From positions 1 to 50,494 of the forward strand of contig JAGCFX010000041.1 in NCBI GenBank assembly GCA_017649925.1: a stretch of 50,494 bases of DNA, in the 5' to 3' direction. The notes beneath the pieces were generated by a model. The model saw nothing but the letters and a program-made list of their open reading frames with translations. It was not told where the DNA came from and made no database searches. Shown piece after piece: positions 1 through 50,494 of the stretch. A program made the translations under genes and the position numbers. The number at the start of each line of letters is the position of its first letter. Position 1 is the first letter of the stretch. The DNA is from Paludibacteraceae bacterium (GTDB lineage: Bacteria > Bacteroidota > Bacteroidia > Bacteroidales > Paludibacteraceae).

Positions 1-22
1 GTTAGAGGTTAGAGGTTAGAGG
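1..22. repeat. GTTAGAG heptamer array (3 copies)
   Basis: Three perfect head-to-tail copies of the 7-bp unit GTTAGAG open the window and may continue outside it. The stop codon of the neighbouring glycosyltransferase (TAA on the minus strand, 16-18) lies inside the array. It is one of several 7-8-bp arrays at gene edges in this window. Confidence 0.8.
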
Positions 23-915
23 CGGTGATAATCGCGGCGGGCACGGAAGACAGCAAGAAAGCTCTGCGGGCGACCCTGCAGCAGATAGAAGAACGCCGCG
101 GCATAATCCAGGAAGAAACGCACAAAGAGCACTCCATGCGGGTGCTTTTTATTTTTGCGAATCATGAGCAGGTTATTGCGATGGTTGAGATAGGTCTTGC
201 GCGGGTTATCATAAGCGAGCGAACCGCCGCCGAGATGATAGACTGTGCTCTGCGGTACGCACGCCAGGCGCCATCCGGCATTACGCATACGCCAGCAAAG
301 GTCAATCTCCTCCATATGCGCAAAGAAACGTGCATCCAGTCCGCCTAACTCCTTATATACACTTGTGCGCGCACACATACACGCGCCGGACGTCCAATCG
401 ACATCAGCGATGGTGTCATATTGCCCTTTATCTTCCTCCACATGCCATAGAATACGTCCGCGGCAATAGGGATAGCCGAGGGCATTGATATATCCTCCTG
501 CTGCGCCCGCATGCTCAAAGAACGCGCGTTGCTTATAACTGCGGATCTTCGGCTGCACTGCCGCTACGTCTGTATGGACAGTCATATAATCGAGTAGGGG
601 AGCAAGCCATCCTTCGGGCGTTTCTACATCGGAATTGAGAAGCACGACATATTCGCTGTCTATCTGATTGATAGCGCGGTTATAACCCTCCGCAAAGCCG
701 TAGTTCTTATCCAACACAATGGTCTTAACCGACGGAAACTCTTTTGCCAACACCTCCAGACTATTATCCGTACTGCCATTATCGGCCACGATGAGAGAGC
801 ATTGGTGAATGGTGATTGGTGATTGGTGAGGGGTGAGGCTTCTTACTACCGACGGCAAGAACTGACGCAACATCTCAGCGCCATTCCAATTCAATATGAT
901 AACAGAGCAGGTCAT
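16..915 (-). CDS. family 2 glycosyltransferase
   Basis: GT-A fold glycosyltransferase of family GT2, expected to move a sugar from a nucleotide donor to a glycan or lipid-linked acceptor at the inner membrane. Visible family marks are the N-terminal VIILNWNG strand, VADNGSTDNS, the DxD-like metal segment LLNSDVETPEGW and the catalytic-base region EEIDLCWR, in the usual order; about 300 aa is normal. I prefer the ATG at 915 because it overlaps the upstream stop as ATGA; an ATG at 930 is possible. A heptamer array (804-838) lies in frame between the first helix and VADNGS and adds about ten residues the family does not need. It is last in the cdsA operon as seen here. Acceptor and sugar cannot be read from the sequence. 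Confidence 0.9.
   Translation of the reverse strand: MTCSVIILNWNGAEMLRQFLPSVVRSLTPHQSPITIHQCSLIVADNGSTDNSLEVLAKEFPSVKTIVLDKNYGFAEGYNRAINQIDSEYVVLLNSDVETPEGWLAPLLDYMTVHTDVAAVQPKIRSYKQRAFFEHAGAAGGYINALGYPYCRGRILWHVEEDKGQYDTIADVDWTSGACMCARTSVYKELGGLDARFFAHMEEIDLCWRMRNAGWRLACVPQSTVYHLGGGSLAYDNPRKTYLNHRNNLLMIRKNKKHPHGVLFVRFFLDYAAAFFYLLQGRPQSFLAVFRARRDYHRL
804..838. repeat. GGTGATT-type heptamer array inside the glycosyltransferase gene
   Basis: Five consecutive 7-bp units: GGTGAAT, GGTGATT, GGTGATT, GGTGAGG, GGTGAGG. Thirty-five bases is not a multiple of three, but the reading frame through the array is open on the minus strand and encodes the atypical stretch TPHQSPITIHQ within the glycosyltransferase. 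Confidence 0.85.
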
Positions 916-1778
916 CTTTTCCATTTCCATCTATTATGCGACCATAGCCATAAGTACGGCTGTTCTTGGATATTCTCTTCCAATAAGTGCGCATAGGCTT
1001 TGGTGATCTCGCCCTCCGCCATCTCTTTCGGATTAGCGGTAATCAGGCGTGCCGTACCTTGGTAATAACCGCGTTTGAGGCGAATGACATGCGCATAGAA
1101 TACCGGATAGCCGAACTTGGTAGCCAGCACTTCTCCTCCGTCCACAAAACCGGTGTCCTGGTTGAGGAATGTGACCCAGGTACGCGTCACTTCAGGACGA
1201 GGTTTCTGGTCGCTATTCAGTCCTAATAAGATCTTCTTTTTCTCCGAGCGGAAACGCACCATTTCACGCAGCACGCGCTGTTTCTCGATATACACGCCTC
1301 CCCAGTGTTCGCGCAGTTTCATCATCAGCGCGTCCATCTTAGCGTTCTTCAGCTTGCGGTATACCTTAGCCACCGTCACGTCGGGACTAACCCATTGTTG
1401 CACGCTGGCGAGCCACTCCCAGTTACCCATATGGGTGAACATAAAGATACCTCCGCCTGCTTCATCCACCAATCGATTGACTTCCTCTATATTGATGATA
1501 TCAAGCCGCTTACGCATCTCCTCGTCCGAACAGCTGTGGGCATAGATAATCTCGACGATGATATCGCAGAACTGATGGTAGAAATCACGTGCAATACGCT
1601 TACGCTCCGCGTCACTCTTCTCGGGAAAAGCATTGCGCAGGTTTTTCGCCACCATACGTCTCCGATAACGGACCACATAGTACAGCAGCGGAAAGAGTAA
1701 CCAGTCCGAAATCCAATAATGTACAGCCAGCGGCAGACGACTCAGAATAAGGGCGCAGCGAAGTAACATAACCAGCAA
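912..1778 (-). CDS. LpxL/HtrB-like lysophospholipid acyltransferase
   Basis: Acyltransferase of the LpxL/HtrB (lipid A late acyltransferase) superfamily, an inner-membrane enzyme adding a secondary fatty acid to lipid A or a related lipid. An N-terminal hydrophobic segment (about residues 1-35) is followed by basic RYRRRMVAKNLRNAFP, then the catalytic HX4E motif as HMGNWEW near residue 115, and later GLNSDQKPRPE and a GEVLATKFGYPVFY region matching the substrate-binding half. Length (288 aa) fits the family. The start at 1778 overlaps the end of cdsA by 37 bp; ATG 1769 is an alternative. It sits between cdsA and a glycosyltransferase, which supports an envelope-lipid role. Which acyl position it serves is not decidable here. 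Confidence 0.88.
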   Translation of the reverse strand: MLVMLLRCALILSRLPLAVHYWISDWLLFPLLYYVVRYRRRMVAKNLRNAFPEKSDAERKRIARDFYHQFCDIIVEIIYAHSCSDEEMRKRLDIINIEEVNRLVDEAGGGIFMFTHMGNWEWLASVQQWVSPDVTVAKVYRKLKNAKMDALMMKLREHWGGVYIEKQRVLREMVRFRSEKKKILLGLNSDQKPRPEVTRTWVTFLNQDTGFVDGGEVLATKFGYPVFYAHVIRLKRGYYQGTARLITANPKEMAEGEITKAYAHLLEENIQEQPYLWLWSHNRWKWKR

Positions 1779-2611
1779 TAGACGGTGATAATAGGCGAAG
1801 CGAGCAGTATACTATCAAAACGATCAAGCACTCCTCCATGACCGGGCAGAAAGACGCCGGAGTCCTTTACGCCTACCGAGCGTTTGAGCAGACTCTCCAT
1901 CAGGTCACCCATCGTACCGAAGGAGCTGACGAGCAGGGCAAAGATAATCGTTACCGTCACTCCCGTATGCTCACCTGCAATGCGATCCAACCAACCGAAA
2001 TGATAGAGCAGGAAAGCACCGCCGACCGTGAATACAAAGCCTCCGATAAGTCCTTCCCAACTTTTCTTGGGACTGACGTGCGGCGCCATCTTATGGTTGC
2101 CTTTCGGCAGTTTGGCGGTCAGGCTACCTACGCAATAGGCACCGGTATCATTCACCCATATCAGCACAAAGAGCGCCAGCAGCAACCATTTATCGAGACA
2201 ATAGAGGAAACTGAGCGTAGCAAGCGGCGCAGCAATCATCACTTGCGAGATAAAGAAATTACCCCAGTTCTCCAGCGGTTTGCCGGAGTGGTTCCAGATC
2301 TCATCCAACACTGCGCATATCACTACGGGCAGGTATGTCAGACTTATCGACAACGCGATAGCCGTATATTGCGCACCGTTCTCCGTACGGATAGCGAGGC
2401 ATTGGATCATCGCCCACAAGGCCATGGTACCAAAGAACGAGAAGATGCGAATCTTTCCGGACGATTGGACCAGCCGGTGAAACTCATCCACCGCCGCCAG
2501 ACAGACAAACAAAAACAAGCCGCTGAACACAAACGGACTCCATAAGATACTGCCCACTACGCAGGCCACAAATACCGCTCCGCTGATGGTGCGTTTGATC
2601 AATTCTGACAT
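1742..2611 (-). CDS. cdsA: phosphatidate cytidylyltransferase
   Basis: Makes CDP-diacylglycerol from phosphatidate and CTP, the branch-point precursor of bacterial phospholipids, in the inner membrane. The sequence is a string of hydrophobic helices (289 aa, usual length) ending with the family signature: WVNDTGAYCVG, HVSPKKSWEG, GDLMESLLKRSVGVKDSG and the final GHGGVLDRFDS block. It is the first gene of a minus-strand operon with the acyltransferase and glycosyltransferase, behind the promoter at 2631-2662. Confidence 0.96.
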   Translation of the reverse strand: MSELIKRTISGAVFVACVVGSILWSPFVFSGLFLFVCLAAVDEFHRLVQSSGKIRIFSFFGTMALWAMIQCLAIRTENGAQYTAIALSISLTYLPVVICAVLDEIWNHSGKPLENWGNFFISQVMIAAPLATLSFLYCLDKWLLLALFVLIWVNDTGAYCVGSLTAKLPKGNHKMAPHVSPKKSWEGLIGGFVFTVGGAFLLYHFGWLDRIAGEHTGVTVTIIFALLVSSFGTMGDLMESLLKRSVGVKDSGVFLPGHGGVLDRFDSILLASPIITVYCWLCYFAAPLF

Positions 2612-2630
2612 TTTTATTCAAAAATTTTTG

Positions 2631-2662
2631 CAAAAGTACTAATAATTTTTGACATATGCAAA
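2631..2662 (-). promoter_or_regulatory. Bacteroidota promoter of cdsA operon
   Basis: On the minus strand TTTG (complement of 2659-2662), a 20-bp spacer and TACTTTTG (complement of 2631-2638) match the Bacteroidota primary-sigma promoter TTTG-N19/20-TAnnTTTG. Transcription would start about 12 bp upstream of the cdsA ATG, giving a very short leader. Its -33 box lies in the spacer of the opposing promoter. Confidence 0.75.
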
Positions 2663-2678
2663 TTTTTTTGTATCTTTG
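2648..2678 (+). promoter_or_regulatory. Bacteroidota promoter of the small hypothetical gene
   Basis: TTTG (2648-2651), a 19-bp spacer and TATCTTTG (2671-2678). The start region continues as GCAGTCGCAAAT, the same 12 bases that follow the -7 box of the promoter at 14102. The two promoters in this gap interlock, so polymerase bound at one should block the other. Confidence 0.78.
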
Positions 2679-2699
2679 CAGTCGCAAATATACAAGCGT

Positions 2700-3053
2700 A
2701 TGGAAAATAACAGTATTGAAATGGCTCTGTTGGAGCCGGAAGAACGGGAATTGGTGGCATATATCTACAATGCCATTCCTGCAGAAGACAGAGGCGCACT
2801 GACGCCCGATGATATCCTATGGGTGCTGGACATGATGGATGATTATCTGGAGGAGCAGGGTTTGCTGCGCGAGGATCCGAAGACCGGCGAGATGGAATAT
2901 CTGGATGGCGAGGTGGATGAGACGGAGCAATTGAACTACGTATTAGCGGCCGCCAAAGAGGATAAGCGCGCTATCACGGGAGTGCAGGTTCAGTTGATCC
3001 AGGATGCTGAACTGCAATACGGAATAGAGAAAGGGTATTACGAAGAGGATTAG
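2700..3053 (+). CDS. small acidic conserved-type hypothetical protein
   Basis: A 117-aa soluble, strongly acidic protein with no signal peptide or membrane segment. The ATG at 2700 is chosen because the promoter at 2648-2678 would start transcription near 2685, downstream of the more upstream ATG at 2649. It is predicted mostly helical, with blocks such as PDDILWVLDMMDDYLEEQG and a terminal acidic tail. I recall similar unnamed Bacteroidales proteins but no function. It is transcribed divergently from cdsA, and its stop codon overlaps that of ribF within a heptamer pair. Confidence 0.8.
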   Translation: MENNSIEMALLEPEERELVAYIYNAIPAEDRGALTPDDILWVLDMMDDYLEEQGLLREDPKTGEMEYLDGEVDETEQLNYVLAAAKEDKRAITGVQVQLIQDAELQYGIEKGYYEED

Positions 3054-3061
3054 AGATTAGA
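3048..3061. repeat. GATTAGA heptamer pair at convergent stop codons
   Basis: Two perfect copies of GATTAGA. The TAG stop of the plus-strand hypothetical gene (3051-3053) and the TAA stop of minus-strand ribF (3050-3052) both fall in the first copy. The core TTAGA matches the arrays at 1-22 and 44188-44219. Confidence 0.65.
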
Positions 3062-3898
3062 AGCCAGATCCTCCGCTATCTGACGCTTCAGGTCCGGAAG
3101 CGAGGCGAACTTGCGTTCCTCGCGGATGAACCGTATGAAATCAACGGTAAGCGTCCGGCCATAGAGATCGCCTTTGAAGGCAGGGATATGCACTTCGATC
3201 GTGCGTTCCGTATTTCCGACCGTCGGGTTGGTGCCGATATTGCACAACCCGCGTTTTTTATTTACCATCACTTCATACACTCCTGCCCGCGGAATGATCT
3301 TCTCGGGGCAGTCGGGTTGGATATTCGCTGTCGGGAAACCGATGGTATGACCGATTCCGTTGCCATGGACAACGATGCCGGAGAGGCTATACGGACGTCC
3401 GAGAAGGTCATTGGCGATAGTGATATTGCCGTTCTCGAGCGCCTGACGAATCTCGGTAGAAGAGACATGCCATTCGCCTTCCGTGAACTCCATCATCGTG
3501 ATGATCTCGATGCCTATTTGTTCGCCGATGCGGCGATAGTCTTGCGGACGGCGCAAGCGATCGGAACCAAACTGATGGTCATAGCCCATGAGCAACACAT
3601 CGACCTCGTATTTGTCTTTGATGTGCTGCAGGAACTGCGCAGCCGTGAGCGGTTGCACATCCGCAAAAGGCAGTACCAGCACCTCGCCGAAGCGATTCAG
3701 CAAGGCTTGGCGTTCCTCCAGAGAGGTCAGCAACTGCGGCATATAATCGCTCTGAAGAACCGTCCGAGGATGGGTATCAAACGTGACAATAAGCGGCTGC
3801 AACCCGCGTTGGGCTGCAATGGTCTGCAATTGCTCAAACAAGAAGCAATGTCCTTTATGCACGCCGTCGAAAAATCCTATCGTAGCTATCTTGCGCAT
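3050..3898 (-). CDS. ribF: bifunctional riboflavin kinase / FAD synthetase
   Basis: Converts riboflavin to FMN and FMN to FAD in the cytosol. The N-terminal adenylyltransferase half shows GFFDGVHKGH (residues 8-17, with the HxGH-like nucleotide motif), MGYDHQFGSDR and the VSSTEIR loop. The C-terminal flavokinase half starts near residue 165 with GRPYSLSGIVVHGNGIG and has GFPTANI and IGTNPTVGN. At 282 aa it is a little shorter than the usual 305-315. It is the last gene of the rho-aroQ run, three bases behind the barrel gene. ribBA lies separately at 31.3 kb. Confidence 0.95.
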   Translation of the reverse strand: MRKIATIGFFDGVHKGHCFLFEQLQTIAAQRGLQPLIVTFDTHPRTVLQSDYMPQLLTSLEERQALLNRFGEVLVLPFADVQPLTAAQFLQHIKDKYEVDVLLMGYDHQFGSDRLRRPQDYRRIGEQIGIEIITMMEFTEGEWHVSSTEIRQALENGNITIANDLLGRPYSLSGIVVHGNGIGHTIGFPTANIQPDCPEKIIPRAGVYEVMVNKKRGLCNIGTNPTVGNTERTIEVHIPAFKGDLYGRTLTVDFIRFIREERKFASLPDLKRQIAEDLASNL

Positions 3899-3901
3899 TG
3901 T

Positions 3902-6832
3902 TTACATACCGGGAGGCGGTCCGGGAGGTGGCGTACCGCCGCTTGGCGGTCCTTTCGTCGGATCAAAACCGGACTCCATCATTTCCTGCATAAATCCGGC
4001 TTCTCCTTTGGCTTTGAGGTCGCCCATCTTATTCAACTTAATCGTACAAGTCAGCATAAAATAGGTCGGCAGGGTATTATATTTTGCATACGTGACGGCA
4101 TTGTCGCTCACGATCTGCACGATATTCTTTTTCTGATGGAGTATATCATAGACATAGAGTCCGAGGGTAGCGATACTCCAACTTTTTTCCACGGACGCAT
4201 TGAGAATCACCTCATTTACATCCGACAGGTGATAACCATAACGCGCGGTGTAGCCGCAATCGGCACTGATGGTCCACGCTTTCGGCAGATGGAACTCCAA
4301 GTCACCGGCTACGCCCCAGTTGAAGACATTGGACGTGCTATTGGAAGTTAGATTATTGGTAGTGCGGCTATAGGTAACGTTCGCGCGAACACCGATATCC
4401 ACGATGGAATGCGTGAAGCGCAGATTCGCTTCTTCGGATGCGCGGAGGTTGCCCGTGAGCGAGCGGTCGCCGAGCGCAAACGTATTCGTCTCAATCATCT
4501 GCGCTATCTCCTCTGCCGACTTACCACGCGAGACGTATGCCACGCGCTGGTTATAGGACAGCGAGGTGCGGGAGTTGAACTGGAACATCTTTTGGAAGAA
4601 AGGCACATTATACATGAGATCCGCTCCGATATTCCACGGTAACATATCCGCATTGACCGTTTGCTGGTATAGTTTGCCGGTTTGATCATAGATGGAGTTA
4701 TTGACCAACGCATGTTGGGTAAGCGAACCTGACAAACCCGTCATAATAGACGAGAACAGGTCCTGGTTGAAGCGGCTGTACATTAACCGCAGGTTATGCG
4801 AGAACGAAGGGTTGAGCCCTAAGTTACCAACGGTTTCATTCATGGCGTTTGAGTTATTACGCACCGGTACTATCTGATTGATAGACGGTTGCGTAGCTCG
4901 ACCATTATAGTTGATACGCGCGAACTCTTTCTTGCCGAACTTATATCTGAACTTCACGCTCGGCGCTACATGGAAACTGTAGATCGTGGTATCCAGCAGC
5001 AATGTTCCGCCATAAGTGGTCACATTGTGCGTCTGCGTGGCCAATCCGCGAATACCGACCGTGAGATCTGCTTTCTCACTTAACCAACGGTAGTTAAGTT
5101 CCAATTGCTCGGTATAATAGTTATTGCTCAATAGGTTGGAATAGACGGAATCAAACGCATAATCGCCAGATACAGAATCCATAGAGAACTGGTCTTTATG
5201 GCTGTTACGGTTCCGTCCGGATGCCGATGCGGCGATCTCCAGCAGATGGTTATTTTTATACACCGGCTCTACAAACGAGGCGCGCAGCGAATAATTATGG
5301 TTGTTATTGCCGGAATGCGTATATTGATCCACACTATTTGTTCCCGTCGCCAATGTGCGATTGTAACCGTAAGCGTTCGCAAAGGCATATTCGCCGGTGA
5401 TGGTAATCGAGCGTCCCGGATGGCGAAACTTATGGTTATACGTGATTTTTGTACCTACCGTCATCTCACGTGCGGAGTCAATCTTCTGTTGGTCACCTTG
5501 GTTGACGAGCACGGAGTCTTGCCAATAATCATATATCTGCGCCAAGCCGGACGAACTACCAGAGAAAGTAAGGTTGGGCTGAATGAGGAGCTTATTGAGC
5601 GTATCAATCTGATAGTCCAACTCAAGTCGCAGTGCCACGTCCCATGCTTTGGACAGTTTCTGCGCGGTATCGTTGCTTTGATAGGTAGATGTGCCGGCAT
5701 ATTCGGTTTTTTGCTTCTCGGAACGCGTGTCGTTAGACGAGTGGTTAACCGCTACATCACCTCCGAAGAGCAAGTCTGTCCGTCCGTCCTTAGGCGTGAT
5801 CTTACTATTCAGATCTACGTTGGTATTCACGCCCAGGCTCTCGGACCATGTGATACCGGAATTAGCGTCCTGTCCAAAACCTCTTCTGCCGCGTCCCATA
5901 CGTACCTCATTGGTATTGTTGGCACTTCCGATGATGGTCGTCTGGGTCTCGCCCAAGAGGATGTTGGTAAAGAGGTTAAGGTTATAACGGAAATCATCTT
6001 CAAAGAAATGCTTGGTACGCAGCGCAGGCGTTGCCCCGTAAGCCGGGTTGCCATAATCGAACCAACCTCCGTTAGCAGTTACCATATCAGCACCGATACC
6101 GCCGGTGTATTTGCCGAAGACGCCACGTTTCTTGTCTTTCTTCAGTGTGAGATTGATGATATGTTCGCCCTCGTCATCGTCAAAACCCGTCAGTTTGGCC
6201 ATATCGGATTTCTCATCGATGACCTGCACTTTCTCAATCATGTCTGCGGGGATGTTTTTCGTAGCTGATTGCACATCATTGCCGAAGAACTTCTTTCCAT
6301 CCACCCGCACGGCAGTAACCGCCTGGCCGTTGACCGTCACGTTTCCTTCCTGATCCACCACGACGCCGTTCATCTTTTTTAGCAAGTCTTCCACCATCGC
6401 GTTCTCACCCACCTGGTATGCTGCGGTGTTATACTCAATCGTGTCGCCTTTGACAATCATCTCTGCCGCATGGCCTTGCACCTGTACTTCGTTGAGTGCC
6501 TGAATATCTTCTTTGAGTCGTATGACTGGCAACGAGACATCTCTGTTTGCCACGCGAACAGCCATACTCTGTTCTTTATACCCGACATTGGACACATACA
6601 GCCGATACTCTCCGTTGGCCACTGCGCGGAGCGTAAAGATACCGTCCAGACCTGTCTGTGCGCCTTGGACGAGCACGCTGTCCGTATCGGTATAACGGAA
6701 AAGACGGATAGTGGTCATTTCCAAAACACTACCATCCGTATCCGACACCACCTTGCCGGAAACCGTATGTTGCGCCGCTGCGCCAAGCGCGAAAAGGGAC
6801 AAACAGACTATGGTCAATAGCGCTCTACGCAT
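3902..6832 (-). CDS. TonB-receptor-like outer-membrane beta-barrel protein (barrel 1)
   Basis: Outer-membrane protein of the 'outer membrane beta-barrel' group related to SusC/TonB-dependent receptors, probably a channel or receptor of unknown ligand. A signal peptide occupies residues 1-20, then comes a carboxypeptidase-regulatory-like beta domain (about 22-105, HTVSGKVVSDTDGS), then a plug-like segment (TIEYNTAAYQVGENAMVEDL, GVVVDQEGNVTVNGQ, VRVDGKKFFGNDV), then about 700 residues of alternating aromatic beta strands. I see no clear TonB box. The protein ends in a proline/glycine-rich tail (GTPPPGPPPGM) instead of the usual terminal aromatic strand. Length 976 aa. It is paralogous in layout to the 858-aa barrel at 9039 and sits in the same operon. 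Confidence 0.88.
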   Translation of the reverse strand: MRRALLTIVCLSLFALGAAAQHTVSGKVVSDTDGSVLEMTTIRLFRYTDTDSVLVQGAQTGLDGIFTLRAVANGEYRLYVSNVGYKEQSMAVRVANRDVSLPVIRLKEDIQALNEVQVQGHAAEMIVKGDTIEYNTAAYQVGENAMVEDLLKKMNGVVVDQEGNVTVNGQAVTAVRVDGKKFFGNDVQSATKNIPADMIEKVQVIDEKSDMAKLTGFDDDEGEHIINLTLKKDKKRGVFGKYTGGIGADMVTANGGWFDYGNPAYGATPALRTKHFFEDDFRYNLNLFTNILLGETQTTIIGSANNTNEVRMGRGRRGFGQDANSGITWSESLGVNTNVDLNSKITPKDGRTDLLFGGDVAVNHSSNDTRSEKQKTEYAGTSTYQSNDTAQKLSKAWDVALRLELDYQIDTLNKLLIQPNLTFSGSSSGLAQIYDYWQDSVLVNQGDQQKIDSAREMTVGTKITYNHKFRHPGRSITITGEYAFANAYGYNRTLATGTNSVDQYTHSGNNNHNYSLRASFVEPVYKNNHLLEIAASASGRNRNSHKDQFSMDSVSGDYAFDSVYSNLLSNNYYTEQLELNYRWLSEKADLTVGIRGLATQTHNVTTYGGTLLLDTTIYSFHVAPSVKFRYKFGKKEFARINYNGRATQPSINQIVPVRNNSNAMNETVGNLGLNPSFSHNLRLMYSRFNQDLFSSIMTGLSGSLTQHALVNNSIYDQTGKLYQQTVNADMLPWNIGADLMYNVPFFQKMFQFNSRTSLSYNQRVAYVSRGKSAEEIAQMIETNTFALGDRSLTGNLRASEEANLRFTHSIVDIGVRANVTYSRTTNNLTSNSTSNVFNWGVAGDLEFHLPKAWTISADCGYTARYGYHLSDVNEVILNASVEKSWSIATLGLYVYDILHQKKNIVQIVSDNAVTYAKYNTLPTYFMLTCTIKLNKMGDLKAKGEAGFMQEMMESGFDPTKGPPSGGTPPPGPPPGM

Positions 6833-6835
6833 CGT

Positions 6836-8278
6836 TTATTGCTCATGTTGGTAACATCCGGCATCAGGCTTTGTGAATGCACGTGAGACACCATCACGGT
6901 CGTCTGGATAGGGCAGGGCGGCAATACTGTCTCCGATGCCTATCGCCGGACTCAAGGAATCCAGATGGAAGTCATAATAGACGTACTCTTTGTACTTATA
7001 GAAATCATTGCGGAAGACAGGCAGAGTGTCCGTTTTCTGCCAATAGACATTATCGGCGGCATGCGGTAATGCAAGCGTATCGGTCTTCAGATAATTACCT
7101 ATAAAAGCCCCAGGATAATAGCGGTCAAAAGGCGTGGCAACCACCAGTTGGTTACGGCGATAACCGGTGATGATGCTATTATAGAATGATGTGACGGTTG
7201 CAGGTGCTGTCTTACTCAGGTTATCGATGAATACCGCCGCGGCATCTTCCTTCGCCACCGACTGAATACGGATGTTCGTATAGCCGAAATAGGATGCAAT
7301 CGTCGAATGCACAAAGTCATGCTTGCCGCCGTCGCAATAGACGCAATAGGATGCGCAATTGCTTATTTCTGAGTTCGTTACAAGTGCATCTGTGTTCAGG
7401 AGGACTAGGCCGTACAATGCATGATTATGGATACGGCAACCGTTCATTCTCAATTGCGGCAGCGTGCCGGTACAAGTGCTATAGCAGTACAGCCCGACGT
7501 TACCGGAGAGAATATCCACGTACTTCAAATCATAGTTATGCGGCGCCTCCGATTGCAGGTAGATACCATTCCAACTACCGCCGGCATAGAGATAAGGCAC
7601 AGAATCAAAGAGCCGGTCAAGCCGATCACCTCGAATAACAATAGGTGCATTGAACGTCCCTTCGGCGTTAACATCGCCGAGTGCAAAGAGACAAGCGCCG
7701 CTATGCATATACAGCGTTGTGCCGGCATCGATGGTCAGCGTGCCGCTTACGATAACCGTGTCATATAGCAAGTATGGCTTTTCCGCATTGAAAGTACAAT
7801 CAGTAAATTGTGTGCGTCCGCAGCCGACATGCCCGATACGCGTCACATCTTGTCCGTAAGCTTCCAGTCGTACGTTCTGCGTTGTGCCCGTTGTCAGATG
7901 GAAGTTCAGCAAATCGCTGAGCAACAGCGGATTATTGGTGCCGGTCGGGTTGATGTCCACGCGAATAAAGACAAAGAGACTGTCTCCGCCATTGATTTGG
8001 AGGTTCGTCAAGCGTGTTAGGTCCGGTTCTCCGTCTATATTCACTTGAAAAGGTGTGCCGTTCTCAAGCCAAACGCGGTCAATCAGCAATGCCGATTTAT
8101 TGCGATTGTATACCAACAGTTGCGCCGTGGCACTGCCTTGTGCTGTAAAGACGGTATCAAAGGATAGGGTGTCGCATGAGAAAGAAAGACGCAGCGTAGG
8201 ATCATCGCTCAACTGCTCTTCGCGGCAACCCACGAGCGCGCACGCGCACAAAAATATGAGGAGAAACTTACGCATCAT
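6836..8278 (-). CDS. surface lipoprotein with right-handed beta-helix
   Basis: Predicted lipoprotein: MMRK followed by a hydrophobic core and the lipobox ALVGC near residue 18. About 130 residues of Ig-like beta structure (the SFDTVFTAQGSATAQLLVYN region resembles abnormal-spindle-like/choice-of-anchor folds) come before a series of short repeating strands (AEGTFNAPIVIRG, YDLKYVDILSGNVGLY, NHALYGLVLLN) typical of a pectate-lyase-like parallel beta-helix. The C-terminal DSLSPAIGIGDS...DRDGVSR...DAGCYQ is the usual end of right-handed helix proteins in Bacteroidota. Its ATG overlaps the porT-like stop (ATGA), so the two are translationally coupled. The substrate, if any, is unknown. Confidence 0.82.
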   Translation of the reverse strand: MMRKFLLIFLCACALVGCREEQLSDDPTLRLSFSCDTLSFDTVFTAQGSATAQLLVYNRNKSALLIDRVWLENGTPFQVNIDGEPDLTRLTNLQINGGDSLFVFIRVDINPTGTNNPLLLSDLLNFHLTTGTTQNVRLEAYGQDVTRIGHVGCGRTQFTDCTFNAEKPYLLYDTVIVSGTLTIDAGTTLYMHSGACLFALGDVNAEGTFNAPIVIRGDRLDRLFDSVPYLYAGGSWNGIYLQSEAPHNYDLKYVDILSGNVGLYCYSTCTGTLPQLRMNGCRIHNHALYGLVLLNTDALVTNSEISNCASYCVYCDGGKHDFVHSTIASYFGYTNIRIQSVAKEDAAAVFIDNLSKTAPATVTSFYNSIITGYRRNQLVVATPFDRYYPGAFIGNYLKTDTLALPHAADNVYWQKTDTLPVFRNDFYKYKEYVYYDFHLDSLSPAIGIGDSIAALPYPDDRDGVSRAFTKPDAGCYQHEQ

Positions 8279-9024
8279 TCAAAATTAAAGGTGAGACACA
8301 CGCAATGACTGGTAAGTCGCTCAATGGCATTGGAGTAGAATGCGTCTTGCGGCGCAAGTTCCATACGCTGGTCAGCAGGGTAGAGTTGGTTGGCAAAACC
8401 GATGCGGTACGTAATCTCGGGGCAGAACTTGAACCACTGGAAATAGAAATCACATCCAAAACCGATCTCGCAGAAATAATCCATGAGATTGAGCAGCACC
8501 GGTTTGTCTCTATCCCGACTTACATTGATGCTGACACCACCTCCGCCAATGACGTACGGACGGTAGTTGCCTTCGCGTTCCGCACTCCATTTGAGGTATA
8601 GCGGGAAGTAAACAGGCATTGCGAGCACATCTATCTTCGAGCCGTATTTGCCCGGCGTACCTTGGACAGGATTGCCGGATTCGGTCTTGTAACTGAGCGT
8701 GCGACTCATGAACTCCATGCCCGGGCAGAAGCGCAAGTTGAGATATTTGCATAACCGCAAGTCCGACACAAACGCTACGCGGAAACCCGGCAGAATACTG
8801 CTTACGCGCGAGTGATAGATCTCCGTATTACCGCTGATAGGATCGGTGATGGGTAATTCGCTATCCGTGACACCAAAGGCGGAGAAGTTAACGCCTAACT
8901 GAAAACCGAAATGGAAAAGCCGGTCGTCTGCATACGGGCGGTTCTGGGCCAATTGAGCCATAAGGGGTGTGCTGAATGAAGACAGCGCACATGCCAAAAA
9001 TACTATATATAATCTATTCTTCAA
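8275..9024 (-). CDS. porT: PorT-family outer-membrane beta-barrel protein
   Basis: A 249-aa outer-membrane barrel with a signal peptide (residues 1-23, ending LMA), then AQNRPYADDRLFHFGFQLGVNF, the characteristic opening of PorT/SprT, a component of the type IX secretion system. The rest is an eight-strand-type barrel with alternating hydrophobic residues and a terminal hydrophobic-aromatic strand (CVCLTFNFE). The assignment is by recall of the PorT N-terminus, and a general PorT-like OMP without a secretion role is possible. It fits the window, which carries two proteins with sorting-type tails (14137, 16409). It lies 14 bp from the barrel 2 gene and overlaps the lipoprotein gene. Confidence 0.65.
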   Translation of the reverse strand: MKNRLYIVFLACALSSFSTPLMAQLAQNRPYADDRLFHFGFQLGVNFSAFGVTDSELPITDPISGNTEIYHSRVSSILPGFRVAFVSDLRLCKYLNLRFCPGMEFMSRTLSYKTESGNPVQGTPGKYGSKIDVLAMPVYFPLYLKWSAEREGNYRPYVIGGGGVSINVSRDRDKPVLLNLMDYFCEIGFGCDFYFQWFKFCPEITYRIGFANQLYPADQRMELAPQDAFYSNAIERLTSHCVCLTFNFE

Positions 9025-9038
9025 TTATACCGATGTTA

Positions 9039-11615
9039 TTATTCATAATCTCCTCCGCCGTTTCCGCTATCGTCTCCGTCGTCTCCTCCGCCAAAGTCAT
9101 CGCCTTGTCTGTTCCTGCGTTTGCCGGTTTGGTTACCGAAGTTATAGGTCAGCGTGAGGCTTATCGTGCGGCTATGCCATCTGTTCTCACTGAATTGCCA
9201 GAATCCGTCTCCCCACGTGGTATTCCGTCTGGCACGACTATCCAGGAGGTCGCGCACATTGAGCGCGAGCGCCAATTGCTTGTTAAGGAAGGTATGGCGC
9301 AGACCGATGTCAATCGAGTAGCTATGACTGGTAGTACCTTGTGCAACGACCCGCGGCGAGCGGTAGTTGGCACTGATTTGTCCGCTGAACTGCTTGGTAA
9401 ACATGAACTGCGCATTGATACGCACCGAACCGGCGAAGATATTCTGTGCCGGCAGATTGACCGGAATCTCAATGCCTTGATGTGTAATCGTCTTATCTAC
9501 CGCAGCGATGTTGTTCCAGTAGAAATTAGCACTGGTAGTCAGTTGCAGAATCTCTCCGAACAAGCGGTTTTTGGCTACGACCTCCACTCCCAACTCCTGA
9601 CGGGAACCCACATTGAAGTAGGTGTTTTTCATCACGTTAGGTGCATCCGGGTCCATATACTTGAAGTTCTGCACGGCTCCCTCGCGGTATTTCCAGAATA
9701 CTCCGGCAGAGAGTGTATGCCGCTCCCAAGTCTTGAGATAATTGAGTTCCAGATTATTGGAATATGCGGGCAGCAGGTCCACGTTTCCATAACTGATATT
9801 CGTACTATCGGAGAAGTCCATACGCGGGTTGATCTGGTGTCCCCACGGACGATTGATGCGGCGCGTATAATTGAGTTGCAGTTCATGACCGTTACCAAAA
9901 TCATAACTTATATAGGCACTCGGGAAAACCTGAAAATAGGCGGTATCTTTCTTATTCGGGAAAGCGGCATAGGCATCATGCACATCGCCCGCATCGTCTT
10001 TATAGAACGACTCCAGATGCCGCATGTAATACTCGCCGCGCAGACCCACCTGAATAGAGAGACGGTCAAAGAAGCGGTTACCGTATGTGATATACAGCGC
10101 ATGATTCTGGGTCAAACCGTCAAACGTAGTATAATACGGGAATATCTCTGTTTTTTCACCATTGATAATATTATGGGCGTCGGCCGAACTGTTATTCCAG
10201 TTCCGCGTGTAGTCATATCCTGCCTCCAAACGGCTTTGCGGTGTCGGTTTCCACTCGTAATCCGCTTTGATCTCTATACCCTGGTTCTTGCTGTAATTGC
10301 TCTGGTCCTGATAAGTGGTATCATAGGTGTCCTTCTGCATATTGCGCTCTATCTGGGTATAATCGGTCAGCTGGTTCCAACCGAAGTTATTATACGTACC
10401 GCTGACCATCAATTTATGGTTATCCAGTTCAAAAGTATAATCCAGTGTTGCGTTTCCGCCCGGGTGATAGCCGACACCATTCTGATCACGCGTATAATCG
10501 CGCATGACGATACCATCCGGCAGGGTCTGCAAGATAGTACGATGATTGGTGTTGCGGTTGTTGAACACATTCGGATCGCTCACCATACCAAATCCCGAGA
10601 CACCGATGGTAGAGTGCTCAGCTACATGGAAGTTCAATCCGGCGCGTGCGAACAGACCTCCTCCGCGGCGCGTCTGAAGTCCCTCTTGCAGCAAATGACT
10701 CTGGATGAGCGTGGAATCCAGCTCCTTGCTCCCCATATTGCCTTGCCCCAAATTGTACCGGTCGGTCTTGCTGCCACCGTTGCTGATACGATAGCGGTAA
10801 CCCACATTGAAATATCCGTCCACGGGTCCGGCATTGAAATTGATATTAAACCCGACGTTTCCGCCCGGCGGCACATTCCACGGTGCCGATAACGCATAAT
10901 CCAATCCGGCCTGTACAGAACCGTAATAACCGGCGGCACGGTCTTTTTTCATCACGAGGTTGATGATACCGGATGTGCCTTCCGGCGAATATTTGGCGGA
11001 CGGGTTGGTGATGAGTTCTATCTTCTCAATCGTTCCCGCCGGCATCTGCTGCAGCACCTGTCCGCGGTTTTCACTGTTCAGTCCGGCCGGTTTGCCGTTA
11101 ATCCAGATCTCAACATCCTCCGAGTTACGCAGACTGATGTTTCCTTCCTGGTCCACGTCCACGGACGGGATATTCTCCAGCACATCGGTCACGCTGGCAC
11201 CGGCAGAAGCGATGTTCTGATCCACGGTGAACACTTTCTTGTCCAGTTCAAAACGCATGGAACTATTCTGTCCCACCACTTCAACGTCTTGCAGCACTTG
11301 TGTGTCCTCTTTGAGCGCTATGCGCCCGAGATTGATAGGTTTGCCTGCCACGGTGATGTCTCGTCGTTGCTCCGTGTAGCCCATAAACGACACAATAACC
11401 GTATATTGGCCGTCAGCAACTTCAATGTCAAAAGCGCCGGTCTCATCGGTTATAGAGCCGCCAACAGGCGCCGTATCACCGTTTTTGACCACGCTGACGT
11501 TGGCAAAGTCGATGGGCTGTTTGCTGCCTGCATCGATCACTTTACCGGTTATCTGTGCCGCATAGGTGGTTAGCGTCAGCGACAGCAGACAAATCAATGT
11601 GAGTAGTTGTTTCAT
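9039..11615 (-). CDS. TonB-receptor-like outer-membrane beta-barrel protein (barrel 2)
   Basis: An 858-aa outer-membrane receptor-type protein. It has a signal peptide (about 1-19), a carboxypeptidase-regulatory-like domain (20-105, with QITGKVIDAGSKQPIDFANV), a plug domain (VLENIPSVDVDQEGNISLR, VEIWINGKPAGL, IEKIELITNPSAKYSPEG) and a barrel whose last strands include SRTISLTLTYNFGNQ. After that strand comes a hydrophilic tail rich in Gly/Asp (GGGDDGDDSGNGGG), unusual for a barrel that should end on an aromatic residue. It matches the 'outer membrane beta-barrel family' seen in many Bacteroidales operons. Its start overlaps the aroQ stop by 4 bp. The ligand is unknown. Confidence 0.9.
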   Translation of the reverse strand: MKQLLTLICLLSLTLTTYAAQITGKVIDAGSKQPIDFANVSVVKNGDTAPVGGSITDETGAFDIEVADGQYTVIVSFMGYTEQRRDITVAGKPINLGRIALKEDTQVLQDVEVVGQNSSMRFELDKKVFTVDQNIASAGASVTDVLENIPSVDVDQEGNISLRNSEDVEIWINGKPAGLNSENRGQVLQQMPAGTIEKIELITNPSAKYSPEGTSGIINLVMKKDRAAGYYGSVQAGLDYALSAPWNVPPGGNVGFNINFNAGPVDGYFNVGYRYRISNGGSKTDRYNLGQGNMGSKELDSTLIQSHLLQEGLQTRRGGGLFARAGLNFHVAEHSTIGVSGFGMVSDPNVFNNRNTNHRTILQTLPDGIVMRDYTRDQNGVGYHPGGNATLDYTFELDNHKLMVSGTYNNFGWNQLTDYTQIERNMQKDTYDTTYQDQSNYSKNQGIEIKADYEWKPTPQSRLEAGYDYTRNWNNSSADAHNIINGEKTEIFPYYTTFDGLTQNHALYITYGNRFFDRLSIQVGLRGEYYMRHLESFYKDDAGDVHDAYAAFPNKKDTAYFQVFPSAYISYDFGNGHELQLNYTRRINRPWGHQINPRMDFSDSTNISYGNVDLLPAYSNNLELNYLKTWERHTLSAGVFWKYREGAVQNFKYMDPDAPNVMKNTYFNVGSRQELGVEVVAKNRLFGEILQLTTSANFYWNNIAAVDKTITHQGIEIPVNLPAQNIFAGSVRINAQFMFTKQFSGQISANYRSPRVVAQGTTSHSYSIDIGLRHTFLNKQLALALNVRDLLDSRARRNTTWGDGFWQFSENRWHSRTISLTLTYNFGNQTGKRRNRQGDDFGGGDDGDDSGNGGGDYE

Positions 11616-12034
11616 ATGTTATTTAGTAGCCATTCCACAGCTTCGGAATAACCGTCTGTTCCATGACCGATAATGCTATGCGCACAAACGCCGGTAAGCA
11701 AGCTCACGCGCCTGAACGCTTCGCGTTGTGTAATATCGCTTATATGCACTTCCACTACCGGCACTTTGCATTCTTCCACCGCATCGCGCAGCGCTACACT
11801 CGTATGGCTGTAGCCGCCGGCGTTGAGGACGATGCCATGCTGCTGATCGTTTGCTTCTTGTATCCAATCAATCAGGTCGCCTTCGTGATTGGACTGGCGG
11901 TAGATAAAGTGCACGTCAGGCCATTTCTGCTGAATCTCCAGCAAAATCTGTGCCATCGTCTTCGTTCCGTAGATCTCCGGCTTGCGCAATCCCAGACGAT
12001 TCAGGTTCGGTCCGTTTACTATCAGTATAGTCAT
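11612..12034 (-). CDS. aroQ: type II 3-dehydroquinate dehydratase
   Basis: Third step of the shikimate pathway: dehydration of 3-dehydroquinate in the cytosol. At 140 aa it has every family landmark: VNGPNLNRLG at the start, the catalytic Tyr22 in EIYG, SNHEGDLIDWI, NAGGYSHTS (71-79) and EVHISD with His97, followed by the REAFRR anchor and GHGTDGY. It lies just downstream of rho and overlaps barrel 2 by 4 bp. Confidence 0.97.
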   Translation of the reverse strand: MTILIVNGPNLNRLGLRKPEIYGTKTMAQILLEIQQKWPDVHFIYRQSNHEGDLIDWIQEANDQQHGIVLNAGGYSHTSVALRDAVEECKVPVVEVHISDITQREAFRRVSLLTGVCAHSIIGHGTDGYSEAVEWLLNNI

Positions 12035-12045
12035 AACAGTTTAAC

Positions 12046-12114
12046 GTTTTTTCAAAGAAAAAACCATTTTAACCATTTAACTATTTAACGCTGTTAACGG
12101 GCTCCGTTAACAGC
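12046..12114 (-). other. rho-aroQ gap: two hairpins and GTTAA-type repeats
   Basis: In the transcript a perfect 11-bp stem with a 3-nt loop (arms 12104-12114 and 12090-12100) straddles the rho stop codon. It is followed by four units built on GTTAA at 8-9-bp spacing (12097-12064), then a second perfect hairpin of 8-bp A/T-rich arms (12057-12064 and 12046-12053) just before aroQ. Neither has a proper U-run, so they look like processing, attenuation or stability elements rather than classic terminators. Confidence 0.55.
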
Positions 12115-13821
12115 CAGCAAGAACTCATCATTATCTTCTGTGCGCTCCATATACGTGCGCAGTTTCTCCATAGCTTCCTGTCCGCTCATGTCGCTTAACT
12201 GCTTGCGAATCTGCCACATACGGCTCAGCACGTCTGCCGGTAACAACAGGTCATCACGACGCGTGCTGGAAGCAGGAATATCGACTGCAGGGAAGATTCG
12301 GCGGTTAGCGAGCTTACGATCCAGTTGCAACTCCATGTTACCCGTTCCCTTGAATTCCTCGAAGATCAGGTCGTCCATCTTAGAGCCTGTCTCCGTCAGG
12401 GCGGTGGCGATGATGGTGAGTGAGCCGCCGTTCTCGATGTTTCGTGCCGCACCGAAGAAACGTTTGGGTTTGTGCAGTGCCTGCGCTTCCACACCACCGC
12501 TCAGCACTTTTCCGCTGGACGGCGCAACGGTGTTGTAAGCACGCGCCAAACGGGTAATGGAGTCGAGTAGGATGACTACGTCATGTCCGCTTTCCACCAA
12601 TCGTTTGGCTTTCTCATGCACAATGTTTGCCACTTTGACGTGGTTCTCTGCCGGTTCATCGAAGGTAGAGGCAATGACCTCTGCATTCACGCTGCGTTGC
12701 ATATCCGTCACCTCTTCAGGACGCTCGTCGATAAGCAGCACAATCATATACACCTCGGGGTTATTGTTTAGTATCGCATTTGCTAACTCTTTGAGTAACA
12801 CCGTCTTACCGGTTTTCGGCTGTGCTACAATCAAACCGCGTTGACCCTTTCCAATCGGGCTGAATAGGTCAATCATACGTACGCTGAGCGAGTCGTTGTG
12901 ACCGGTACATAGCTTGAACTTTTGGTCCGGGAAGAGCGGAATAAGGTTCTCGAATGCTACGCGTTGTTTGGCCAGCTCGGGTGCCAGACCGTTGATACGT
13001 ATCACTTTGTCCATCGGGAAGAACTTATCCGGCTGCGGGTTCACACGTATGGAGCATTCTACGGTGTCGCCGGGTTTCAAACCATACTGGCGCACTTGGT
13101 CTTTGCTCACATATACATCGTCCGGCGAGGGTAGGTAGTTATAGTCCGCGGAACGAAGGAAACCGTAACCATCGGGTGCGCACTCCAGCGTTCCCATGGC
13201 TATTACGTTCTCGCCCAAGTCCGGTATTACGAAGTCGTCTTTCTCTTCTCTCTCTTCTTCCCCTTGCTTAACTTCCTCATTCTGTACTCTGTCAGGCGCA
13301 GCCGGTCTGTCTTCCGTCAACGTAGTGGTCTCTTTCTCCTCTTTTTTCTTACGCCCGCGTTTCTTAGGCTGCTCCACTGCAGGGGCTTCCTCTACTGGCT
13401 TTTCCGCCGCAGCCTTCTCCTCTTTACCCGGAGCTTCGCCTAACATACCACCGGATTGCTGAACGGTTTTGTTCGGCTTGTGGTTATTCGCCTCAATCTC
13501 CGCCTGCATCTGCGTCAACTGTTCTTTCTCCGTGCCTACGGTTGCTACTACGTGCTCACTTTTCAAGTTCGTTGTGTTCACTTTTGCTGCTGCACGTTGC
13601 ACGCCCCGCGTACGCTCACGCCTCGTGGGTTTGCCGGCAGCAGCACGCGCTTCCTCTTTCGCCTGAACCACCGCTGCCCGGTTGTCTGCCTGCGCATCGA
13701 GAATAGCGTAACTAATCTCGCGTATAGATTGACTGCGACGAGGACTCAGACCCATACTCACAGCAATCTCACGCACTTCATCGAGCGACATACGCTCGAG
13801 TTTCTGTAAATCGTATTGCAT
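12094..13821 (-). CDS. rho: transcription termination factor Rho
   Basis: Hexameric RNA-dependent ATPase that ends transcription. Order of parts (575 aa): Rho N-terminal helical domain (1-47), a charged low-complexity insert (about 48-203, rich in Lys, Glu and Ala, with a [13 protein letters not shown] patch), cold-shock-type RNA-binding domain ([15 protein letters not shown]...[11 protein letters not shown]), then the ATPase core with P-loop QPKTGKT, Walker [17 protein letters not shown], and the Q/R-loop region [20 protein letters not shown]. The insert makes it much longer than the 419-aa E. coli protein, as is common in Bacteroidota. It heads a minus-strand run through ribF behind the promoter at 13887-13917. 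Confidence 0.98.
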
Positions 13822-13886
13822 AATCTAAATAAAATATTTTCTCGGAAATTATTTTAGAAAAAAGACCCTTTTTCCAAAATCCGCTG

Positions 13887-13917
13887 CAAAGGTACAACTT
13901 TTTTTTCAATTATGCAA
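13887..13917 (-). promoter_or_regulatory. Bacteroidota promoter of rho
   Basis: Minus-strand TTG (complement of 13915-13917), a 20-bp spacer and TACCTTTG (complement of 13887-13894) followed by C. The 5' leader of rho would be about 60 nt. The -33 element touches the palindrome at 13916-13931. Confidence 0.72.
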
Positions 13918-13931
13918 GTGCGCGCGCACTT
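13916..13931. repeat. 16-bp perfect palindrome at the rho promoter
   Basis: AAGTGCGCGCGCACTT reads identically on both strands and abuts the rho -33 box. It could be an operator or a Z-DNA-prone alternating CG tract. Nothing else in the gap explains it. Confidence 0.6.
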
Positions 13932-14077
13932 TTTCTGCATTTTTTTTGTGGGCTCGGATGTTGGCGGTAGTCATCCTTCGCCGCCCTCTCTCCACGTTCG
14001 GACAATTATTTTGCCCCTCGCGTCTCGCTATCGCGTCGCCCGCCCGCGAAGGGCTCTTCAAAAAAAATTCTCTTTTA

Positions 14078-14109
14078 TTTGCACAATTCGCAAAAATGTT
14101 GTAATTTTG
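14078..14109 (+). promoter_or_regulatory. Bacteroidota promoter of the FISUMP-like gene
   Basis: TTTG (14078-14081), a 20-bp spacer and TAATTTTG (14102-14109), followed by CAGTCGCAAAT as in the promoter at 2671. Transcription would start near 14115, which rules out the long upstream reading-frame extension of the next gene. Confidence 0.78.
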
Positions 14110-14136
14110 CAGTCGCAAATGAAAAACAACAATCAT

Positions 14137-15960
14137 ATGAAGAAAATTTTAACTCTTTGTGCCGCGGCGCTGATAGCCATAAGCACGATGGCCACCGAAG
14201 GTGCGCTGAACGGCAAGTTCTCCGTTTCTGCCACTAAAAAGGTGTATTTCTCCAAAGGCAACTTGCAGTACCAGGCTTCGACCGGCAAGTGGCGTTTTGC
14301 TGAAAAGCAATGGCATTTTGTGGGAGGCTCAAGTACTGGAGTCGTTTACGAAAACGACGAAAAGTGCAGTAATAAGCTCATTTCCGACACGTACACCGGA
14401 TGGATTGATCTCTTTGGTTGGGGAACGGGCAATAACCCTACTCTTGCAACTGAGGATGATGGAGATTATAGCACCTTTACCGATTGGGGAATAAACAAAA
14501 TCTCTAATGGAGGAAACGCAGATAGTCTTTGGCGCACATTGACAGCCGAAGAGTGGACTTATTTGATTCGTGAGCGTCCCAATGCGGATAGTCTATTTAC
14601 TTATGCCACCATCAACAGCAAAGTCGGTACAGAGGACGTTAGCGTTGTGGGGCTGATCTTGTTGCCGGATAATTGGGTTACGCCTGCGGGAGTAACCGTA
14701 AATCGACTTTTGGCGGAAGGAAATGCTGTAACCTGGACAACGTCATCTTCATCTGAATACTATGAGATTAAGGTGTCTAATCCTTTTTCGATCAACAGCT
14801 ACTCTGATAGTCAATGGCAATCATTAGAAGAGGCAGGAGCCGTATTCATGCCCTGGACGTCATACCGATCTGCTGCGCAGATGTGGGAAGCCGACATCGC
14901 CGGAGCATATTGGTCTCCTACACCAAGACAAGGCTATCCGGAAGATGCATATGTGCTTCAGTTCAGACGAGATGAACTACGCCCCGAGCAATCTTCCAGG
15001 TTGCACTATGGTCACGCAGTCCGTCTGGTACAAGACGAAATAGAGCCTAATGACTTCACCGATGGAACTCTGCCGGGTGCGTTCTCTGTTGCTGCAGGTA
15101 AGCAAATCCAGTTCGCACAAGGTAATCTCCAATACCGAGGTACAAAGGATGAATTTAAGTTTGCCGAAACGCAGTATGAATTCGTTGGCGCAGCCAATCT
15201 CAATATCGCCGAGACTTATGATGGTTATATTGACCTCTTTGGTTGGGGTACAAGCGGCAACAATGGTCGTGAACCATGGTTGAATACCAACAACGACCTC
15301 GACTACGGAAACCCGGACAACAATACCAAAAGCGATATCGCCGGCACCTTCTATGATTGGGGTCTGTATAGGACGATAAAGAATGGAGGTACGTTAGGGC
15401 TTGTGTGGCGCACGCTCACGGCAGCAGAGTGGAAATATCTCTTTGCACAACGCGAGAATGCAGCCGCGCTCCGCTCCAAAGCTACGGTAGCCAACGTGCA
15501 AGGACTTATTCTGTTGCCGGACGACTGGGACTTAATGGCTAACCCTCTCGCTGCTACATTGGATAACTTCACGGACGTGGATATCACTGCGGGAGATTGG
15601 CTCGCATTGGAAAAAGCCGGCGCAGTGTTCTTGCCCAAAGCCGGAGTGAGAAATCCGAATCTCGGTTCCTACAGTGCTAACTCTTTTACATATGCTACCG
15701 GAACGTATTCTGATTCTTATGAAGATTATCGAATGTGCTCTATCTTTGACTTGTTTTATGCTGCTACCCAAGATGGCATCGGCAGCGCGGATTACATGAT
15801 GGGAACTTCCGTCCGCCTTGTTAAGGATTACTACGGTTCTTCTACTGCCATTGACGACGTACAAGACAACGTACAATGCACAAAGGTCATCCGTGACGGA
15901 CAACTGCTCATCACTCGTGATGGCCGCACATACAACGCCCTCGGCGTAGAAGTTAAATAA
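14137..15960 (+). CDS. secreted protein with two FISUMP-like copies and sorting-type tail
   Basis: A 607-aa exported protein: signal peptide (MKKILTLCAAALIAIST, about 1-18), then two homologous halves and a C-terminal tail. Half 1 (about 22-305) and half 2 (about 313-560) share FSVSATKKVYFSKGNLQYQ versus FSVAAGKQIQFAQGNLQYR, IDLFGWGTG versus IDLFGWGTSG, WRTLTAEEW versus WRTLTAAEW, and VxGLILLPDxW, so the gene arose by internal duplication. The fold resembles the fibrobacter major paralogous (FISUMP) domain common in Bacteroidales surface proteins. The last 39 residues (TAIDDVQ...NALGVEVK) have the form I associate with T9SS-type sorting tails in this order. The start is ATG 14137; ATG 14119 is an alternative 18 bases upstream. 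It is followed by a strong terminator. The binding target is unknown. Confidence 0.8.
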   Translation: MKKILTLCAAALIAISTMATEGALNGKFSVSATKKVYFSKGNLQYQASTGKWRFAEKQWHFVGGSSTGVVYENDEKCSNKLISDTYTGWIDLFGWGTGNNPTLATEDDGDYSTFTDWGINKISNGGNADSLWRTLTAEEWTYLIRERPNADSLFTYATINSKVGTEDVSVVGLILLPDNWVTPAGVTVNRLLAEGNAVTWTTSSSSEYYEIKVSNPFSINSYSDSQWQSLEEAGAVFMPWTSYRSAAQMWEADIAGAYWSPTPRQGYPEDAYVLQFRRDELRPEQSSRLHYGHAVRLVQDEIEPNDFTDGTLPGAFSVAAGKQIQFAQGNLQYRGTKDEFKFAETQYEFVGAANLNIAETYDGYIDLFGWGTSGNNGREPWLNTNNDLDYGNPDNNTKSDIAGTFYDWGLYRTIKNGGTLGLVWRTLTAAEWKYLFAQRENAAALRSKATVANVQGLILLPDDWDLMANPLAATLDNFTDVDITAGDWLALEKAGAVFLPKAGVRNPNLGSYSANSFTYATGTYSDSYEDYRMCSIFDLFYAATQDGIGSADYMMGTSVRLVKDYYGSSTAIDDVQDNVQCTKVIRDGQLLITRDGRTYNALGVEVK

Positions 15961-15985
15961 GCCAATTATTTCTTAATACCTTTTC

Positions 15986-16013
15986 AAAGGCACCCTTTGG
16001 GGTGCTTTTTTTT
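15986..16013 (+). terminator. intrinsic terminator of the FISUMP-like gene
   Basis: GCACCC (15990-15995), loop TTTG, GGGTGC (16000-16005), then eight T. The stem is extended at its base by AAAG pairing with the T-run. Confidence 0.9.
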
Positions 16014-16031
16014 GCCCGACACCTCCCATCT

Positions 16032-16086
16032 TCGAGTCAATATCGAGTCATTATCGAGTCATTATCGAGCCGTTATCGAGACTGAA
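16032..16086. repeat. 11-bp tandem repeat family A (TCGAGTCATTA x5)
   Basis: Five consecutive 11-bp units beginning TCGAG: TCGAGTCAATA, TCGAGTCATTA twice, TCGAGCCGTTA and TCGAGACTGAA. The period is one helical turn, so the TCGAG cores fall on one face of the DNA. It is not CRISPR-like because there are no spacers. Confidence 0.85.
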
Positions 16087-16129
16087 CCACAAGATACCCA
16101 TAACATATCCATAGGATACCCATAGGATA
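16087..16129. repeat. 11-bp tandem repeat family B (CCCATAGGATA x3-4)
   Basis: Directly follows family A with a different motif but the same 11-bp period: a partial unit CCACAAGATA, then CCCATAACATA, TCCATAGGATA and CCCATAGGATA. Confidence 0.75.
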
Positions 16130-16163
16130 TTCGCCATTTTGTTCGCACAAACATCACTTGTAC

Positions 16164-16188
16164 TGTATATATACTATGTATATATACA
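16164..16188. promoter_or_regulatory. perfect AT-rich dyad (operator-like)
   Basis: Arms TGTATATATA (16164-16173) and TATATATACA (16179-16188) are exact inverted repeats around CTATG. It lies about 25 bp upstream of the possible small ORF. The size and symmetry suit a dimeric regulator, or a TATA-like promoter region; no standard -7 box was found there. Confidence 0.6.
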
Positions 16189-16212
16189 CTTTTTGTGTGT
16201 TAATGCTCAATT

Positions 16213-16299
16213 ATGAAAGCCTCGCCGAATGGCAAAAAGACCATGCGTTCGTACCTCTGGACTCTGGAGAAGGCGGCGTGGGAACAAGCCAATGGCTAA
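16213..16299 (+). CDS. possible 28-aa small protein or leader peptide
   Basis: ATG 16213 to TAA 16297 would encode 28 residues starting MKASPNGKKTMRSYLW and ending EKAAWEQANG, a basic start followed by a helix-forming half. The segment is richer in GC than its flanks and is closed 27 bp later by a strong terminator, so it looks like a separate short transcript. Two rival readings exist. A 55-codon frame from ATG 16203 overlaps it, and the segment could instead be a folded RNA (CGCCG 16223-16227 with CGGCG 16274-16278; AGCC 16287-16290 with GGCT 16293-16296). I do not recognise the peptide. Confidence 0.35.
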   Translation: MKASPNGKKTMRSYLWTLEKAAWEQANG

Positions 16300-16325
16300 T
16301 CCTGCCACTGACCGGTACAATCGGA

Positions 16326-16349
16326 AGAGCTGCTTCGGCGGCTCTTTTT
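16326..16349 (+). terminator. UUCG-loop intrinsic terminator
   Basis: AGAGCTGC, tetraloop TTCG, GCGGCTCT (16326-16345), then a short T-run. It stands 60 bp in front of the von Willebrand A gene, so it either ends an independent small transcript or attenuates that gene. Confidence 0.85.
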
Positions 16350-16408
16350 GGTTTGGCACGGGATTTGTAGTGAAGAAGCAAAATACATAACAGAAAACCC
16401 AAATGCTT

Positions 16409-18235
16409 ATGAAACGGATTTTATCTCTTTTGGTAGTGGTGCTGCTGTGCGCAGCAGGTGTTGGTGCGTGCGTGAAGGCTAAAAGCGCAGAGACCAATGG
16501 CGGCGCAAAGGGCAAGGAAGTTGTGGTGCTGGTGATGGATAGCACGCAAGCGCTGCTGGACGGCGCAAAAGTCAAGATCGGCAAAACGGAACTGACGACC
16601 TCGTTTGACGGTAGGGTAGTAGTGCCTGCGGCGTTAGTAGCGAAAGATAGAACAGTGATGGTGCGTTGCGAGGGTTACAAAGACCAGACCTTGAGCCTCA
16701 AAGACGATGGTTTCGTGATCGTGACGCTGGAGAGCAAGCCCGGCAAGAAGCCGAAAGCCGATATCTATGACAGTTACGGTGTGACGCGTAGTTCCAAAGG
16801 CGGCGCGGTGTACAGGACAACGATGCTGGCAGCAGAGTCGGACGGTGCGTTGGTAGAGGAAGCCGTGTTCGACGTGGCGGCGCCGAGTGCGTCGTATAGC
16901 GGCAAGAAGACGGCGAACAACGTGTCGGCGGGTAAACTGACGGCCGGTGAAGTGAACGACTTTGCTAAGTGGTACTTCTGGCCTCGCGTGCTGGACGGCA
17001 GCCATCAGAAGTACATCAATGAATGGCGTCTGCAGGCTCGTCACCGTTATACGGTGCAAGTGACCAACGGCGGTGGATACCCGATCGTGAGTCGCGCCGT
17101 GAGTCTGTTGGACGGGCAAGGTAACACGCTCTACCAGGCCGTGACGGACAACACCGGCAAAGCAGAGCTTTGGTATCAGTTCGTCGGTGCGAGTCAATGC
17201 GGCAAGCATGCGGGCTTGTTCGTGCATGTTGACGACCAAATAGTGCCCGCCAAGGAGTGGTCGGAAGGGCTGAACACCGTTGTGCTGGACGAGCCATGCG
17301 AGGTGACGGACGCGGTGGACGTGATGTTCGTCTTTGACGCCACGGGTTCGATGGGAGACGAGTTGCGTTATCTGCAGGCGGAAATGAAAGATGTCATTGC
17401 CCGTGCGACCGATGCGACGGGTGGTCTGAACATCCGCACAGGTGCTGTCGTGTACCGCGATCACGGCGACGAATATATAACTCGTCTGTCGCGTCTGACG
17501 AGTAAAATCAAGACGACGCAATCATTCATCGACAAGCAGTCGGCGAACGGCGGCGGTGACTACCCTGAGGCTGTTCCCGAAGCGCTGATGGCGGCGCTGA
17601 ATAGTGCGGGTTGGGACGAGTCAGCGCGGGCACGCATAGCGTTCCTTATCCTTGATGCGCCTTGCCACCAAGACTCCGCTACGATAGCGTTGCTGCACGA
17701 GCAGATTCTCAATGCGGCTGCGCTGGGTGTGCGTCTCGTGCCCGTTGTATGCAGCGGAATAGGGGAGAGCGGCGAGTTGTTATTACGCTCAATGGCGCTC
17801 GCCACCAACGGCACTTCGTTCTTCCTCACCGATGACTCGGGCATAGGAAACCCGCACCTCAAACCGACGACTGACAGCCTGAAAGTGGAACACCTGAACG
17901 ACATGTTGGTGCGCACGATTGTTGAGTTCAGCACCGTGCCGAACTGCGAGGGCAAATGGGATGTGGGAAGTGAGGAGAATGAGAACGATGCGTTTATCCC
18001 TAATCCATTTGAAATCAAAGACTTGACGGAAGAAGAGAAGGTGGCGAAAAATTCGCGCACGACCTTGTATCTGTTGGATATATCCGGTAAACTGATTTAT
18101 GTTTACGAGGGTAGTCTGGAAGATGCGGGTGACAGCCAGTTATCGCGTTTGAAACTGATGTTATCTACCGGTGTTTATTTTGTGAAGGCATTCTATGACG
18201 GCGAGTGGCACACCAAAAAGATATTAGTGCACTAA
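16409..18235 (+). CDS. secreted von Willebrand factor A protein with sorting-type tail
   Basis: A 608-aa exported protein (ATG 16403 would add two residues). The signal sequence ends GVGAC near residue 21, a usable lipobox. Next is a small beta domain (about 35-115, KVKIGKTELTTSFDGRVVVP, carboxypeptidase-regulatory-like), then a linker and a second beta region. The VWA domain begins around residue 303 with the MIDAS motif DATGSMGDE (DxTxS form), GGGDYPEAVPEAL and LILDAPCHQD. The last 70 residues (TTLYLLDISGKLIYVYEG ... GVYFVKAFYDGEWHTKKILV) look like a type A T9SS sorting domain. The lipobox together with such a tail is unusual. Likely a surface adhesin or metal-dependent binding protein; the ligand is unknown. 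Confidence 0.85.
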   Translation: MKRILSLLVVVLLCAAGVGACVKAKSAETNGGAKGKEVVVLVMDSTQALLDGAKVKIGKTELTTSFDGRVVVPAALVAKDRTVMVRCEGYKDQTLSLKDDGFVIVTLESKPGKKPKADIYDSYGVTRSSKGGAVYRTTMLAAESDGALVEEAVFDVAAPSASYSGKKTANNVSAGKLTAGEVNDFAKWYFWPRVLDGSHQKYINEWRLQARHRYTVQVTNGGGYPIVSRAVSLLDGQGNTLYQAVTDNTGKAELWYQFVGASQCGKHAGLFVHVDDQIVPAKEWSEGLNTVVLDEPCEVTDAVDVMFVFDATGSMGDELRYLQAEMKDVIARATDATGGLNIRTGAVVYRDHGDEYITRLSRLTSKIKTTQSFIDKQSANGGGDYPEAVPEALMAALNSAGWDESARARIAFLILDAPCHQDSATIALLHEQILNAAALGVRLVPVVCSGIGESGELLLRSMALATNGTSFFLTDDSGIGNPHLKPTTDSLKVEHLNDMLVRTIVEFSTVPNCEGKWDVGSEENENDAFIPNPFEIKDLTEEEKVAKNSRTTLYLLDISGKLIYVYEGSLEDAGDSQLSRLKLMLSTGVYFVKAFYDGEWHTKKILVH

Positions 18236-18246
18236 TTTAATACGCA

Positions 18247-18313
18247 GTAACTTCGGACTCCGCCTTGGCCAGAAGCCAATTCCCCCGAAATTCCGTTCGC
18301 ACTTTCGTGCAAA
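18247..18313 (+). repeat. shared upstream element, copy 1 (yceD side)
   Basis: Begins GTAACTTCGG (18247-18256) and ends with a 28-base block from CCGAAATT (18285) to TGCAA, rich in TTCG/CGAA dyads. The same start and end blocks occur on the minus strand upstream of nusB (47944-48028). In both cases the element ends about 90 bp upstream of the -7 box. Confidence 0.6.
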
Positions 18314-18315
18314 CA

Positions 18316-18385
18316 GCAAGTTTTTTAGCAAGCAAAATCACGCTTAAACGAGCTTAGACTAAATTTTTTTTGCTAAAAAACTTGC
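18316..18385. promoter_or_regulatory. 16-bp inverted repeat overlapping the yceD -33 box
   Basis: GCAAGTTTTTTAGCAA (18316-18331) and its exact reverse complement (18370-18385) flank a 38-bp middle. The right arm contains the TTG of the -33 element (18382-18384). It could be a cruciform, a looping operator pair, or a terminator for the upstream VWA gene. Confidence 0.6.
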
Positions 18386-18412
18386 GTATTTGAAAAATTT
18401 GTAGTAATTTTG
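18382..18412 (+). promoter_or_regulatory. Bacteroidota promoter of yceD-rpmF
   Basis: TTG (18382-18384), a 20-bp spacer and TAATTTTG (18405-18412), followed by CAC. The 15 bases TTTGTAGTAATTTTG are identical in the nusB promoter. The leader is about 12 nt. Confidence 0.78.
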
Positions 18413-18429
18413 CACCCGATTTTGCCCTT

Positions 18430-18876
18430 ATGAGCGAACAATGCCACAATATCATCGATTTGAAACGCCTTCCTGTTGGCACTCATCGTTTTGATATTCA
18501 ATTAGATGACGAGTTCTTCAAAGAATTAGAGAAGTCGGAAATTCTAAGCGGAAACGTGGCAGCAGAAGCAACGCTTAATCTCCGGGAGGAGGACTATCGG
18601 CTCACTATCGCAGTTCACGGAACTGTCTTTGTTGTGTGCGACCGGTGCCTCGACCCGATGCCCATTGAAATAAACGACGAGCAAGAGATTTGGTCTGACG
18701 ATGAGGACGTAGAAGGAAATACGAAAGTCGAACGTTTGGATCTCTCTTGGCTCGCATATGAGATAATAAGTATCAATATTCCGCTCGTTCACAGTCACCA
18801 AGCAGGTGAGTGCAACAAGCAAATGGAACTTCTCCTCCATGATCACCTATGTGACGAGCCGGAACCCGAAAATTGA
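18430..18876 (+). CDS. yceD: YceD/DUF177 family protein (23S rRNA accumulation)
   Basis: A 148-aa soluble protein of the YceD (DUF177) family, needed for normal 23S rRNA accumulation in E. coli and chloroplasts. Marks: an N-terminal beta region (VGTHRFDIQLDDEF), the metal-like CDRCLDPMP knuckle around residue 75, an acidic stretch (WSDDEDVEG), and the terminal ...IPLVHSH...C...L. It stands directly before rpmF, the most conserved yceD context in bacteria, and the two should be co-transcribed. Confidence 0.92.
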   Translation: MSEQCHNIIDLKRLPVGTHRFDIQLDDEFFKELEKSEILSGNVAAEATLNLREEDYRLTIAVHGTVFVVCDRCLDPMPIEINDEQEIWSDDEDVEGNTKVERLDLSWLAYEIISINIPLVHSHQAGECNKQMELLLHDHLCDEPEPEN

Positions 18877-18886
18877 TAAAATGAAC

Positions 18887-18916
18887 AAATTGTAAATGAC
18901 TAAATTGTAAATAATT
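18887..18916. repeat. AAATTGT repeat pair before rpmF
   Basis: Two near-identical 15-bp units, AAATTGTAAATGACT and AAATTGTAAATAATT, fill most of the yceD-rpmF gap and end at the rpmF start codon. The related AATTGTA unit recurs before the next gene. Confidence 0.6.
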
Positions 18917-19099
18917 ATGGCACATCCTAAAAGAAGACAATCGCACACCCGCCAAGCGAAACGTCGTACCCATGACGTAGTGAAGGCTCCGACACTGGCT
19001 GCATGCCCGAATTGCGGCGCACTTCATATCTACCACACCGTTTGCCCGTCTTGCGGCTACTACCGTGGTAAATTGGCAATTGAGAAAGCCGAGGCTTAA
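18917..19099 (+). CDS. rpmF: 50S ribosomal protein L32
   Basis: Structural protein of the large ribosomal subunit. It is 60 aa and opens with the conserved MAHPKRRQSHTRQAKRR; a zinc ribbon is formed by CPNCG and CPSCGYYRG. The length and the yceD neighbour are typical. Confidence 0.98.
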   Translation: MAHPKRRQSHTRQAKRRTHDVVKAPTLAACPNCGALHIYHTVCPSCGYYRGKLAIEKAEA

Positions 19100-19123
19100 T
19101 CAATGGTAAAAAGACAAAGGAAA

Positions 19124-19153
19124 GAGGCGAAAGGTAATAGCACCTTTAGCCTC
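19124..19153 (+). terminator. hairpin terminator after rpmF
   Basis: GAGGCGAAAGGT (19124-19135) and ACCTTTAGCCTC (19142-19153) pair over 12 positions with one mismatch around a 6-nt loop. The following sequence is A/T-rich but has no clean T-run, so it may be a partial terminator or a stabilising 3' end. Confidence 0.65.
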
Positions 19154-19173
19154 TAACCTTATTTATTTATTAC

Positions 19174-19209
19174 GCGTGCGTGAGCACGTATGTGACCCGT
19201 GAGGGCCAC
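19174..19209 (+). promoter_or_regulatory. tandem GTGA-loop hairpins upstream of the pseudouridine synthase
   Basis: Two adjacent small hairpins, each closed by the GNRA-type tetraloop GTGA: CGTGC/GCACG (19175-19188) and GTG-A-CCC / GGG-C-CAC (19192-19209, one mismatch). They lie 45 bp before the start codon and could be a protein-binding or autoregulatory leader. Confidence 0.45.
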
Positions 19210-19230
19210 TTTGGAAATTTGAAAAGTATA

Positions 19231-19251
19231 AATGGTAAATTGTAAATTGAT
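19231..19251. repeat. AATTGTA heptamer array
   Basis: Three 7-bp units, AATGGTA, AATTGTA and AATTGAT, ending two bases before the ATG of the next gene. Confidence 0.6.
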
Positions 19252-19253
19252 TT

Positions 19254-20222
19254 ATGTTTAATTCCAACAATGAAGGAGAACGCAGACCCCGACCGCGTTT
19301 CCAAAGAGAAGACAATCAACCTCGTGGTTTTGGTCATTCTGACCGTCCCCGTTTTCAGCGCGACGGCGAACAGCGTCCCCAACGTCCGTTCAACGGCGAG
19401 CGCCCGAACCGTCCGAATAAACCTTTCGGCGGAAAACCCAAACGTAACAACGGGCTTTATTCCAACCACAAACAACAAGCTTATCGTGAGCAACACGAAG
19501 ACCCCACAAAGCCGATTCGTCTGAATAAGTTCCTGGCTAACGCAGGTATCTGTTCCCGTCGTGAAGCTGATGATTTTATTCAGGCCGGCGTCATCACTGT
19601 CAATGGTGTAACCGTTGACAATCTGGGCGTTAAGGTGCTGCCTACCGACGACGTGCGTTTCCATAATCAACCCGTTCGTCGGGAGCGCAAGGTATATATT
19701 CTGCTCAATAAACCGAAGAATACCGTGACGACAACCGATGATCCGCAAGAACGCAACACGGTGATCGATATTGTCCGTAATGCTTGTCCCGAGCGTATTT
19801 ATCCGGTAGGTCGTTTGGACCGTAATACGACAGGCGTTCTGCTGCTGACCAATGATGGTGACCTGGCGGCAAAACTGACGCACCCGAAATTCAACAAGAA
19901 GAAGATCTACGCTGTGACGCTGGACCACGAACTCGACGAGGTGGACGAGGCGATCATCCGCGCCGGCGTCGTGCTCGACGACGAGCGTATTATCCCTGAC
20001 GCACTGGAGTTCCCGAAAGCTGACCGCAAACATATTGGCTTGGAGATTCACTCCGGTCAGAATCGCGTAGTGCGTCGTATATTCGAGAAAGTAGGGTATA
20101 AGGTAGTGAACCTTGACCGCGTTTCTTTTGCCGGCTTGACCAAGAAAAAAGTAGGTCGCGGCAAATGGCGTTTTCTTACGCCGAAAGAGGTGGCTTTCCT
20201 GCAAATGGGAAACTTTGATTAG
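19254..20222 (+). CDS. rRNA pseudouridine synthase (RluB/RsuA family)
   Basis: Isomerises a uridine in rRNA. The 322-aa protein has an arginine/proline/asparagine-rich disordered N-terminus (about 1-82, with RRPRPRFQRE and PFNGERPNRPNKP), an S4 RNA-binding domain (about 84-145, IRLNKFLANAGICSRREAD), and the RsuA-type catalytic domain with the catalytic Asp in PVGRLDRNTTG, followed by LLLTNDGDLAAKLTHP and GQNRVVRRIFEKVGY. RluB, which acts on 23S rRNA, is the likeliest subfamily. It follows yceD-rpmF, so the block serves ribosome assembly. Confidence 0.93.
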   Translation: MFNSNNEGERRPRPRFQREDNQPRGFGHSDRPRFQRDGEQRPQRPFNGERPNRPNKPFGGKPKRNNGLYSNHKQQAYREQHEDPTKPIRLNKFLANAGICSRREADDFIQAGVITVNGVTVDNLGVKVLPTDDVRFHNQPVRRERKVYILLNKPKNTVTTTDDPQERNTVIDIVRNACPERIYPVGRLDRNTTGVLLLTNDGDLAAKLTHPKFNKKKIYAVTLDHELDEVDEAIIRAGVVLDDERIIPDALEFPKADRKHIGLEIHSGQNRVVRRIFEKVGYKVVNLDRVSFAGLTKKKVGRGKWRFLTPKEVAFLQMGNFD

Positions 20223-20255
20223 TTGATAGTTGACAATTGACAGTTAACAGTTGAA
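20221..20255. repeat. AGTTGAC heptamer array carrying a start codon
   Basis: Five 7-bp units: AGTTGAT, AGTTGAC, AATTGAC, AGTTAAC, AGTTGAA. They bridge the stop codon of the pseudouridine synthase and the TTG start (20251-20253) of the exporter gene, which is part of the last unit. Confidence 0.85.
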
Positions 20256-23200
20256 GAGAGCAACACATTACATATTATTTGCCATTACGGTCGCCTTGGC
20301 AGTTGTAGCCGGCATCATGATGTTTCATGTGAACGTCAATGCCGACATGACCAAATACCTGCCGGATGACTCGCAGATGAAGAGCGGCTTGGAGATCATC
20401 ACCAACGAATTCGGCTCTTCGGCGCAAATGTCCGGTGCTGATGTGCATGTGATGTTTGAGGGGGTTCGGCCTAAGGAGATCCCCGGCATCCGCACACTGC
20501 TGGAGGCTTATCCTGACGTGAACAGCGTCACTTATCGCTATTCTGCGGACAGCACTTACACGCTCTTTGACCTTGACGTGCCGAAGTCAGTAGATCAGAA
20601 AGCACTTGGTAAGCAGATTAGTACGCGTTTCGGTGGTAACTGCGTGGTAGAGACCAGTCAAGACGGCGCGACACCTCCGGTGTCCGTCATTATCATCTCT
20701 GCGGTGATGATCATGTTGGTCCTCTTTACGATGGCGCAATCATGGTTTGAGCCCGTAGTTATCTTACTGACGGCGGGTTTGGCCATCGTTCTGAACATGG
20801 GTACAAACGCACTGCTGCCGTCGGTATCCATCACCACGAACTTCATCGGTTCAATACTGCAGGCTGTGCTTTCGCTCGATTACTGTATTGTGCTGCTAAA
20901 CCGTTATAGGCAGGAACAGGACGAAGATACAGACCGCAAGACCTCTGTGTTGGCGGCTAACAGAGCCATCAAGAAAGCGGCACCATCAATCCTCTCGTCC
21001 GCATTGACGACCGTTGTGGGCTTGCTCATGCTCTGTTTCATGCGTCTGAAGATTGGCGCTGACATGGGAGTGGTGCTCGCCAAAGGTGTTGTTTGCTCGC
21101 TTATCTGTACTTTCACTGCCATGCCGGCACTCATGATGCTTTTCCGTCGTGTGATTAATCATACAGCGAAAAAAGCATACGTGCCGCCAACTGACGGTAT
21201 GGCGCGGTTTATCTCGAGGCATAAACTGCCGATGGCCGTAGGCGCCGTCATCCTCTTCTTCGGCTCATGGTACCTCTCGCGCCAAACGACGATCTTCTTC
21301 TCCGCCGAGGCAGAATCGCAAATAGAGAAGGTCTTCCCGTCGCCTAACCCGTTCGTATTGGTTTACGACACGCAGGACGAAGACTCGGTCTTCGGGTTGG
21401 TGGATAATCTCATGGAACAGCCTGGCATACAATCCGTTATCAGTTATCCTACGCTGATGTCGCAGCCGTTAACACCGGCCGAGATGGCACACCATGTGCG
21501 TTCGCTGCTGACGGACTTTAAAGACTTCATGCCGGAAGGTACAACTGTGCCGCCCGAGGCACTGGACATGATCAACCCGGAGATGTTCCAACTGCTCTAT
21601 TACATGCGTGCAAAAGATTCTGTGGAGGCGAAACTGACCTTCCCCGAGATCGCTCGTTTCTTGCACTCGCATGTGGCGACCAATCCGCTTTTCTCCGAGT
21701 ATCTGGACGACGACATGAAGGCGCAGATAGAGCGTCTGCAGTCGATGCTGGACGTGCCGGGCGAGGAACTGCAGAAAGAGCCGGAACAGTCTGCTCCGGT
21801 GGCGCACGAGAAGGAGAAAGAGCCTGAAGAAGTGCCCGAAGATACAATAGTGCTACCGCGTGAGACCATTGCTCCGATAGCAAATCAGCAGGCAGCCATC
21901 ACGAATATAGACACGCTGGAAATGCCGTCGATGAACATCAACCGTGTGGCTGTTGTGCCCTTCATCGAGAAGCTGAACTCCAAGCAGACCTCCGCCATCA
22001 CTGTTGAGATGCGTAAACTGACAGACACCGCGGCTATTCGTCTGCCTATGTCCGTCAATGAGATGTCCATCTTTATGGGCTCCACGCAGACCCAGACGCG
22101 CCTTGTTTATGGCTACGCACCCGGGGCAGCGAAGAAGCTGAGCCCGTTGCAATATGTGCATTTGCTCGTCGACGACCTATTCAAACGTCCCGGACTGGCG
22201 GGCATGGTTTCCGATGAACAACGTACGTTATTAGGCCAGCGTGCACACCTGATGGATCTGGCGGATAAGAACGCGTCGCTGACGCCTTCCGACCTCAACA
22301 TCTTACTTCGCGCGTTCGGCGTGGACGACCTCACGAACGAAGATATTTTGGCGATTGCTAATCCGAAGAAGACTACGCCGTCCACAACAGCCAAGCCGGC
22401 TTCTGAACTGGACACCAAGGCGATCGTCAACTCCATTGCCGACATGCAACTCTCGCTGCATAGCACGGATACGGCTCGCGCCGTAGTGCCTGTAACCGAG
22501 AAGAAGGAAGAACCCGAAACAACCAAACATAAAGGTCCGTCGAGAGCGGACTTGCAAGCCGAGTTGTTCATTGAACTGGTGTTCGGCGGCAAGGCCTACA
22601 CGCCTGAACAGATGGCAGACAAACTGGCGCGTTTGATGAGGCTGTCGGATGTCAAATCCGAACCCGTCACAGCTGCACAGATGTCGTTGCTATACGACTA
22701 TTACGGCGCAGTGCACAGCAATTGCGACACGCTTCGCTTCGGCTTCGAGCCGTTGCTCGTTTACCTCTGTGATACCTTGGTTTATGATCCGCGTTTGGCA
22801 GATATATTACCGGATTCCGTGGCTACCGAGGCTACGAACATCAAGGCGCAAATGAAAGACGGTCTGGGACAATTGCGCAAAGACAAGCACTCGCTGCTCG
22901 TTGTCCTCTCCTCGCTACCCAAGGAATCGCCGGAGACTTATGCGTTCGTGGATACCCTGGTATCGCTTGCCGATGCGCGAATGGAGCATGAGCATTATTA
23001 TGTTGGCGAGTCCGTAATGTACGCGGAGATGCGTGGCGGATTTGACCACGAGATGAATGTCGTCTCGTTGCTTACCATCCTCTCCATCTTCCTCATTGTC
23101 GCCCTCACGTTCCGCTCGGTCATTGTACCTACAATCCTTGTTGTGACGGTCATGAGCGCCGTGTATGTCAATGTGGTAGGCGCAGGCATTGTTACGGGGC

Positions 23201-23574
23201 AGATGTTATACCTCGCGTACCTTATCGTGCAAGCTATTCTGATGGGAGCGACTATTGACTACGGTATTCTTTTTGCGAACTACTATCGCGAGAACCGCAA
23301 GTCGATGCTACCGGTAGACGCCGTCTGTGCGGCCTATAGAGGCTCCATCCGAACGATCCTTACCTCCGGTCTTATCATGGTAATCGGACCGGGTGCTATG
23401 GCGCTTTTCATTGACGACCTGATGATCTCCAATATCGTCGGCTGTCTGGCAATGGGCGCTTTCATGGCGATTGTCCTGACGCTTACCGTGGTGCCGGCAG
23501 TTCTTGTGGCACTGGACAGATGGGTCGTTTACGGCAAGAAAAATCGCTTTACCGGAGATGAGCAACAAAGCTGA
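20251..23574 (+). CDS. MMPL/RND-family transporter
   Basis: Large inner-membrane exporter (1107 aa) of the MMPL/RND superfamily, probably moving lipids or hydrophobic compounds with the proton-motive force. Two repeats are visible: a first transmembrane helix, a periplasmic loop (MTKYLPDDSQMKSGLE), and a 5-helix bundle (VSVIIISAVMIMLVLFTM ... FIGSILQAVLSLDYCIVL); then a long second loop with charged, proline-rich stretches (EKEKEPEEVPED, TTPSTTAKPAS) and the C-terminal bundle with GATIDYGILFANYYRENR. The TTG start is taken because it precedes the first helix and no ATG fits; it lies in a heptamer array. It overlaps the first ABC-2 permease by 17 bp. Confidence 0.92.
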   Translation: MKRATHYILFAITVALAVVAGIMMFHVNVNADMTKYLPDDSQMKSGLEIITNEFGSSAQMSGADVHVMFEGVRPKEIPGIRTLLEAYPDVNSVTYRYSADSTYTLFDLDVPKSVDQKALGKQISTRFGGNCVVETSQDGATPPVSVIIISAVMIMLVLFTMAQSWFEPVVILLTAGLAIVLNMGTNALLPSVSITTNFIGSILQAVLSLDYCIVLLNRYRQEQDEDTDRKTSVLAANRAIKKAAPSILSSALTTVVGLLMLCFMRLKIGADMGVVLAKGVVCSLICTFTAMPALMMLFRRVINHTAKKAYVPPTDGMARFISRHKLPMAVGAVILFFGSWYLSRQTTIFFSAEAESQIEKVFPSPNPFVLVYDTQDEDSVFGLVDNLMEQPGIQSVISYPTLMSQPLTPAEMAHHVRSLLTDFKDFMPEGTTVPPEALDMINPEMFQLLYYMRAKDSVEAKLTFPEIARFLHSHVATNPLFSEYLDDDMKAQIERLQSMLDVPGEELQKEPEQSAPVAHEKEKEPEEVPEDTIVLPRETIAPIANQQAAITNIDTLEMPSMNINRVAVVPFIEKLNSKQTSAITVEMRKLTDTAAIRLPMSVNEMSIFMGSTQTQTRLVYGYAPGAAKKLSPLQYVHLLVDDLFKRPGLAGMVSDEQRTLLGQRAHLMDLADKNASLTPSDLNILLRAFGVDDLTNEDILAIANPKKTTPSTTAKPASELDTKAIVNSIADMQLSLHSTDTARAVVPVTEKKEEPETTKHKGPSRADLQAELFIELVFGGKAYTPEQMADKLARLMRLSDVKSEPVTAAQMSLLYDYYGAVHSNCDTLRFGFEPLLVYLCDTLVYDPRLADILPDSVATEATNIKAQMKDGLGQLRKDKHSLLVVLSSLPKESPETYAFVDTLVSLADARMEHEHYYVGESVMYAEMRGGFDHEMNVVSLLTILSIFLIVALTFRSVIVPTILVVTVMSAVYVNVVGAGIVTGQMLYLAYLIVQAILMGATIDYGILFANYYRENRKSMLPVDAVCAAYRGSIRTILTSGLIMVIGPGAMALFIDDLMISNIVGCLAMGAFMAIVLTLTVVPAVLVALDRWVVYGKKNRFTGDEQQS

Positions 23575-24412
23575 CAAATGGGACTTGCAGATCACGCCGT
23601 GTGACCGACTCCTCGCTTTCGACTGGCGGGAAGTGTGGCGTTACCGCGACATGTTCGCGCTTTTCGTGGAGCGTAATTTTCGTACGGCATACAAGCAGAC
23701 GATCCTTGGCCCTTTATGGTTTATCATCACACCCGTCCTCTCCGTTATTGTTTATGTGGCGGTGTTCGGCGGCATAGCCAATATTCCTACCGACGGTCTC
23801 CCACCGATACTTTTTTACCTGCTTGGCATCTCTGTTTGGGGGTATTTCTCGTCCTGTGTCAGCGCCACGTCCAACTCGTTTGTTACAAATGCCGACATCT
23901 TCGGCAAAGTCTATTTTCCGCGCATTATCATGCCTCTTGTAGCGGTCACGACGAACCTCTTGACTTTTGCTATCCAGCTGGCTATCTTCGCGGCTTTTTA
24001 TATTTATTATGCGGCTACGGGCACTGAACTAATCATTCACTGGCAGATCGTATTATTCCCGCTTTTCATCATCCTTTTGGCCTTAATGGCGGTAGGTTTC
24101 GGAATGATTTTCTCGTCGCTAACGACTAAATATCGCGACCTGCAAGTGATGCTGACCAAAATTATCTCTCTTTGGGTTTACGTCACGCCGGTTATTTATC
24201 CGTTGAGTCTGGTGACGAACCCTAAACTACATCTGGCGATGTCGCTCAATCCCGTCACACCGGTTATGGAAGCCATTAAGTATTCGTTACTCGGACAAGG
24301 TCAGTTCTCTTGGCTCTGGCTCGGCTACAGCGCCGCTTTCACGCTTCTCTTGCTGATTATTGGACTGATGCTTTTCAATAAGGTGCAGAAATCCTTCATG
24401 GACACGGTATAA
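23558..24412 (+). CDS. ABC-2 type export permease 1
   Basis: Inner-membrane permease of the polysaccharide-exporter type (TagG/Wzm/RfbA-like, 284 aa). After a cytosolic N-terminus (WDLQITPCDRLLAFDWREVW) there are six hydrophobic helices, with the family stretches FVERNFRTAYKQTILGPLWF, VYFPRIIMPLVAV, SSLTTKYRDL and YVTPVIYPLS. The start at 23558 gives the usual N-terminus; upstream codons belong to the transporter. Its stop and the next ATG share bases (TAATG), so the permeases are coupled. The expected ATP-binding partner is not in this window. Confidence 0.9.
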   Translation: MSNKADKWDLQITPCDRLLAFDWREVWRYRDMFALFVERNFRTAYKQTILGPLWFIITPVLSVIVYVAVFGGIANIPTDGLPPILFYLLGISVWGYFSSCVSATSNSFVTNADIFGKVYFPRIIMPLVAVTTNLLTFAIQLAIFAAFYIYYAATGTELIIHWQIVLFPLFIILLALMAVGFGMIFSSLTTKYRDLQVMLTKIISLWVYVTPVIYPLSLVTNPKLHLAMSLNPVTPVMEAIKYSLLGQGQFSWLWLGYSAAFTLLLLIIGLMLFNKVQKSFMDTV

Positions 24413-25269
24413 TGGCTTCGACAGACACTACATATTGGACGACGGAGATCAGTCCGGACACTTATGTCAAGGGTCTGGGATTGAAGGAGTTATGGCAGAA
24501 AAAATATCTGGTCTGGCTATTCATCAAACGTGATATCACGGTGCAGTTCAAACAGACGATCTTCGGAATGGGGTGGTATTTTATCTCGCCGCTATTCTCG
24601 ATGTTTATGTACATCGTTGTCTTCGGACGCATCGCCGGTATACCTACGGATGACATCCCACAGCCGGTCTTTTACCTTAGCGGTATTTGTCTTTGGGAAT
24701 ATTTCTCGGAGTGCCTTACGGCGGTTTCAAATACCTTTCAGACGAACGCAGGACTCTACGGCAAGGTCTATTTCCCGCGACTCGTCTCGCCCGTCTCGGT
24801 CGTTATATCCAAACTCTTCCGTTTCTCGCTGCAACTCTGTACATTCGTCATTGTCTATTTGCTATTTGTGTTCAAAGGTGTACATCTGCAGCCGAACTGG
24901 TATTTGCTCCTCTTCCCGGTATTGCTGTTTCTCATTCAATGCCTGGCGTTGGGACTCGGACTCATTGTGTCCTCGTTGACTACCAAATATCGTGATTTCG
25001 CGAACTTCTTCCCGGTCTTTGTGTCCCTTTGGATGTACGCTACGCCAATTGTTTATCCGCTGAGTTACGTCACGAGTCCTACGCTGCATAAGCTGATGCT
25101 TTTCAATCCCATGACGGCGGTCATAGAGACCTTCAAATACGGCGCTTACGGAGCAGGACAGTTCTCATGGCAAGCACTCGCTTACAGTGCTGCCTGCACG
25201 CTCGTTCTCCTTTTTATCGGCATTGCCCTATTTAACCGCAAACAGAAATTCTTTATAGATACGATTTGA
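24412..25269 (+). CDS. ABC-2 type export permease 2
   Basis: Paralogue of the preceding gene (285 aa) with the same plan: FIKRDITVQFKQTIFGMGW, VYFPRLVSPVSVV, SSLTTKYRDFANF, YATPIVYPLSYV and a matching end FNRKQKFFIDTI versus FNKVQKSFMDTV. A tandem duplication followed by divergence is the simple explanation, and the two could form a heterodimeric pore. An aminotransferase follows after 1 bp. The substrate is likely a lipid-linked glycan, by family only. Confidence 0.9.
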   Translation: MASTDTTYWTTEISPDTYVKGLGLKELWQKKYLVWLFIKRDITVQFKQTIFGMGWYFISPLFSMFMYIVVFGRIAGIPTDDIPQPVFYLSGICLWEYFSECLTAVSNTFQTNAGLYGKVYFPRLVSPVSVVISKLFRFSLQLCTFVIVYLLFVFKGVHLQPNWYLLLFPVLLFLIQCLALGLGLIVSSLTTKYRDFANFFPVFVSLWMYATPIVYPLSYVTSPTLHKLMLFNPMTAVIETFKYGAYGAGQFSWQALAYSAACTLVLLFIGIALFNRKQKFFIDTI

Positions 25270-25270
25270 T

Positions 25271-26434
25271 ATGCAGATTTCCGAACGAGTACGACATATT
25301 GCAGCTTCGCAGAGCCTTGCGATGGCAGCGCGCGCCAAGCAGATGAAAGCCGAAGGTATTGACGTTATCAGCATGTCGCTGGGTGAGCCTGATTTTGACA
25401 CGCCCGAACACATCCGCCGTGCTGCGCAGGAAGCTATTGACAATCATTGGTCGCATTATGGTCCTGTTCCCGGACTTCTTTCTTTACGCGAGGCGGTCGC
25501 CAATTCGCAGAACTCAAAGGCTCAATGTCAAATCGATTATACGAGTGAAGACGTTCTCGTTTCCGTTGGTGCCAAGATGGCTATTTTTAATGCTATTCAA
25601 ACGGCGATCAACCCGGGCGACGAAGTCATTATCCCCATGCCTGCATGGGTCAGTTATACCGAAATGGTCAAATTGGCAGAGGGCATCGTTGTGCCTGTTC
25701 AGACGCGTTTGGAGGATGACTACCTTCTTACGCCAGACCAACTACGCGCAGCCCTCACACCGCGCACGAGAATGCTCATTCTTTGTTCGCCGAATAACCC
25801 GACAGGTTCGGTCTATTCTCGTGAACAGCTCGTTGCGCTTGTTGCTGTACTTCGTGATTTTCCGGACGTCTATATCCTTTCCGACGAAATATACAATGCG
25901 TTAACGTACCACACCGTACCCGTCTCGCTGGCGGCTTTCCATGAACTGGCGGACCGGCTGATCGTCATTAATGGAGTCAGCAAAGCCTATGCAATGACCG
26001 GCTATCGGGTGGGGTGGTTGCTGACGAAGAATAAACCTTTCCTTGCTGCATGCACACGTCTGCAAGGTCAACAACTGACATGTGCAACGGTAATCGCCCA
26101 GAAAGCCGCAGAAGCCGCTTTGACGGGGACACAAGAATGCGTGGAACAGATGCTACAGGTCTTTGACGAACGCCGCCGACTAATCTGTCAACTTGCAGCG
26201 AAGATCCCGGGCTTTAAGTTCCATGAACCGCAGGGCGCTTTCTATCTTTTTCCTGACGTGAGTGCACTCGGCACAGGCGACGAAGTGGCTGAGCGATTTC
26301 TTGATCAGGCTCATGTAGCCGTTGTTTCCGGCTCTGCGTTCGGATGCCCGCAGTGCATCCGACTTTCCTATGCCATCAGTACAGAAGAGATCAAAGAAGC
26401 CATGAGGCGCATCAAACAAGCGCTTTTTGTATAA
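25271..26434 (+). CDS. class I pyridoxal-phosphate aminotransferase (AspC-like)
   Basis: Cytosolic fold-type I aminotransferase, 387 aa, closest in pattern to aspartate aminotransferases of the 1-beta type. It shows SLGEPDFDTPEHI near the start, the Asn/Pro motif CSPNNPTGS, LSDEIYNAL with the PLP-pyridine Asp, and SKAYAMTGYRVGW, where Lys238 should bind PLP. The arginine expected to hold the substrate carboxylate is in CIRLSYA. The 1-bp spacing places it in the permease operon. Exact substrate not certain. Confidence 0.9.
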   Translation: MQISERVRHIAASQSLAMAARAKQMKAEGIDVISMSLGEPDFDTPEHIRRAAQEAIDNHWSHYGPVPGLLSLREAVANSQNSKAQCQIDYTSEDVLVSVGAKMAIFNAIQTAINPGDEVIIPMPAWVSYTEMVKLAEGIVVPVQTRLEDDYLLTPDQLRAALTPRTRMLILCSPNNPTGSVYSREQLVALVAVLRDFPDVYILSDEIYNALTYHTVPVSLAAFHELADRLIVINGVSKAYAMTGYRVGWLLTKNKPFLAACTRLQGQQLTCATVIAQKAAEAALTGTQECVEQMLQVFDERRRLICQLAAKIPGFKFHEPQGAFYLFPDVSALGTGDEVAERFLDQAHVAVVSGSAFGCPQCIRLSYAISTEEIKEAMRRIKQALFV

Positions 26435-26447
26435 AAATATACAAAAA
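26424..26447. promoter_or_regulatory. perfect dyad upstream of the kor promoter
   Basis: TTTTTGTATA (26424-26433) and TATACAAAAA (26438-26447) are exact inverted repeats around AAAA, spanning the stop codon of the aminotransferase gene and ending 11 bp before the korA -33 box. It could be an operator or a weak terminator. Its TGTATA/TATACA half-sites also occur in the dyad at 16164-16188. Confidence 0.55.
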
Positions 26448-26458
26448 ATTGCCAAATA

Positions 26459-26490
26459 TTTGTATATTTGAATAATTTTTCGTAACTTTG
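26459..26490 (+). promoter_or_regulatory. Bacteroidota promoter of korAB
   Basis: TTTG (26459-26462), a 20-bp spacer and TAACTTTG (26483-26490), followed by CCGCG. Transcription would begin near 26497, about 23 nt before the korA ATG. Confidence 0.76.
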
Positions 26491-26519
26491 CCGCGAATTT
26501 GCAAAATAGAATTTTTGTA

Positions 26520-28328
26520 ATGCAGCAAGTAGTAGTTCGATTTTGTGGAGATTCGGGTGATGGCATGCAGTTGACGGGTAATTTATTCTCGTCTCTTAGT
26601 GCTATTTTAGGTCATGAGATTTCCACGTTGCCGGATTTCCCGGCAGAGATACGCGCGCCGCAGGGAACGATTGGCGGTGTGAGCGGTTTTCAAGTAGCGT
26701 TAGGTAGTGGAATATACACGCCGGGCGACAAAGCCGACGTGATTGTGGCAATGAACGCCGCTGCGCTGAAAGTGAGTGCGATGAGTAAGCATTATCACGA
26801 GCATGCGATTCTGATCGTGGACACCGACTCGTTGACTGGCAAAGACCTTGAGAAGGCACAATACAAAACGAATAACCCGTTCACGGAGTTGGGCATTCCC
26901 GAGAGTGTGCAGATTGTTCCGGTAGCGCTGACAACGTTGACGAAAGAGGCGTTGAAGGACTCGGGCTTGGACAACAAATCGATGCTCAAAAGCCGCAACA
27001 TGTTCGCGTTAGGACTCATCTGCTGGCTGTTTTACCTGCCGATGGACGAAGCGATTCATCTGCTTGAGGACAAGTTCAAGAAGAAACCTGCGCTCATCGA
27101 ACCGAACACGAAAGTGATGGTGGACGGCTATAACTACGGGCAGAACTTGGCGCTCAGTGTCAATCAGATAAGAGTGGAGGAGTCCGGCTCCAAGAATCAT
27201 GAGTCAGGACGTTATACATCTATTGCGGGTAATAAAGCAACGGCATGGGGACTGATTGCAGCAGCGGAGAAGGCCGGCAAGCATTTGTTCCTTGGGTCGT
27301 ATCCTATCACGCCGGCGACGGATATTCTGCACGAACTGGCAAGTCGCAAAGATATGAACGTGATGGCCATTCAGGCGGAGGACGAGATTGCAGGTGTGTG
27401 CACGGCTATTGGCGCTGCTTTTGCGGGTGACTTGGCTTGTACAACGACTTCGGGACCAGGATTAAGTCTGAAGAGCGAAGCGATAGGTCTGGCTGTGATG
27501 GCGGAGTTGCCGCTGGTGGTTGTTGATGTGCAACGCGGCGGTCCGAGTACTGGTCTGCCTACCAAAACCGAGCAGACGGACTTGTTGCAAGCCTTATATG
27601 GCCGTAATGGCGAGTGCCCGGCGGTAGTGCTGGCGGCCTCGAGTAGTGCCAACTGCTTTGATTTCGCTTATGAGGCATGTAAGATAGCACTAGAGAACAT
27701 GACGCCGGTGATATTGCTGACAGACACTTATCTGGCCAACGGTACGGCCCTTTGGCGTATTCCCAAACTGGCGGAACTGCCGGCAATCAAGCCGCAGAGT
27801 GTGCCGGAAGAGTTGAAAGGTCATTTCAATCCGGCTTTGCGCGACGAGCGCGGCGTGCGCTATTGGGCATTTCCGGGAATGGAAGGCTTCGAGCATAGAA
27901 ACATCGGTCTGGAGCGTGATGCCGAACGCGGCACTATATCCACGAACCCCGAAAACCACGAGAAGATGGTGCGGGCACGTCAGGCAAAGATAGCGCAGAT
28001 AGCGAATGTTATTCCCGACGTGCAAGTGCAAGGTAACGCGAAGAGTGGGACGCTGTTGGTCGGATGGGGTAGTACGGAAGGACATCTTCATGCCGCGGCT
28101 AATGAGTTGAACTGTGCGTTGGCGCAATTCAATTATATTCATCCGCTGCCGAAAAATACGCGCGAGGTTCTGAGTCGCTACAAACGAGTGATTGTTTGCG
28201 AACTCAACACCGGTCAGTTTGCGAACTACCTACGCAGTCAAGTGCCGGGCATCGCGATAGAGCAATACAATGAGATTCAAGGACAGCCGTTTGCTGTAGA
28301 AAGGATAGTGAAGTATGCCGGCAAGTGA
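26520..28328 (+). CDS. korA: 2-oxoacid:ferredoxin oxidoreductase, alpha (gamma-alpha fused) subunit
   Basis: Large subunit of a 2-oxoglutarate/2-oxoacid:ferredoxin oxidoreductase that makes acyl-CoA from a 2-oxoacid while reducing ferredoxin. The N-terminal gamma domain (about 1-190) opens VVVRFCGDSGDGMQLTG; the alpha domain starts about residue 225 (GNKATAWGLIAAAEKAG) with YPITPATDILHEL and TTSGPGLSLKSEAIGLA. The 602-aa length fits the fused KorA type. ATG 26520 is chosen over an upstream TTG because of the promoter. It overlaps korB by 14 bp. Confidence 0.94.
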   Translation: MQQVVVRFCGDSGDGMQLTGNLFSSLSAILGHEISTLPDFPAEIRAPQGTIGGVSGFQVALGSGIYTPGDKADVIVAMNAAALKVSAMSKHYHEHAILIVDTDSLTGKDLEKAQYKTNNPFTELGIPESVQIVPVALTTLTKEALKDSGLDNKSMLKSRNMFALGLICWLFYLPMDEAIHLLEDKFKKKPALIEPNTKVMVDGYNYGQNLALSVNQIRVEESGSKNHESGRYTSIAGNKATAWGLIAAAEKAGKHLFLGSYPITPATDILHELASRKDMNVMAIQAEDEIAGVCTAIGAAFAGDLACTTTSGPGLSLKSEAIGLAVMAELPLVVVDVQRGGPSTGLPTKTEQTDLLQALYGRNGECPAVVLAASSSANCFDFAYEACKIALENMTPVILLTDTYLANGTALWRIPKLAELPAIKPQSVPEELKGHFNPALRDERGVRYWAFPGMEGFEHRNIGLERDAERGTISTNPENHEKMVRARQAKIAQIANVIPDVQVQGNAKSGTLLVGWGSTEGHLHAAANELNCALAQFNYIHPLPKNTREVLSRYKRVIVCELNTGQFANYLRSQVPGIAIEQYNEIQGQPFAVERIVKYAGK

Positions 28329-29316
28329 TTTTAAATCAGACCAATACGTACGTTTCTGCCCAGGTTGCGGAGACCACGCAATATGCATGGCATTGCAGAA
28401 AGCTATGGCGCAGATAGGTATTCCGACGCATCAAGTGGCGGTCATCTCCGGCATCGGTTGTAGCAGCCGGATGCCGCATTATCTGAATACCTACGGCTTT
28501 AATACTATCCACGGTCGTGGCGGCGCCATCGCTACGGGCGTTAAGACAAGTCACCCGGAATTGACCGTTTGGCAGATGAGCGGTGATGGCGACTGTCTGG
28601 CAATAGGCGGTAATCATTTCATTCACGAGATACGCCGAAACGTGGATTTGAACGTTTGCATGCTCAACAACCGCATTTACGGATTGACCAAAGGTCAGTA
28701 TTCGCCCACCAGTCCTAAGGGTTTTGTGTCCAAATCAAGTCCTTTTGGGACCGTGGAGCGTCCGTTTATTCCTGCGGAACTGGTGTTAGGTGCGCGTGGC
28801 ACGTTTTTTGCCCGTACGCTAGACGTGGATATGCCGACGACGGTGGATTGTTTGGTAGCAGCGCAACAACACAAGGGGTGTTCGATTGTGGAATGCCTCG
28901 TCAACTGCGTTATTTTTAATAACGGAACACATGCTTGGATTGCCGATCGCGAACAACGTGCGGAACATAGTATCATTCTTCGTCATGGCGAGAAAATGCT
29001 TTTTGGCAAAGATAACGATAAAGGTCTGGCAATAGAGATTGCCCCACAGACTTTTGTTCCGAAGATTGTGGTAGTACCGGCAGACGACTCGCGCGTATTG
29101 ATACATGACGCGACACAAACAGATCCGACGTTACATCGATTATTGGCGCTTATGGGCCCTGAGAATGAGTTACCAGTGGCATTAGGAGTCATCCGAAATG
29201 TGGAGGCGGAGACGTATGACGAGGCGGTCAATAACCAAATCCGTGAGATTCGTGATAAAGCAAAGGCAAAGAGTTTTGATGAACTCACAGCAACGCTGGA
29301 AAGTTTTGAAAGATAA
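28315..29316 (+). CDS. korB: 2-oxoacid:ferredoxin oxidoreductase, beta subunit
   Basis: TPP- and Fe-S-binding partner of KorA, 333 aa. It shows FCPGCGDHAI and GIGCSSRM (cluster cysteines), the TPP motif GDGDCLAIGGNHFIH continuing to MLNNRIYGLTKGQ, and the substrate/CoA-side residues of the beta family. No ferredoxin-like (4Fe-4S) subunit gene is next to it, so the electron acceptor is probably a free ferredoxin. Korarchaeal-type naming only; 2-oxoglutarate as substrate is the usual assignment for this pair. Confidence 0.94.
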   Translation: MPASDFKSDQYVRFCPGCGDHAICMALQKAMAQIGIPTHQVAVISGIGCSSRMPHYLNTYGFNTIHGRGGAIATGVKTSHPELTVWQMSGDGDCLAIGGNHFIHEIRRNVDLNVCMLNNRIYGLTKGQYSPTSPKGFVSKSSPFGTVERPFIPAELVLGARGTFFARTLDVDMPTTVDCLVAAQQHKGCSIVECLVNCVIFNNGTHAWIADREQRAEHSIILRHGEKMLFGKDNDKGLAIEIAPQTFVPKIVVVPADDSRVLIHDATQTDPTLHRLLALMGPENELPVALGVIRNVEAETYDEAVNNQIREIRDKAKAKSFDELTATLESFER

Positions 29317-29336
29317 TTATTTAACCAATCGATAGT

Positions 29337-29819
29337 ATGAAAAAGTACAATTTGAGTATCCCGATGCGTTCCTATCAATGGGACGAGTTGACGGACGAAC
29401 AACGCGCAGTAGTGGAGATTGCCAAGGAGCAGACGAAACACAGCTACTGCCCTTACAGTCATTTTCATGTAGGCGCAGCGGCTAAGTTAGCCAACGGCGT
29501 TGTGATTCGAGGCTGCAACCAAGAGAACGCGGCTTATCCTAGCGGTCTCTGCGCAGAGCGCAGTGCTTTGTTTGCAGCAGGCGCGCAGTATCCTGATCAG
29601 CCGGTAACGATGCTGGCTATCGCTTGTTATACGGATGGCCATTTTACCAAAGAGCCGGGTTCTCCTTGTGGCGCATGCCGTCAGGTAATGCTGGAGACAG
29701 AGCACCGTTACGGTGGCAAGATGGAAGTGCTTCTGTACGGCGATAATGAGACGTATGTGTTTGATTCTGCAGCAGACTTGCTGCCGCTTATCTTTGTTAG
29801 TGAGAATTTGAAAGGTTGA
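29337..29819 (+). CDS. cdd: cytidine deaminase
   Basis: Deaminates cytidine and deoxycytidine to uridine forms for pyrimidine salvage. The 160-aa sequence carries the zinc site CAERSA (Cys72, Glu74 as proton shuttle) and PCGACRQ (Cys111, Cys114), plus the N-terminal YSHFHVGAA substrate loop. Three Cys ligands indicate the small tetrameric class. It is in the korAB transcript and its stop overlaps the TTG start of the next gene. Confidence 0.95.
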   Translation: MKKYNLSIPMRSYQWDELTDEQRAVVEIAKEQTKHSYCPYSHFHVGAAAKLANGVVIRGCNQENAAYPSGLCAERSALFAAGAQYPDQPVTMLAIACYTDGHFTKEPGSPCGACRQVMLETEHRYGGKMEVLLYGDNETYVFDSAADLLPLIFVSENLKG

Positions 29820-31345
29820 AAGTCGTTAAGAAAATAGACATTTACTTGCTTCGGAGTTATCTGGGGCTGTTCTTGGCTACTTTCTTTATCGCAATTTTTA
29901 TTCTGCTAATGCAGTTCATGTGGATGCATGTGAACGACCTTGTAGGAAAAGGTATCGGCATCAGTGTGTTGGCAGAGTTCTTTATTTATGCTGTGGCTTC
30001 TGTGGTGCCTCTGGCATTGCCGTTGGCTATATTGCTCAGTTCGCTTATCGCATTCGGCAATTTGGCGGAGAAGTTCGAGTTGACAGCGATGAAGGCGGCG
30101 GGCATCTCGCTATTCCGTATTTTGCGTCCTTTGGGCATTGCCGTTGCGTTTCTAAGTCTGGGTGCCTTCTTTTTTAGCAATAATGTGCTACCGAAATCGC
30201 AAGCAAAACTATGGGCACTCATCTTCTCGCTGCGTCAGAAACAGCCGGAGTTGCAGATACCGGTAGGTGAGTTCTATGACGAGATAAGCGGTTTTCATAT
30301 CTATGTACGCGAGAAGACGGCTGATGGTGCATTGTTGAACCTCATGATCTACGATTATTCGGAGGGTTTTGAGAACGCGAAAGTGATGGTGGCTGATACC
30401 GGACGATTAATGACGAGTCCTGACAAGCAGTTCTTGCTGTTGGATTTGGTGAACGGAGAATCTTTTGCCAATTTAGATAAGCAGCAACAACGTGCTACCG
30501 GTACGACGCAAGCCGTACCGTACCGCCGAGAGACCTTTACACACAAACTGATTATTATCGATTTCTCAACGGACTTTAACCGTTTTGATGAGTCGATGCT
30601 CGGCGACCAGCATGTGAGCAAGAATGTGGCTCAGCTGATTCATTCGATTGATTCAGTTCAGGAGGTATCGCGTGAATGTAGTGCTGAGCAGAGTGCCAAA
30701 CTTATATCCGAGCGCTATTTCGGGCGCGAGAACACACGCGGAGTTATTATCCCCGAGACCATTACTGAGGAGGAACGGCAGACATATAATCTGGATGAGT
30801 TGTGGGCGAAGTTGGACGTGCAGAAACAGCGTCAGTTATTGGCTATGGCTATTGAACGCACCAAAAATTACCTAGACCAAATAGAGTACAATGCAATAAT
30901 CCTTCAAGATGCAGACCGCTATATTCGTAAACATGAGATAGAGTTGCACCGTAAGTTCACATTGGCTTTTGCGTGCCTTGTGTTCTTTTTCATCGGTGCA
31001 CCACTTGGAGCTATCATCCGTAAGGGTGGATTAGGTGCGCCTGTTGTGATTTCTGTTATCCTGTTTATCATATACTATATGATAGACAATACGGGTTATA
31101 AGATGGCTCGCGAGGCTTTGTGGCCTTGTTGGACGGGAATGTGGCTCAGTTCGTTCGTGCTACTGCCAATAGGCATTTTCCTGACATACAAAGCAGCTAC
31201 CGATTCTCCGCTATTCAATCCCGAGGCATGGGTAATCGGCTGGAAACGGATGATGACCAATATCAGAAAGTCCAAATGGTATAATGTGTTGAAACAGAAA
31301 AGGTTAGAATATGAAAATAAATTCCATAGAAGAAGCGTTAGTTGA
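29816..31345 (+). CDS. LptF/LptG-family permease (YjgP/YjgQ)
   Basis: Inner-membrane permease of the Lpt transporter that extracts lipopolysaccharide for export. Six transmembrane helices in a 3+3 arrangement (from about residues 14, 55, 100 and 380, 405, 440) flank a large periplasmic beta-rich domain ([20 protein letters not shown]). The family landmark [16 protein letters not shown] with the coupling helix is present. The TTG start overlaps the cdd stop as TTGA and no ATG fits before the first helix. Which of LptF or LptG it is cannot be told. Confidence 0.9.
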
Positions 31346-32564
31346 TTTTCGGGCAGGCAAGTTTGTGATTGTGGTGGATGATGAGGACCGTGAGAACGAG
31401 GGCGATTTCATCATTGCTGCGGAAGCCATCACGCCCGCGAAAGTCAATTTCATGCTGCAACACGGTCGTGGAGTGCTCTGTTGTCCGATTACTGAAGAGC
31501 GTTGCGCGGAACTGGACTTGATGCATCAAGTGGCAAATAATACCTCAATGCTTGGTACGCCGTTTACGGTAACTGTGGATAAACTAGAAGGCTGCACTAC
31601 CGGTGTCTCTGCGGCTGACCGAGCAGCTACTATCTTGGCTTTGGCAGATCCTAAAAGCAAACCTGAGACATTCGGTCGCCCGGGACATATCAATCCTCTT
31701 TATGCCAAGGCAGGAGGAGTGTTACAGCGTGCCGGGCATACAGAGGCAGGGGTCGATTTAGCGCGTTTGGCGGGGTTCCGACCTGCTGCTGCGTTGATTG
31801 AGATAATGAATGCAGATGGAACTATGGCTCGAATGCCGCAATTACAAGAGGTAGCGCGCGAGTTTGACCTTAAAATCATAACTATCAAGGACCTTATTGC
31901 CTACCGTTTGGAGAAAGGAGAGCGGTTAGAAGACGTTCCAATCCAAGATACCATACGGCTTGCCGGTAACAGCCTGATAGAGCGCGGAGAGACGGTGTTT
32001 CTACCGACACAGAACGGAGAGTTCATGTTGACACCTTTCCGTGACCTAACAACAGGTTTGGAACATGTAGTACTCACCAAAGGCGAGTGGCGACCGGATG
32101 AGCCCATCCTCTGTCGTGTACACTCCAGTTGCATGACAGGAGATGTGTTTGGTTCGATGCGTTGCGAGTGTGGTGAGCAACTCGCGAAGGCCATGCAGAT
32201 GATTGAAGCGGAAGGAAGAGGAATCATCGTCTATATGAATCAAGAAGGGCGGGGGATAGGCCTTATGAATAAAATACGCGCGTATAAGTTACAAGAACAG
32301 GGCGAAGATACCGTGGAGGCAAACGTGCACCTCGGTTTTCGTCCGGACGAACGCGATTATGGTGTTGGCGCGCAAATTCTCAGAGCAATGGGTGCACAAA
32401 AATTACGCCTTATGACCAATAATCCCGTCAAACGGGTCGGTTTGGAGAGTTATGGTATACAAATTGTTGAAAATGTGCCGATTGAGATTAAGCCGAATCG
32501 TTGGAATGAGCGCTATATGCGTACAAAAAAAGAAAAAATGCATCACGATTTGAACCTTGTGTAA
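31311..32564 (+). CDS. ribBA: bifunctional DHBP synthase / GTP cyclohydrolase II
   Basis: Supplies both starting compounds of riboflavin synthesis in the cytosol. The N-terminal half (about 1-205) is 3,4-dihydroxy-2-butanone 4-phosphate synthase, with the acidic metal loop [11 protein letters not shown] and the RAGHTEA motif. The C-terminal half is GTP cyclohydrolase II, with zinc cysteines in [20 protein letters not shown], the catalytic [10 protein letters not shown] and [15 protein letters not shown]. Length 417 aa is normal. It overlaps the permease gene by 35 bp. ribF is elsewhere in the window. Confidence 0.96.
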
Positions 32565-32569
32565 AAAGT

Positions 32570-32586
32570 TTGGCACGGTATTTGAA
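32570..32586 (+). promoter_or_regulatory. sigma-54 (RpoN) type promoter
   Basis: TTGGCACGGTATTTGAA matches the sigma-54 consensus YTGGCACGrNNNTTGCW at every fixed position but one: the -12 C is A. The GG of the -24 box and the -12 box are correctly spaced. It lies 45 bp before the next ATG, giving a leader of about 35 nt. No TAnnTTTG box competes in this gap. rpoN itself is at 42875-44380. Confidence 0.72.
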
Positions 32587-32631
32587 TATATTGGGTAAAC
32601 GAAATTATTAACCCTTTAAAAATTTACGATT

Positions 32632-33975
32632 ATGAAAAAGTTAACTACACTTCTGATGACGCTGATGCTGATGAGTTCGGCGTTATGGGCAGAGGAGACG
32701 GTAACGGTTTCTGCCAACAGTTCTGACATCTCGGAAGGACTCGATCTGAAGGTGGTAGCTAAGCTCTTTGCGGAGGCTAGGAACCTGGAGGAGTTCGAGA
32801 CGATGCTTAACAATCCTGACAGCGCATTCTGCAACCTCGATCTCAATGGAGACGGTCAAGTGGATTATCTGCGAGTAGTGGAAATAGGTGAAGGCAACAA
32901 GCGACTTATCGTTCTGCAAGCCGTTTTAGCAAAGGATATTTTCCAGGATGTAGCATCTATCTACGTGGAGAAGGATGAGAAGAACGAGGTATCCGTTCAA
33001 GTGATAGGTGATGAGTACGTTTATGGAAAGAACTATATCATCGAACCGGTTTACGTTTACCGTCCTGTAATCTACGATTGGTTCTGGAGCAGTGTTTGGC
33101 ACGCATGGGTTAGTCCTTGGTTCTGGGGTTACTGGCCGAGTTGGTGGAGATGGCATCCGGTATATGCATACGATTGGTATTGGCATCGCTGCTACGCATG
33201 GCATCATCATCACCACTGGTGTTCATTCCGTCCGGGACACAGTATCCACCACGGGTATCATGATTTGTATCACGGTGCAAGACGTAATGACTATGCGACT
33301 CGCTATCCGGAGCACTCATTCGCTCACCGTAACGCAGGTATGACCAACGCTCGCGAGATACGCAATACGAACTCTGTTCGTCCGACTCGTTCAGCAGGCG
33401 GAACTCGTGGACCGATAACTGGAACAGATCGCAGTGTAGCTGCCAACAGTCGCACTTTCGGTAGCACCCATACCGCAGTAGCACGCAGAGGAGGAGAAGG
33501 ACGCAGTGTAAATGCTAGCGCACAGCATACTCGCGGAGGCAATGCAACGGCAACGCGTAGCGCTAACGATAACGCAACACGCAGTACGAGCGCAACAGCG
33601 ACCCGCTCTACGAGCAATAGTTCTGCAACGCGTAGTTCCAACAGTGCGACACGGAGTACAAGTAATAGTAGCGCAACCCGTAGTACGAATACAACCCGTT
33701 CAACGAGCAACAGCAGCGCTACACGCAGTACGAACACAACGTCGCGTAGCACGGCAACCCGCTCAACCAGTACGAGCGCCCCGACGCGCAGCAGTAGCAG
33801 TAGTAGCTATTCCGGTAGCAGCCGTTCAGGAAGCACTTATTCCGGAGGCAGCCGAGGCAGTGGAAGTTACGGTGGTGGTCACAGCAGTGGCGGAAGCCGT
33901 GGAGGCGGAAGTTACGGAGGAGGTCACAGTGGTGGCGGTAGCCGCGGAGGCGGTGGAGGTGGTCATCGCAGATGA
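32632..33975 (+). CDS. exported low-complexity protein (EF-hand-like, WH-rich, Ser/Arg/Gly-rich)
   Basis: A 447-aa exported protein of unknown function. It has a signal peptide (residues 1-20, ending LWA), then about 120 residues of a PepSY/DUF-like beta domain with a calcium-loop-like DLNGDGQVDYL. Next is an extraordinary Trp/His/Tyr-rich belt (WFWGYWPSWWRW, CYAWHHHHHWCSF, about 155-215), a Ser/Thr/Arg/Asn repeat region built on SATRSTSNS-type units (about 275-385), and a Gly/Ser/Arg/His tail (SYGGGHSSGGSRGGG). The second half is surely disordered. It may sit in the envelope or outer surface as a metal- or polyanion-binding protein. The sigma-54 promoter suggests stress- or signal-controlled expression. 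A strong terminator follows. Confidence 0.85.
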   Translation: MKKLTTLLMTLMLMSSALWAEETVTVSANSSDISEGLDLKVVAKLFAEARNLEEFETMLNNPDSAFCNLDLNGDGQVDYLRVVEIGEGNKRLIVLQAVLAKDIFQDVASIYVEKDEKNEVSVQVIGDEYVYGKNYIIEPVYVYRPVIYDWFWSSVWHAWVSPWFWGYWPSWWRWHPVYAYDWYWHRCYAWHHHHHWCSFRPGHSIHHGYHDLYHGARRNDYATRYPEHSFAHRNAGMTNAREIRNTNSVRPTRSAGGTRGPITGTDRSVAANSRTFGSTHTAVARRGGEGRSVNASAQHTRGGNATATRSANDNATRSTSATATRSTSNSSATRSSNSATRSTSNSSATRSTNTTRSTSNSSATRSTNTTSRSTATRSTSTSAPTRSSSSSSYSGSSRSGSTYSGGSRGSGSYGGGHSSGGSRGGGSYGGGHSGGGSRGGGGGGHRR

Positions 33976-33999
33976 TTTAACCACCATATAAACAACGAA

Positions 34000-34027
34000 A
34001 GAGGAGCCTGATGACTCCTCTTTTTTT
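34000..34027. terminator. intrinsic terminator between convergent genes
   Basis: AGAGGAG (34000-34006), an 8-nt loop, CTCCTCT (34015-34021), then a T-run to 34027. It ends the plus-strand low-complexity gene and, read on the other strand with a shorter T-run, may also serve the aspA operon. Confidence 0.9.
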
Positions 34028-34044
34028 GCGTAACATATCATAAT

Positions 34045-35436
34045 TTAATGAGCGGCGAGCATGTTGGCGGGATTAAGGAGTTCATCCAGTTTATCCTTGC
34101 TCATCAGTCCATGCTCGAGGACAAGATTATAGACACTCTTTCCGGTCTCAAGAGCTTCTTTTGCAATCTTTGTTGATGCCTTATAGCCGATGACGGGATT
34201 GAGCGCCGTGACGATGCCGATAGAGTGCTTAACGGTCTCGAGGTTATGCTCGCGGTTGATAGTGATGCCATCAATACACCGCTCGCGCAGGATAGCCATG
34301 ACGTTGCGTAGCCATGTGATAGACTCGAAAATGCACTCCGTGATGATAGGTTCCATCACGTTGAGTTGCAGTTGTCCAGCTTCGGCGGCGAAAGTGACGG
34401 CGGTATCGTTACCGATGACTTTAAAACATACTTGGTTCGTGACCTCAGGAATGACAGGATTGACCTTACCGGGCATAATAGACGAGCCCGGTGCCATTGG
34501 CGGGAGATTGATCTCATGCAGTCCGCAACGAGGGCCTGAAGCCATGAGGCGGAGGTCATTACAGGTCTTGCTCAGTTTGACCGCTAATCGCTTGAGAGCT
34601 GCTGAATAACTGACGTATGCACCGGTGTCAGGCGTTGCTTCGACAAGGTCGCTGGCAAGAACAAACGGTTCACCTGTCAGTTCGCACATTTTCTTAATAC
34701 ATAGTTCGGCATATCCTGCGGTAGCATTCAGACCTGTTCCGATTGCTGTTCCTCCCATGTTGATTTCGTAGAGTAGGTTGACGTTTCGTTCGAGGTTGGC
34801 TACTTCTTCTTCAAGATTGTTTGCAAACGCATGAAACTCCTGTCCGCTGGTCATAGGTACTGCATCTTGCAGCTGCGTACGTCCCATTTTGATAGAGTCA
34901 TTGAACTCATCTCCTTTCTTGCGAAGAGTCACAATAAGACGTTTTAGTTCCTCTTCGAGTCCGCGATTCATGCGTATAAAAGCGTAGCGGAAGGCAGAAG
35001 GATAGGCGTCATTGGTCGACTGCGCACAGTTGACATGATCGTTCGGAGAGCAGTATTGATACTCGCCGCGTTGGTGTCCCATGAGTTCCAACGCACGGTT
35101 AGCAATGACTTCATTTGCATTCATGTTGACGGTAGTTCCTGCGCCACCTTGAACCATATCAGTAGGGAACTGGTCATGCATCTTGCCGTCGATGATCTCA
35201 CGGCAGGCTTTTGCAATCGCTGCATAAATTTCATCGTTGATAACGCCTAAGTCGTGATTCGCTTCCACAGCCGCCAGCTTGATATATGCGATGGCGATGA
35301 TATACTCAGGGAAATCGGACATCTTGAGGTTCGAGACCCTGTAGTTGTTGATACCGCGTTGCGTCTGAACGCCATAATACGCCTCGGCGGGCACTTGCAT
35401 CTCGCCCAAGAGGTCGGATTCAATACGATATTGCAT
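34045..35436 (-). CDS. aspA: aspartate ammonia-lyase
   Basis: Converts aspartate to fumarate and ammonia. The 463-aa protein starts MQYRIESDLLGEMQVPAEAYYG, typical of AspA rather than FumC, and shows TRQ-like GRTQLQDAVPMTSGQEF, NMGGTAIGTGLNA and the flexible-loop signature GSSIMPGKVNP. The ATG at 35436 is chosen because the longer frame runs back into ftsY. It lies 2 bp after ftsY and is the last gene of the long minus run. Confidence 0.95.
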   Translation of the reverse strand: MQYRIESDLLGEMQVPAEAYYGVQTQRGINNYRVSNLKMSDFPEYIIAIAYIKLAAVEANHDLGVINDEIYAAIAKACREIIDGKMHDQFPTDMVQGGAGTTVNMNANEVIANRALELMGHQRGEYQYCSPNDHVNCAQSTNDAYPSAFRYAFIRMNRGLEEELKRLIVTLRKKGDEFNDSIKMGRTQLQDAVPMTSGQEFHAFANNLEEEVANLERNVNLLYEINMGGTAIGTGLNATAGYAELCIKKMCELTGEPFVLASDLVEATPDTGAYVSYSAALKRLAVKLSKTCNDLRLMASGPRCGLHEINLPPMAPGSSIMPGKVNPVIPEVTNQVCFKVIGNDTAVTFAAEAGQLQLNVMEPIITECIFESITWLRNVMAILRERCIDGITINREHNLETVKHSIGIVTALNPVIGYKASTKIAKEALETGKSVYNLVLEHGLMSKDKLDELLNPANMLAAH

Positions 35437-35438
35437 AA

Positions 35439-36395
35439 TTATTCTGTTTTTAATAATGATTTTACAAATTCTTCGCGGTTGAAGCATTGCAGATCGGTCA
35501 TTTGTTCGCCGAGTCCGATGTATCGCACAGGAATCTTGAACTGATCGCTGATACCGATGACCACACCGCCTTTGGCGGTTCCATCCAGTTTGGTAATGGC
35601 GAGTGATGACACTTGTGTAGCCGCTGTAAACTGACGAGCTTGCTCAAAAGCGTTCTGTCCTGTAGAACCGTCTAGGACAAGCATGACGTCATGCGGTGCA
35701 TCGGGTACCACTTTCTGCATAACGTTTTTGATTTTTGTCAACTCGTTCATGAGGTTGATTTTGTTATGCAGTCTACCGGCAGTGTCGATGAGCACGACAT
35801 CCGCATCGTTGGCTTTTGCGGATTGGAGGGTATCGAAGGCTACAGAAGCAGGGTCAGAGCCTTGCTGCTGCTTGATGACGGGCACTCCAACGCGTTCGCC
35901 CCATATACAGAGTTGTTCCACTGCCGCTGCGCGGAAAGTATCTGCAGCACCGAGGTACACTTTTTTACCAGCGGCTTTGTATTGGTATGCCAGTTTACCG
36001 ATTGTTGTGGTCTTGCCGACACCGTTGACACCGACCACCATCACTACGTATGGTTTGGCGGGAAGTGGCGCTGTAAAGTCTAGGACATCCTCGACATTGT
36101 TCTCTTGCAGCAACGATGCAATCTCGTCCACGAGCAGCGTATTCAACTCTTCTGTACCAACGTATTTGTCCCGTTTAACGCGTTCTTGCACGCGCTCGAT
36201 GATGCGTAATGTTGTTTCCACGCCCACATCTGAAGTGATGAGCGCTTCCTCGAGATTGTCCAGCACATCGTCGTCAATCGTTGATTTACCGGCAATAGCG
36301 TGACTGATTTTGCTCAATACGGACTCTTTGCTCTTCTCGAGTCCTTTATCAAGCGTCTCTTTCTTTTCTTTATTAAATAAACCGAAAAATGCCAT
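35439..36395 (-). CDS. ftsY: signal recognition particle receptor
   Basis: GTPase that docks ribosome-nascent chain-SRP complexes to the inner membrane. The 318-aa protein has a short charged N-terminus (FNKEKKETLDKGLEKSKE), the helical N domain, and the NG GTPase core with P-loop GVNGVGKTTT (122-131), DTFRAAAVEQL, DTAGRLHNK, TKLDGTAKGG and GLGEQMTDLQ. Like other Bacteroidota FtsY it lacks the long acidic A domain of E. coli. Confidence 0.98.
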   Translation of the reverse strand: MAFFGLFNKEKKETLDKGLEKSKESVLSKISHAIAGKSTIDDDVLDNLEEALITSDVGVETTLRIIERVQERVKRDKYVGTEELNTLLVDEIASLLQENNVEDVLDFTAPLPAKPYVVMVVGVNGVGKTTTIGKLAYQYKAAGKKVYLGAADTFRAAAVEQLCIWGERVGVPVIKQQQGSDPASVAFDTLQSAKANDADVVLIDTAGRLHNKINLMNELTKIKNVMQKVVPDAPHDVMLVLDGSTGQNAFEQARQFTAATQVSSLAITKLDGTAKGGVVIGISDQFKIPVRYIGLGEQMTDLQCFNREEFVKSLLKTE

Positions 36396-36398
36396 ATT

Positions 36399-37679
36399 CT
36401 ATTGATTGTTAGTTATTTGCTTAAAATAATTCAGTAATGCTTTCATATCCGGCATCACGATGTCTGCACCTTCATCGGTCAAGGCAGAGTCGGGTAGAGG
36501 ACCTGTGTTGACGGCGATGGTAAAGAGTCCTGCCGCTTTCCCTGCACGTACGCCAAGCGGTGCATTTTCAACCACAAAGCACTCTTCTTTCTTGAAACCC
36601 GACCGCTCCCACGCTTTGAGATAGGGTTCCGGCGAAGGCTTGCCTTGCGTAACGTCAAAAGCAGTGATGATACCCGTGAAGATATTTGGGAAGGTGTCGT
36701 TGAGACTGTTGATGAGCGAGCGTTGTCCGGAACCCGTCACCACCCAGCATTGTATATTGTGGTCATGCAGGAAGGTCAGCACGTCGCGAATGCCCGGTAT
36801 CAGTTCCGGCAACTTACCACCCGTCAGTTCAATGAAATGGCGCGACTTGGCCGCATAAATCTTCTCTACTGCCTCATCGTCTCCGCCCGCTTCGCGTATG
36901 ACGGACGCACCTGTACGGCCTTCATTGCGATAAACTTGCGGCTCCGTAAATGGGAATCCATATTCATTCATTGCCAATACCCACGATTTCGCGTGGTAAG
37001 GCATTGAGTTGAAGAGCACGCCGTCTTGATCAAAGAAGACGGCTCTCAGTTTGCGTGAATAATCGCGCTCGCCGAAGATAGCTGAGCCGATGCGTACCAT
37101 ATTACTGCCGCATTCAATGGCAATCGGGTAGTCATCACTCATTCCCATGGATAAAATCTCGCCATGACAAAGTTGCTTTGCTTCCGAGAAACACCGCCGA
37201 ATCTCTGCTTCATCGTCGGTATTGGTAGCCATGGTCATCAGACCGCGTATGCGGATATTGGGCAGGTTGAAGTTGTTTTGCTTGATCTGTTCCGCTGTAA
37301 AGCCAGATTTGGTTTCCTCCCGCGCTACATGAACCTCCAGCAGTATATCTTGTATATAACCTTGTTTGGCTGCCTCGTTGTTGATGGCATTCAGCAGTCG
37401 CTCGGAGTCGACCGAATGAATGAGATATGGCCGCAACTTCAGCAAGTCACGCACTTTATTCGTTTGCAAGTGACCTATGAAATGCCAACGGATATCGGTA
37501 GGCAAGAGTGGAATTTTACGTTGCAGTTCCTGAACACGACTCTCACCGAAGTCTCGTTCTCCGGACTTATACGCTTCACGTATTGCCTCAACGGACTGGA
37601 ATTTGCTCACGCAAACGAGCGTCACGTCCGCGGGGATATGTGCGCGCACATCCGCTATATTTTCTGCGATGCCAGCCAT
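36399..37679 (-). CDS. YggS-type PLP-binding protein fused to a HAD phosphatase
   Basis: One 426-aa reading frame joins two usually separate proteins. Residues 1-207 are a YggS/PLPBP pyridoxal-phosphate homeostasis protein: VCVSKF with Lys26 as PLP lysine, HFIGHLQTNK, SMGMSDDYPIAIECGSNMVR and the usual end GSAIFGERDY. After a linker of about three residues, 211-426 is a HAD-superfamily hydrolase of the beta-phosphoglucomutase type: FFDQDGVLFNS with Asp217 and Asp219, VVTGSG, GKPSPEPYL and FVVENAPLGVRAG. All key residues are present in both halves. It starts within the end of glsB and is 3 bp from ftsY. The HAD substrate is unknown; a link to PLP is possible but only inferred from the fusion. 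Confidence 0.92.
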   Translation of the reverse strand: MAGIAENIADVRAHIPADVTLVCVSKFQSVEAIREAYKSGERDFGESRVQELQRKIPLLPTDIRWHFIGHLQTNKVRDLLKLRPYLIHSVDSERLLNAINNEAAKQGYIQDILLEVHVAREETKSGFTAEQIKQNNFNLPNIRIRGLMTMATNTDDEAEIRRCFSEAKQLCHGEILSMGMSDDYPIAIECGSNMVRIGSAIFGERDYSRKLRAVFFDQDGVLFNSMPYHAKSWVLAMNEYGFPFTEPQVYRNEGRTGASVIREAGGDDEAVEKIYAAKSRHFIELTGGKLPELIPGIRDVLTFLHDHNIQCWVVTGSGQRSLINSLNDTFPNIFTGIITAFDVTQGKPSPEPYLKAWERSGFKKEECFVVENAPLGVRAGKAAGLFTIAVNTGPLPDSALTDEGADIVMPDMKALLNYFKQITNNQ

Positions 37680-38587
37680 TGGATATACGGCGTAATATAA
37701 CGCTCTATCTTCTCGGGATAAACGGTGTCAATCTCTACCATAATACCTGATTCATAAACATTTGCAAGTTCATCGTTGATAGCGTTACCGAAAAACTGCA
37801 GGTCGTTGGTAAGGTTGAGGTAGGCAGAAAACATCGGCGGAATAACTGTTCCTTGTTCGCGCACGGCATGTTGGAGAATATGATAGTTCTCTTGCTTGTC
37901 CTCGCCCGTAAAAGGACTGTCATTCAGCGGTTTGGAGATAAACGGATGGTAGGGTTCAAATAGTCCTTCTTCTCCGCGGTGATATTGATTGAGATAAGCA
38001 TAGATGAGTTCCCGCGCAGTTGCATTATACTCCGGATAAATGGTCACCTTGCCTAACATATATTTCACTTGCGGATTGTTATGGAGCAGTGCTCCGATGC
38101 CGTCCCAGATGTTATCCAACGCAAAGAGTGCTTTTACGCCCGCATCACGTGTTTGGTAAGCCGGCTGCACGAATGCACGGCCGAACTCAATTGCGTAAGG
38201 TAGATATTCGCGAATGAAACGCTCGGAGTAATGGTAAAGGTGCGCAGACGTGATGTAAGGTTGCCCGTTCCGAATCTCGGCTTCCGAGCAAAGCAGATAA
38301 CGGTATCCGCCTATAATTTGCTGATTCTCAGGGTCCCATACGATGAGTTGATGGTACGGTTTCGGCATCGTATCCATGTCGTCCATGTCCATTGACTTAC
38401 CGGTAGCTCCTCCGCCTTCACGATAACTGATCTCACGCAGACGAGCTATCTCACGCATGACGTTCGGGCACTCATGCGCCGTGATGTCATAGATTAGATT
38501 TTCCGCTTTATTGGACGGACGCAACAGATGCCCTTCCAGTTCTTTCAGCAACAGGGCTCTGTCAACGGGTGGTATGATGGGTTCCAT
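37655..38587 (-). CDS. glsB: GNAT N-acyltransferase of glycine-lipid synthesis (GlsB-like)
   Basis: A 310-aa acyltransferase of the ornithine-lipid OlsB/hemolysin-type GNAT family, which moves a 3-hydroxyacyl chain from acyl-ACP to an amino acid amine. Marks: VMREIARLREISYREGGG, the acyl-site region IGGYRYLLCS, EFGRAFVQPAYQTR and MLGKVTIYPEYN. Next to the glsA-like acyltransferase it matches the Bacteroides glsB-glsA pair making lyso-glycine and glycine lipids. Assignment rests on recall of that pair. It overlaps both neighbours by about 25 bp. Confidence 0.82.
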   Translation of the reverse strand: MEPIIPPVDRALLLKELEGHLLRPSNKAENLIYDITAHECPNVMREIARLREISYREGGGATGKSMDMDDMDTMPKPYHQLIVWDPENQQIIGGYRYLLCSEAEIRNGQPYITSAHLYHYSERFIREYLPYAIEFGRAFVQPAYQTRDAGVKALFALDNIWDGIGALLHNNPQVKYMLGKVTIYPEYNATARELIYAYLNQYHRGEEGLFEPYHPFISKPLNDSPFTGEDKQENYHILQHAVREQGTVIPPMFSAYLNLTNDLQFFGNAINDELANVYESGIMVEIDTVYPEKIERYITPYIQWLASQKI

Positions 38588-39395
38588 AGACTATAGATTT
38601 TACGTATTGTGCCCATTGTTTGGGCGTATGGCTGTTATCGAACGTGGAGTAGGGGATAGGCGGCAGCACATGCACACTGAAGTGCTTTCCGTGTGCGCCG
38701 TACATCTCGTCCGCGAGGTATAACATCTCAATATTCATTTTTATATGCAGCAACTTGCGAATGAAGGCCAACGCGTAGAAGAACCGACTGTTACGTCCCT
38801 CAAAATAGATAGGAACGATGTCGCGTTTGTATTCCTTGGCGCGTTGGATAAAGTTCTTTTGCCATTCCAGATCACATATCTGCCATTTGCCGTTGATGCG
38901 TTGCAAGCGGCTGCAAGCGCCCGCAGGGAAAGTGAGCACGTCCGTTTCAGACTCCCACATCCTTTGTTGTTCTGCGGCTTGTTCTTTGCTTAGTCGTCCT
39001 ACTTTGTTGACCGGTGCCCATAGTCCCGCTATCGGTTCCATGAACATCAGCAGTTCATTGACGATCACTTTCAGTGCCCGCGGTCGTGTCTGATGGATCA
39101 TTTGTGCGATGATCATGCCATCAAGACCGCCGAGCGGATGATTGGAGACAAATATAACGGGTTTGCCGTCCTTCGGAATATTCTCCGTGCCGTCAATAGA
39201 TGCTGTGCATCCAAGTTCTTCATCGAGCACTAGTTGTATGAACTCATAGTCCCGCTCTGTGGTATGCACGCGCAGAAAAGCGTTCATCTGCTTCACATGC
39301 ACAATACGCTCCAGGTATCGGACTACGAAATTCGGCACATGCGCGTTGGGCGCTTTGCTTTTGATAATGGCTCGTATGTCGAACTGTAGCGGCAT
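38562..39395 (-). CDS. glsA: 1-acylglycerol-phosphate-type O-acyltransferase (GlsA-like)
   Basis: A 277-aa PlsC-superfamily acyltransferase expected to add the second acyl chain to the lyso-glycine lipid. The catalytic HX4D motif is NHPLGGLDG with His86 (seen in the GlsA group instead of NHQSxxD), followed by VNKVGRL, the FPAGACSR phosphate-binding block and PIYFEGRNSRFFY. Together with the adjacent GNAT gene it forms the two-enzyme glycine-lipid pathway known in Bacteroides. Confidence 0.82.
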   Translation of the reverse strand: MPLQFDIRAIIKSKAPNAHVPNFVVRYLERIVHVKQMNAFLRVHTTERDYEFIQLVLDEELGCTASIDGTENIPKDGKPVIFVSNHPLGGLDGMIIAQMIHQTRPRALKVIVNELLMFMEPIAGLWAPVNKVGRLSKEQAAEQQRMWESETDVLTFPAGACSRLQRINGKWQICDLEWQKNFIQRAKEYKRDIVPIYFEGRNSRFFYALAFIRKLLHIKMNIEMLYLADEMYGAHGKHFSVHVLPPIPYSTFDNSHTPKQWAQYVKSIVYGTHHTTR

Positions 39396-39811
39396 TACTG
39401 AACGGCGTGCAGAATATCCATTATCGGCGTCTTGGCGATGGAGATCATCTCGCAGTCATATGAGTTGAGGGCTTGTTTCAACGCAAAGACAGCATCGTCC
39501 AACATGTTCGCCTGCACCAGTACCGACACTGTGCGACGGGTCTCTTTCTCGCCGTCAATGGTGATCATCTCCACACGTGCTTTATACCAGTATTCGCCGT
39601 CTTTATTCGGGAAGATCTCAAAGAACTGGCTGCGTTTGCAACTCTGTACCTCACAATCGCCGAAGATGAACGGCTTGATCTCCGCCATTAAGCAGTTCTC
39701 TGCGTCCGCAAAACTGACTGCTCCGTCCACTAAGTAAATTTCTTTTGCGCTTTTGGGATTATCTTCTCCCGTTTGGCGCTCATACTTAACTTTAATCTCG
39801 TGAAATATCAT
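39395..39811 (-). CDS. DUF4494-type protein
   Basis: A 138-aa soluble protein that I recall as the DUF4494 family of Bacteroidota. It shows KVKYERQ near the start, EIYLVDGAVSFADAENCLMAEI, and the paired beta sheets YWYKARVEMITIDGEKETRR. No catalytic motif is visible. It is commonly close to yggS-like genes, as here. It shares one base with glsA and sits 13 bp downstream of the phosphatase gene. Function unknown. Confidence 0.75.
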   Translation of the reverse strand: MIFHEIKVKYERQTGEDNPKSAKEIYLVDGAVSFADAENCLMAEIKPFIFGDCEVQSCKRSQFFEIFPNKDGEYWYKARVEMITIDGEKETRRTVSVLVQANMLDDAVFALKQALNSYDCEMISIAKTPIMDILHAVQ

Positions 39812-39824
39812 AATTCAGTTATTG

Positions 39825-41288
39825 TTATTTAAAAATCAAATTGGCAACGTCCGTGGCATCTAATTTCTCCTGCGGCATCGGACGCAAAGTACCGCTCCAT
39901 AACATAAGCGGTGAAGCGGGTTTGTCATCGATGACGTTATCAATCGCGTGGTAGTCATCTTGCATCAGTTGCCAACCCGGCTGGAGTAGGAAGACCACGT
40001 CGCCCGAGTGTTTCTTATTAAGCGTGGTGTTCAGCAGCGGGTAACGGATGGCTTCGTAGCCCGGCATAGCAATCTGCACACCTTCAAAATCCATCAGGAA
40101 GTTCGCTACCTGGCGTTGAATCGTCTCGAGGTTCAGACGTTTCTGCTCAATGAGTGTGCGGTTGAGATATATCGACTGTCCGTAACTGCCATCCACCCAA
40201 CGTTCATGACCGTACAGGGCCATTAGGTATGTGCCCGTCAACGCAGCCGCTTTGTCTGTGCTGAACTGCTGGATAGGCATGTGAATATCGCTGAGCGTCT
40301 GTGCCGCCGTACCCAAGACTGGACGGCCGACGAGCAGAATCTGATAGTTGGTGCGACCGATGCGTTTATCCAACTGCTCCATCAGAAAACCGATGTCTTG
40401 ATTCAAACGCAGGTACATATCTTCATGTTCGGCACTCGCAATGCGGTCAGACTCTGCTTTAGGACTGAGACTATTGAGTTCCAACATCAGCATGTCCGGC
40501 GTGGCATCTGTGCCTAGTTTCTCTGCTTTCTGAATGTCCAATGCCAGTTCTACCACCAGTGAGTTAGCTTCCGGCGCTTGGCGTAGCACTTTGCCCACTT
40601 CATACGAGAATCCTTTCTTACGTTCCTCGGCGGTAGGCGTCATATAAGCGGGAATATCCAGCCGCGGTGTCCATTGACGAGCTGCCAGGAGTGCTATCCG
40701 CCCGTTCTCATTTTGTTCGAAAGCTGCCGAAGGTAAGCCTTCCGTATATGCGCCTGTAGCGACCCATTGTTGATTTTCGCTGTCCAGCCAGCAACAAGCG
40801 TTTGCTGCGTGACCCGCCAACAGCACAGTCGTCTCCGGATAGATACCGATGGCGTAGATCTTCGCCGTAGGGTAGAGCAGACGCATTTTATCGGTCATGG
40901 TCTGCGAGAGTAGGGCTTGCGGCGATAGTTTGAGATAAGTACCGATACCGCGTGCTTCAGGGTCCTCTAACATCGCATGCAGACGGCGGTCGCGACGAAG
41001 GAAATACGAATCCATCGTATATCCGTGTCTGTCAGGCGTAGCGCCCGTCATGAGTGTTGCGGTCGTCTCATTACCGCCATAAACGAGATGCGGGTAATCC
41101 ACTATCGTCTGGAACGCTTCTTCACTCAATGTCCGCAGACCTCCTTGCTGCCAATAAGGCCGCAGAAGCGTCAGGTCTTCAGACGTTAATCCATCTACTA
41201 CGGCTACTACCGTCAGACGCGGCATCGCCATGACAGCTGTTGCCAAAAGGCTAATAATCAGCGTACTATATAAACGATTCTTGCGCAT
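39825..41288 (-). CDS. alkaline phosphatase / nucleotide pyrophosphatase family protein
   Basis: Periplasmic metal hydrolase of the alkaline-phosphatase superfamily, 487 aa. The start is set at ATG 41288 to give a signal peptide (RKNRLYSTLIISLLATAVMA). Motifs: VVDGLTSEDL (first metal Asp), GGNETTATLMTGATPDRHGY with the candidate Thr nucleophile, LMLELNSLSPKAESD and the final ATDVANLIF. It resembles PafA-type phosphatases of Bacteroidota. The longer frame would overlap lnb further and bury the signal peptide. Substrate specificity is not decidable. Confidence 0.87.
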   Translation of the reverse strand: MRKNRLYSTLIISLLATAVMAMPRLTVVAVVDGLTSEDLTLLRPYWQQGGLRTLSEEAFQTIVDYPHLVYGGNETTATLMTGATPDRHGYTMDSYFLRRDRRLHAMLEDPEARGIGTYLKLSPQALLSQTMTDKMRLLYPTAKIYAIGIYPETTVLLAGHAANACCWLDSENQQWVATGAYTEGLPSAAFEQNENGRIALLAARQWTPRLDIPAYMTPTAEERKKGFSYEVGKVLRQAPEANSLVVELALDIQKAEKLGTDATPDMLMLELNSLSPKAESDRIASAEHEDMYLRLNQDIGFLMEQLDKRIGRTNYQILLVGRPVLGTAAQTLSDIHMPIQQFSTDKAAALTGTYLMALYGHERWVDGSYGQSIYLNRTLIEQKRLNLETIQRQVANFLMDFEGVQIAMPGYEAIRYPLLNTTLNKKHSGDVVFLLQPGWQLMQDDYHAIDNVIDDKPASPLMLWSGTLRPMPQEKLDATDVANLIFK

Positions 41289-42250
41289 AAATGTGTCAAA
41301 GGAATAATCAGTAATCGCCATCCGAAGCCAACAAGCGGGTGGCAGGAGAAAAACGTAAGGAATACTTCTAACAATATCAGCAGTACAAACGGTATACCGG
41401 CTGCTAACTCAACCCACCACGACCAGCGTTGGTGTTTACGGTCGTAGAGGCTCATAATAAACACAAAAATGAAATATAATGCCAAACCCAGTGGCCACGA
41501 AGCGTACCAGGGTGTCCGAGCAATCTCGAACGGCGCAATGCGTGACGCGCTTACCAGCGGTGTGCCGTCACTCAGATGCGCTGACTCCATGAAGAACATC
41601 AACTCTTCCGGTAGGAACAAACGCTCATCAGACGTCATCGGCTTATCGGCTTTAGGACCGAACAACAGGTTGATACCTGCATTCGCCCAAGTGAGTGCGC
41701 CCGTATAATGGCGGATGAACGAACGATATGTGACGCCGGTGTTGCCTGTGTAATCGGAAGTAATGTCGTCCTCTAATACCTTGGCTATCAGCAGATAAGG
41801 GCGCGTGGCGCAGTTGTCAAAGACAAAATTATAAAGGTATTTGCGGTTCTCCGGTTGATAATTAACCACCAATGCCTGCCATAACGCTTCGCGTTGTTCG
41901 GTCGTGAGGTTCAGCACCTGTTCATAAACCGGCCGTTTCTCGTAGTTATACTCTCGCATGAACCATTTCATCGATGTAGCGCCCAACTCATACCACGTCT
42001 CGCCGCGCACGAACTTCCAATAGAAATGATCGGTGTCGAAACTGAAGATACCGTAGTTAAAGACAATGTCAAGGTCTTGCGCTGCATCGTAAACGCGAAT
42101 AGCCGTGTGTCCGTAGCGCGCGTAGAGCTCCTTGCCCGGCGTACATGTCAGCAGCGAAATGCGCGCACTGTCACTCAGTGTCTGCGCGTTCGTGCCAAGA
42201 CTCATCAGCAGGCACAATCCAACTACGTATGTCCGAATATTATGACGCAT
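41258..42250 (-). CDS. lnb: Lnb-like lipoprotein N-acyltransferase
   Basis: A 330-aa membrane protein of the former DUF4105 family, described for Bacteroides as Lnb, which N-acylates outer-membrane lipoproteins in place of Lnt. A signal/anchor (about 1-22) precedes a periplasmic domain with the likely catalytic His48 in ARYGHTAIRV and Cys147 in FDNCATRP, and the rest has four to five helices (WPLGLALYFIFVFIMSLY, LAAGIPFVLLILLEVFLTFF). The start at 42250 gives a normal signal sequence. Its place beside glsAB and a PAP2 gene fits an envelope-lipid module. The identification is from memory of the Lnb work. Confidence 0.78.
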   Translation of the reverse strand: MRHNIRTYVVGLCLLMSLGTNAQTLSDSARISLLTCTPGKELYARYGHTAIRVYDAAQDLDIVFNYGIFSFDTDHFYWKFVRGETWYELGATSMKWFMREYNYEKRPVYEQVLNLTTEQREALWQALVVNYQPENRKYLYNFVFDNCATRPYLLIAKVLEDDITSDYTGNTGVTYRSFIRHYTGALTWANAGINLLFGPKADKPMTSDERLFLPEELMFFMESAHLSDGTPLVSASRIAPFEIARTPWYASWPLGLALYFIFVFIMSLYDRKHQRWSWWVELAAGIPFVLLILLEVFLTFFSCHPLVGFGWRLLIIPLTHLCARIVYIVR

Positions 42251-42878
42251 AGAAATAGATGCAATAGGGTAAAAAAGCACACGTCATGCCCAATAGCCAA
42301 CCTGCGCATACTTGCGCGCCGGTGTGCGCTTTGAGATGCAGCCGTGCGAACATCAGTATCAACGAGAGTCCGAACCAGATGCTGAACACCCACACGGACG
42401 GAACAATACCCACGCCCAGACAATAACTCAGAAATCCGCCTACCAGTCCGCCGAAGCCTGTCAGATGGGCACTTATCTTCCACCAGATATTGATCACAGC
42501 CACCAATGCGATAGCTACCGTGGCGCCGATACTTACCAGGCCGATGAATAGTGGTGCTTTGAGAACCGCCATCATCAGATAGCACCAGAAGCCGAAACCG
42601 AAGACGGTGTAAATATACGGCATCAGCCGCTCGTTGGCATTCTCAATCTGCAGGCTGCTCACCAAGCCCTGGCGTATCATAATCCAGATGGCGGTAATAG
42701 GCAGAATACCCGTCAGAAGCAGTGTGCCGACGATTGCTACTGTGCTCCAGATCCACGCCAGCGGTTCTACTTGCGTGCTATATGCCCAACAGAAAATAGC
42801 AATGCCGTAAGTGGGCACAAAAAGCGGGTAGAGTAGCACGCTCAGCACTTTGGATACTATGTCAATGGCTTGTCTCAC
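42240..42878 (-). CDS. PAP2-type membrane phosphatase
   Basis: A 212-aa polytopic membrane protein (six or seven helices) with a degenerate PAP2 lipid-phosphatase signature: WWKISAHLTG and ARLHLKAHTGAQVCAGWLLG, corresponding to the KxSAH and RxxxxxHT...G elements. The classic KX6RP box is not clear. Likely acts on a lipid phosphate such as undecaprenyl or lipid A pyrophosphate, but an inactive relative is possible. It overlaps rpoN by 4 bp. Confidence 0.75.
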   Translation of the reverse strand: MRQAIDIVSKVLSVLLYPLFVPTYGIAIFCWAYSTQVEPLAWIWSTVAIVGTLLLTGILPITAIWIMIRQGLVSSLQIENANERLMPYIYTVFGFGFWCYLMMAVLKAPLFIGLVSIGATVAIALVAVINIWWKISAHLTGFGGLVGGFLSYCLGVGIVPSVWVFSIWFGLSLILMFARLHLKAHTGAQVCAGWLLGMTCAFLPYCIYFYAS

Positions 42879-44380
42879 AGAGTCTTTCGCATGCGTGCTA
42901 CGGGAATATTCAGTAGGTCGCGATATTTGGCGATGGTGCGCCGCGCAATAGGATAGCCGTGCTCGCCCATCAGCGTCACCAATTGCTCGTCGGTCAACGG
43001 ATTCTGTTTGTCCTCAGCGTCCACCAGTTCTTGCAGTATTTTCTTTATCTCACGTGTGGAGATCTCATCGCCATCCGCGTTGGTCATGGCTTCCGAGAAG
43101 AAGTATTTGAGCGGATAGATGCCGAACCGTGTCTCCACGTATTTGCTATTGCTGACGCGGGAGATGGTAGATACGTCATAGCCAGTACGGTCAGCGATGT
43201 CTTGCAGCACCATCGGTTTGAGACTCGTCTCTTCACCGTCCAAAAAGAACTCGTATTGTGCCTTCAGGATGGCCGTCATGGTCTTCATCAGCGTTTCGTT
43301 GCGCTGCTTGATGGCATCGATGAACCACCGCGCGGAATCTAACTTCTGCTTGATGAACTGCGTGGCTTGTTTGTTCTCCGCCGTCTTCGGCATCTGGCTG
43401 TAGTCGGCGAGCATGTCGCTGTATTCGCGACTCACATGCAGTTCGGGAATATCGCCCGTATTGAGCACCACGAATAGTTCATCGTCACGCTCTTCGATGG
43501 TAAAGTCCGGAATGATCGTCTCGCGTTGTGTCTCATAGACATTGCCCGTGAAGGCGTTGGCGGGTTTCTGATTCAATCGCACGATCTCCTGTACTGCCGC
43601 TTGAAATTCCTCTTCCGTGCAGCCCAGACGTTGAATGATCTTATCGAAATGGTGCTTCGAGAAGGCCTCGAAATGGTCCGTCAGTATCTGTTTCGCCAAT
43701 GCAATGCTCTCCGTCTGCGGCTCTTTGACCTCCAGTTGTTTGAGCAGGCACTCTTGCAGGTTTGCCGAAGCAATACCCGGCGGGTCGAACTCTTTGATCT
43801 GCCGCACGATATCTTCCATCTCTGCGTCCGTGACCGTTATCTGTTCCTGGAATATCAGGTCGTCCACCAATTGTTCGGTAGTACGGCGCAGATAGCCGTC
43901 ATCATCAATATTTCCCAACACCCACTTGGCGATATGCCGTTGTGGTTTGGTCATTTTGGTCAAGTAGATCTGCGATTTGAGTTCCTCAATCAGACTGCTA
44001 CCGCCGATGATAGGCACCTCGCGCTGGTCGTCGTCAGCAGGGCTGTATTGCTGATGCAGCATATAACTCGGCGTCTCGTCGTCGGATACATATTGCTCGT
44101 AGTTGAAATCTTCGTTCTGCAGCGGGTCGCGTTGTCTGCCCTCATCGTAGCCGTCATCAGGCATGTAGTTCTCGTCGAACTCATCCTCCTCTAATCCTCT
44201 AATCTTTTCGTCCTCTAATCTGTCTGCTCCTTCCTCCAGCGCAGGGTTCTCCTGCAACTCCTCATTGATGCGGCGCGTCAACTCAATCGACGGCAACTCT
44301 AACATACGAATCATCTGAATCTGCGTAGCAGATAACTTCGTCGTCTGTGTGATCGTTTGTTGAAGACCTACTTTCTGCAT
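42875..44380 (-). CDS. rpoN: RNA polymerase sigma-54 factor
   Basis: Alternative sigma factor for -24/-12 promoters, needing an AAA+ activator. The 501-aa protein has the Q/L-rich activator region (1-55, QQTITQTTKLSATQIQMIRML), an acidic linker (about 55-120), the core-binding region (FDPPGIASANLQECLLKQL), the helix-turn-helix (IADRTGYDVSTISRVSNSKYV) and the RPN box ARRTIAKYRD (about 479-488). An 8-bp repeat array encodes part of the acidic linker. It overlaps the upstream degT-like gene by 13 bp. Confidence 0.97.
   Translation of the reverse strand: MQKVGLQQTITQTTKLSATQIQMIRMLELPSIELTRRINEELQENPALEEGADRLEDEKIRGLEEDEFDENYMPDDGYDEGRQRDPLQNEDFNYEQYVSDDETPSYMLHQQYSPADDDQREVPIIGGSSLIEELKSQIYLTKMTKPQRHIAKWVLGNIDDDGYLRRTTEQLVDDLIFQEQITVTDAEMEDIVRQIKEFDPPGIASANLQECLLKQLEVKEPQTESIALAKQILTDHFEAFSKHHFDKIIQRLGCTEEEFQAAVQEIVRLNQKPANAFTGNVYETQRETIIPDFTIEERDDELFVVLNTGDIPELHVSREYSDMLADYSQMPKTAENKQATQFIKQKLDSARWFIDAIKQRNETLMKTMTAILKAQYEFFLDGEETSLKPMVLQDIADRTGYDVSTISRVSNSKYVETRFGIYPLKYFFSEAMTNADGDEISTREIKKILQELVDAEDKQNPLTDEQLVTLMGEHGYPIARRTIAKYRDLLNIPVARMRKTL
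44188..44219. repeat. CCTCTAAT repeat inside rpoN
   Basis: CCTCTAAT occurs at 44188-44195, 44196-44203 and 44212-44219, with one unrelated octamer between. On the minus strand it reads ATTAGAGG and encodes the KIRGLEED part of the acidic linker. It shares the TTAGAG core with the arrays at 1-22 and 3048-3061. Confidence 0.7.
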
Positions 44381-45498
44381 AATTCTATCACATTATCCGT
44401 AATATATTTCAACTGCTCATTATCCAGTTCTGTGTGCATTGGCAGCGAGAGCACGCACGCTGCCAGTCGTTCCGCAACAGGGAAATCGCCGTCTTTGTAA
44501 CGCGGGTCACGGTATGCATTCTGCTGATGCAATGGAACGGGATAATATACCATCGCCGGAATGCCTCGTTCGGCCAATCCCTCGCGCACCGCATCCCTGT
44601 CTGCGCCTAACACGCGCAAGGTGTATTGGTGGAACACATGCGTCGAGTGGGGCTCTCTGCCCGGAATCAACAAGGCCTCGCAGTCCGCAAAAGCCTTGTC
44701 ATAATACGCCGCCGCACGTTGGCGGGCAGCAATATAATCATTCAAATGCGGTAACTTGGCATCGAGAATGGCAGCCTGAATACTATCCAAACGACTGTTT
44801 ACGCCCACTTCGTCATGATGATAACGGACACGGCAACCGTGATTGGCTATTGCCCGCATCTTATCTGCCAGCGCATCGTCGTTCGTGAAGATAGCGCCGC
44901 CGTCGCCGTAACAGCCGAGGTTCTTGGACGGGAAGAAAGATGTGCAACCGATATGGCCTATGGTGCCGGCTTGTTTGGTATCGCCGTTTGCGAACGTATA
45001 TTGCGCACCAATAGCCTGACAGGCATCTTCCACCACATACAGATGATGCTCTTTGGCAAGCGCCATCAATGCCTCCATGTTAGCGCACTGGCCGAACAGA
45101 TGCACCGGAACGATAGCTTTGGTGCGTGGCGTGATGGCGCGGCGAACGGACTCGATGTCCATGTTCATCGTCTCCCAATCTACGTCCACCACCACCGGTG
45201 TCAGACCTAACAATGCCACCACTTCTGCCGTTGCGATGAATGTGAACGTAGGTGTTATCACTTCGTCGCCGCGTTGCAGTCCGAGTCCCATCAGCGCTAT
45301 CTGCAGCGCATCGGTACCGTTGCCCACAGGTATCACATGCTTGGCACCCGTATAGGCTTCCAAGTGACGTTGAAACTCTGTCACTTTCGGTCCTTTGATG
45401 AATGCTGCGCTCTCAATCACTTCGCGAATACCCGCATCAACCTCTTGCTTGATGTGTTCGTACTGCGACTGCAGGTCAACCATTTGAATCTTTCTCAT
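44368..45498 (-). CDS. DegT/DnrJ/EryC1/StrS aminotransferase
   Basis: PLP aminotransferase of the sugar/amino-sugar type (about 376 aa), typically aminating a nucleotide keto-sugar for surface glycans. It shows VDLQSQYEHIKQEVDAGI, GNGTDALQIAL, the EDACQAIGAQY region, and FFPSKNLGCYGDGG with the PLP lysine, then GVNSRLDSIQAAIL. ATG 45498 overlaps the YbbR stop as ATGA and gives the expected N-terminus MRKIQMVDLQ. In the Bacteroides order nusB-yajC-ybbR the next gene is usually coaE, so this gene is unexpected here. Confidence 0.92.
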   Translation of the reverse strand: MRKIQMVDLQSQYEHIKQEVDAGIREVIESAAFIKGPKVTEFQRHLEAYTGAKHVIPVGNGTDALQIALMGLGLQRGDEVITPTFTFIATAEVVALLGLTPVVVDVDWETMNMDIESVRRAITPRTKAIVPVHLFGQCANMEALMALAKEHHLYVVEDACQAIGAQYTFANGDTKQAGTIGHIGCTSFFPSKNLGCYGDGGAIFTNDDALADKMRAIANHGCRVRYHHDEVGVNSRLDSIQAAILDAKLPHLNDYIAARQRAAAYYDKAFADCEALLIPGREPHSTHVFHQYTLRVLGADRDAVREGLAERGIPAMVYYPVPLHQQNAYRDPRYKDGDFPVAERLAACVLSLPMHTELDNEQLKYITDNVIELCRK

Positions 45499-46433
45499 TG
45501 CTCTAAGATAAACTCCACCACGCCCGGATAAGCCCAAGCGGAAGTGATGTATGGGTTGGAGTAGTGTAACTCTACGTCTAATTTATCGGTTCTGTCCGGC
45601 TCGTAAACACAGACGACCTTGATATCTTCCGGCTGCACTTGCGCAAAATGGCTCATGCCCACACGCACGCTCACTTCCACTTCTTTCGGGAAGAGACGCA
45701 GACGGTAGCCGCTCGGTGCATCTTTGGCTTGGATCGGCAGCAGGAACTTCTTTTCCGTGAAGCGCTCGGAGATGATGGTAACGGTCACGCTGTCCGTCTC
45801 TGTTCGCATGCCGCGAGGCACAGCGAGGCGCAGCGTCTGACTCAACGTGTCGCATATCTCATCCCATACCACGTGCTCCGTGAAGATCGTGTCCACTGCC
45901 GCCAGAGCTTTGTCTTGACCGTAGAGTTTGATTTTGTTGCGGCTCAGTGTCGGTGCGCCGACCATCTGATATTCGTCGGCTAACGATAACTCGCCGTCAA
46001 AAACAACCGCCACCGTCTTCTCCTGCTCCGTGAAATAACTGCAGCGGATCTCTTCGGGTTGAATACTGATCAGGCTACTCGTGCCCTGTAAGATATCACT
46101 GATGCTGCGTCGTAAGGCATCGGAGGGCACATGTATCGTACCTTTCTCGCCGTGGATATATGAGTGCAGATCAATCGTCAGACGTAACGGCTCGCGGTGA
46201 TAGGTGTTCAGACGCGAACCCGCATCGCGTACCTCAATCATGATCGTGTCCGGTAGTCCGGCGTCACCGATACCTATGTTACCCGGCTTGCCCGTGTATT
46301 GAATCGATACCGGCACACGCGTGTTACGCACCGAGTGCATCGCATGACCGTACCATACCGCAGCGGCCAAGCCCACGAACAGCAGGAACCTCAGTACGTC
46401 CCCCAAACGGATATTTCTCAAGGAATGCTTCAA
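45495..46433 (-). CDS. YbbR/CdaR-like membrane-anchored protein
   Basis: A 312-aa protein with one N-terminal membrane helix (LRFLLFVGLAAAVWYGHAM) and periplasmic YbbR-type beta repeats. It is in the conserved nusB-yajC-ybbR order of Bacteroidota. In Firmicutes the family (CdaR) regulates the diadenylate cyclase CdaA; whether that holds here is unknown. It follows yajC directly, with no gap. Confidence 0.85.
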   Translation of the reverse strand: MKHSLRNIRLGDVLRFLLFVGLAAAVWYGHAMHSVRNTRVPVSIQYTGKPGNIGIGDAGLPDTIMIEVRDAGSRLNTYHREPLRLTIDLHSYIHGEKGTIHVPSDALRRSISDILQGTSSLISIQPEEIRCSYFTEQEKTVAVVFDGELSLADEYQMVGAPTLSRNKIKLYGQDKALAAVDTIFTEHVVWDEICDTLSQTLRLAVPRGMRTETDSVTVTIISERFTEKKFLLPIQAKDAPSGYRLRLFPKEVEVSVRVGMSHFAQVQPEDIKVVCVYEPDRTDKLDVELHYSNPYITSAWAYPGVVEFILEQ

Positions 46434-46778
46434 TTATTTCTTCTCCTCTTTAGCGACTTGCTGTGCGTCAGCGGCGTCAGCGAACACGCTGTCTTTGCTC
46501 ACTTTGATGGTCACGTCCTTGGCGATCGTGATGATGAAGGCATTGTCCTGCACTTCTTTGATCTCTCCGAAGATACCGCCGGCGGTAACAACCTTATCGC
46601 CTTTCTTCATCGCTTCGCGTTGTTTCTGCAACTCTTTCTGTTTCTTCGTCTGGGGACGAATCATAAAGAAGTAGAACACCACGAAGATCAAAATCATCAT
46701 TACCCAGAAACTCCAGGAATTACCTCCCTGTCCTTGTGCAGCGCCTTCTGCCTGCAATAAAATCAAATTCAATGACAT
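46434..46778 (-). CDS. yajC: preprotein translocase subunit YajC
   Basis: Small accessory subunit of SecDF-YajC. The 114-aa protein has one transmembrane helix (WVMMILIFVVFYFFMI), then the family motif RPQTKKQKE, and GDKVVTAGGIFGEIKEV; a short Ala/Lys tail ends it. Confidence 0.96.
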   Translation of the reverse strand: MSLNLILLQAEGAAQGQGGNSWSFWVMMILIFVVFYFFMIRPQTKKQKELQKQREAMKKGDKVVTAGGIFGEIKEVQDNAFIITIAKDVTIKVSKDSVFADAADAQQVAKEEKK

Positions 46779-46832
46779 AATATAAACTATTTTTAAACGT
46801 TTTTATACAATAAAAATACTAAACTTTTAAAC

Positions 46833-47786
46833 TCACTTTAAAGCTAATACTTTAAAAAACTTCCCCTCGTTCTTCATCTCCCGCAATATCTCTGTCAGGA
46901 TACCGTTAACGAACATATAGCTCTTGTCGCCCGAGTATTCCTTGGCTAACTCAATGTATTCGTTGAGCGAGATGGTCAGCGGTATCTGTTCAAAGCCCAC
47001 TATCTCCGCCAGCGCCGTCTCAACAATCACGCGGTCCATATAAGCGATACGGTCGGCTTCCCAGCCTTTCAGATGCTTGTTAATCAGCACCTCGAACTCA
47101 TCATGTCCTTCGATGGCTTTGTTCAGCAGGTCGGTCGCGAACTGCAACTCATCTTCGCTGTCGAACATCTCCAGCAGCGGTGTCTCCGGCGTGCTGTCTT
47201 CCGTGAAGCGCTTGATGGTCTTGATTACATAACTGAGTATCACGTCCGCATCTACTGTCCAGTTCGATTTGTCCAGCGTCACTTCCATCTCATCCAAAGC
47301 ATCGCTGAGGGACTCGCTGTTCACCAGCAAGTGCTGGTAAATCTGCCGCCAGATGCGCTTGTCGTCCTCGAATGTGCACTCCTCCGCCTCCATGTACTCT
47401 TTGTAGTACTTGCTCTCCATCAGTTGTTTGTAGATATCGCTCACGGCCACCATGCCGCTGTCCCAAACCAAATGCTGCTCCTGAATCCGACTTCGCAACG
47501 CACGGTTCTCGAATAGCTTCTGCGCCAAGCGGTTCTCCACGAATCGTCTGTTCGGCGTCCAGCCTGAGTGCGTCGCCCGCGCACGGCCGATCTGCTCCTC
47601 CTGCTGCTTCTGCGCATAGGCGGTCAACTCATTGGCAAAATCCAACAAGATGAAGTATAAATCATACGTGTCGGCAAAACTCTTACGCAACTCCTTACGG
47701 GCTTTGCCGGGAGTCTTATCCGAGTCTTTGTAATAGGCGAACAGCGTCTGGATAACACGCGTTCTTACCATCGTTCTGTTTATCAT
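46833..47786 (-). CDS. nusB: transcription antitermination factor NusB
   Basis: RNA-binding factor for rRNA antitermination with NusE/S10. The 317-aa protein has the long Bacteroidota form: an N-terminal RTRVIQTLFAYYKD block, a large helical insert, and the NusB fold at the C-terminus (DRVIVETALAEIVGFEQIPLTISLNEYIELAKEYS, FVNGILTEI). It is first in the long minus run, behind the promoter at 47847-47878, and is followed after 54 bp by yajC. Confidence 0.95.
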   Translation of the reverse strand: MINRTMVRTRVIQTLFAYYKDSDKTPGKARKELRKSFADTYDLYFILLDFANELTAYAQKQQEEQIGRARATHSGWTPNRRFVENRLAQKLFENRALRSRIQEQHLVWDSGMVAVSDIYKQLMESKYYKEYMEAEECTFEDDKRIWRQIYQHLLVNSESLSDALDEMEVTLDKSNWTVDADVILSYVIKTIKRFTEDSTPETPLLEMFDSEDELQFATDLLNKAIEGHDEFEVLINKHLKGWEADRIAYMDRVIVETALAEIVGFEQIPLTISLNEYIELAKEYSGDKSYMFVNGILTEILREMKNEGKFFKVLALK

Positions 47787-47846
47787 ATTCCCTATATTTT
47801 ATCCCCCGTGCCCGCGCGCTTTCCACGCGCACACACAAATCGGCTA

Positions 47847-47878
47847 CAAAATTACTACAAAATAATCAATTGTGCAAA
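47847..47878 (-). promoter_or_regulatory. Bacteroidota promoter of nusB
   Basis: Minus-strand TTTG (complement of 47875-47878), a 20-bp spacer and TAATTTTG (complement of 47847-47854). The leader is about 50 nt. The 15 bases TTTGTAGTAATTTTG are shared with the yceD promoter. Confidence 0.76.
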
Positions 47879-47943
47879 TAATTAGGGCAAAAAAAATAAA
47901 ATTGCTTGCTTTTTTTATGACTTTTGGACTAATTAGGTGCCAG

Positions 47944-48028
47944 TTGCAGGATACTGCGACCGTAATTTCGGCGGGAAATAATCGTGCCCTTGTGGCTAAG
48001 AACCCGCTTGCGGGAGGGCCGAAGTTAC
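47944..48028 (-). repeat. shared upstream element, copy 2 (nusB side)
   Basis: Reading the minus strand, it starts GTAACTTCGG (11 of 11 with the preceding A as in copy 1) and ends CCGAAATTACGGTCGCAG...TGCAA (23 of 28 by eye against copy 1). The middle differs in length. Both copies end about 90 bp before the -7 box of the gene they point to. Confidence 0.6.
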
Positions 48029-48077
48029 TACATTTTTTTTCAAATACACAAGTTTTTTAGTAAAAAAATCACTTTTA

Positions 48078-48109
48078 TTTGCATACATCGAAAATTATTT
48101 GTAATTTTG
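48078..48109 (+). promoter_or_regulatory. Bacteroidota promoter of the 48-kb hypothetical gene
   Basis: TTTG (48078-48081), a 20-bp spacer and TAATTTTG (48102-48109), 17 bp before the ATG. Confidence 0.76.
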
Positions 48110-48126
48110 CAGGCAAAATTGATATT

Positions 48127-48588
48127 ATGACTACTTTATCCCATAGCGAAAAAGAAAAAATCATGGCAGACATGAAGTCTTTTGACGAGCCTATGCCTTC
48201 TGTCGGAATCTTTTGGTATGACCAAGAAGCACACGATTTCTTCGGCGTTTACAAGAAGGAACTGACGCCAAAGATGGTAGAAGAAGCCGCAGAAAAAGGC
48301 TTGCCGTTCATTAACTATCAGACTTTGCATCGCCAGATTTGGCAGAAGCAGTACTTCCGTGCGTTAGCAAACCACGAGCCGACGAAGTTCTCCGGTGATT
48401 ACACGCAAGTGCCGCGTGGACGCGTTGCATGGAATATTGATAAGTTTATTGTGTTTGTCGGGCAATGGGCAAAGGATATTGAACCCGAACTGACTGAACT
48501 GATAGAAAAATATTTCGCCTTGCCGTATTTTGAGTTCCGCTACGATGAGCATTGGGATCTCGGTCACGGCTGGTCAGGCGATTTATAA
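48127..48588 (+). CDS. conserved-type hypothetical protein (IFWYD...GHGWSGD family)
   Basis: A 153-aa soluble protein without signal peptide. ATG 48127 follows the promoter; ATG 48163 (MADMKSF) could also be used. It starts SVGIFWYDQEAHDFFGVYKKE and ends FEFRYDEHWDLGHGWSGDL, the two ends of a family I recall as widespread and unnamed in Bacteroidales; the middle has GDYTQVPRGRVAW. The conserved Asp, His and Gly at the end suggest a functional site, but no function can be named. Confidence 0.8.
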   Translation: MTTLSHSEKEKIMADMKSFDEPMPSVGIFWYDQEAHDFFGVYKKELTPKMVEEAAEKGLPFINYQTLHRQIWQKQYFRALANHEPTKFSGDYTQVPRGRVAWNIDKFIVFVGQWAKDIEPELTELIEKYFALPYFEFRYDEHWDLGHGWSGDL

Positions 48589-48595
48589 CCAATTC

Positions 48596-48612
48596 CACTG
48601 GGCTCGGCAGTG
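48596..48612 (+). terminator. short hairpin after the 48-kb hypothetical gene
   Basis: CACTG (48596-48600), loop GGCTCGG, CAGTG (48608-48612). It is followed by an A-run, not a T-run, so it is only a weak terminator candidate for the plus strand. Confidence 0.35.
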
Positions 48613-48688
48613 TAAAAAAGTGAGACGTCAGATCTTAGACGTTAAATGGGATGACATATTGAATTTCGCGTTTGCGATTTATTGGATA

Positions 48689-48816
48689 CTCCGGAATGTA
48701 GGAAGTTTTAGGGTAACACCAATAATAAGTCTGCAAGCGTCCACCTAATGGACGCGACTTATCGGTGTTTGGGCATTCCTACAGCCTCGGAGTAGATAAG
48801 GAACGTCCATTTTTTA
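48689..48816 (+). ncRNA. ssrS: structured small RNA, probably 6S-like
   Basis: A long imperfect hairpin of about 104 nt. The closing stem is CTCCG/CGGAG (48689-48693, 48788-48792), then TGTAGGAA/TTCCTACA (48697-48704, 48776-48783), an open internal bubble (48705-48715 opposite 48769-48775), then ACACC/GGTGT, ATAAGTC/GACTTAT (48725-48731, 48756-48762) and apical GCGTCC/GGACGC. Long stem, central bubble and apical stem are the hallmarks of 6S RNA, which holds sigma-70-type RNA polymerase, and the primary sequence reads like the Bacteroidota 6S form as I remember it. CGTCCAT before the T-run at 48811 can alternatively pair with ATGGACG in the apical arm. A leader of the next gene is the main alternative. 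Confidence 0.58.
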
Positions 48817-48850
48817 TTTTATTTAATAGTAACATTAAAATCGAACTATT

Positions 48851-50494
48851 ATGAAACTGAAAATTTTTACTTTATGTCTTGCGCTTGTAGCAAGTGTAGG
48901 AACAACGACCGCTGAAATCATCGAGCGTGTTAAAATTGGCGATTTGTATTACAATTTGTATACACAAGACCACACTGCTGAGGTAACGTACAAAAGCTAT
49001 GAAGGTGGTGGCTTTTATAATTCCTGGTGGGCTATTGCAACTGCCAATATTCCATCTTCGGTGGAATACAATGCCGAAACCTATAGCGTCACAGGCATAG
49101 CAGCTAATGCTTTCTATGGTTGTACTGATTTGACCTCTGTGACAATCCCTAATAGTGTCGAATGGATTGATGAATATGCTTTCTACTATTGCAGAGGTTT
49201 GACCTCTGTGACGATTCCCAATAGCGTTACATACATTGGAGATAAGGCTTTTGAGGATGTTATCAATATCGTATATTTGGGCTCTGCTACAGGATCGCCG
49301 TGGGGTGCAAAATGCATCAATGGCTATGTAGATGGGGATTTGGTATATCGTGACAATACAAAAACATATCTTTTGGGATGCTCCTCTGCTGCAACGGGTG
49401 AAATTATAATCCCCAATAGCGTCACTAGCATTGGAGATGAGGCTTTTCAGAGTTGCAGGGATTTGACCTCTGTGATAATTCCCAACAGCGTCACAAGCAT
49501 TGGAGACAAGGCTTTTCAGAGTTGCTGGAGTTTGACCTCTATGACAATTCCCAACAGCGTCACAAGCATTGGAGACAAGGCTTTTCAGAGTTGCTGGCGT
49601 TTGACCTCTATGACAATTCCCAACAGCGTCACAAGCATTGGAGAGAGTGCTTTCGAATATTGTGATAGTTTGAAATCTATAACTATTCCCAGTAGCGTTA
49701 CAAGCATTGGAGATTATGCTTTCTGTAATTCTGGATTAGAAGAGATAATAGTTATGCCTGCTACCACCAAGATAGAAGTGCAAATGAACGCATTTTATTG
49801 GTGTGACCACGTAAAAAAAGTAACTTGTCATAGCACAACTCCACCTATTCTAACACCAGATTATGACGCATCTATATTTGAATCCGAATACAAAGAAAAA
49901 TTGGCAAATGTAACCTTGTATGTGCCTCAATCGGCGATGGCTACCTACAAAGAAAAAGCCGTTTTTCGTGCGATGAATATCCAACCTATAGGAAGCGAAG
50001 GCGCCGAGACGACCGAATTGAAAACGGTTCCTTCTGACAACTCGGTAGAAATAGTTTGGCCTAGTGTCGCAGGAGCAGCCACTTACGAAATGATAATTAA
50101 AGACGCCAAAGGCAACGTAGTTTGCACGCTAATCTTTGGCTCGGACGGTCAACTGAAGAGCATCACATTCGCTGCTCCCGCTCGCGATGGCGCCAACAAG
50201 AGTCAACAAGCCTCCGGCTTTGCATTCACGGTTACTGGTCTTGAGTCGGGCACTACCTACAATCTGACCATGACCGCTAAAGATAGTAATGGCAAGACTC
50301 TGCAGACAAAAACTATCTCATTCACTACTACGGGAACTATAACTCCTCCACAGCCAGAGTCTAATGCTATTACGGTGCGTCTTGACCCGACCAGCGCAAC
50401 TCAGTGGAACAAAGTTTATCTTTATGCTTGGATTGGATCCGGAGACGATGCGACAATATTATGTGGCTATTGGCCGGGCACGCAAGTTAGCAAA
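48851..50494 (+). CDS. BspA-type leucine-rich repeat surface protein (3' end missing)
   Basis: Open to the window end: 548 codons seen. A signal peptide ([21 protein letters not shown]) is followed by LRR_5 units of about 23 residues ([15 protein letters not shown]-type, residues about 80-300), as in Bacteroidales BspA adhesins. Two to three units around 49478-49684 are almost identical at DNA level with an exact 69-bp period. After the repeats come a linker, a fibronectin-III-like domain (about 390-495) and the beginning of a starch-binding-module-like domain ([13 protein letters not shown] ... YWPGTQ). The real end and any sorting tail are outside. It lies 35 bp after the 6S-like RNA. Likely a cell-surface binding protein. 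Confidence 0.88.
49478..49684. repeat. 69-bp near-identical coding repeats
   Basis: ATTCCCAACAGCGTCACAAG begins at 49478, 49547 and 49616, exactly 69 bp apart. The first two intervals differ in only a few bases, and the unit that starts at 49616 diverges after its first 30 bases. The pattern suggests recent duplication or gene conversion within the LRR array. Confidence 0.85.

What the first reader, a model, noticed from the sequence alone, without database searches (positions are those of the whole stretch)
18247..18412. Promoter module of about 165-180 bp shared by the yceD-rpmF and nusB operons
By eye, the DNA upstream of yceD (18247-18412, plus) and of nusB (48028-47847, minus) shares the same parts in the same order: AGTAACTTCGG, then CCGAAATTnCGnTCGCA...TGCAA (23 of 28), AGCAAGC, a T8GC run, the -33 box, and an identical TTTGTAGTAATTTTG. 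The distance from element end to -7 box is close to 90 bp in both. The genes are 29 kb apart and not related, but both serve ribosome or rRNA production. This suggests a common regulator or structured upstream element for growth-linked genes, a system I do not know to be described in Bacteroidota.
Basis: seen in the sequence. Interest (0 to 1): 0.72.

Follow-up and report, generated by a model that had tools for sequence, protein, structure and literature searches.

The report
Mobile element that rebuilds gene promoters
The DNA shared in front of yceD and nusB is two copies of a small, hairpin-rich element, probably a jumping one, that seems to land inside the core of bacterial promoters and bring a replacement promoter half, so the gene behind it keeps a complete promoter.

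Summary
The shared block is real but is not a control module for growth genes. Both are copies of a dispersed element family (own genome: 8 copies by covariance model, plus one 5'-truncated; 45 of 61 sampled genomes of the genus, Paludibacteraceae gut/rumen MAGs; no Rfam match in the stretches scanned). Each copy sits inside a -7 box: native ..GTAnnTT | element (CGG..TTTGTW) | GTAnnTTTGC. Its right end supplies a new -33 TTG exactly 20 bp before the rebuilt TAnnTTTG (122 of 123 copies). The target's nn is duplicated (9 of 11 in the cleanest subfamily, 43 of 116 overall). In 25 of 30 yceD and 26 of 30 nusB orthologues examined no element was seen; downstream genes are unrelated in function, tRNA genes included. 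Covarying stems show selection for a folded strand. One arm (CGAAnnTAC) is complementary to the target box more often than shuffling predicts: a possible guide. No mobiliser was found: IS200-type, RAYT-like, reverse-transcriptase and IS110 proteins are missing from many carriers, and several carriers have only two integrases. Most likely a non-autonomous mobile element that spares its host by reconstituting the promoter it interrupts; mobility is inferred from comparison, not observed.

The parts
18247..18253 (+). left copy of the duplicated target, GTAACTT (5' half of stem 1; remnant of the native -7 box)
   Evidence: empty orthologues read ..AGC|AGTAnnTTTGC
18254..18403 (+). inserted element, yceD copy (150 bp, CGG..TTTGTA)
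   Evidence: (E 5.9e-20)
18265..18279 (+). apical hairpin TTGGC/GCCAA of stem 1 (variable domain)
18285..18294 (+). stem-1 3' arm CCGAAATTCC, the proposed guide arm (CGAAnnTAC in most copies)
18295..18314 (+). stem 2 GTTCGCAC..GTGCAAAC
18316..18331 (+). stem 3, 5' arm GCAAGTTTTTTAGCAA
18370..18385 (+). stem 3, 3' arm TTGCTAAAAAACTTGC; contains the new -33 TTG (18382-18384)
18404..18410 (+). right copy of the target, GTAATTT; with the next bases it is the rebuilt -7 box TAATTTTG (18405-18412)
48022..48028 (-). left copy of the target, GTAACTT, with a native-type -33 (CTTGTGTATTTG) upstream at 48052-48041
47856..48021 (-). inserted element, nusB copy (166 bp)
   Evidence: (E 9.1e-14)
47962..47971 (-). 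stem-1 3' arm CCGAAATTAC
47942..47961 (-). stem 2 GGTCGCAGTATCCTGCAACT
47875..47936 (-). stem 3 (CTAATTAG.. / ..CCTAATTATTTG) with the new -33 TTG in its 3' arm
47849..47855 (-). right copy of the target, GTAATTT; rebuilt -7 box TAATTTTG at 47854-47847
46833..47786 (-). nusB

Best explanation
The two blocks are copies of a non-autonomous mobile element, mostly 97-191 bp (median 143; long forms 229-380 bp). It inserts, in one orientation, into the -7 box GTAnnTT|TGC of Bacteroidota promoters and duplicates GTAnnTT. Its 3' end carries a -33 box and spacer that place a TTG 20 bp before the re-used TAnnTTTG, so insertion swaps the upstream half of the promoter for the element's own and the gene keeps a complete promoter; the old -33 then decays. 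Shown by comparison: dispersal, site, spacing, target duplication (imperfect), empty orthologous sites, nested insertion, covarying stems. Inferred: that the rebuilt promoter works, that movement uses the folded strand, and that the CGAAnnTAC arm helps choose the target. The mobilising enzyme is unknown.
For: Dispersed family: 8 in own genome; 45 of 61 genus genomes; 1 of 24 genomes of other families, marginal, E 0.07; 54 of 57 genome contigs stretches found by pattern were confirmed by the model, all labelled Paludibacteraceae or Bacteroidales. Site: 123 of 134 distinct copies end in TTTG[TG]WGTAnnTTTG, with TTG-N20-TA in 122 of 123; [GA]TAnnTTTG within 190 bp in 125 of 134 against 8% of random stretches of the loci; an ATG ORF of 60 aa or more follows within 220 bp on the same strand in 119 of 134, tRNA genes follow several copies. 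Empty sites: no element seen in 25 of 30 yceD and 26 of 30 nusB orthologues (by eye; by model). Target duplication: nn equal in 9 of 11 copies of the short subfamily (13 of 20000 shuffles reach this), the base before GTA equal in only 2 of 11; overall 43 of 116 against 19.2 (free) or 32.1 (within-genome) by shuffling, 0 of 5000 in both. Movement: near-identical copies at different places of one genome (L198/L203, L205/L206) and a copy inserted in another copy's -7 box (L120). Fold: 88.1% of cells paired, 168 cells changed on both sides against 50.6 shuffled and at most 42 slid; stem-3 arms fit their own partner better than others' (mean -7.8 against -3.7 kcal/mol, 0 of 10000 permutations).
Against: No transposition was observed and no mobilising enzyme found. 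The tips are not inverted repeats (1.04 of 10 positions match on average, maximum 4, 116 copies). Target duplication is imperfect: 73 of 116 copies have different nn at the two ends; the second n alone agrees in 57 of 116 against 52.5 on within-genome shuffling (489 of 5000 reach it); and the left copy has C at the second n in 92 of 116 against 44 of 116 on the right, which a plain duplication does not explain. Some near-identical pairs differ at the right box while the left agrees (L136/L113). Left -33-like boxes are seen in only 39 of 133 copies (21 of 393 background). One covariation measure is not exceptional (pairs with a change on both sides 12, shuffles 10.6, reached by 91 of 500), and in stem 3 the own partner is the best or tied best in only 15 of 94. 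The model was built from copies that share these features, so conservation of TTCG/CGAA is partly ascertainment.
Confidence: 0.8

Rival explanations
1. A conserved regulatory module (structured leader or operator) that co-regulates growth-linked genes.
For: Fixed geometry to the -7 box; conserved fold; two ribosome-related genes in the window.
Against: No element seen in 25 of 30 yceD and 26 of 30 nusB orthologues; of 29 downstream proteins scanned only YceD and NusB are plainly rRNA/ribosome factors; the rebuilt -7 box is at its downstream edge, so it would not be in the transcript; near-identical copies lie at unrelated places.
Confidence: 0.06
2. REP/REPIN-like palindromes spread by a Y1 (HUH) transposase of the IS200/RAYT kind.
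For: Hairpins, intergenic location, and RAYT-like proteins exist in the genus.
Against: No Y1_Tnp hit at E<=0.001 in own genome or in G004, which has 17 element matches; RAYT-like proteins in 30 of 45 carriers and 11 of 16 non-carriers (tallied by hand); target duplication is not expected of this enzyme class (recalled).
Confidence: 0.12
3. Integration by a tyrosine recombinase with a CTnDOT-like core (GTAnnTTTGC), possibly host XerC/XerD.
For: The target equals the CTnDOT core as I recall it; integrase-domain proteins are in all 16 genomes searched.
Against: G004, G033, G034, G035 and G073 carry elements but only two integrase-domain proteins, of 302-368 aa; both nn copies follow the target in sister copies, which strand exchange without repair does not give; the left end reads TTCG[GA], not TTTGC.
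Confidence: 0.1
4. Not transposition: promoter segments copied by homologous recombination or gene conversion between similar promoters.
For: Right ends are promoter-like and similar; apical and 3' halves are shuffled between copies (L139/L080).
Against: Native -33 boxes remain upstream at 18 or 20 bases in 9 of 11 copies of the short subfamily (read by eye) and comparison with empty sites shows a clean insertion point; flanks are unrelated.
Confidence: 0.08

Closest known systems
Correia elements, BrickBuilt and other bacterial MITEs with promoters (passages of PMC10969869, and PMC4596501)
   Same: small, non-coding, multi-copy, intergenic, carry promoter parts; short target duplications reported for some
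   Different: described with terminal inverted repeats and promoters of their own; this has no terminal inverted repeats, one orientation, and completes its promoter with the target's own -7 box
TnGBS / ISLre2 / ISKra4 Mutator-like elements (passages of PMC3942029)
   Same: insertion targeted at promoters, mostly oriented, presumed there to lower host cost
   Different: they insert 15-17 bp upstream of the -35; this one enters the -7 box and rebuilds it; no transposase or inverted repeats seen here
REP/REPIN with RAYT (search listings with abstract starts of PMC3116915, PMC3733652, PMC8266576)
   Same: short palindromic non-autonomous repeats in intergenic DNA
   Different: no association with RAYT-like genes; at a -7 box; target duplication
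CTnDOT and related Bacteroides conjugative transposons (core sequence recalled; one search found no paper holding the string)
   Same: target core GTAnnTTTGC, as recalled
   Different: no conjugation genes or integrase in the element; different left junction

Membership tests
MITE (DDE-derived) | terminal inverted repeats | tested here: not met
   left tip against reverse complement of right tip: mean 1.04 of 10, maximum 4, in 116 copies
MITE (DDE-derived) | target-site duplication | tested here: met
   GTAnnTT; 9 of 11 in the short subfamily, imperfect overall, 43 of 116
MITE (DDE-derived) | autonomous parent with the same ends | tested here: inconclusive
   none seen in the long or odd copies read; DDE families were not searched
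REP/REPIN | associated RAYT/Y1 transposase in the genome | tested here: not met
IS200/IS605-derived element | Y1 transposase available in carriers | tested here: not met
   own genome and G004, among others, lack PF01797 matches at E<=0.001
Retroelement (target-primed) | reverse transcriptase in carriers | tested here: not met
   RVT_1 in 1 of 12 carriers searched
IS110 with bridge RNA | IS110 transposase in carriers | tested here: not met
   PF02371 in 2 of 12 carriers searched
CTnDOT-type integration | dedicated integrase in carriers | tested here: not met
   only two PF00589 proteins in G004, G033, G034, G035, G073; taken to be XerC/XerD by size, not tested
Known RNA family | Rfam match | tested here: not met
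   0 gathering-level matches in the window and in 16 loci
Bacteroidota primary promoter | TAnnTTTG at -7 and TTTG near -33 (PMC7366714 passages) | tested here: met
   TTG-N20-TAnnTTTG in 122 of 134 copies
Bacteroidota primary promoter | transcription starts downstream of it | not testable with these tools
   no transcript data

The most novel reading that the evidence does not exclude
A self-sparing, guide-bearing mobile element: a folded single strand (ssDNA or RNA) whose arm CGAAnnTAC recognises -7 boxes by base pairing, inserted with target duplication by an enzyme of an undescribed kind or by a host enzyme. In an excised circle the right-end -33 and the left-end TAnnTTCG would form a promoter facing into the folded domain, which could transcribe the guide.
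Probability: 0.22. Interest if true: 0.87.

Novelty: new variant of a known kind. Interest (0 to 1): 0.64.

Why it matters
Promoters are normally damaged by insertions. An element that enters the -7 box of many kinds of gene, likely essential ones included (tRNA genes; topoisomerase IV; leuS and argS, named from sequence by eye), and hands the gene a replacement -33 would show how a parasite can use one of the commonest sites in a compact genome at low cost, and would be a natural way to rewire expression. If the arm is a guide it would be another nucleic-acid-directed insertion system, without any of the enzyme families searched here.

Tried and rejected
Rfam: no match. IS200/Y1, RAYT-like, reverse transcriptase, tyrosine integrase, IS110: no association or absent from many carriers. 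Viral contigs: the one pattern match (L276) is in an unrelated phage-like contig with a model score of 18 bits, E 0.006, judged chance. Three genome contigs pattern matches (L083, L099, L108) were not confirmed by the model. Long forms and odd copies were read for an internal gene: none seen. P1 as a working second promoter: not supported, a -33-like box is seen in only 39 of 133. Strand of the fold: inconclusive; wobble counts are 58 (top strand) against 93 (bottom strand), and turn to 53 against 13 only if the two nn columns and one conserved C.A column are left out; predicted energies favour the bottom strand in the six copies compared. The first nn statistics used a looser P2 rule that misread some boxes; one search replaces 43, 44 and 63. 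Of 150 model hits the weakest (L198:2003-2137) was left out and duplicates were merged to 134; 116 of 134 could be scored for all three nn. Of 32 randomly drawn downstream proteins 21 were scanned (and one in 87), besides the 8 of the own genome.

Full report
What the finding is. The two upstream blocks exist as described. Read together they share a hairpin whose arms are GTAACTTCGG and CCGAAnTTAC, a second abutting hairpin (GTTCGCAC..GTGCAAAC), a third long stem, and a promoter. The motif CCGAAATTnCGnTCGCA has two exact matches in the genome, these two copies. A DNA search with the yceD block gave 52 matches, most of them only the promoter part, the general promoter of this genome; a handful extend into the structured part.

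A repeat family. A covariance model of the structured part (five copies) finds 8 copies in the own genome at E<=3.2e-7, five of them the training copies; C87:6142-6243 keeps only the 3' half. In a sample of 61 genomes (own, 36 of the same genus, 24 of other families; no other genus of the same family was in it), carriers were the own genome, 25 of the 36 same-genus relatives, and one marginal match (E 0.07) among the 24. In a larger genus sample 45 of 61 genomes carry it, up to 16 matches at E<=0.01. A pattern scan of genome contigs gave 57 stretches; the model confirmed 54, all from records labelled Paludibacteraceae or Bacteroidales. One viral contigs match was judged chance. Rfam gave no match in the window or in 16 loci.

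Anatomy. I fetched flanks for the stronger matches listed and some weaker ones, not for all, and compared 134 distinct copies (150 hits less the weakest and duplicates). 123 of 134 end in TTTG[TG]WGTAnnTTTG, and in 122 of these 123 a TTG stands exactly 20 bases before the TA. That fits the -33/-7 arrangement of Bacteroidota promoters (PMC7366714, passages). The element between the boxes is 97-191 bp in most of 116 measured copies (median 143), 229-380 bp in ten (the 295-bp value of L120 spans a nested copy); it begins with CGG in 97 and CGA in 19. An ATG ORF of at least 60 aa begins within 220 bp in the same direction in 119 of 134 (median 33 bp); several copies precede tRNA-Pro, -Gly, -Gln or -Cys genes. 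The apical part of hairpin 1 is highly variable in sequence (at least seven types by eye) while pairing is largely kept.

Insertion site. Upstream of yceD, 25 of the 30 orthologues for which loci were returned (30 of 60 matches) show an ordinary promoter or at least no element by eye, e.g. TTTGCATATTTCAAAAAAAAGC-AGTACCTTTGCACCCGATTTTGCG-ATG; in own, G026 and G006 the element lies precisely between AGTAnnTT and TGCA, and G067 has a long form; these four match the model. G036 has a degenerate form seen by eye only. L235 has a weak model match, but more than 1 kb upstream. At nusB own is a clear match and G035 a weak one (E 0.03); two more show remnants by eye; 26 of 30 show none. In the short subfamily (11 copies) a native-type -33 stands upstream at 18 or 20 bases in 9 of 11 (read), the nn of left and right boxes agree in 9 of 11 while changing between copies (AC, CC, AA, AT), and the base before GTA agrees in only 2 of 11: a duplication of GTAnnTT but not of its neighbour. 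Over all copies nn agree in 43 of 116 against 19.2 expected on free and 32.1 on within-genome shuffling (0 of 5000 in each). Copies at least 90% similar to another copy agree in 15 of 31 (with the looser box rule). In L120 one copy sits inside the -7 box at the end of another. Together these point to oriented insertion of a mobile element at GTAnnTT|TGC.

Fold. On 86 distinct copies the three modelled helices have 88.1% paired cells; 168 cells changed on both sides against 50.6 in shuffles and at most 42 when slid; the number of pairs with such a change (12) is not exceptional (91 of 500 shuffles). The alignment was fitted to this structure, which favours it. Stem 3, not part of the model, was tested separately: the two arms of the same copy pair at -7.8 kcal/mol on average against -3.7 for arms of different copies (94 copies, 0 of 10000 permutations), though the own partner is best or tied best in only 15 of 94. 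Its 3' arm contains the new -33. Which strand folds is open. Three of the four long forms folded (L109, L121, L184) form one large hairpin beside the stem-1 part; L207 less so.

A possible guide. The 3' arm of hairpin 1, CGAAnnTAC, is complementary to the target box GTAnnTTTG (one G-U). Its nn fits the right-hand box in 51 of 116 copies against 21.5 (free) or 37.5 (within genome) by shuffling, 0 of 5000 each; it fits the left box in 19 of 116 (13.5 and 15.1 expected; reached by 232 and 411 of 5000). In the short subfamily the second n fits in 11 of 11 (168 of 20000 shuffles), both in 5 of 11. This could reflect target choice by pairing or shared ancestry; it is suggestive only.

What moves it. 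Y1/IS200 matches are absent from the own genome and from G004, which carries 17 element matches. RAYT-like proteins found on the way occur in 30 of 45 carriers and 11 of 16 non-carriers (tallied by hand). Reverse transcriptase: 1 of 12 carriers. IS110: 2 of 12. Integrases: G004, G033, G034, G035 and G073 have just two each, 302-368 aa, taken to be XerC/XerD by size. The DDE families were not searched. The mobiliser is therefore unknown.

Function and novelty. Of 29 downstream proteins scanned (8 of the own genome, 21 of 103 eligible others) only YceD and NusB are plainly ribosome-related, so the growth-gene reading fails. The nearest described things are MITEs that carry promoters (PMC10969869, PMC4596501; passages) and Mutator-like elements that insert just upstream of promoters (PMC3942029; passages). 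I found no description of an element that enters the -7 box and rebuilds it, in eight searches of an open-access library only; subscription papers are mostly missing. That GTAnnTTTGC is the CTnDOT integration core is recalled; one search found no paper holding that string.

Limits. Nearly all genomes are MAGs, repeats at contig ends may be missing, and counts depend on model thresholds. The left box has C at its second n in 92 of 116 copies against 44 of 116 on the right, and the second n alone agrees between the boxes in 57 of 116 against 52.5 within genomes (489 of 5000); simple duplication does not explain this.

Noticed in passing
L277:425-1585 (-), L280:1195-2370 (+), L279:296-1399 (-); matches in 41 of 61 genomes: RAYT-like proteins of 367-391 aa with a weak Y1_Tnp match and a long conserved C-terminal half without a Pfam match; up to 8 matches per genome.
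   Followed up: partly
L184, L207, L121, L109; L225 and L261 by eye: Long forms (318-380 bp in the four measured) with the same ends but a large, mostly self-complementary insert; no open reading frame seen inside.
   Followed up: partly
L143 upstream of 1001: Short direct repeat CTTGCAAAAATTTGTAGTAACTTCGGACGC before a copy, like repeated partial insertions.
   Followed up: no
left box of 116 copies: Second n of the left GTAnnTT is C in 92 of 116 but in 44 of 116 on the right; unexplained.
   Followed up: no
L139 and L080: Nearly identical 3' halves attached to different apical types: parts of the element seem to be exchanged between copies.
   Followed up: no
L132, L133, L197: Several copies precede AAA_14/DUF4143 ATPase genes (3 of 29 downstream proteins scanned).
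   Followed up: no
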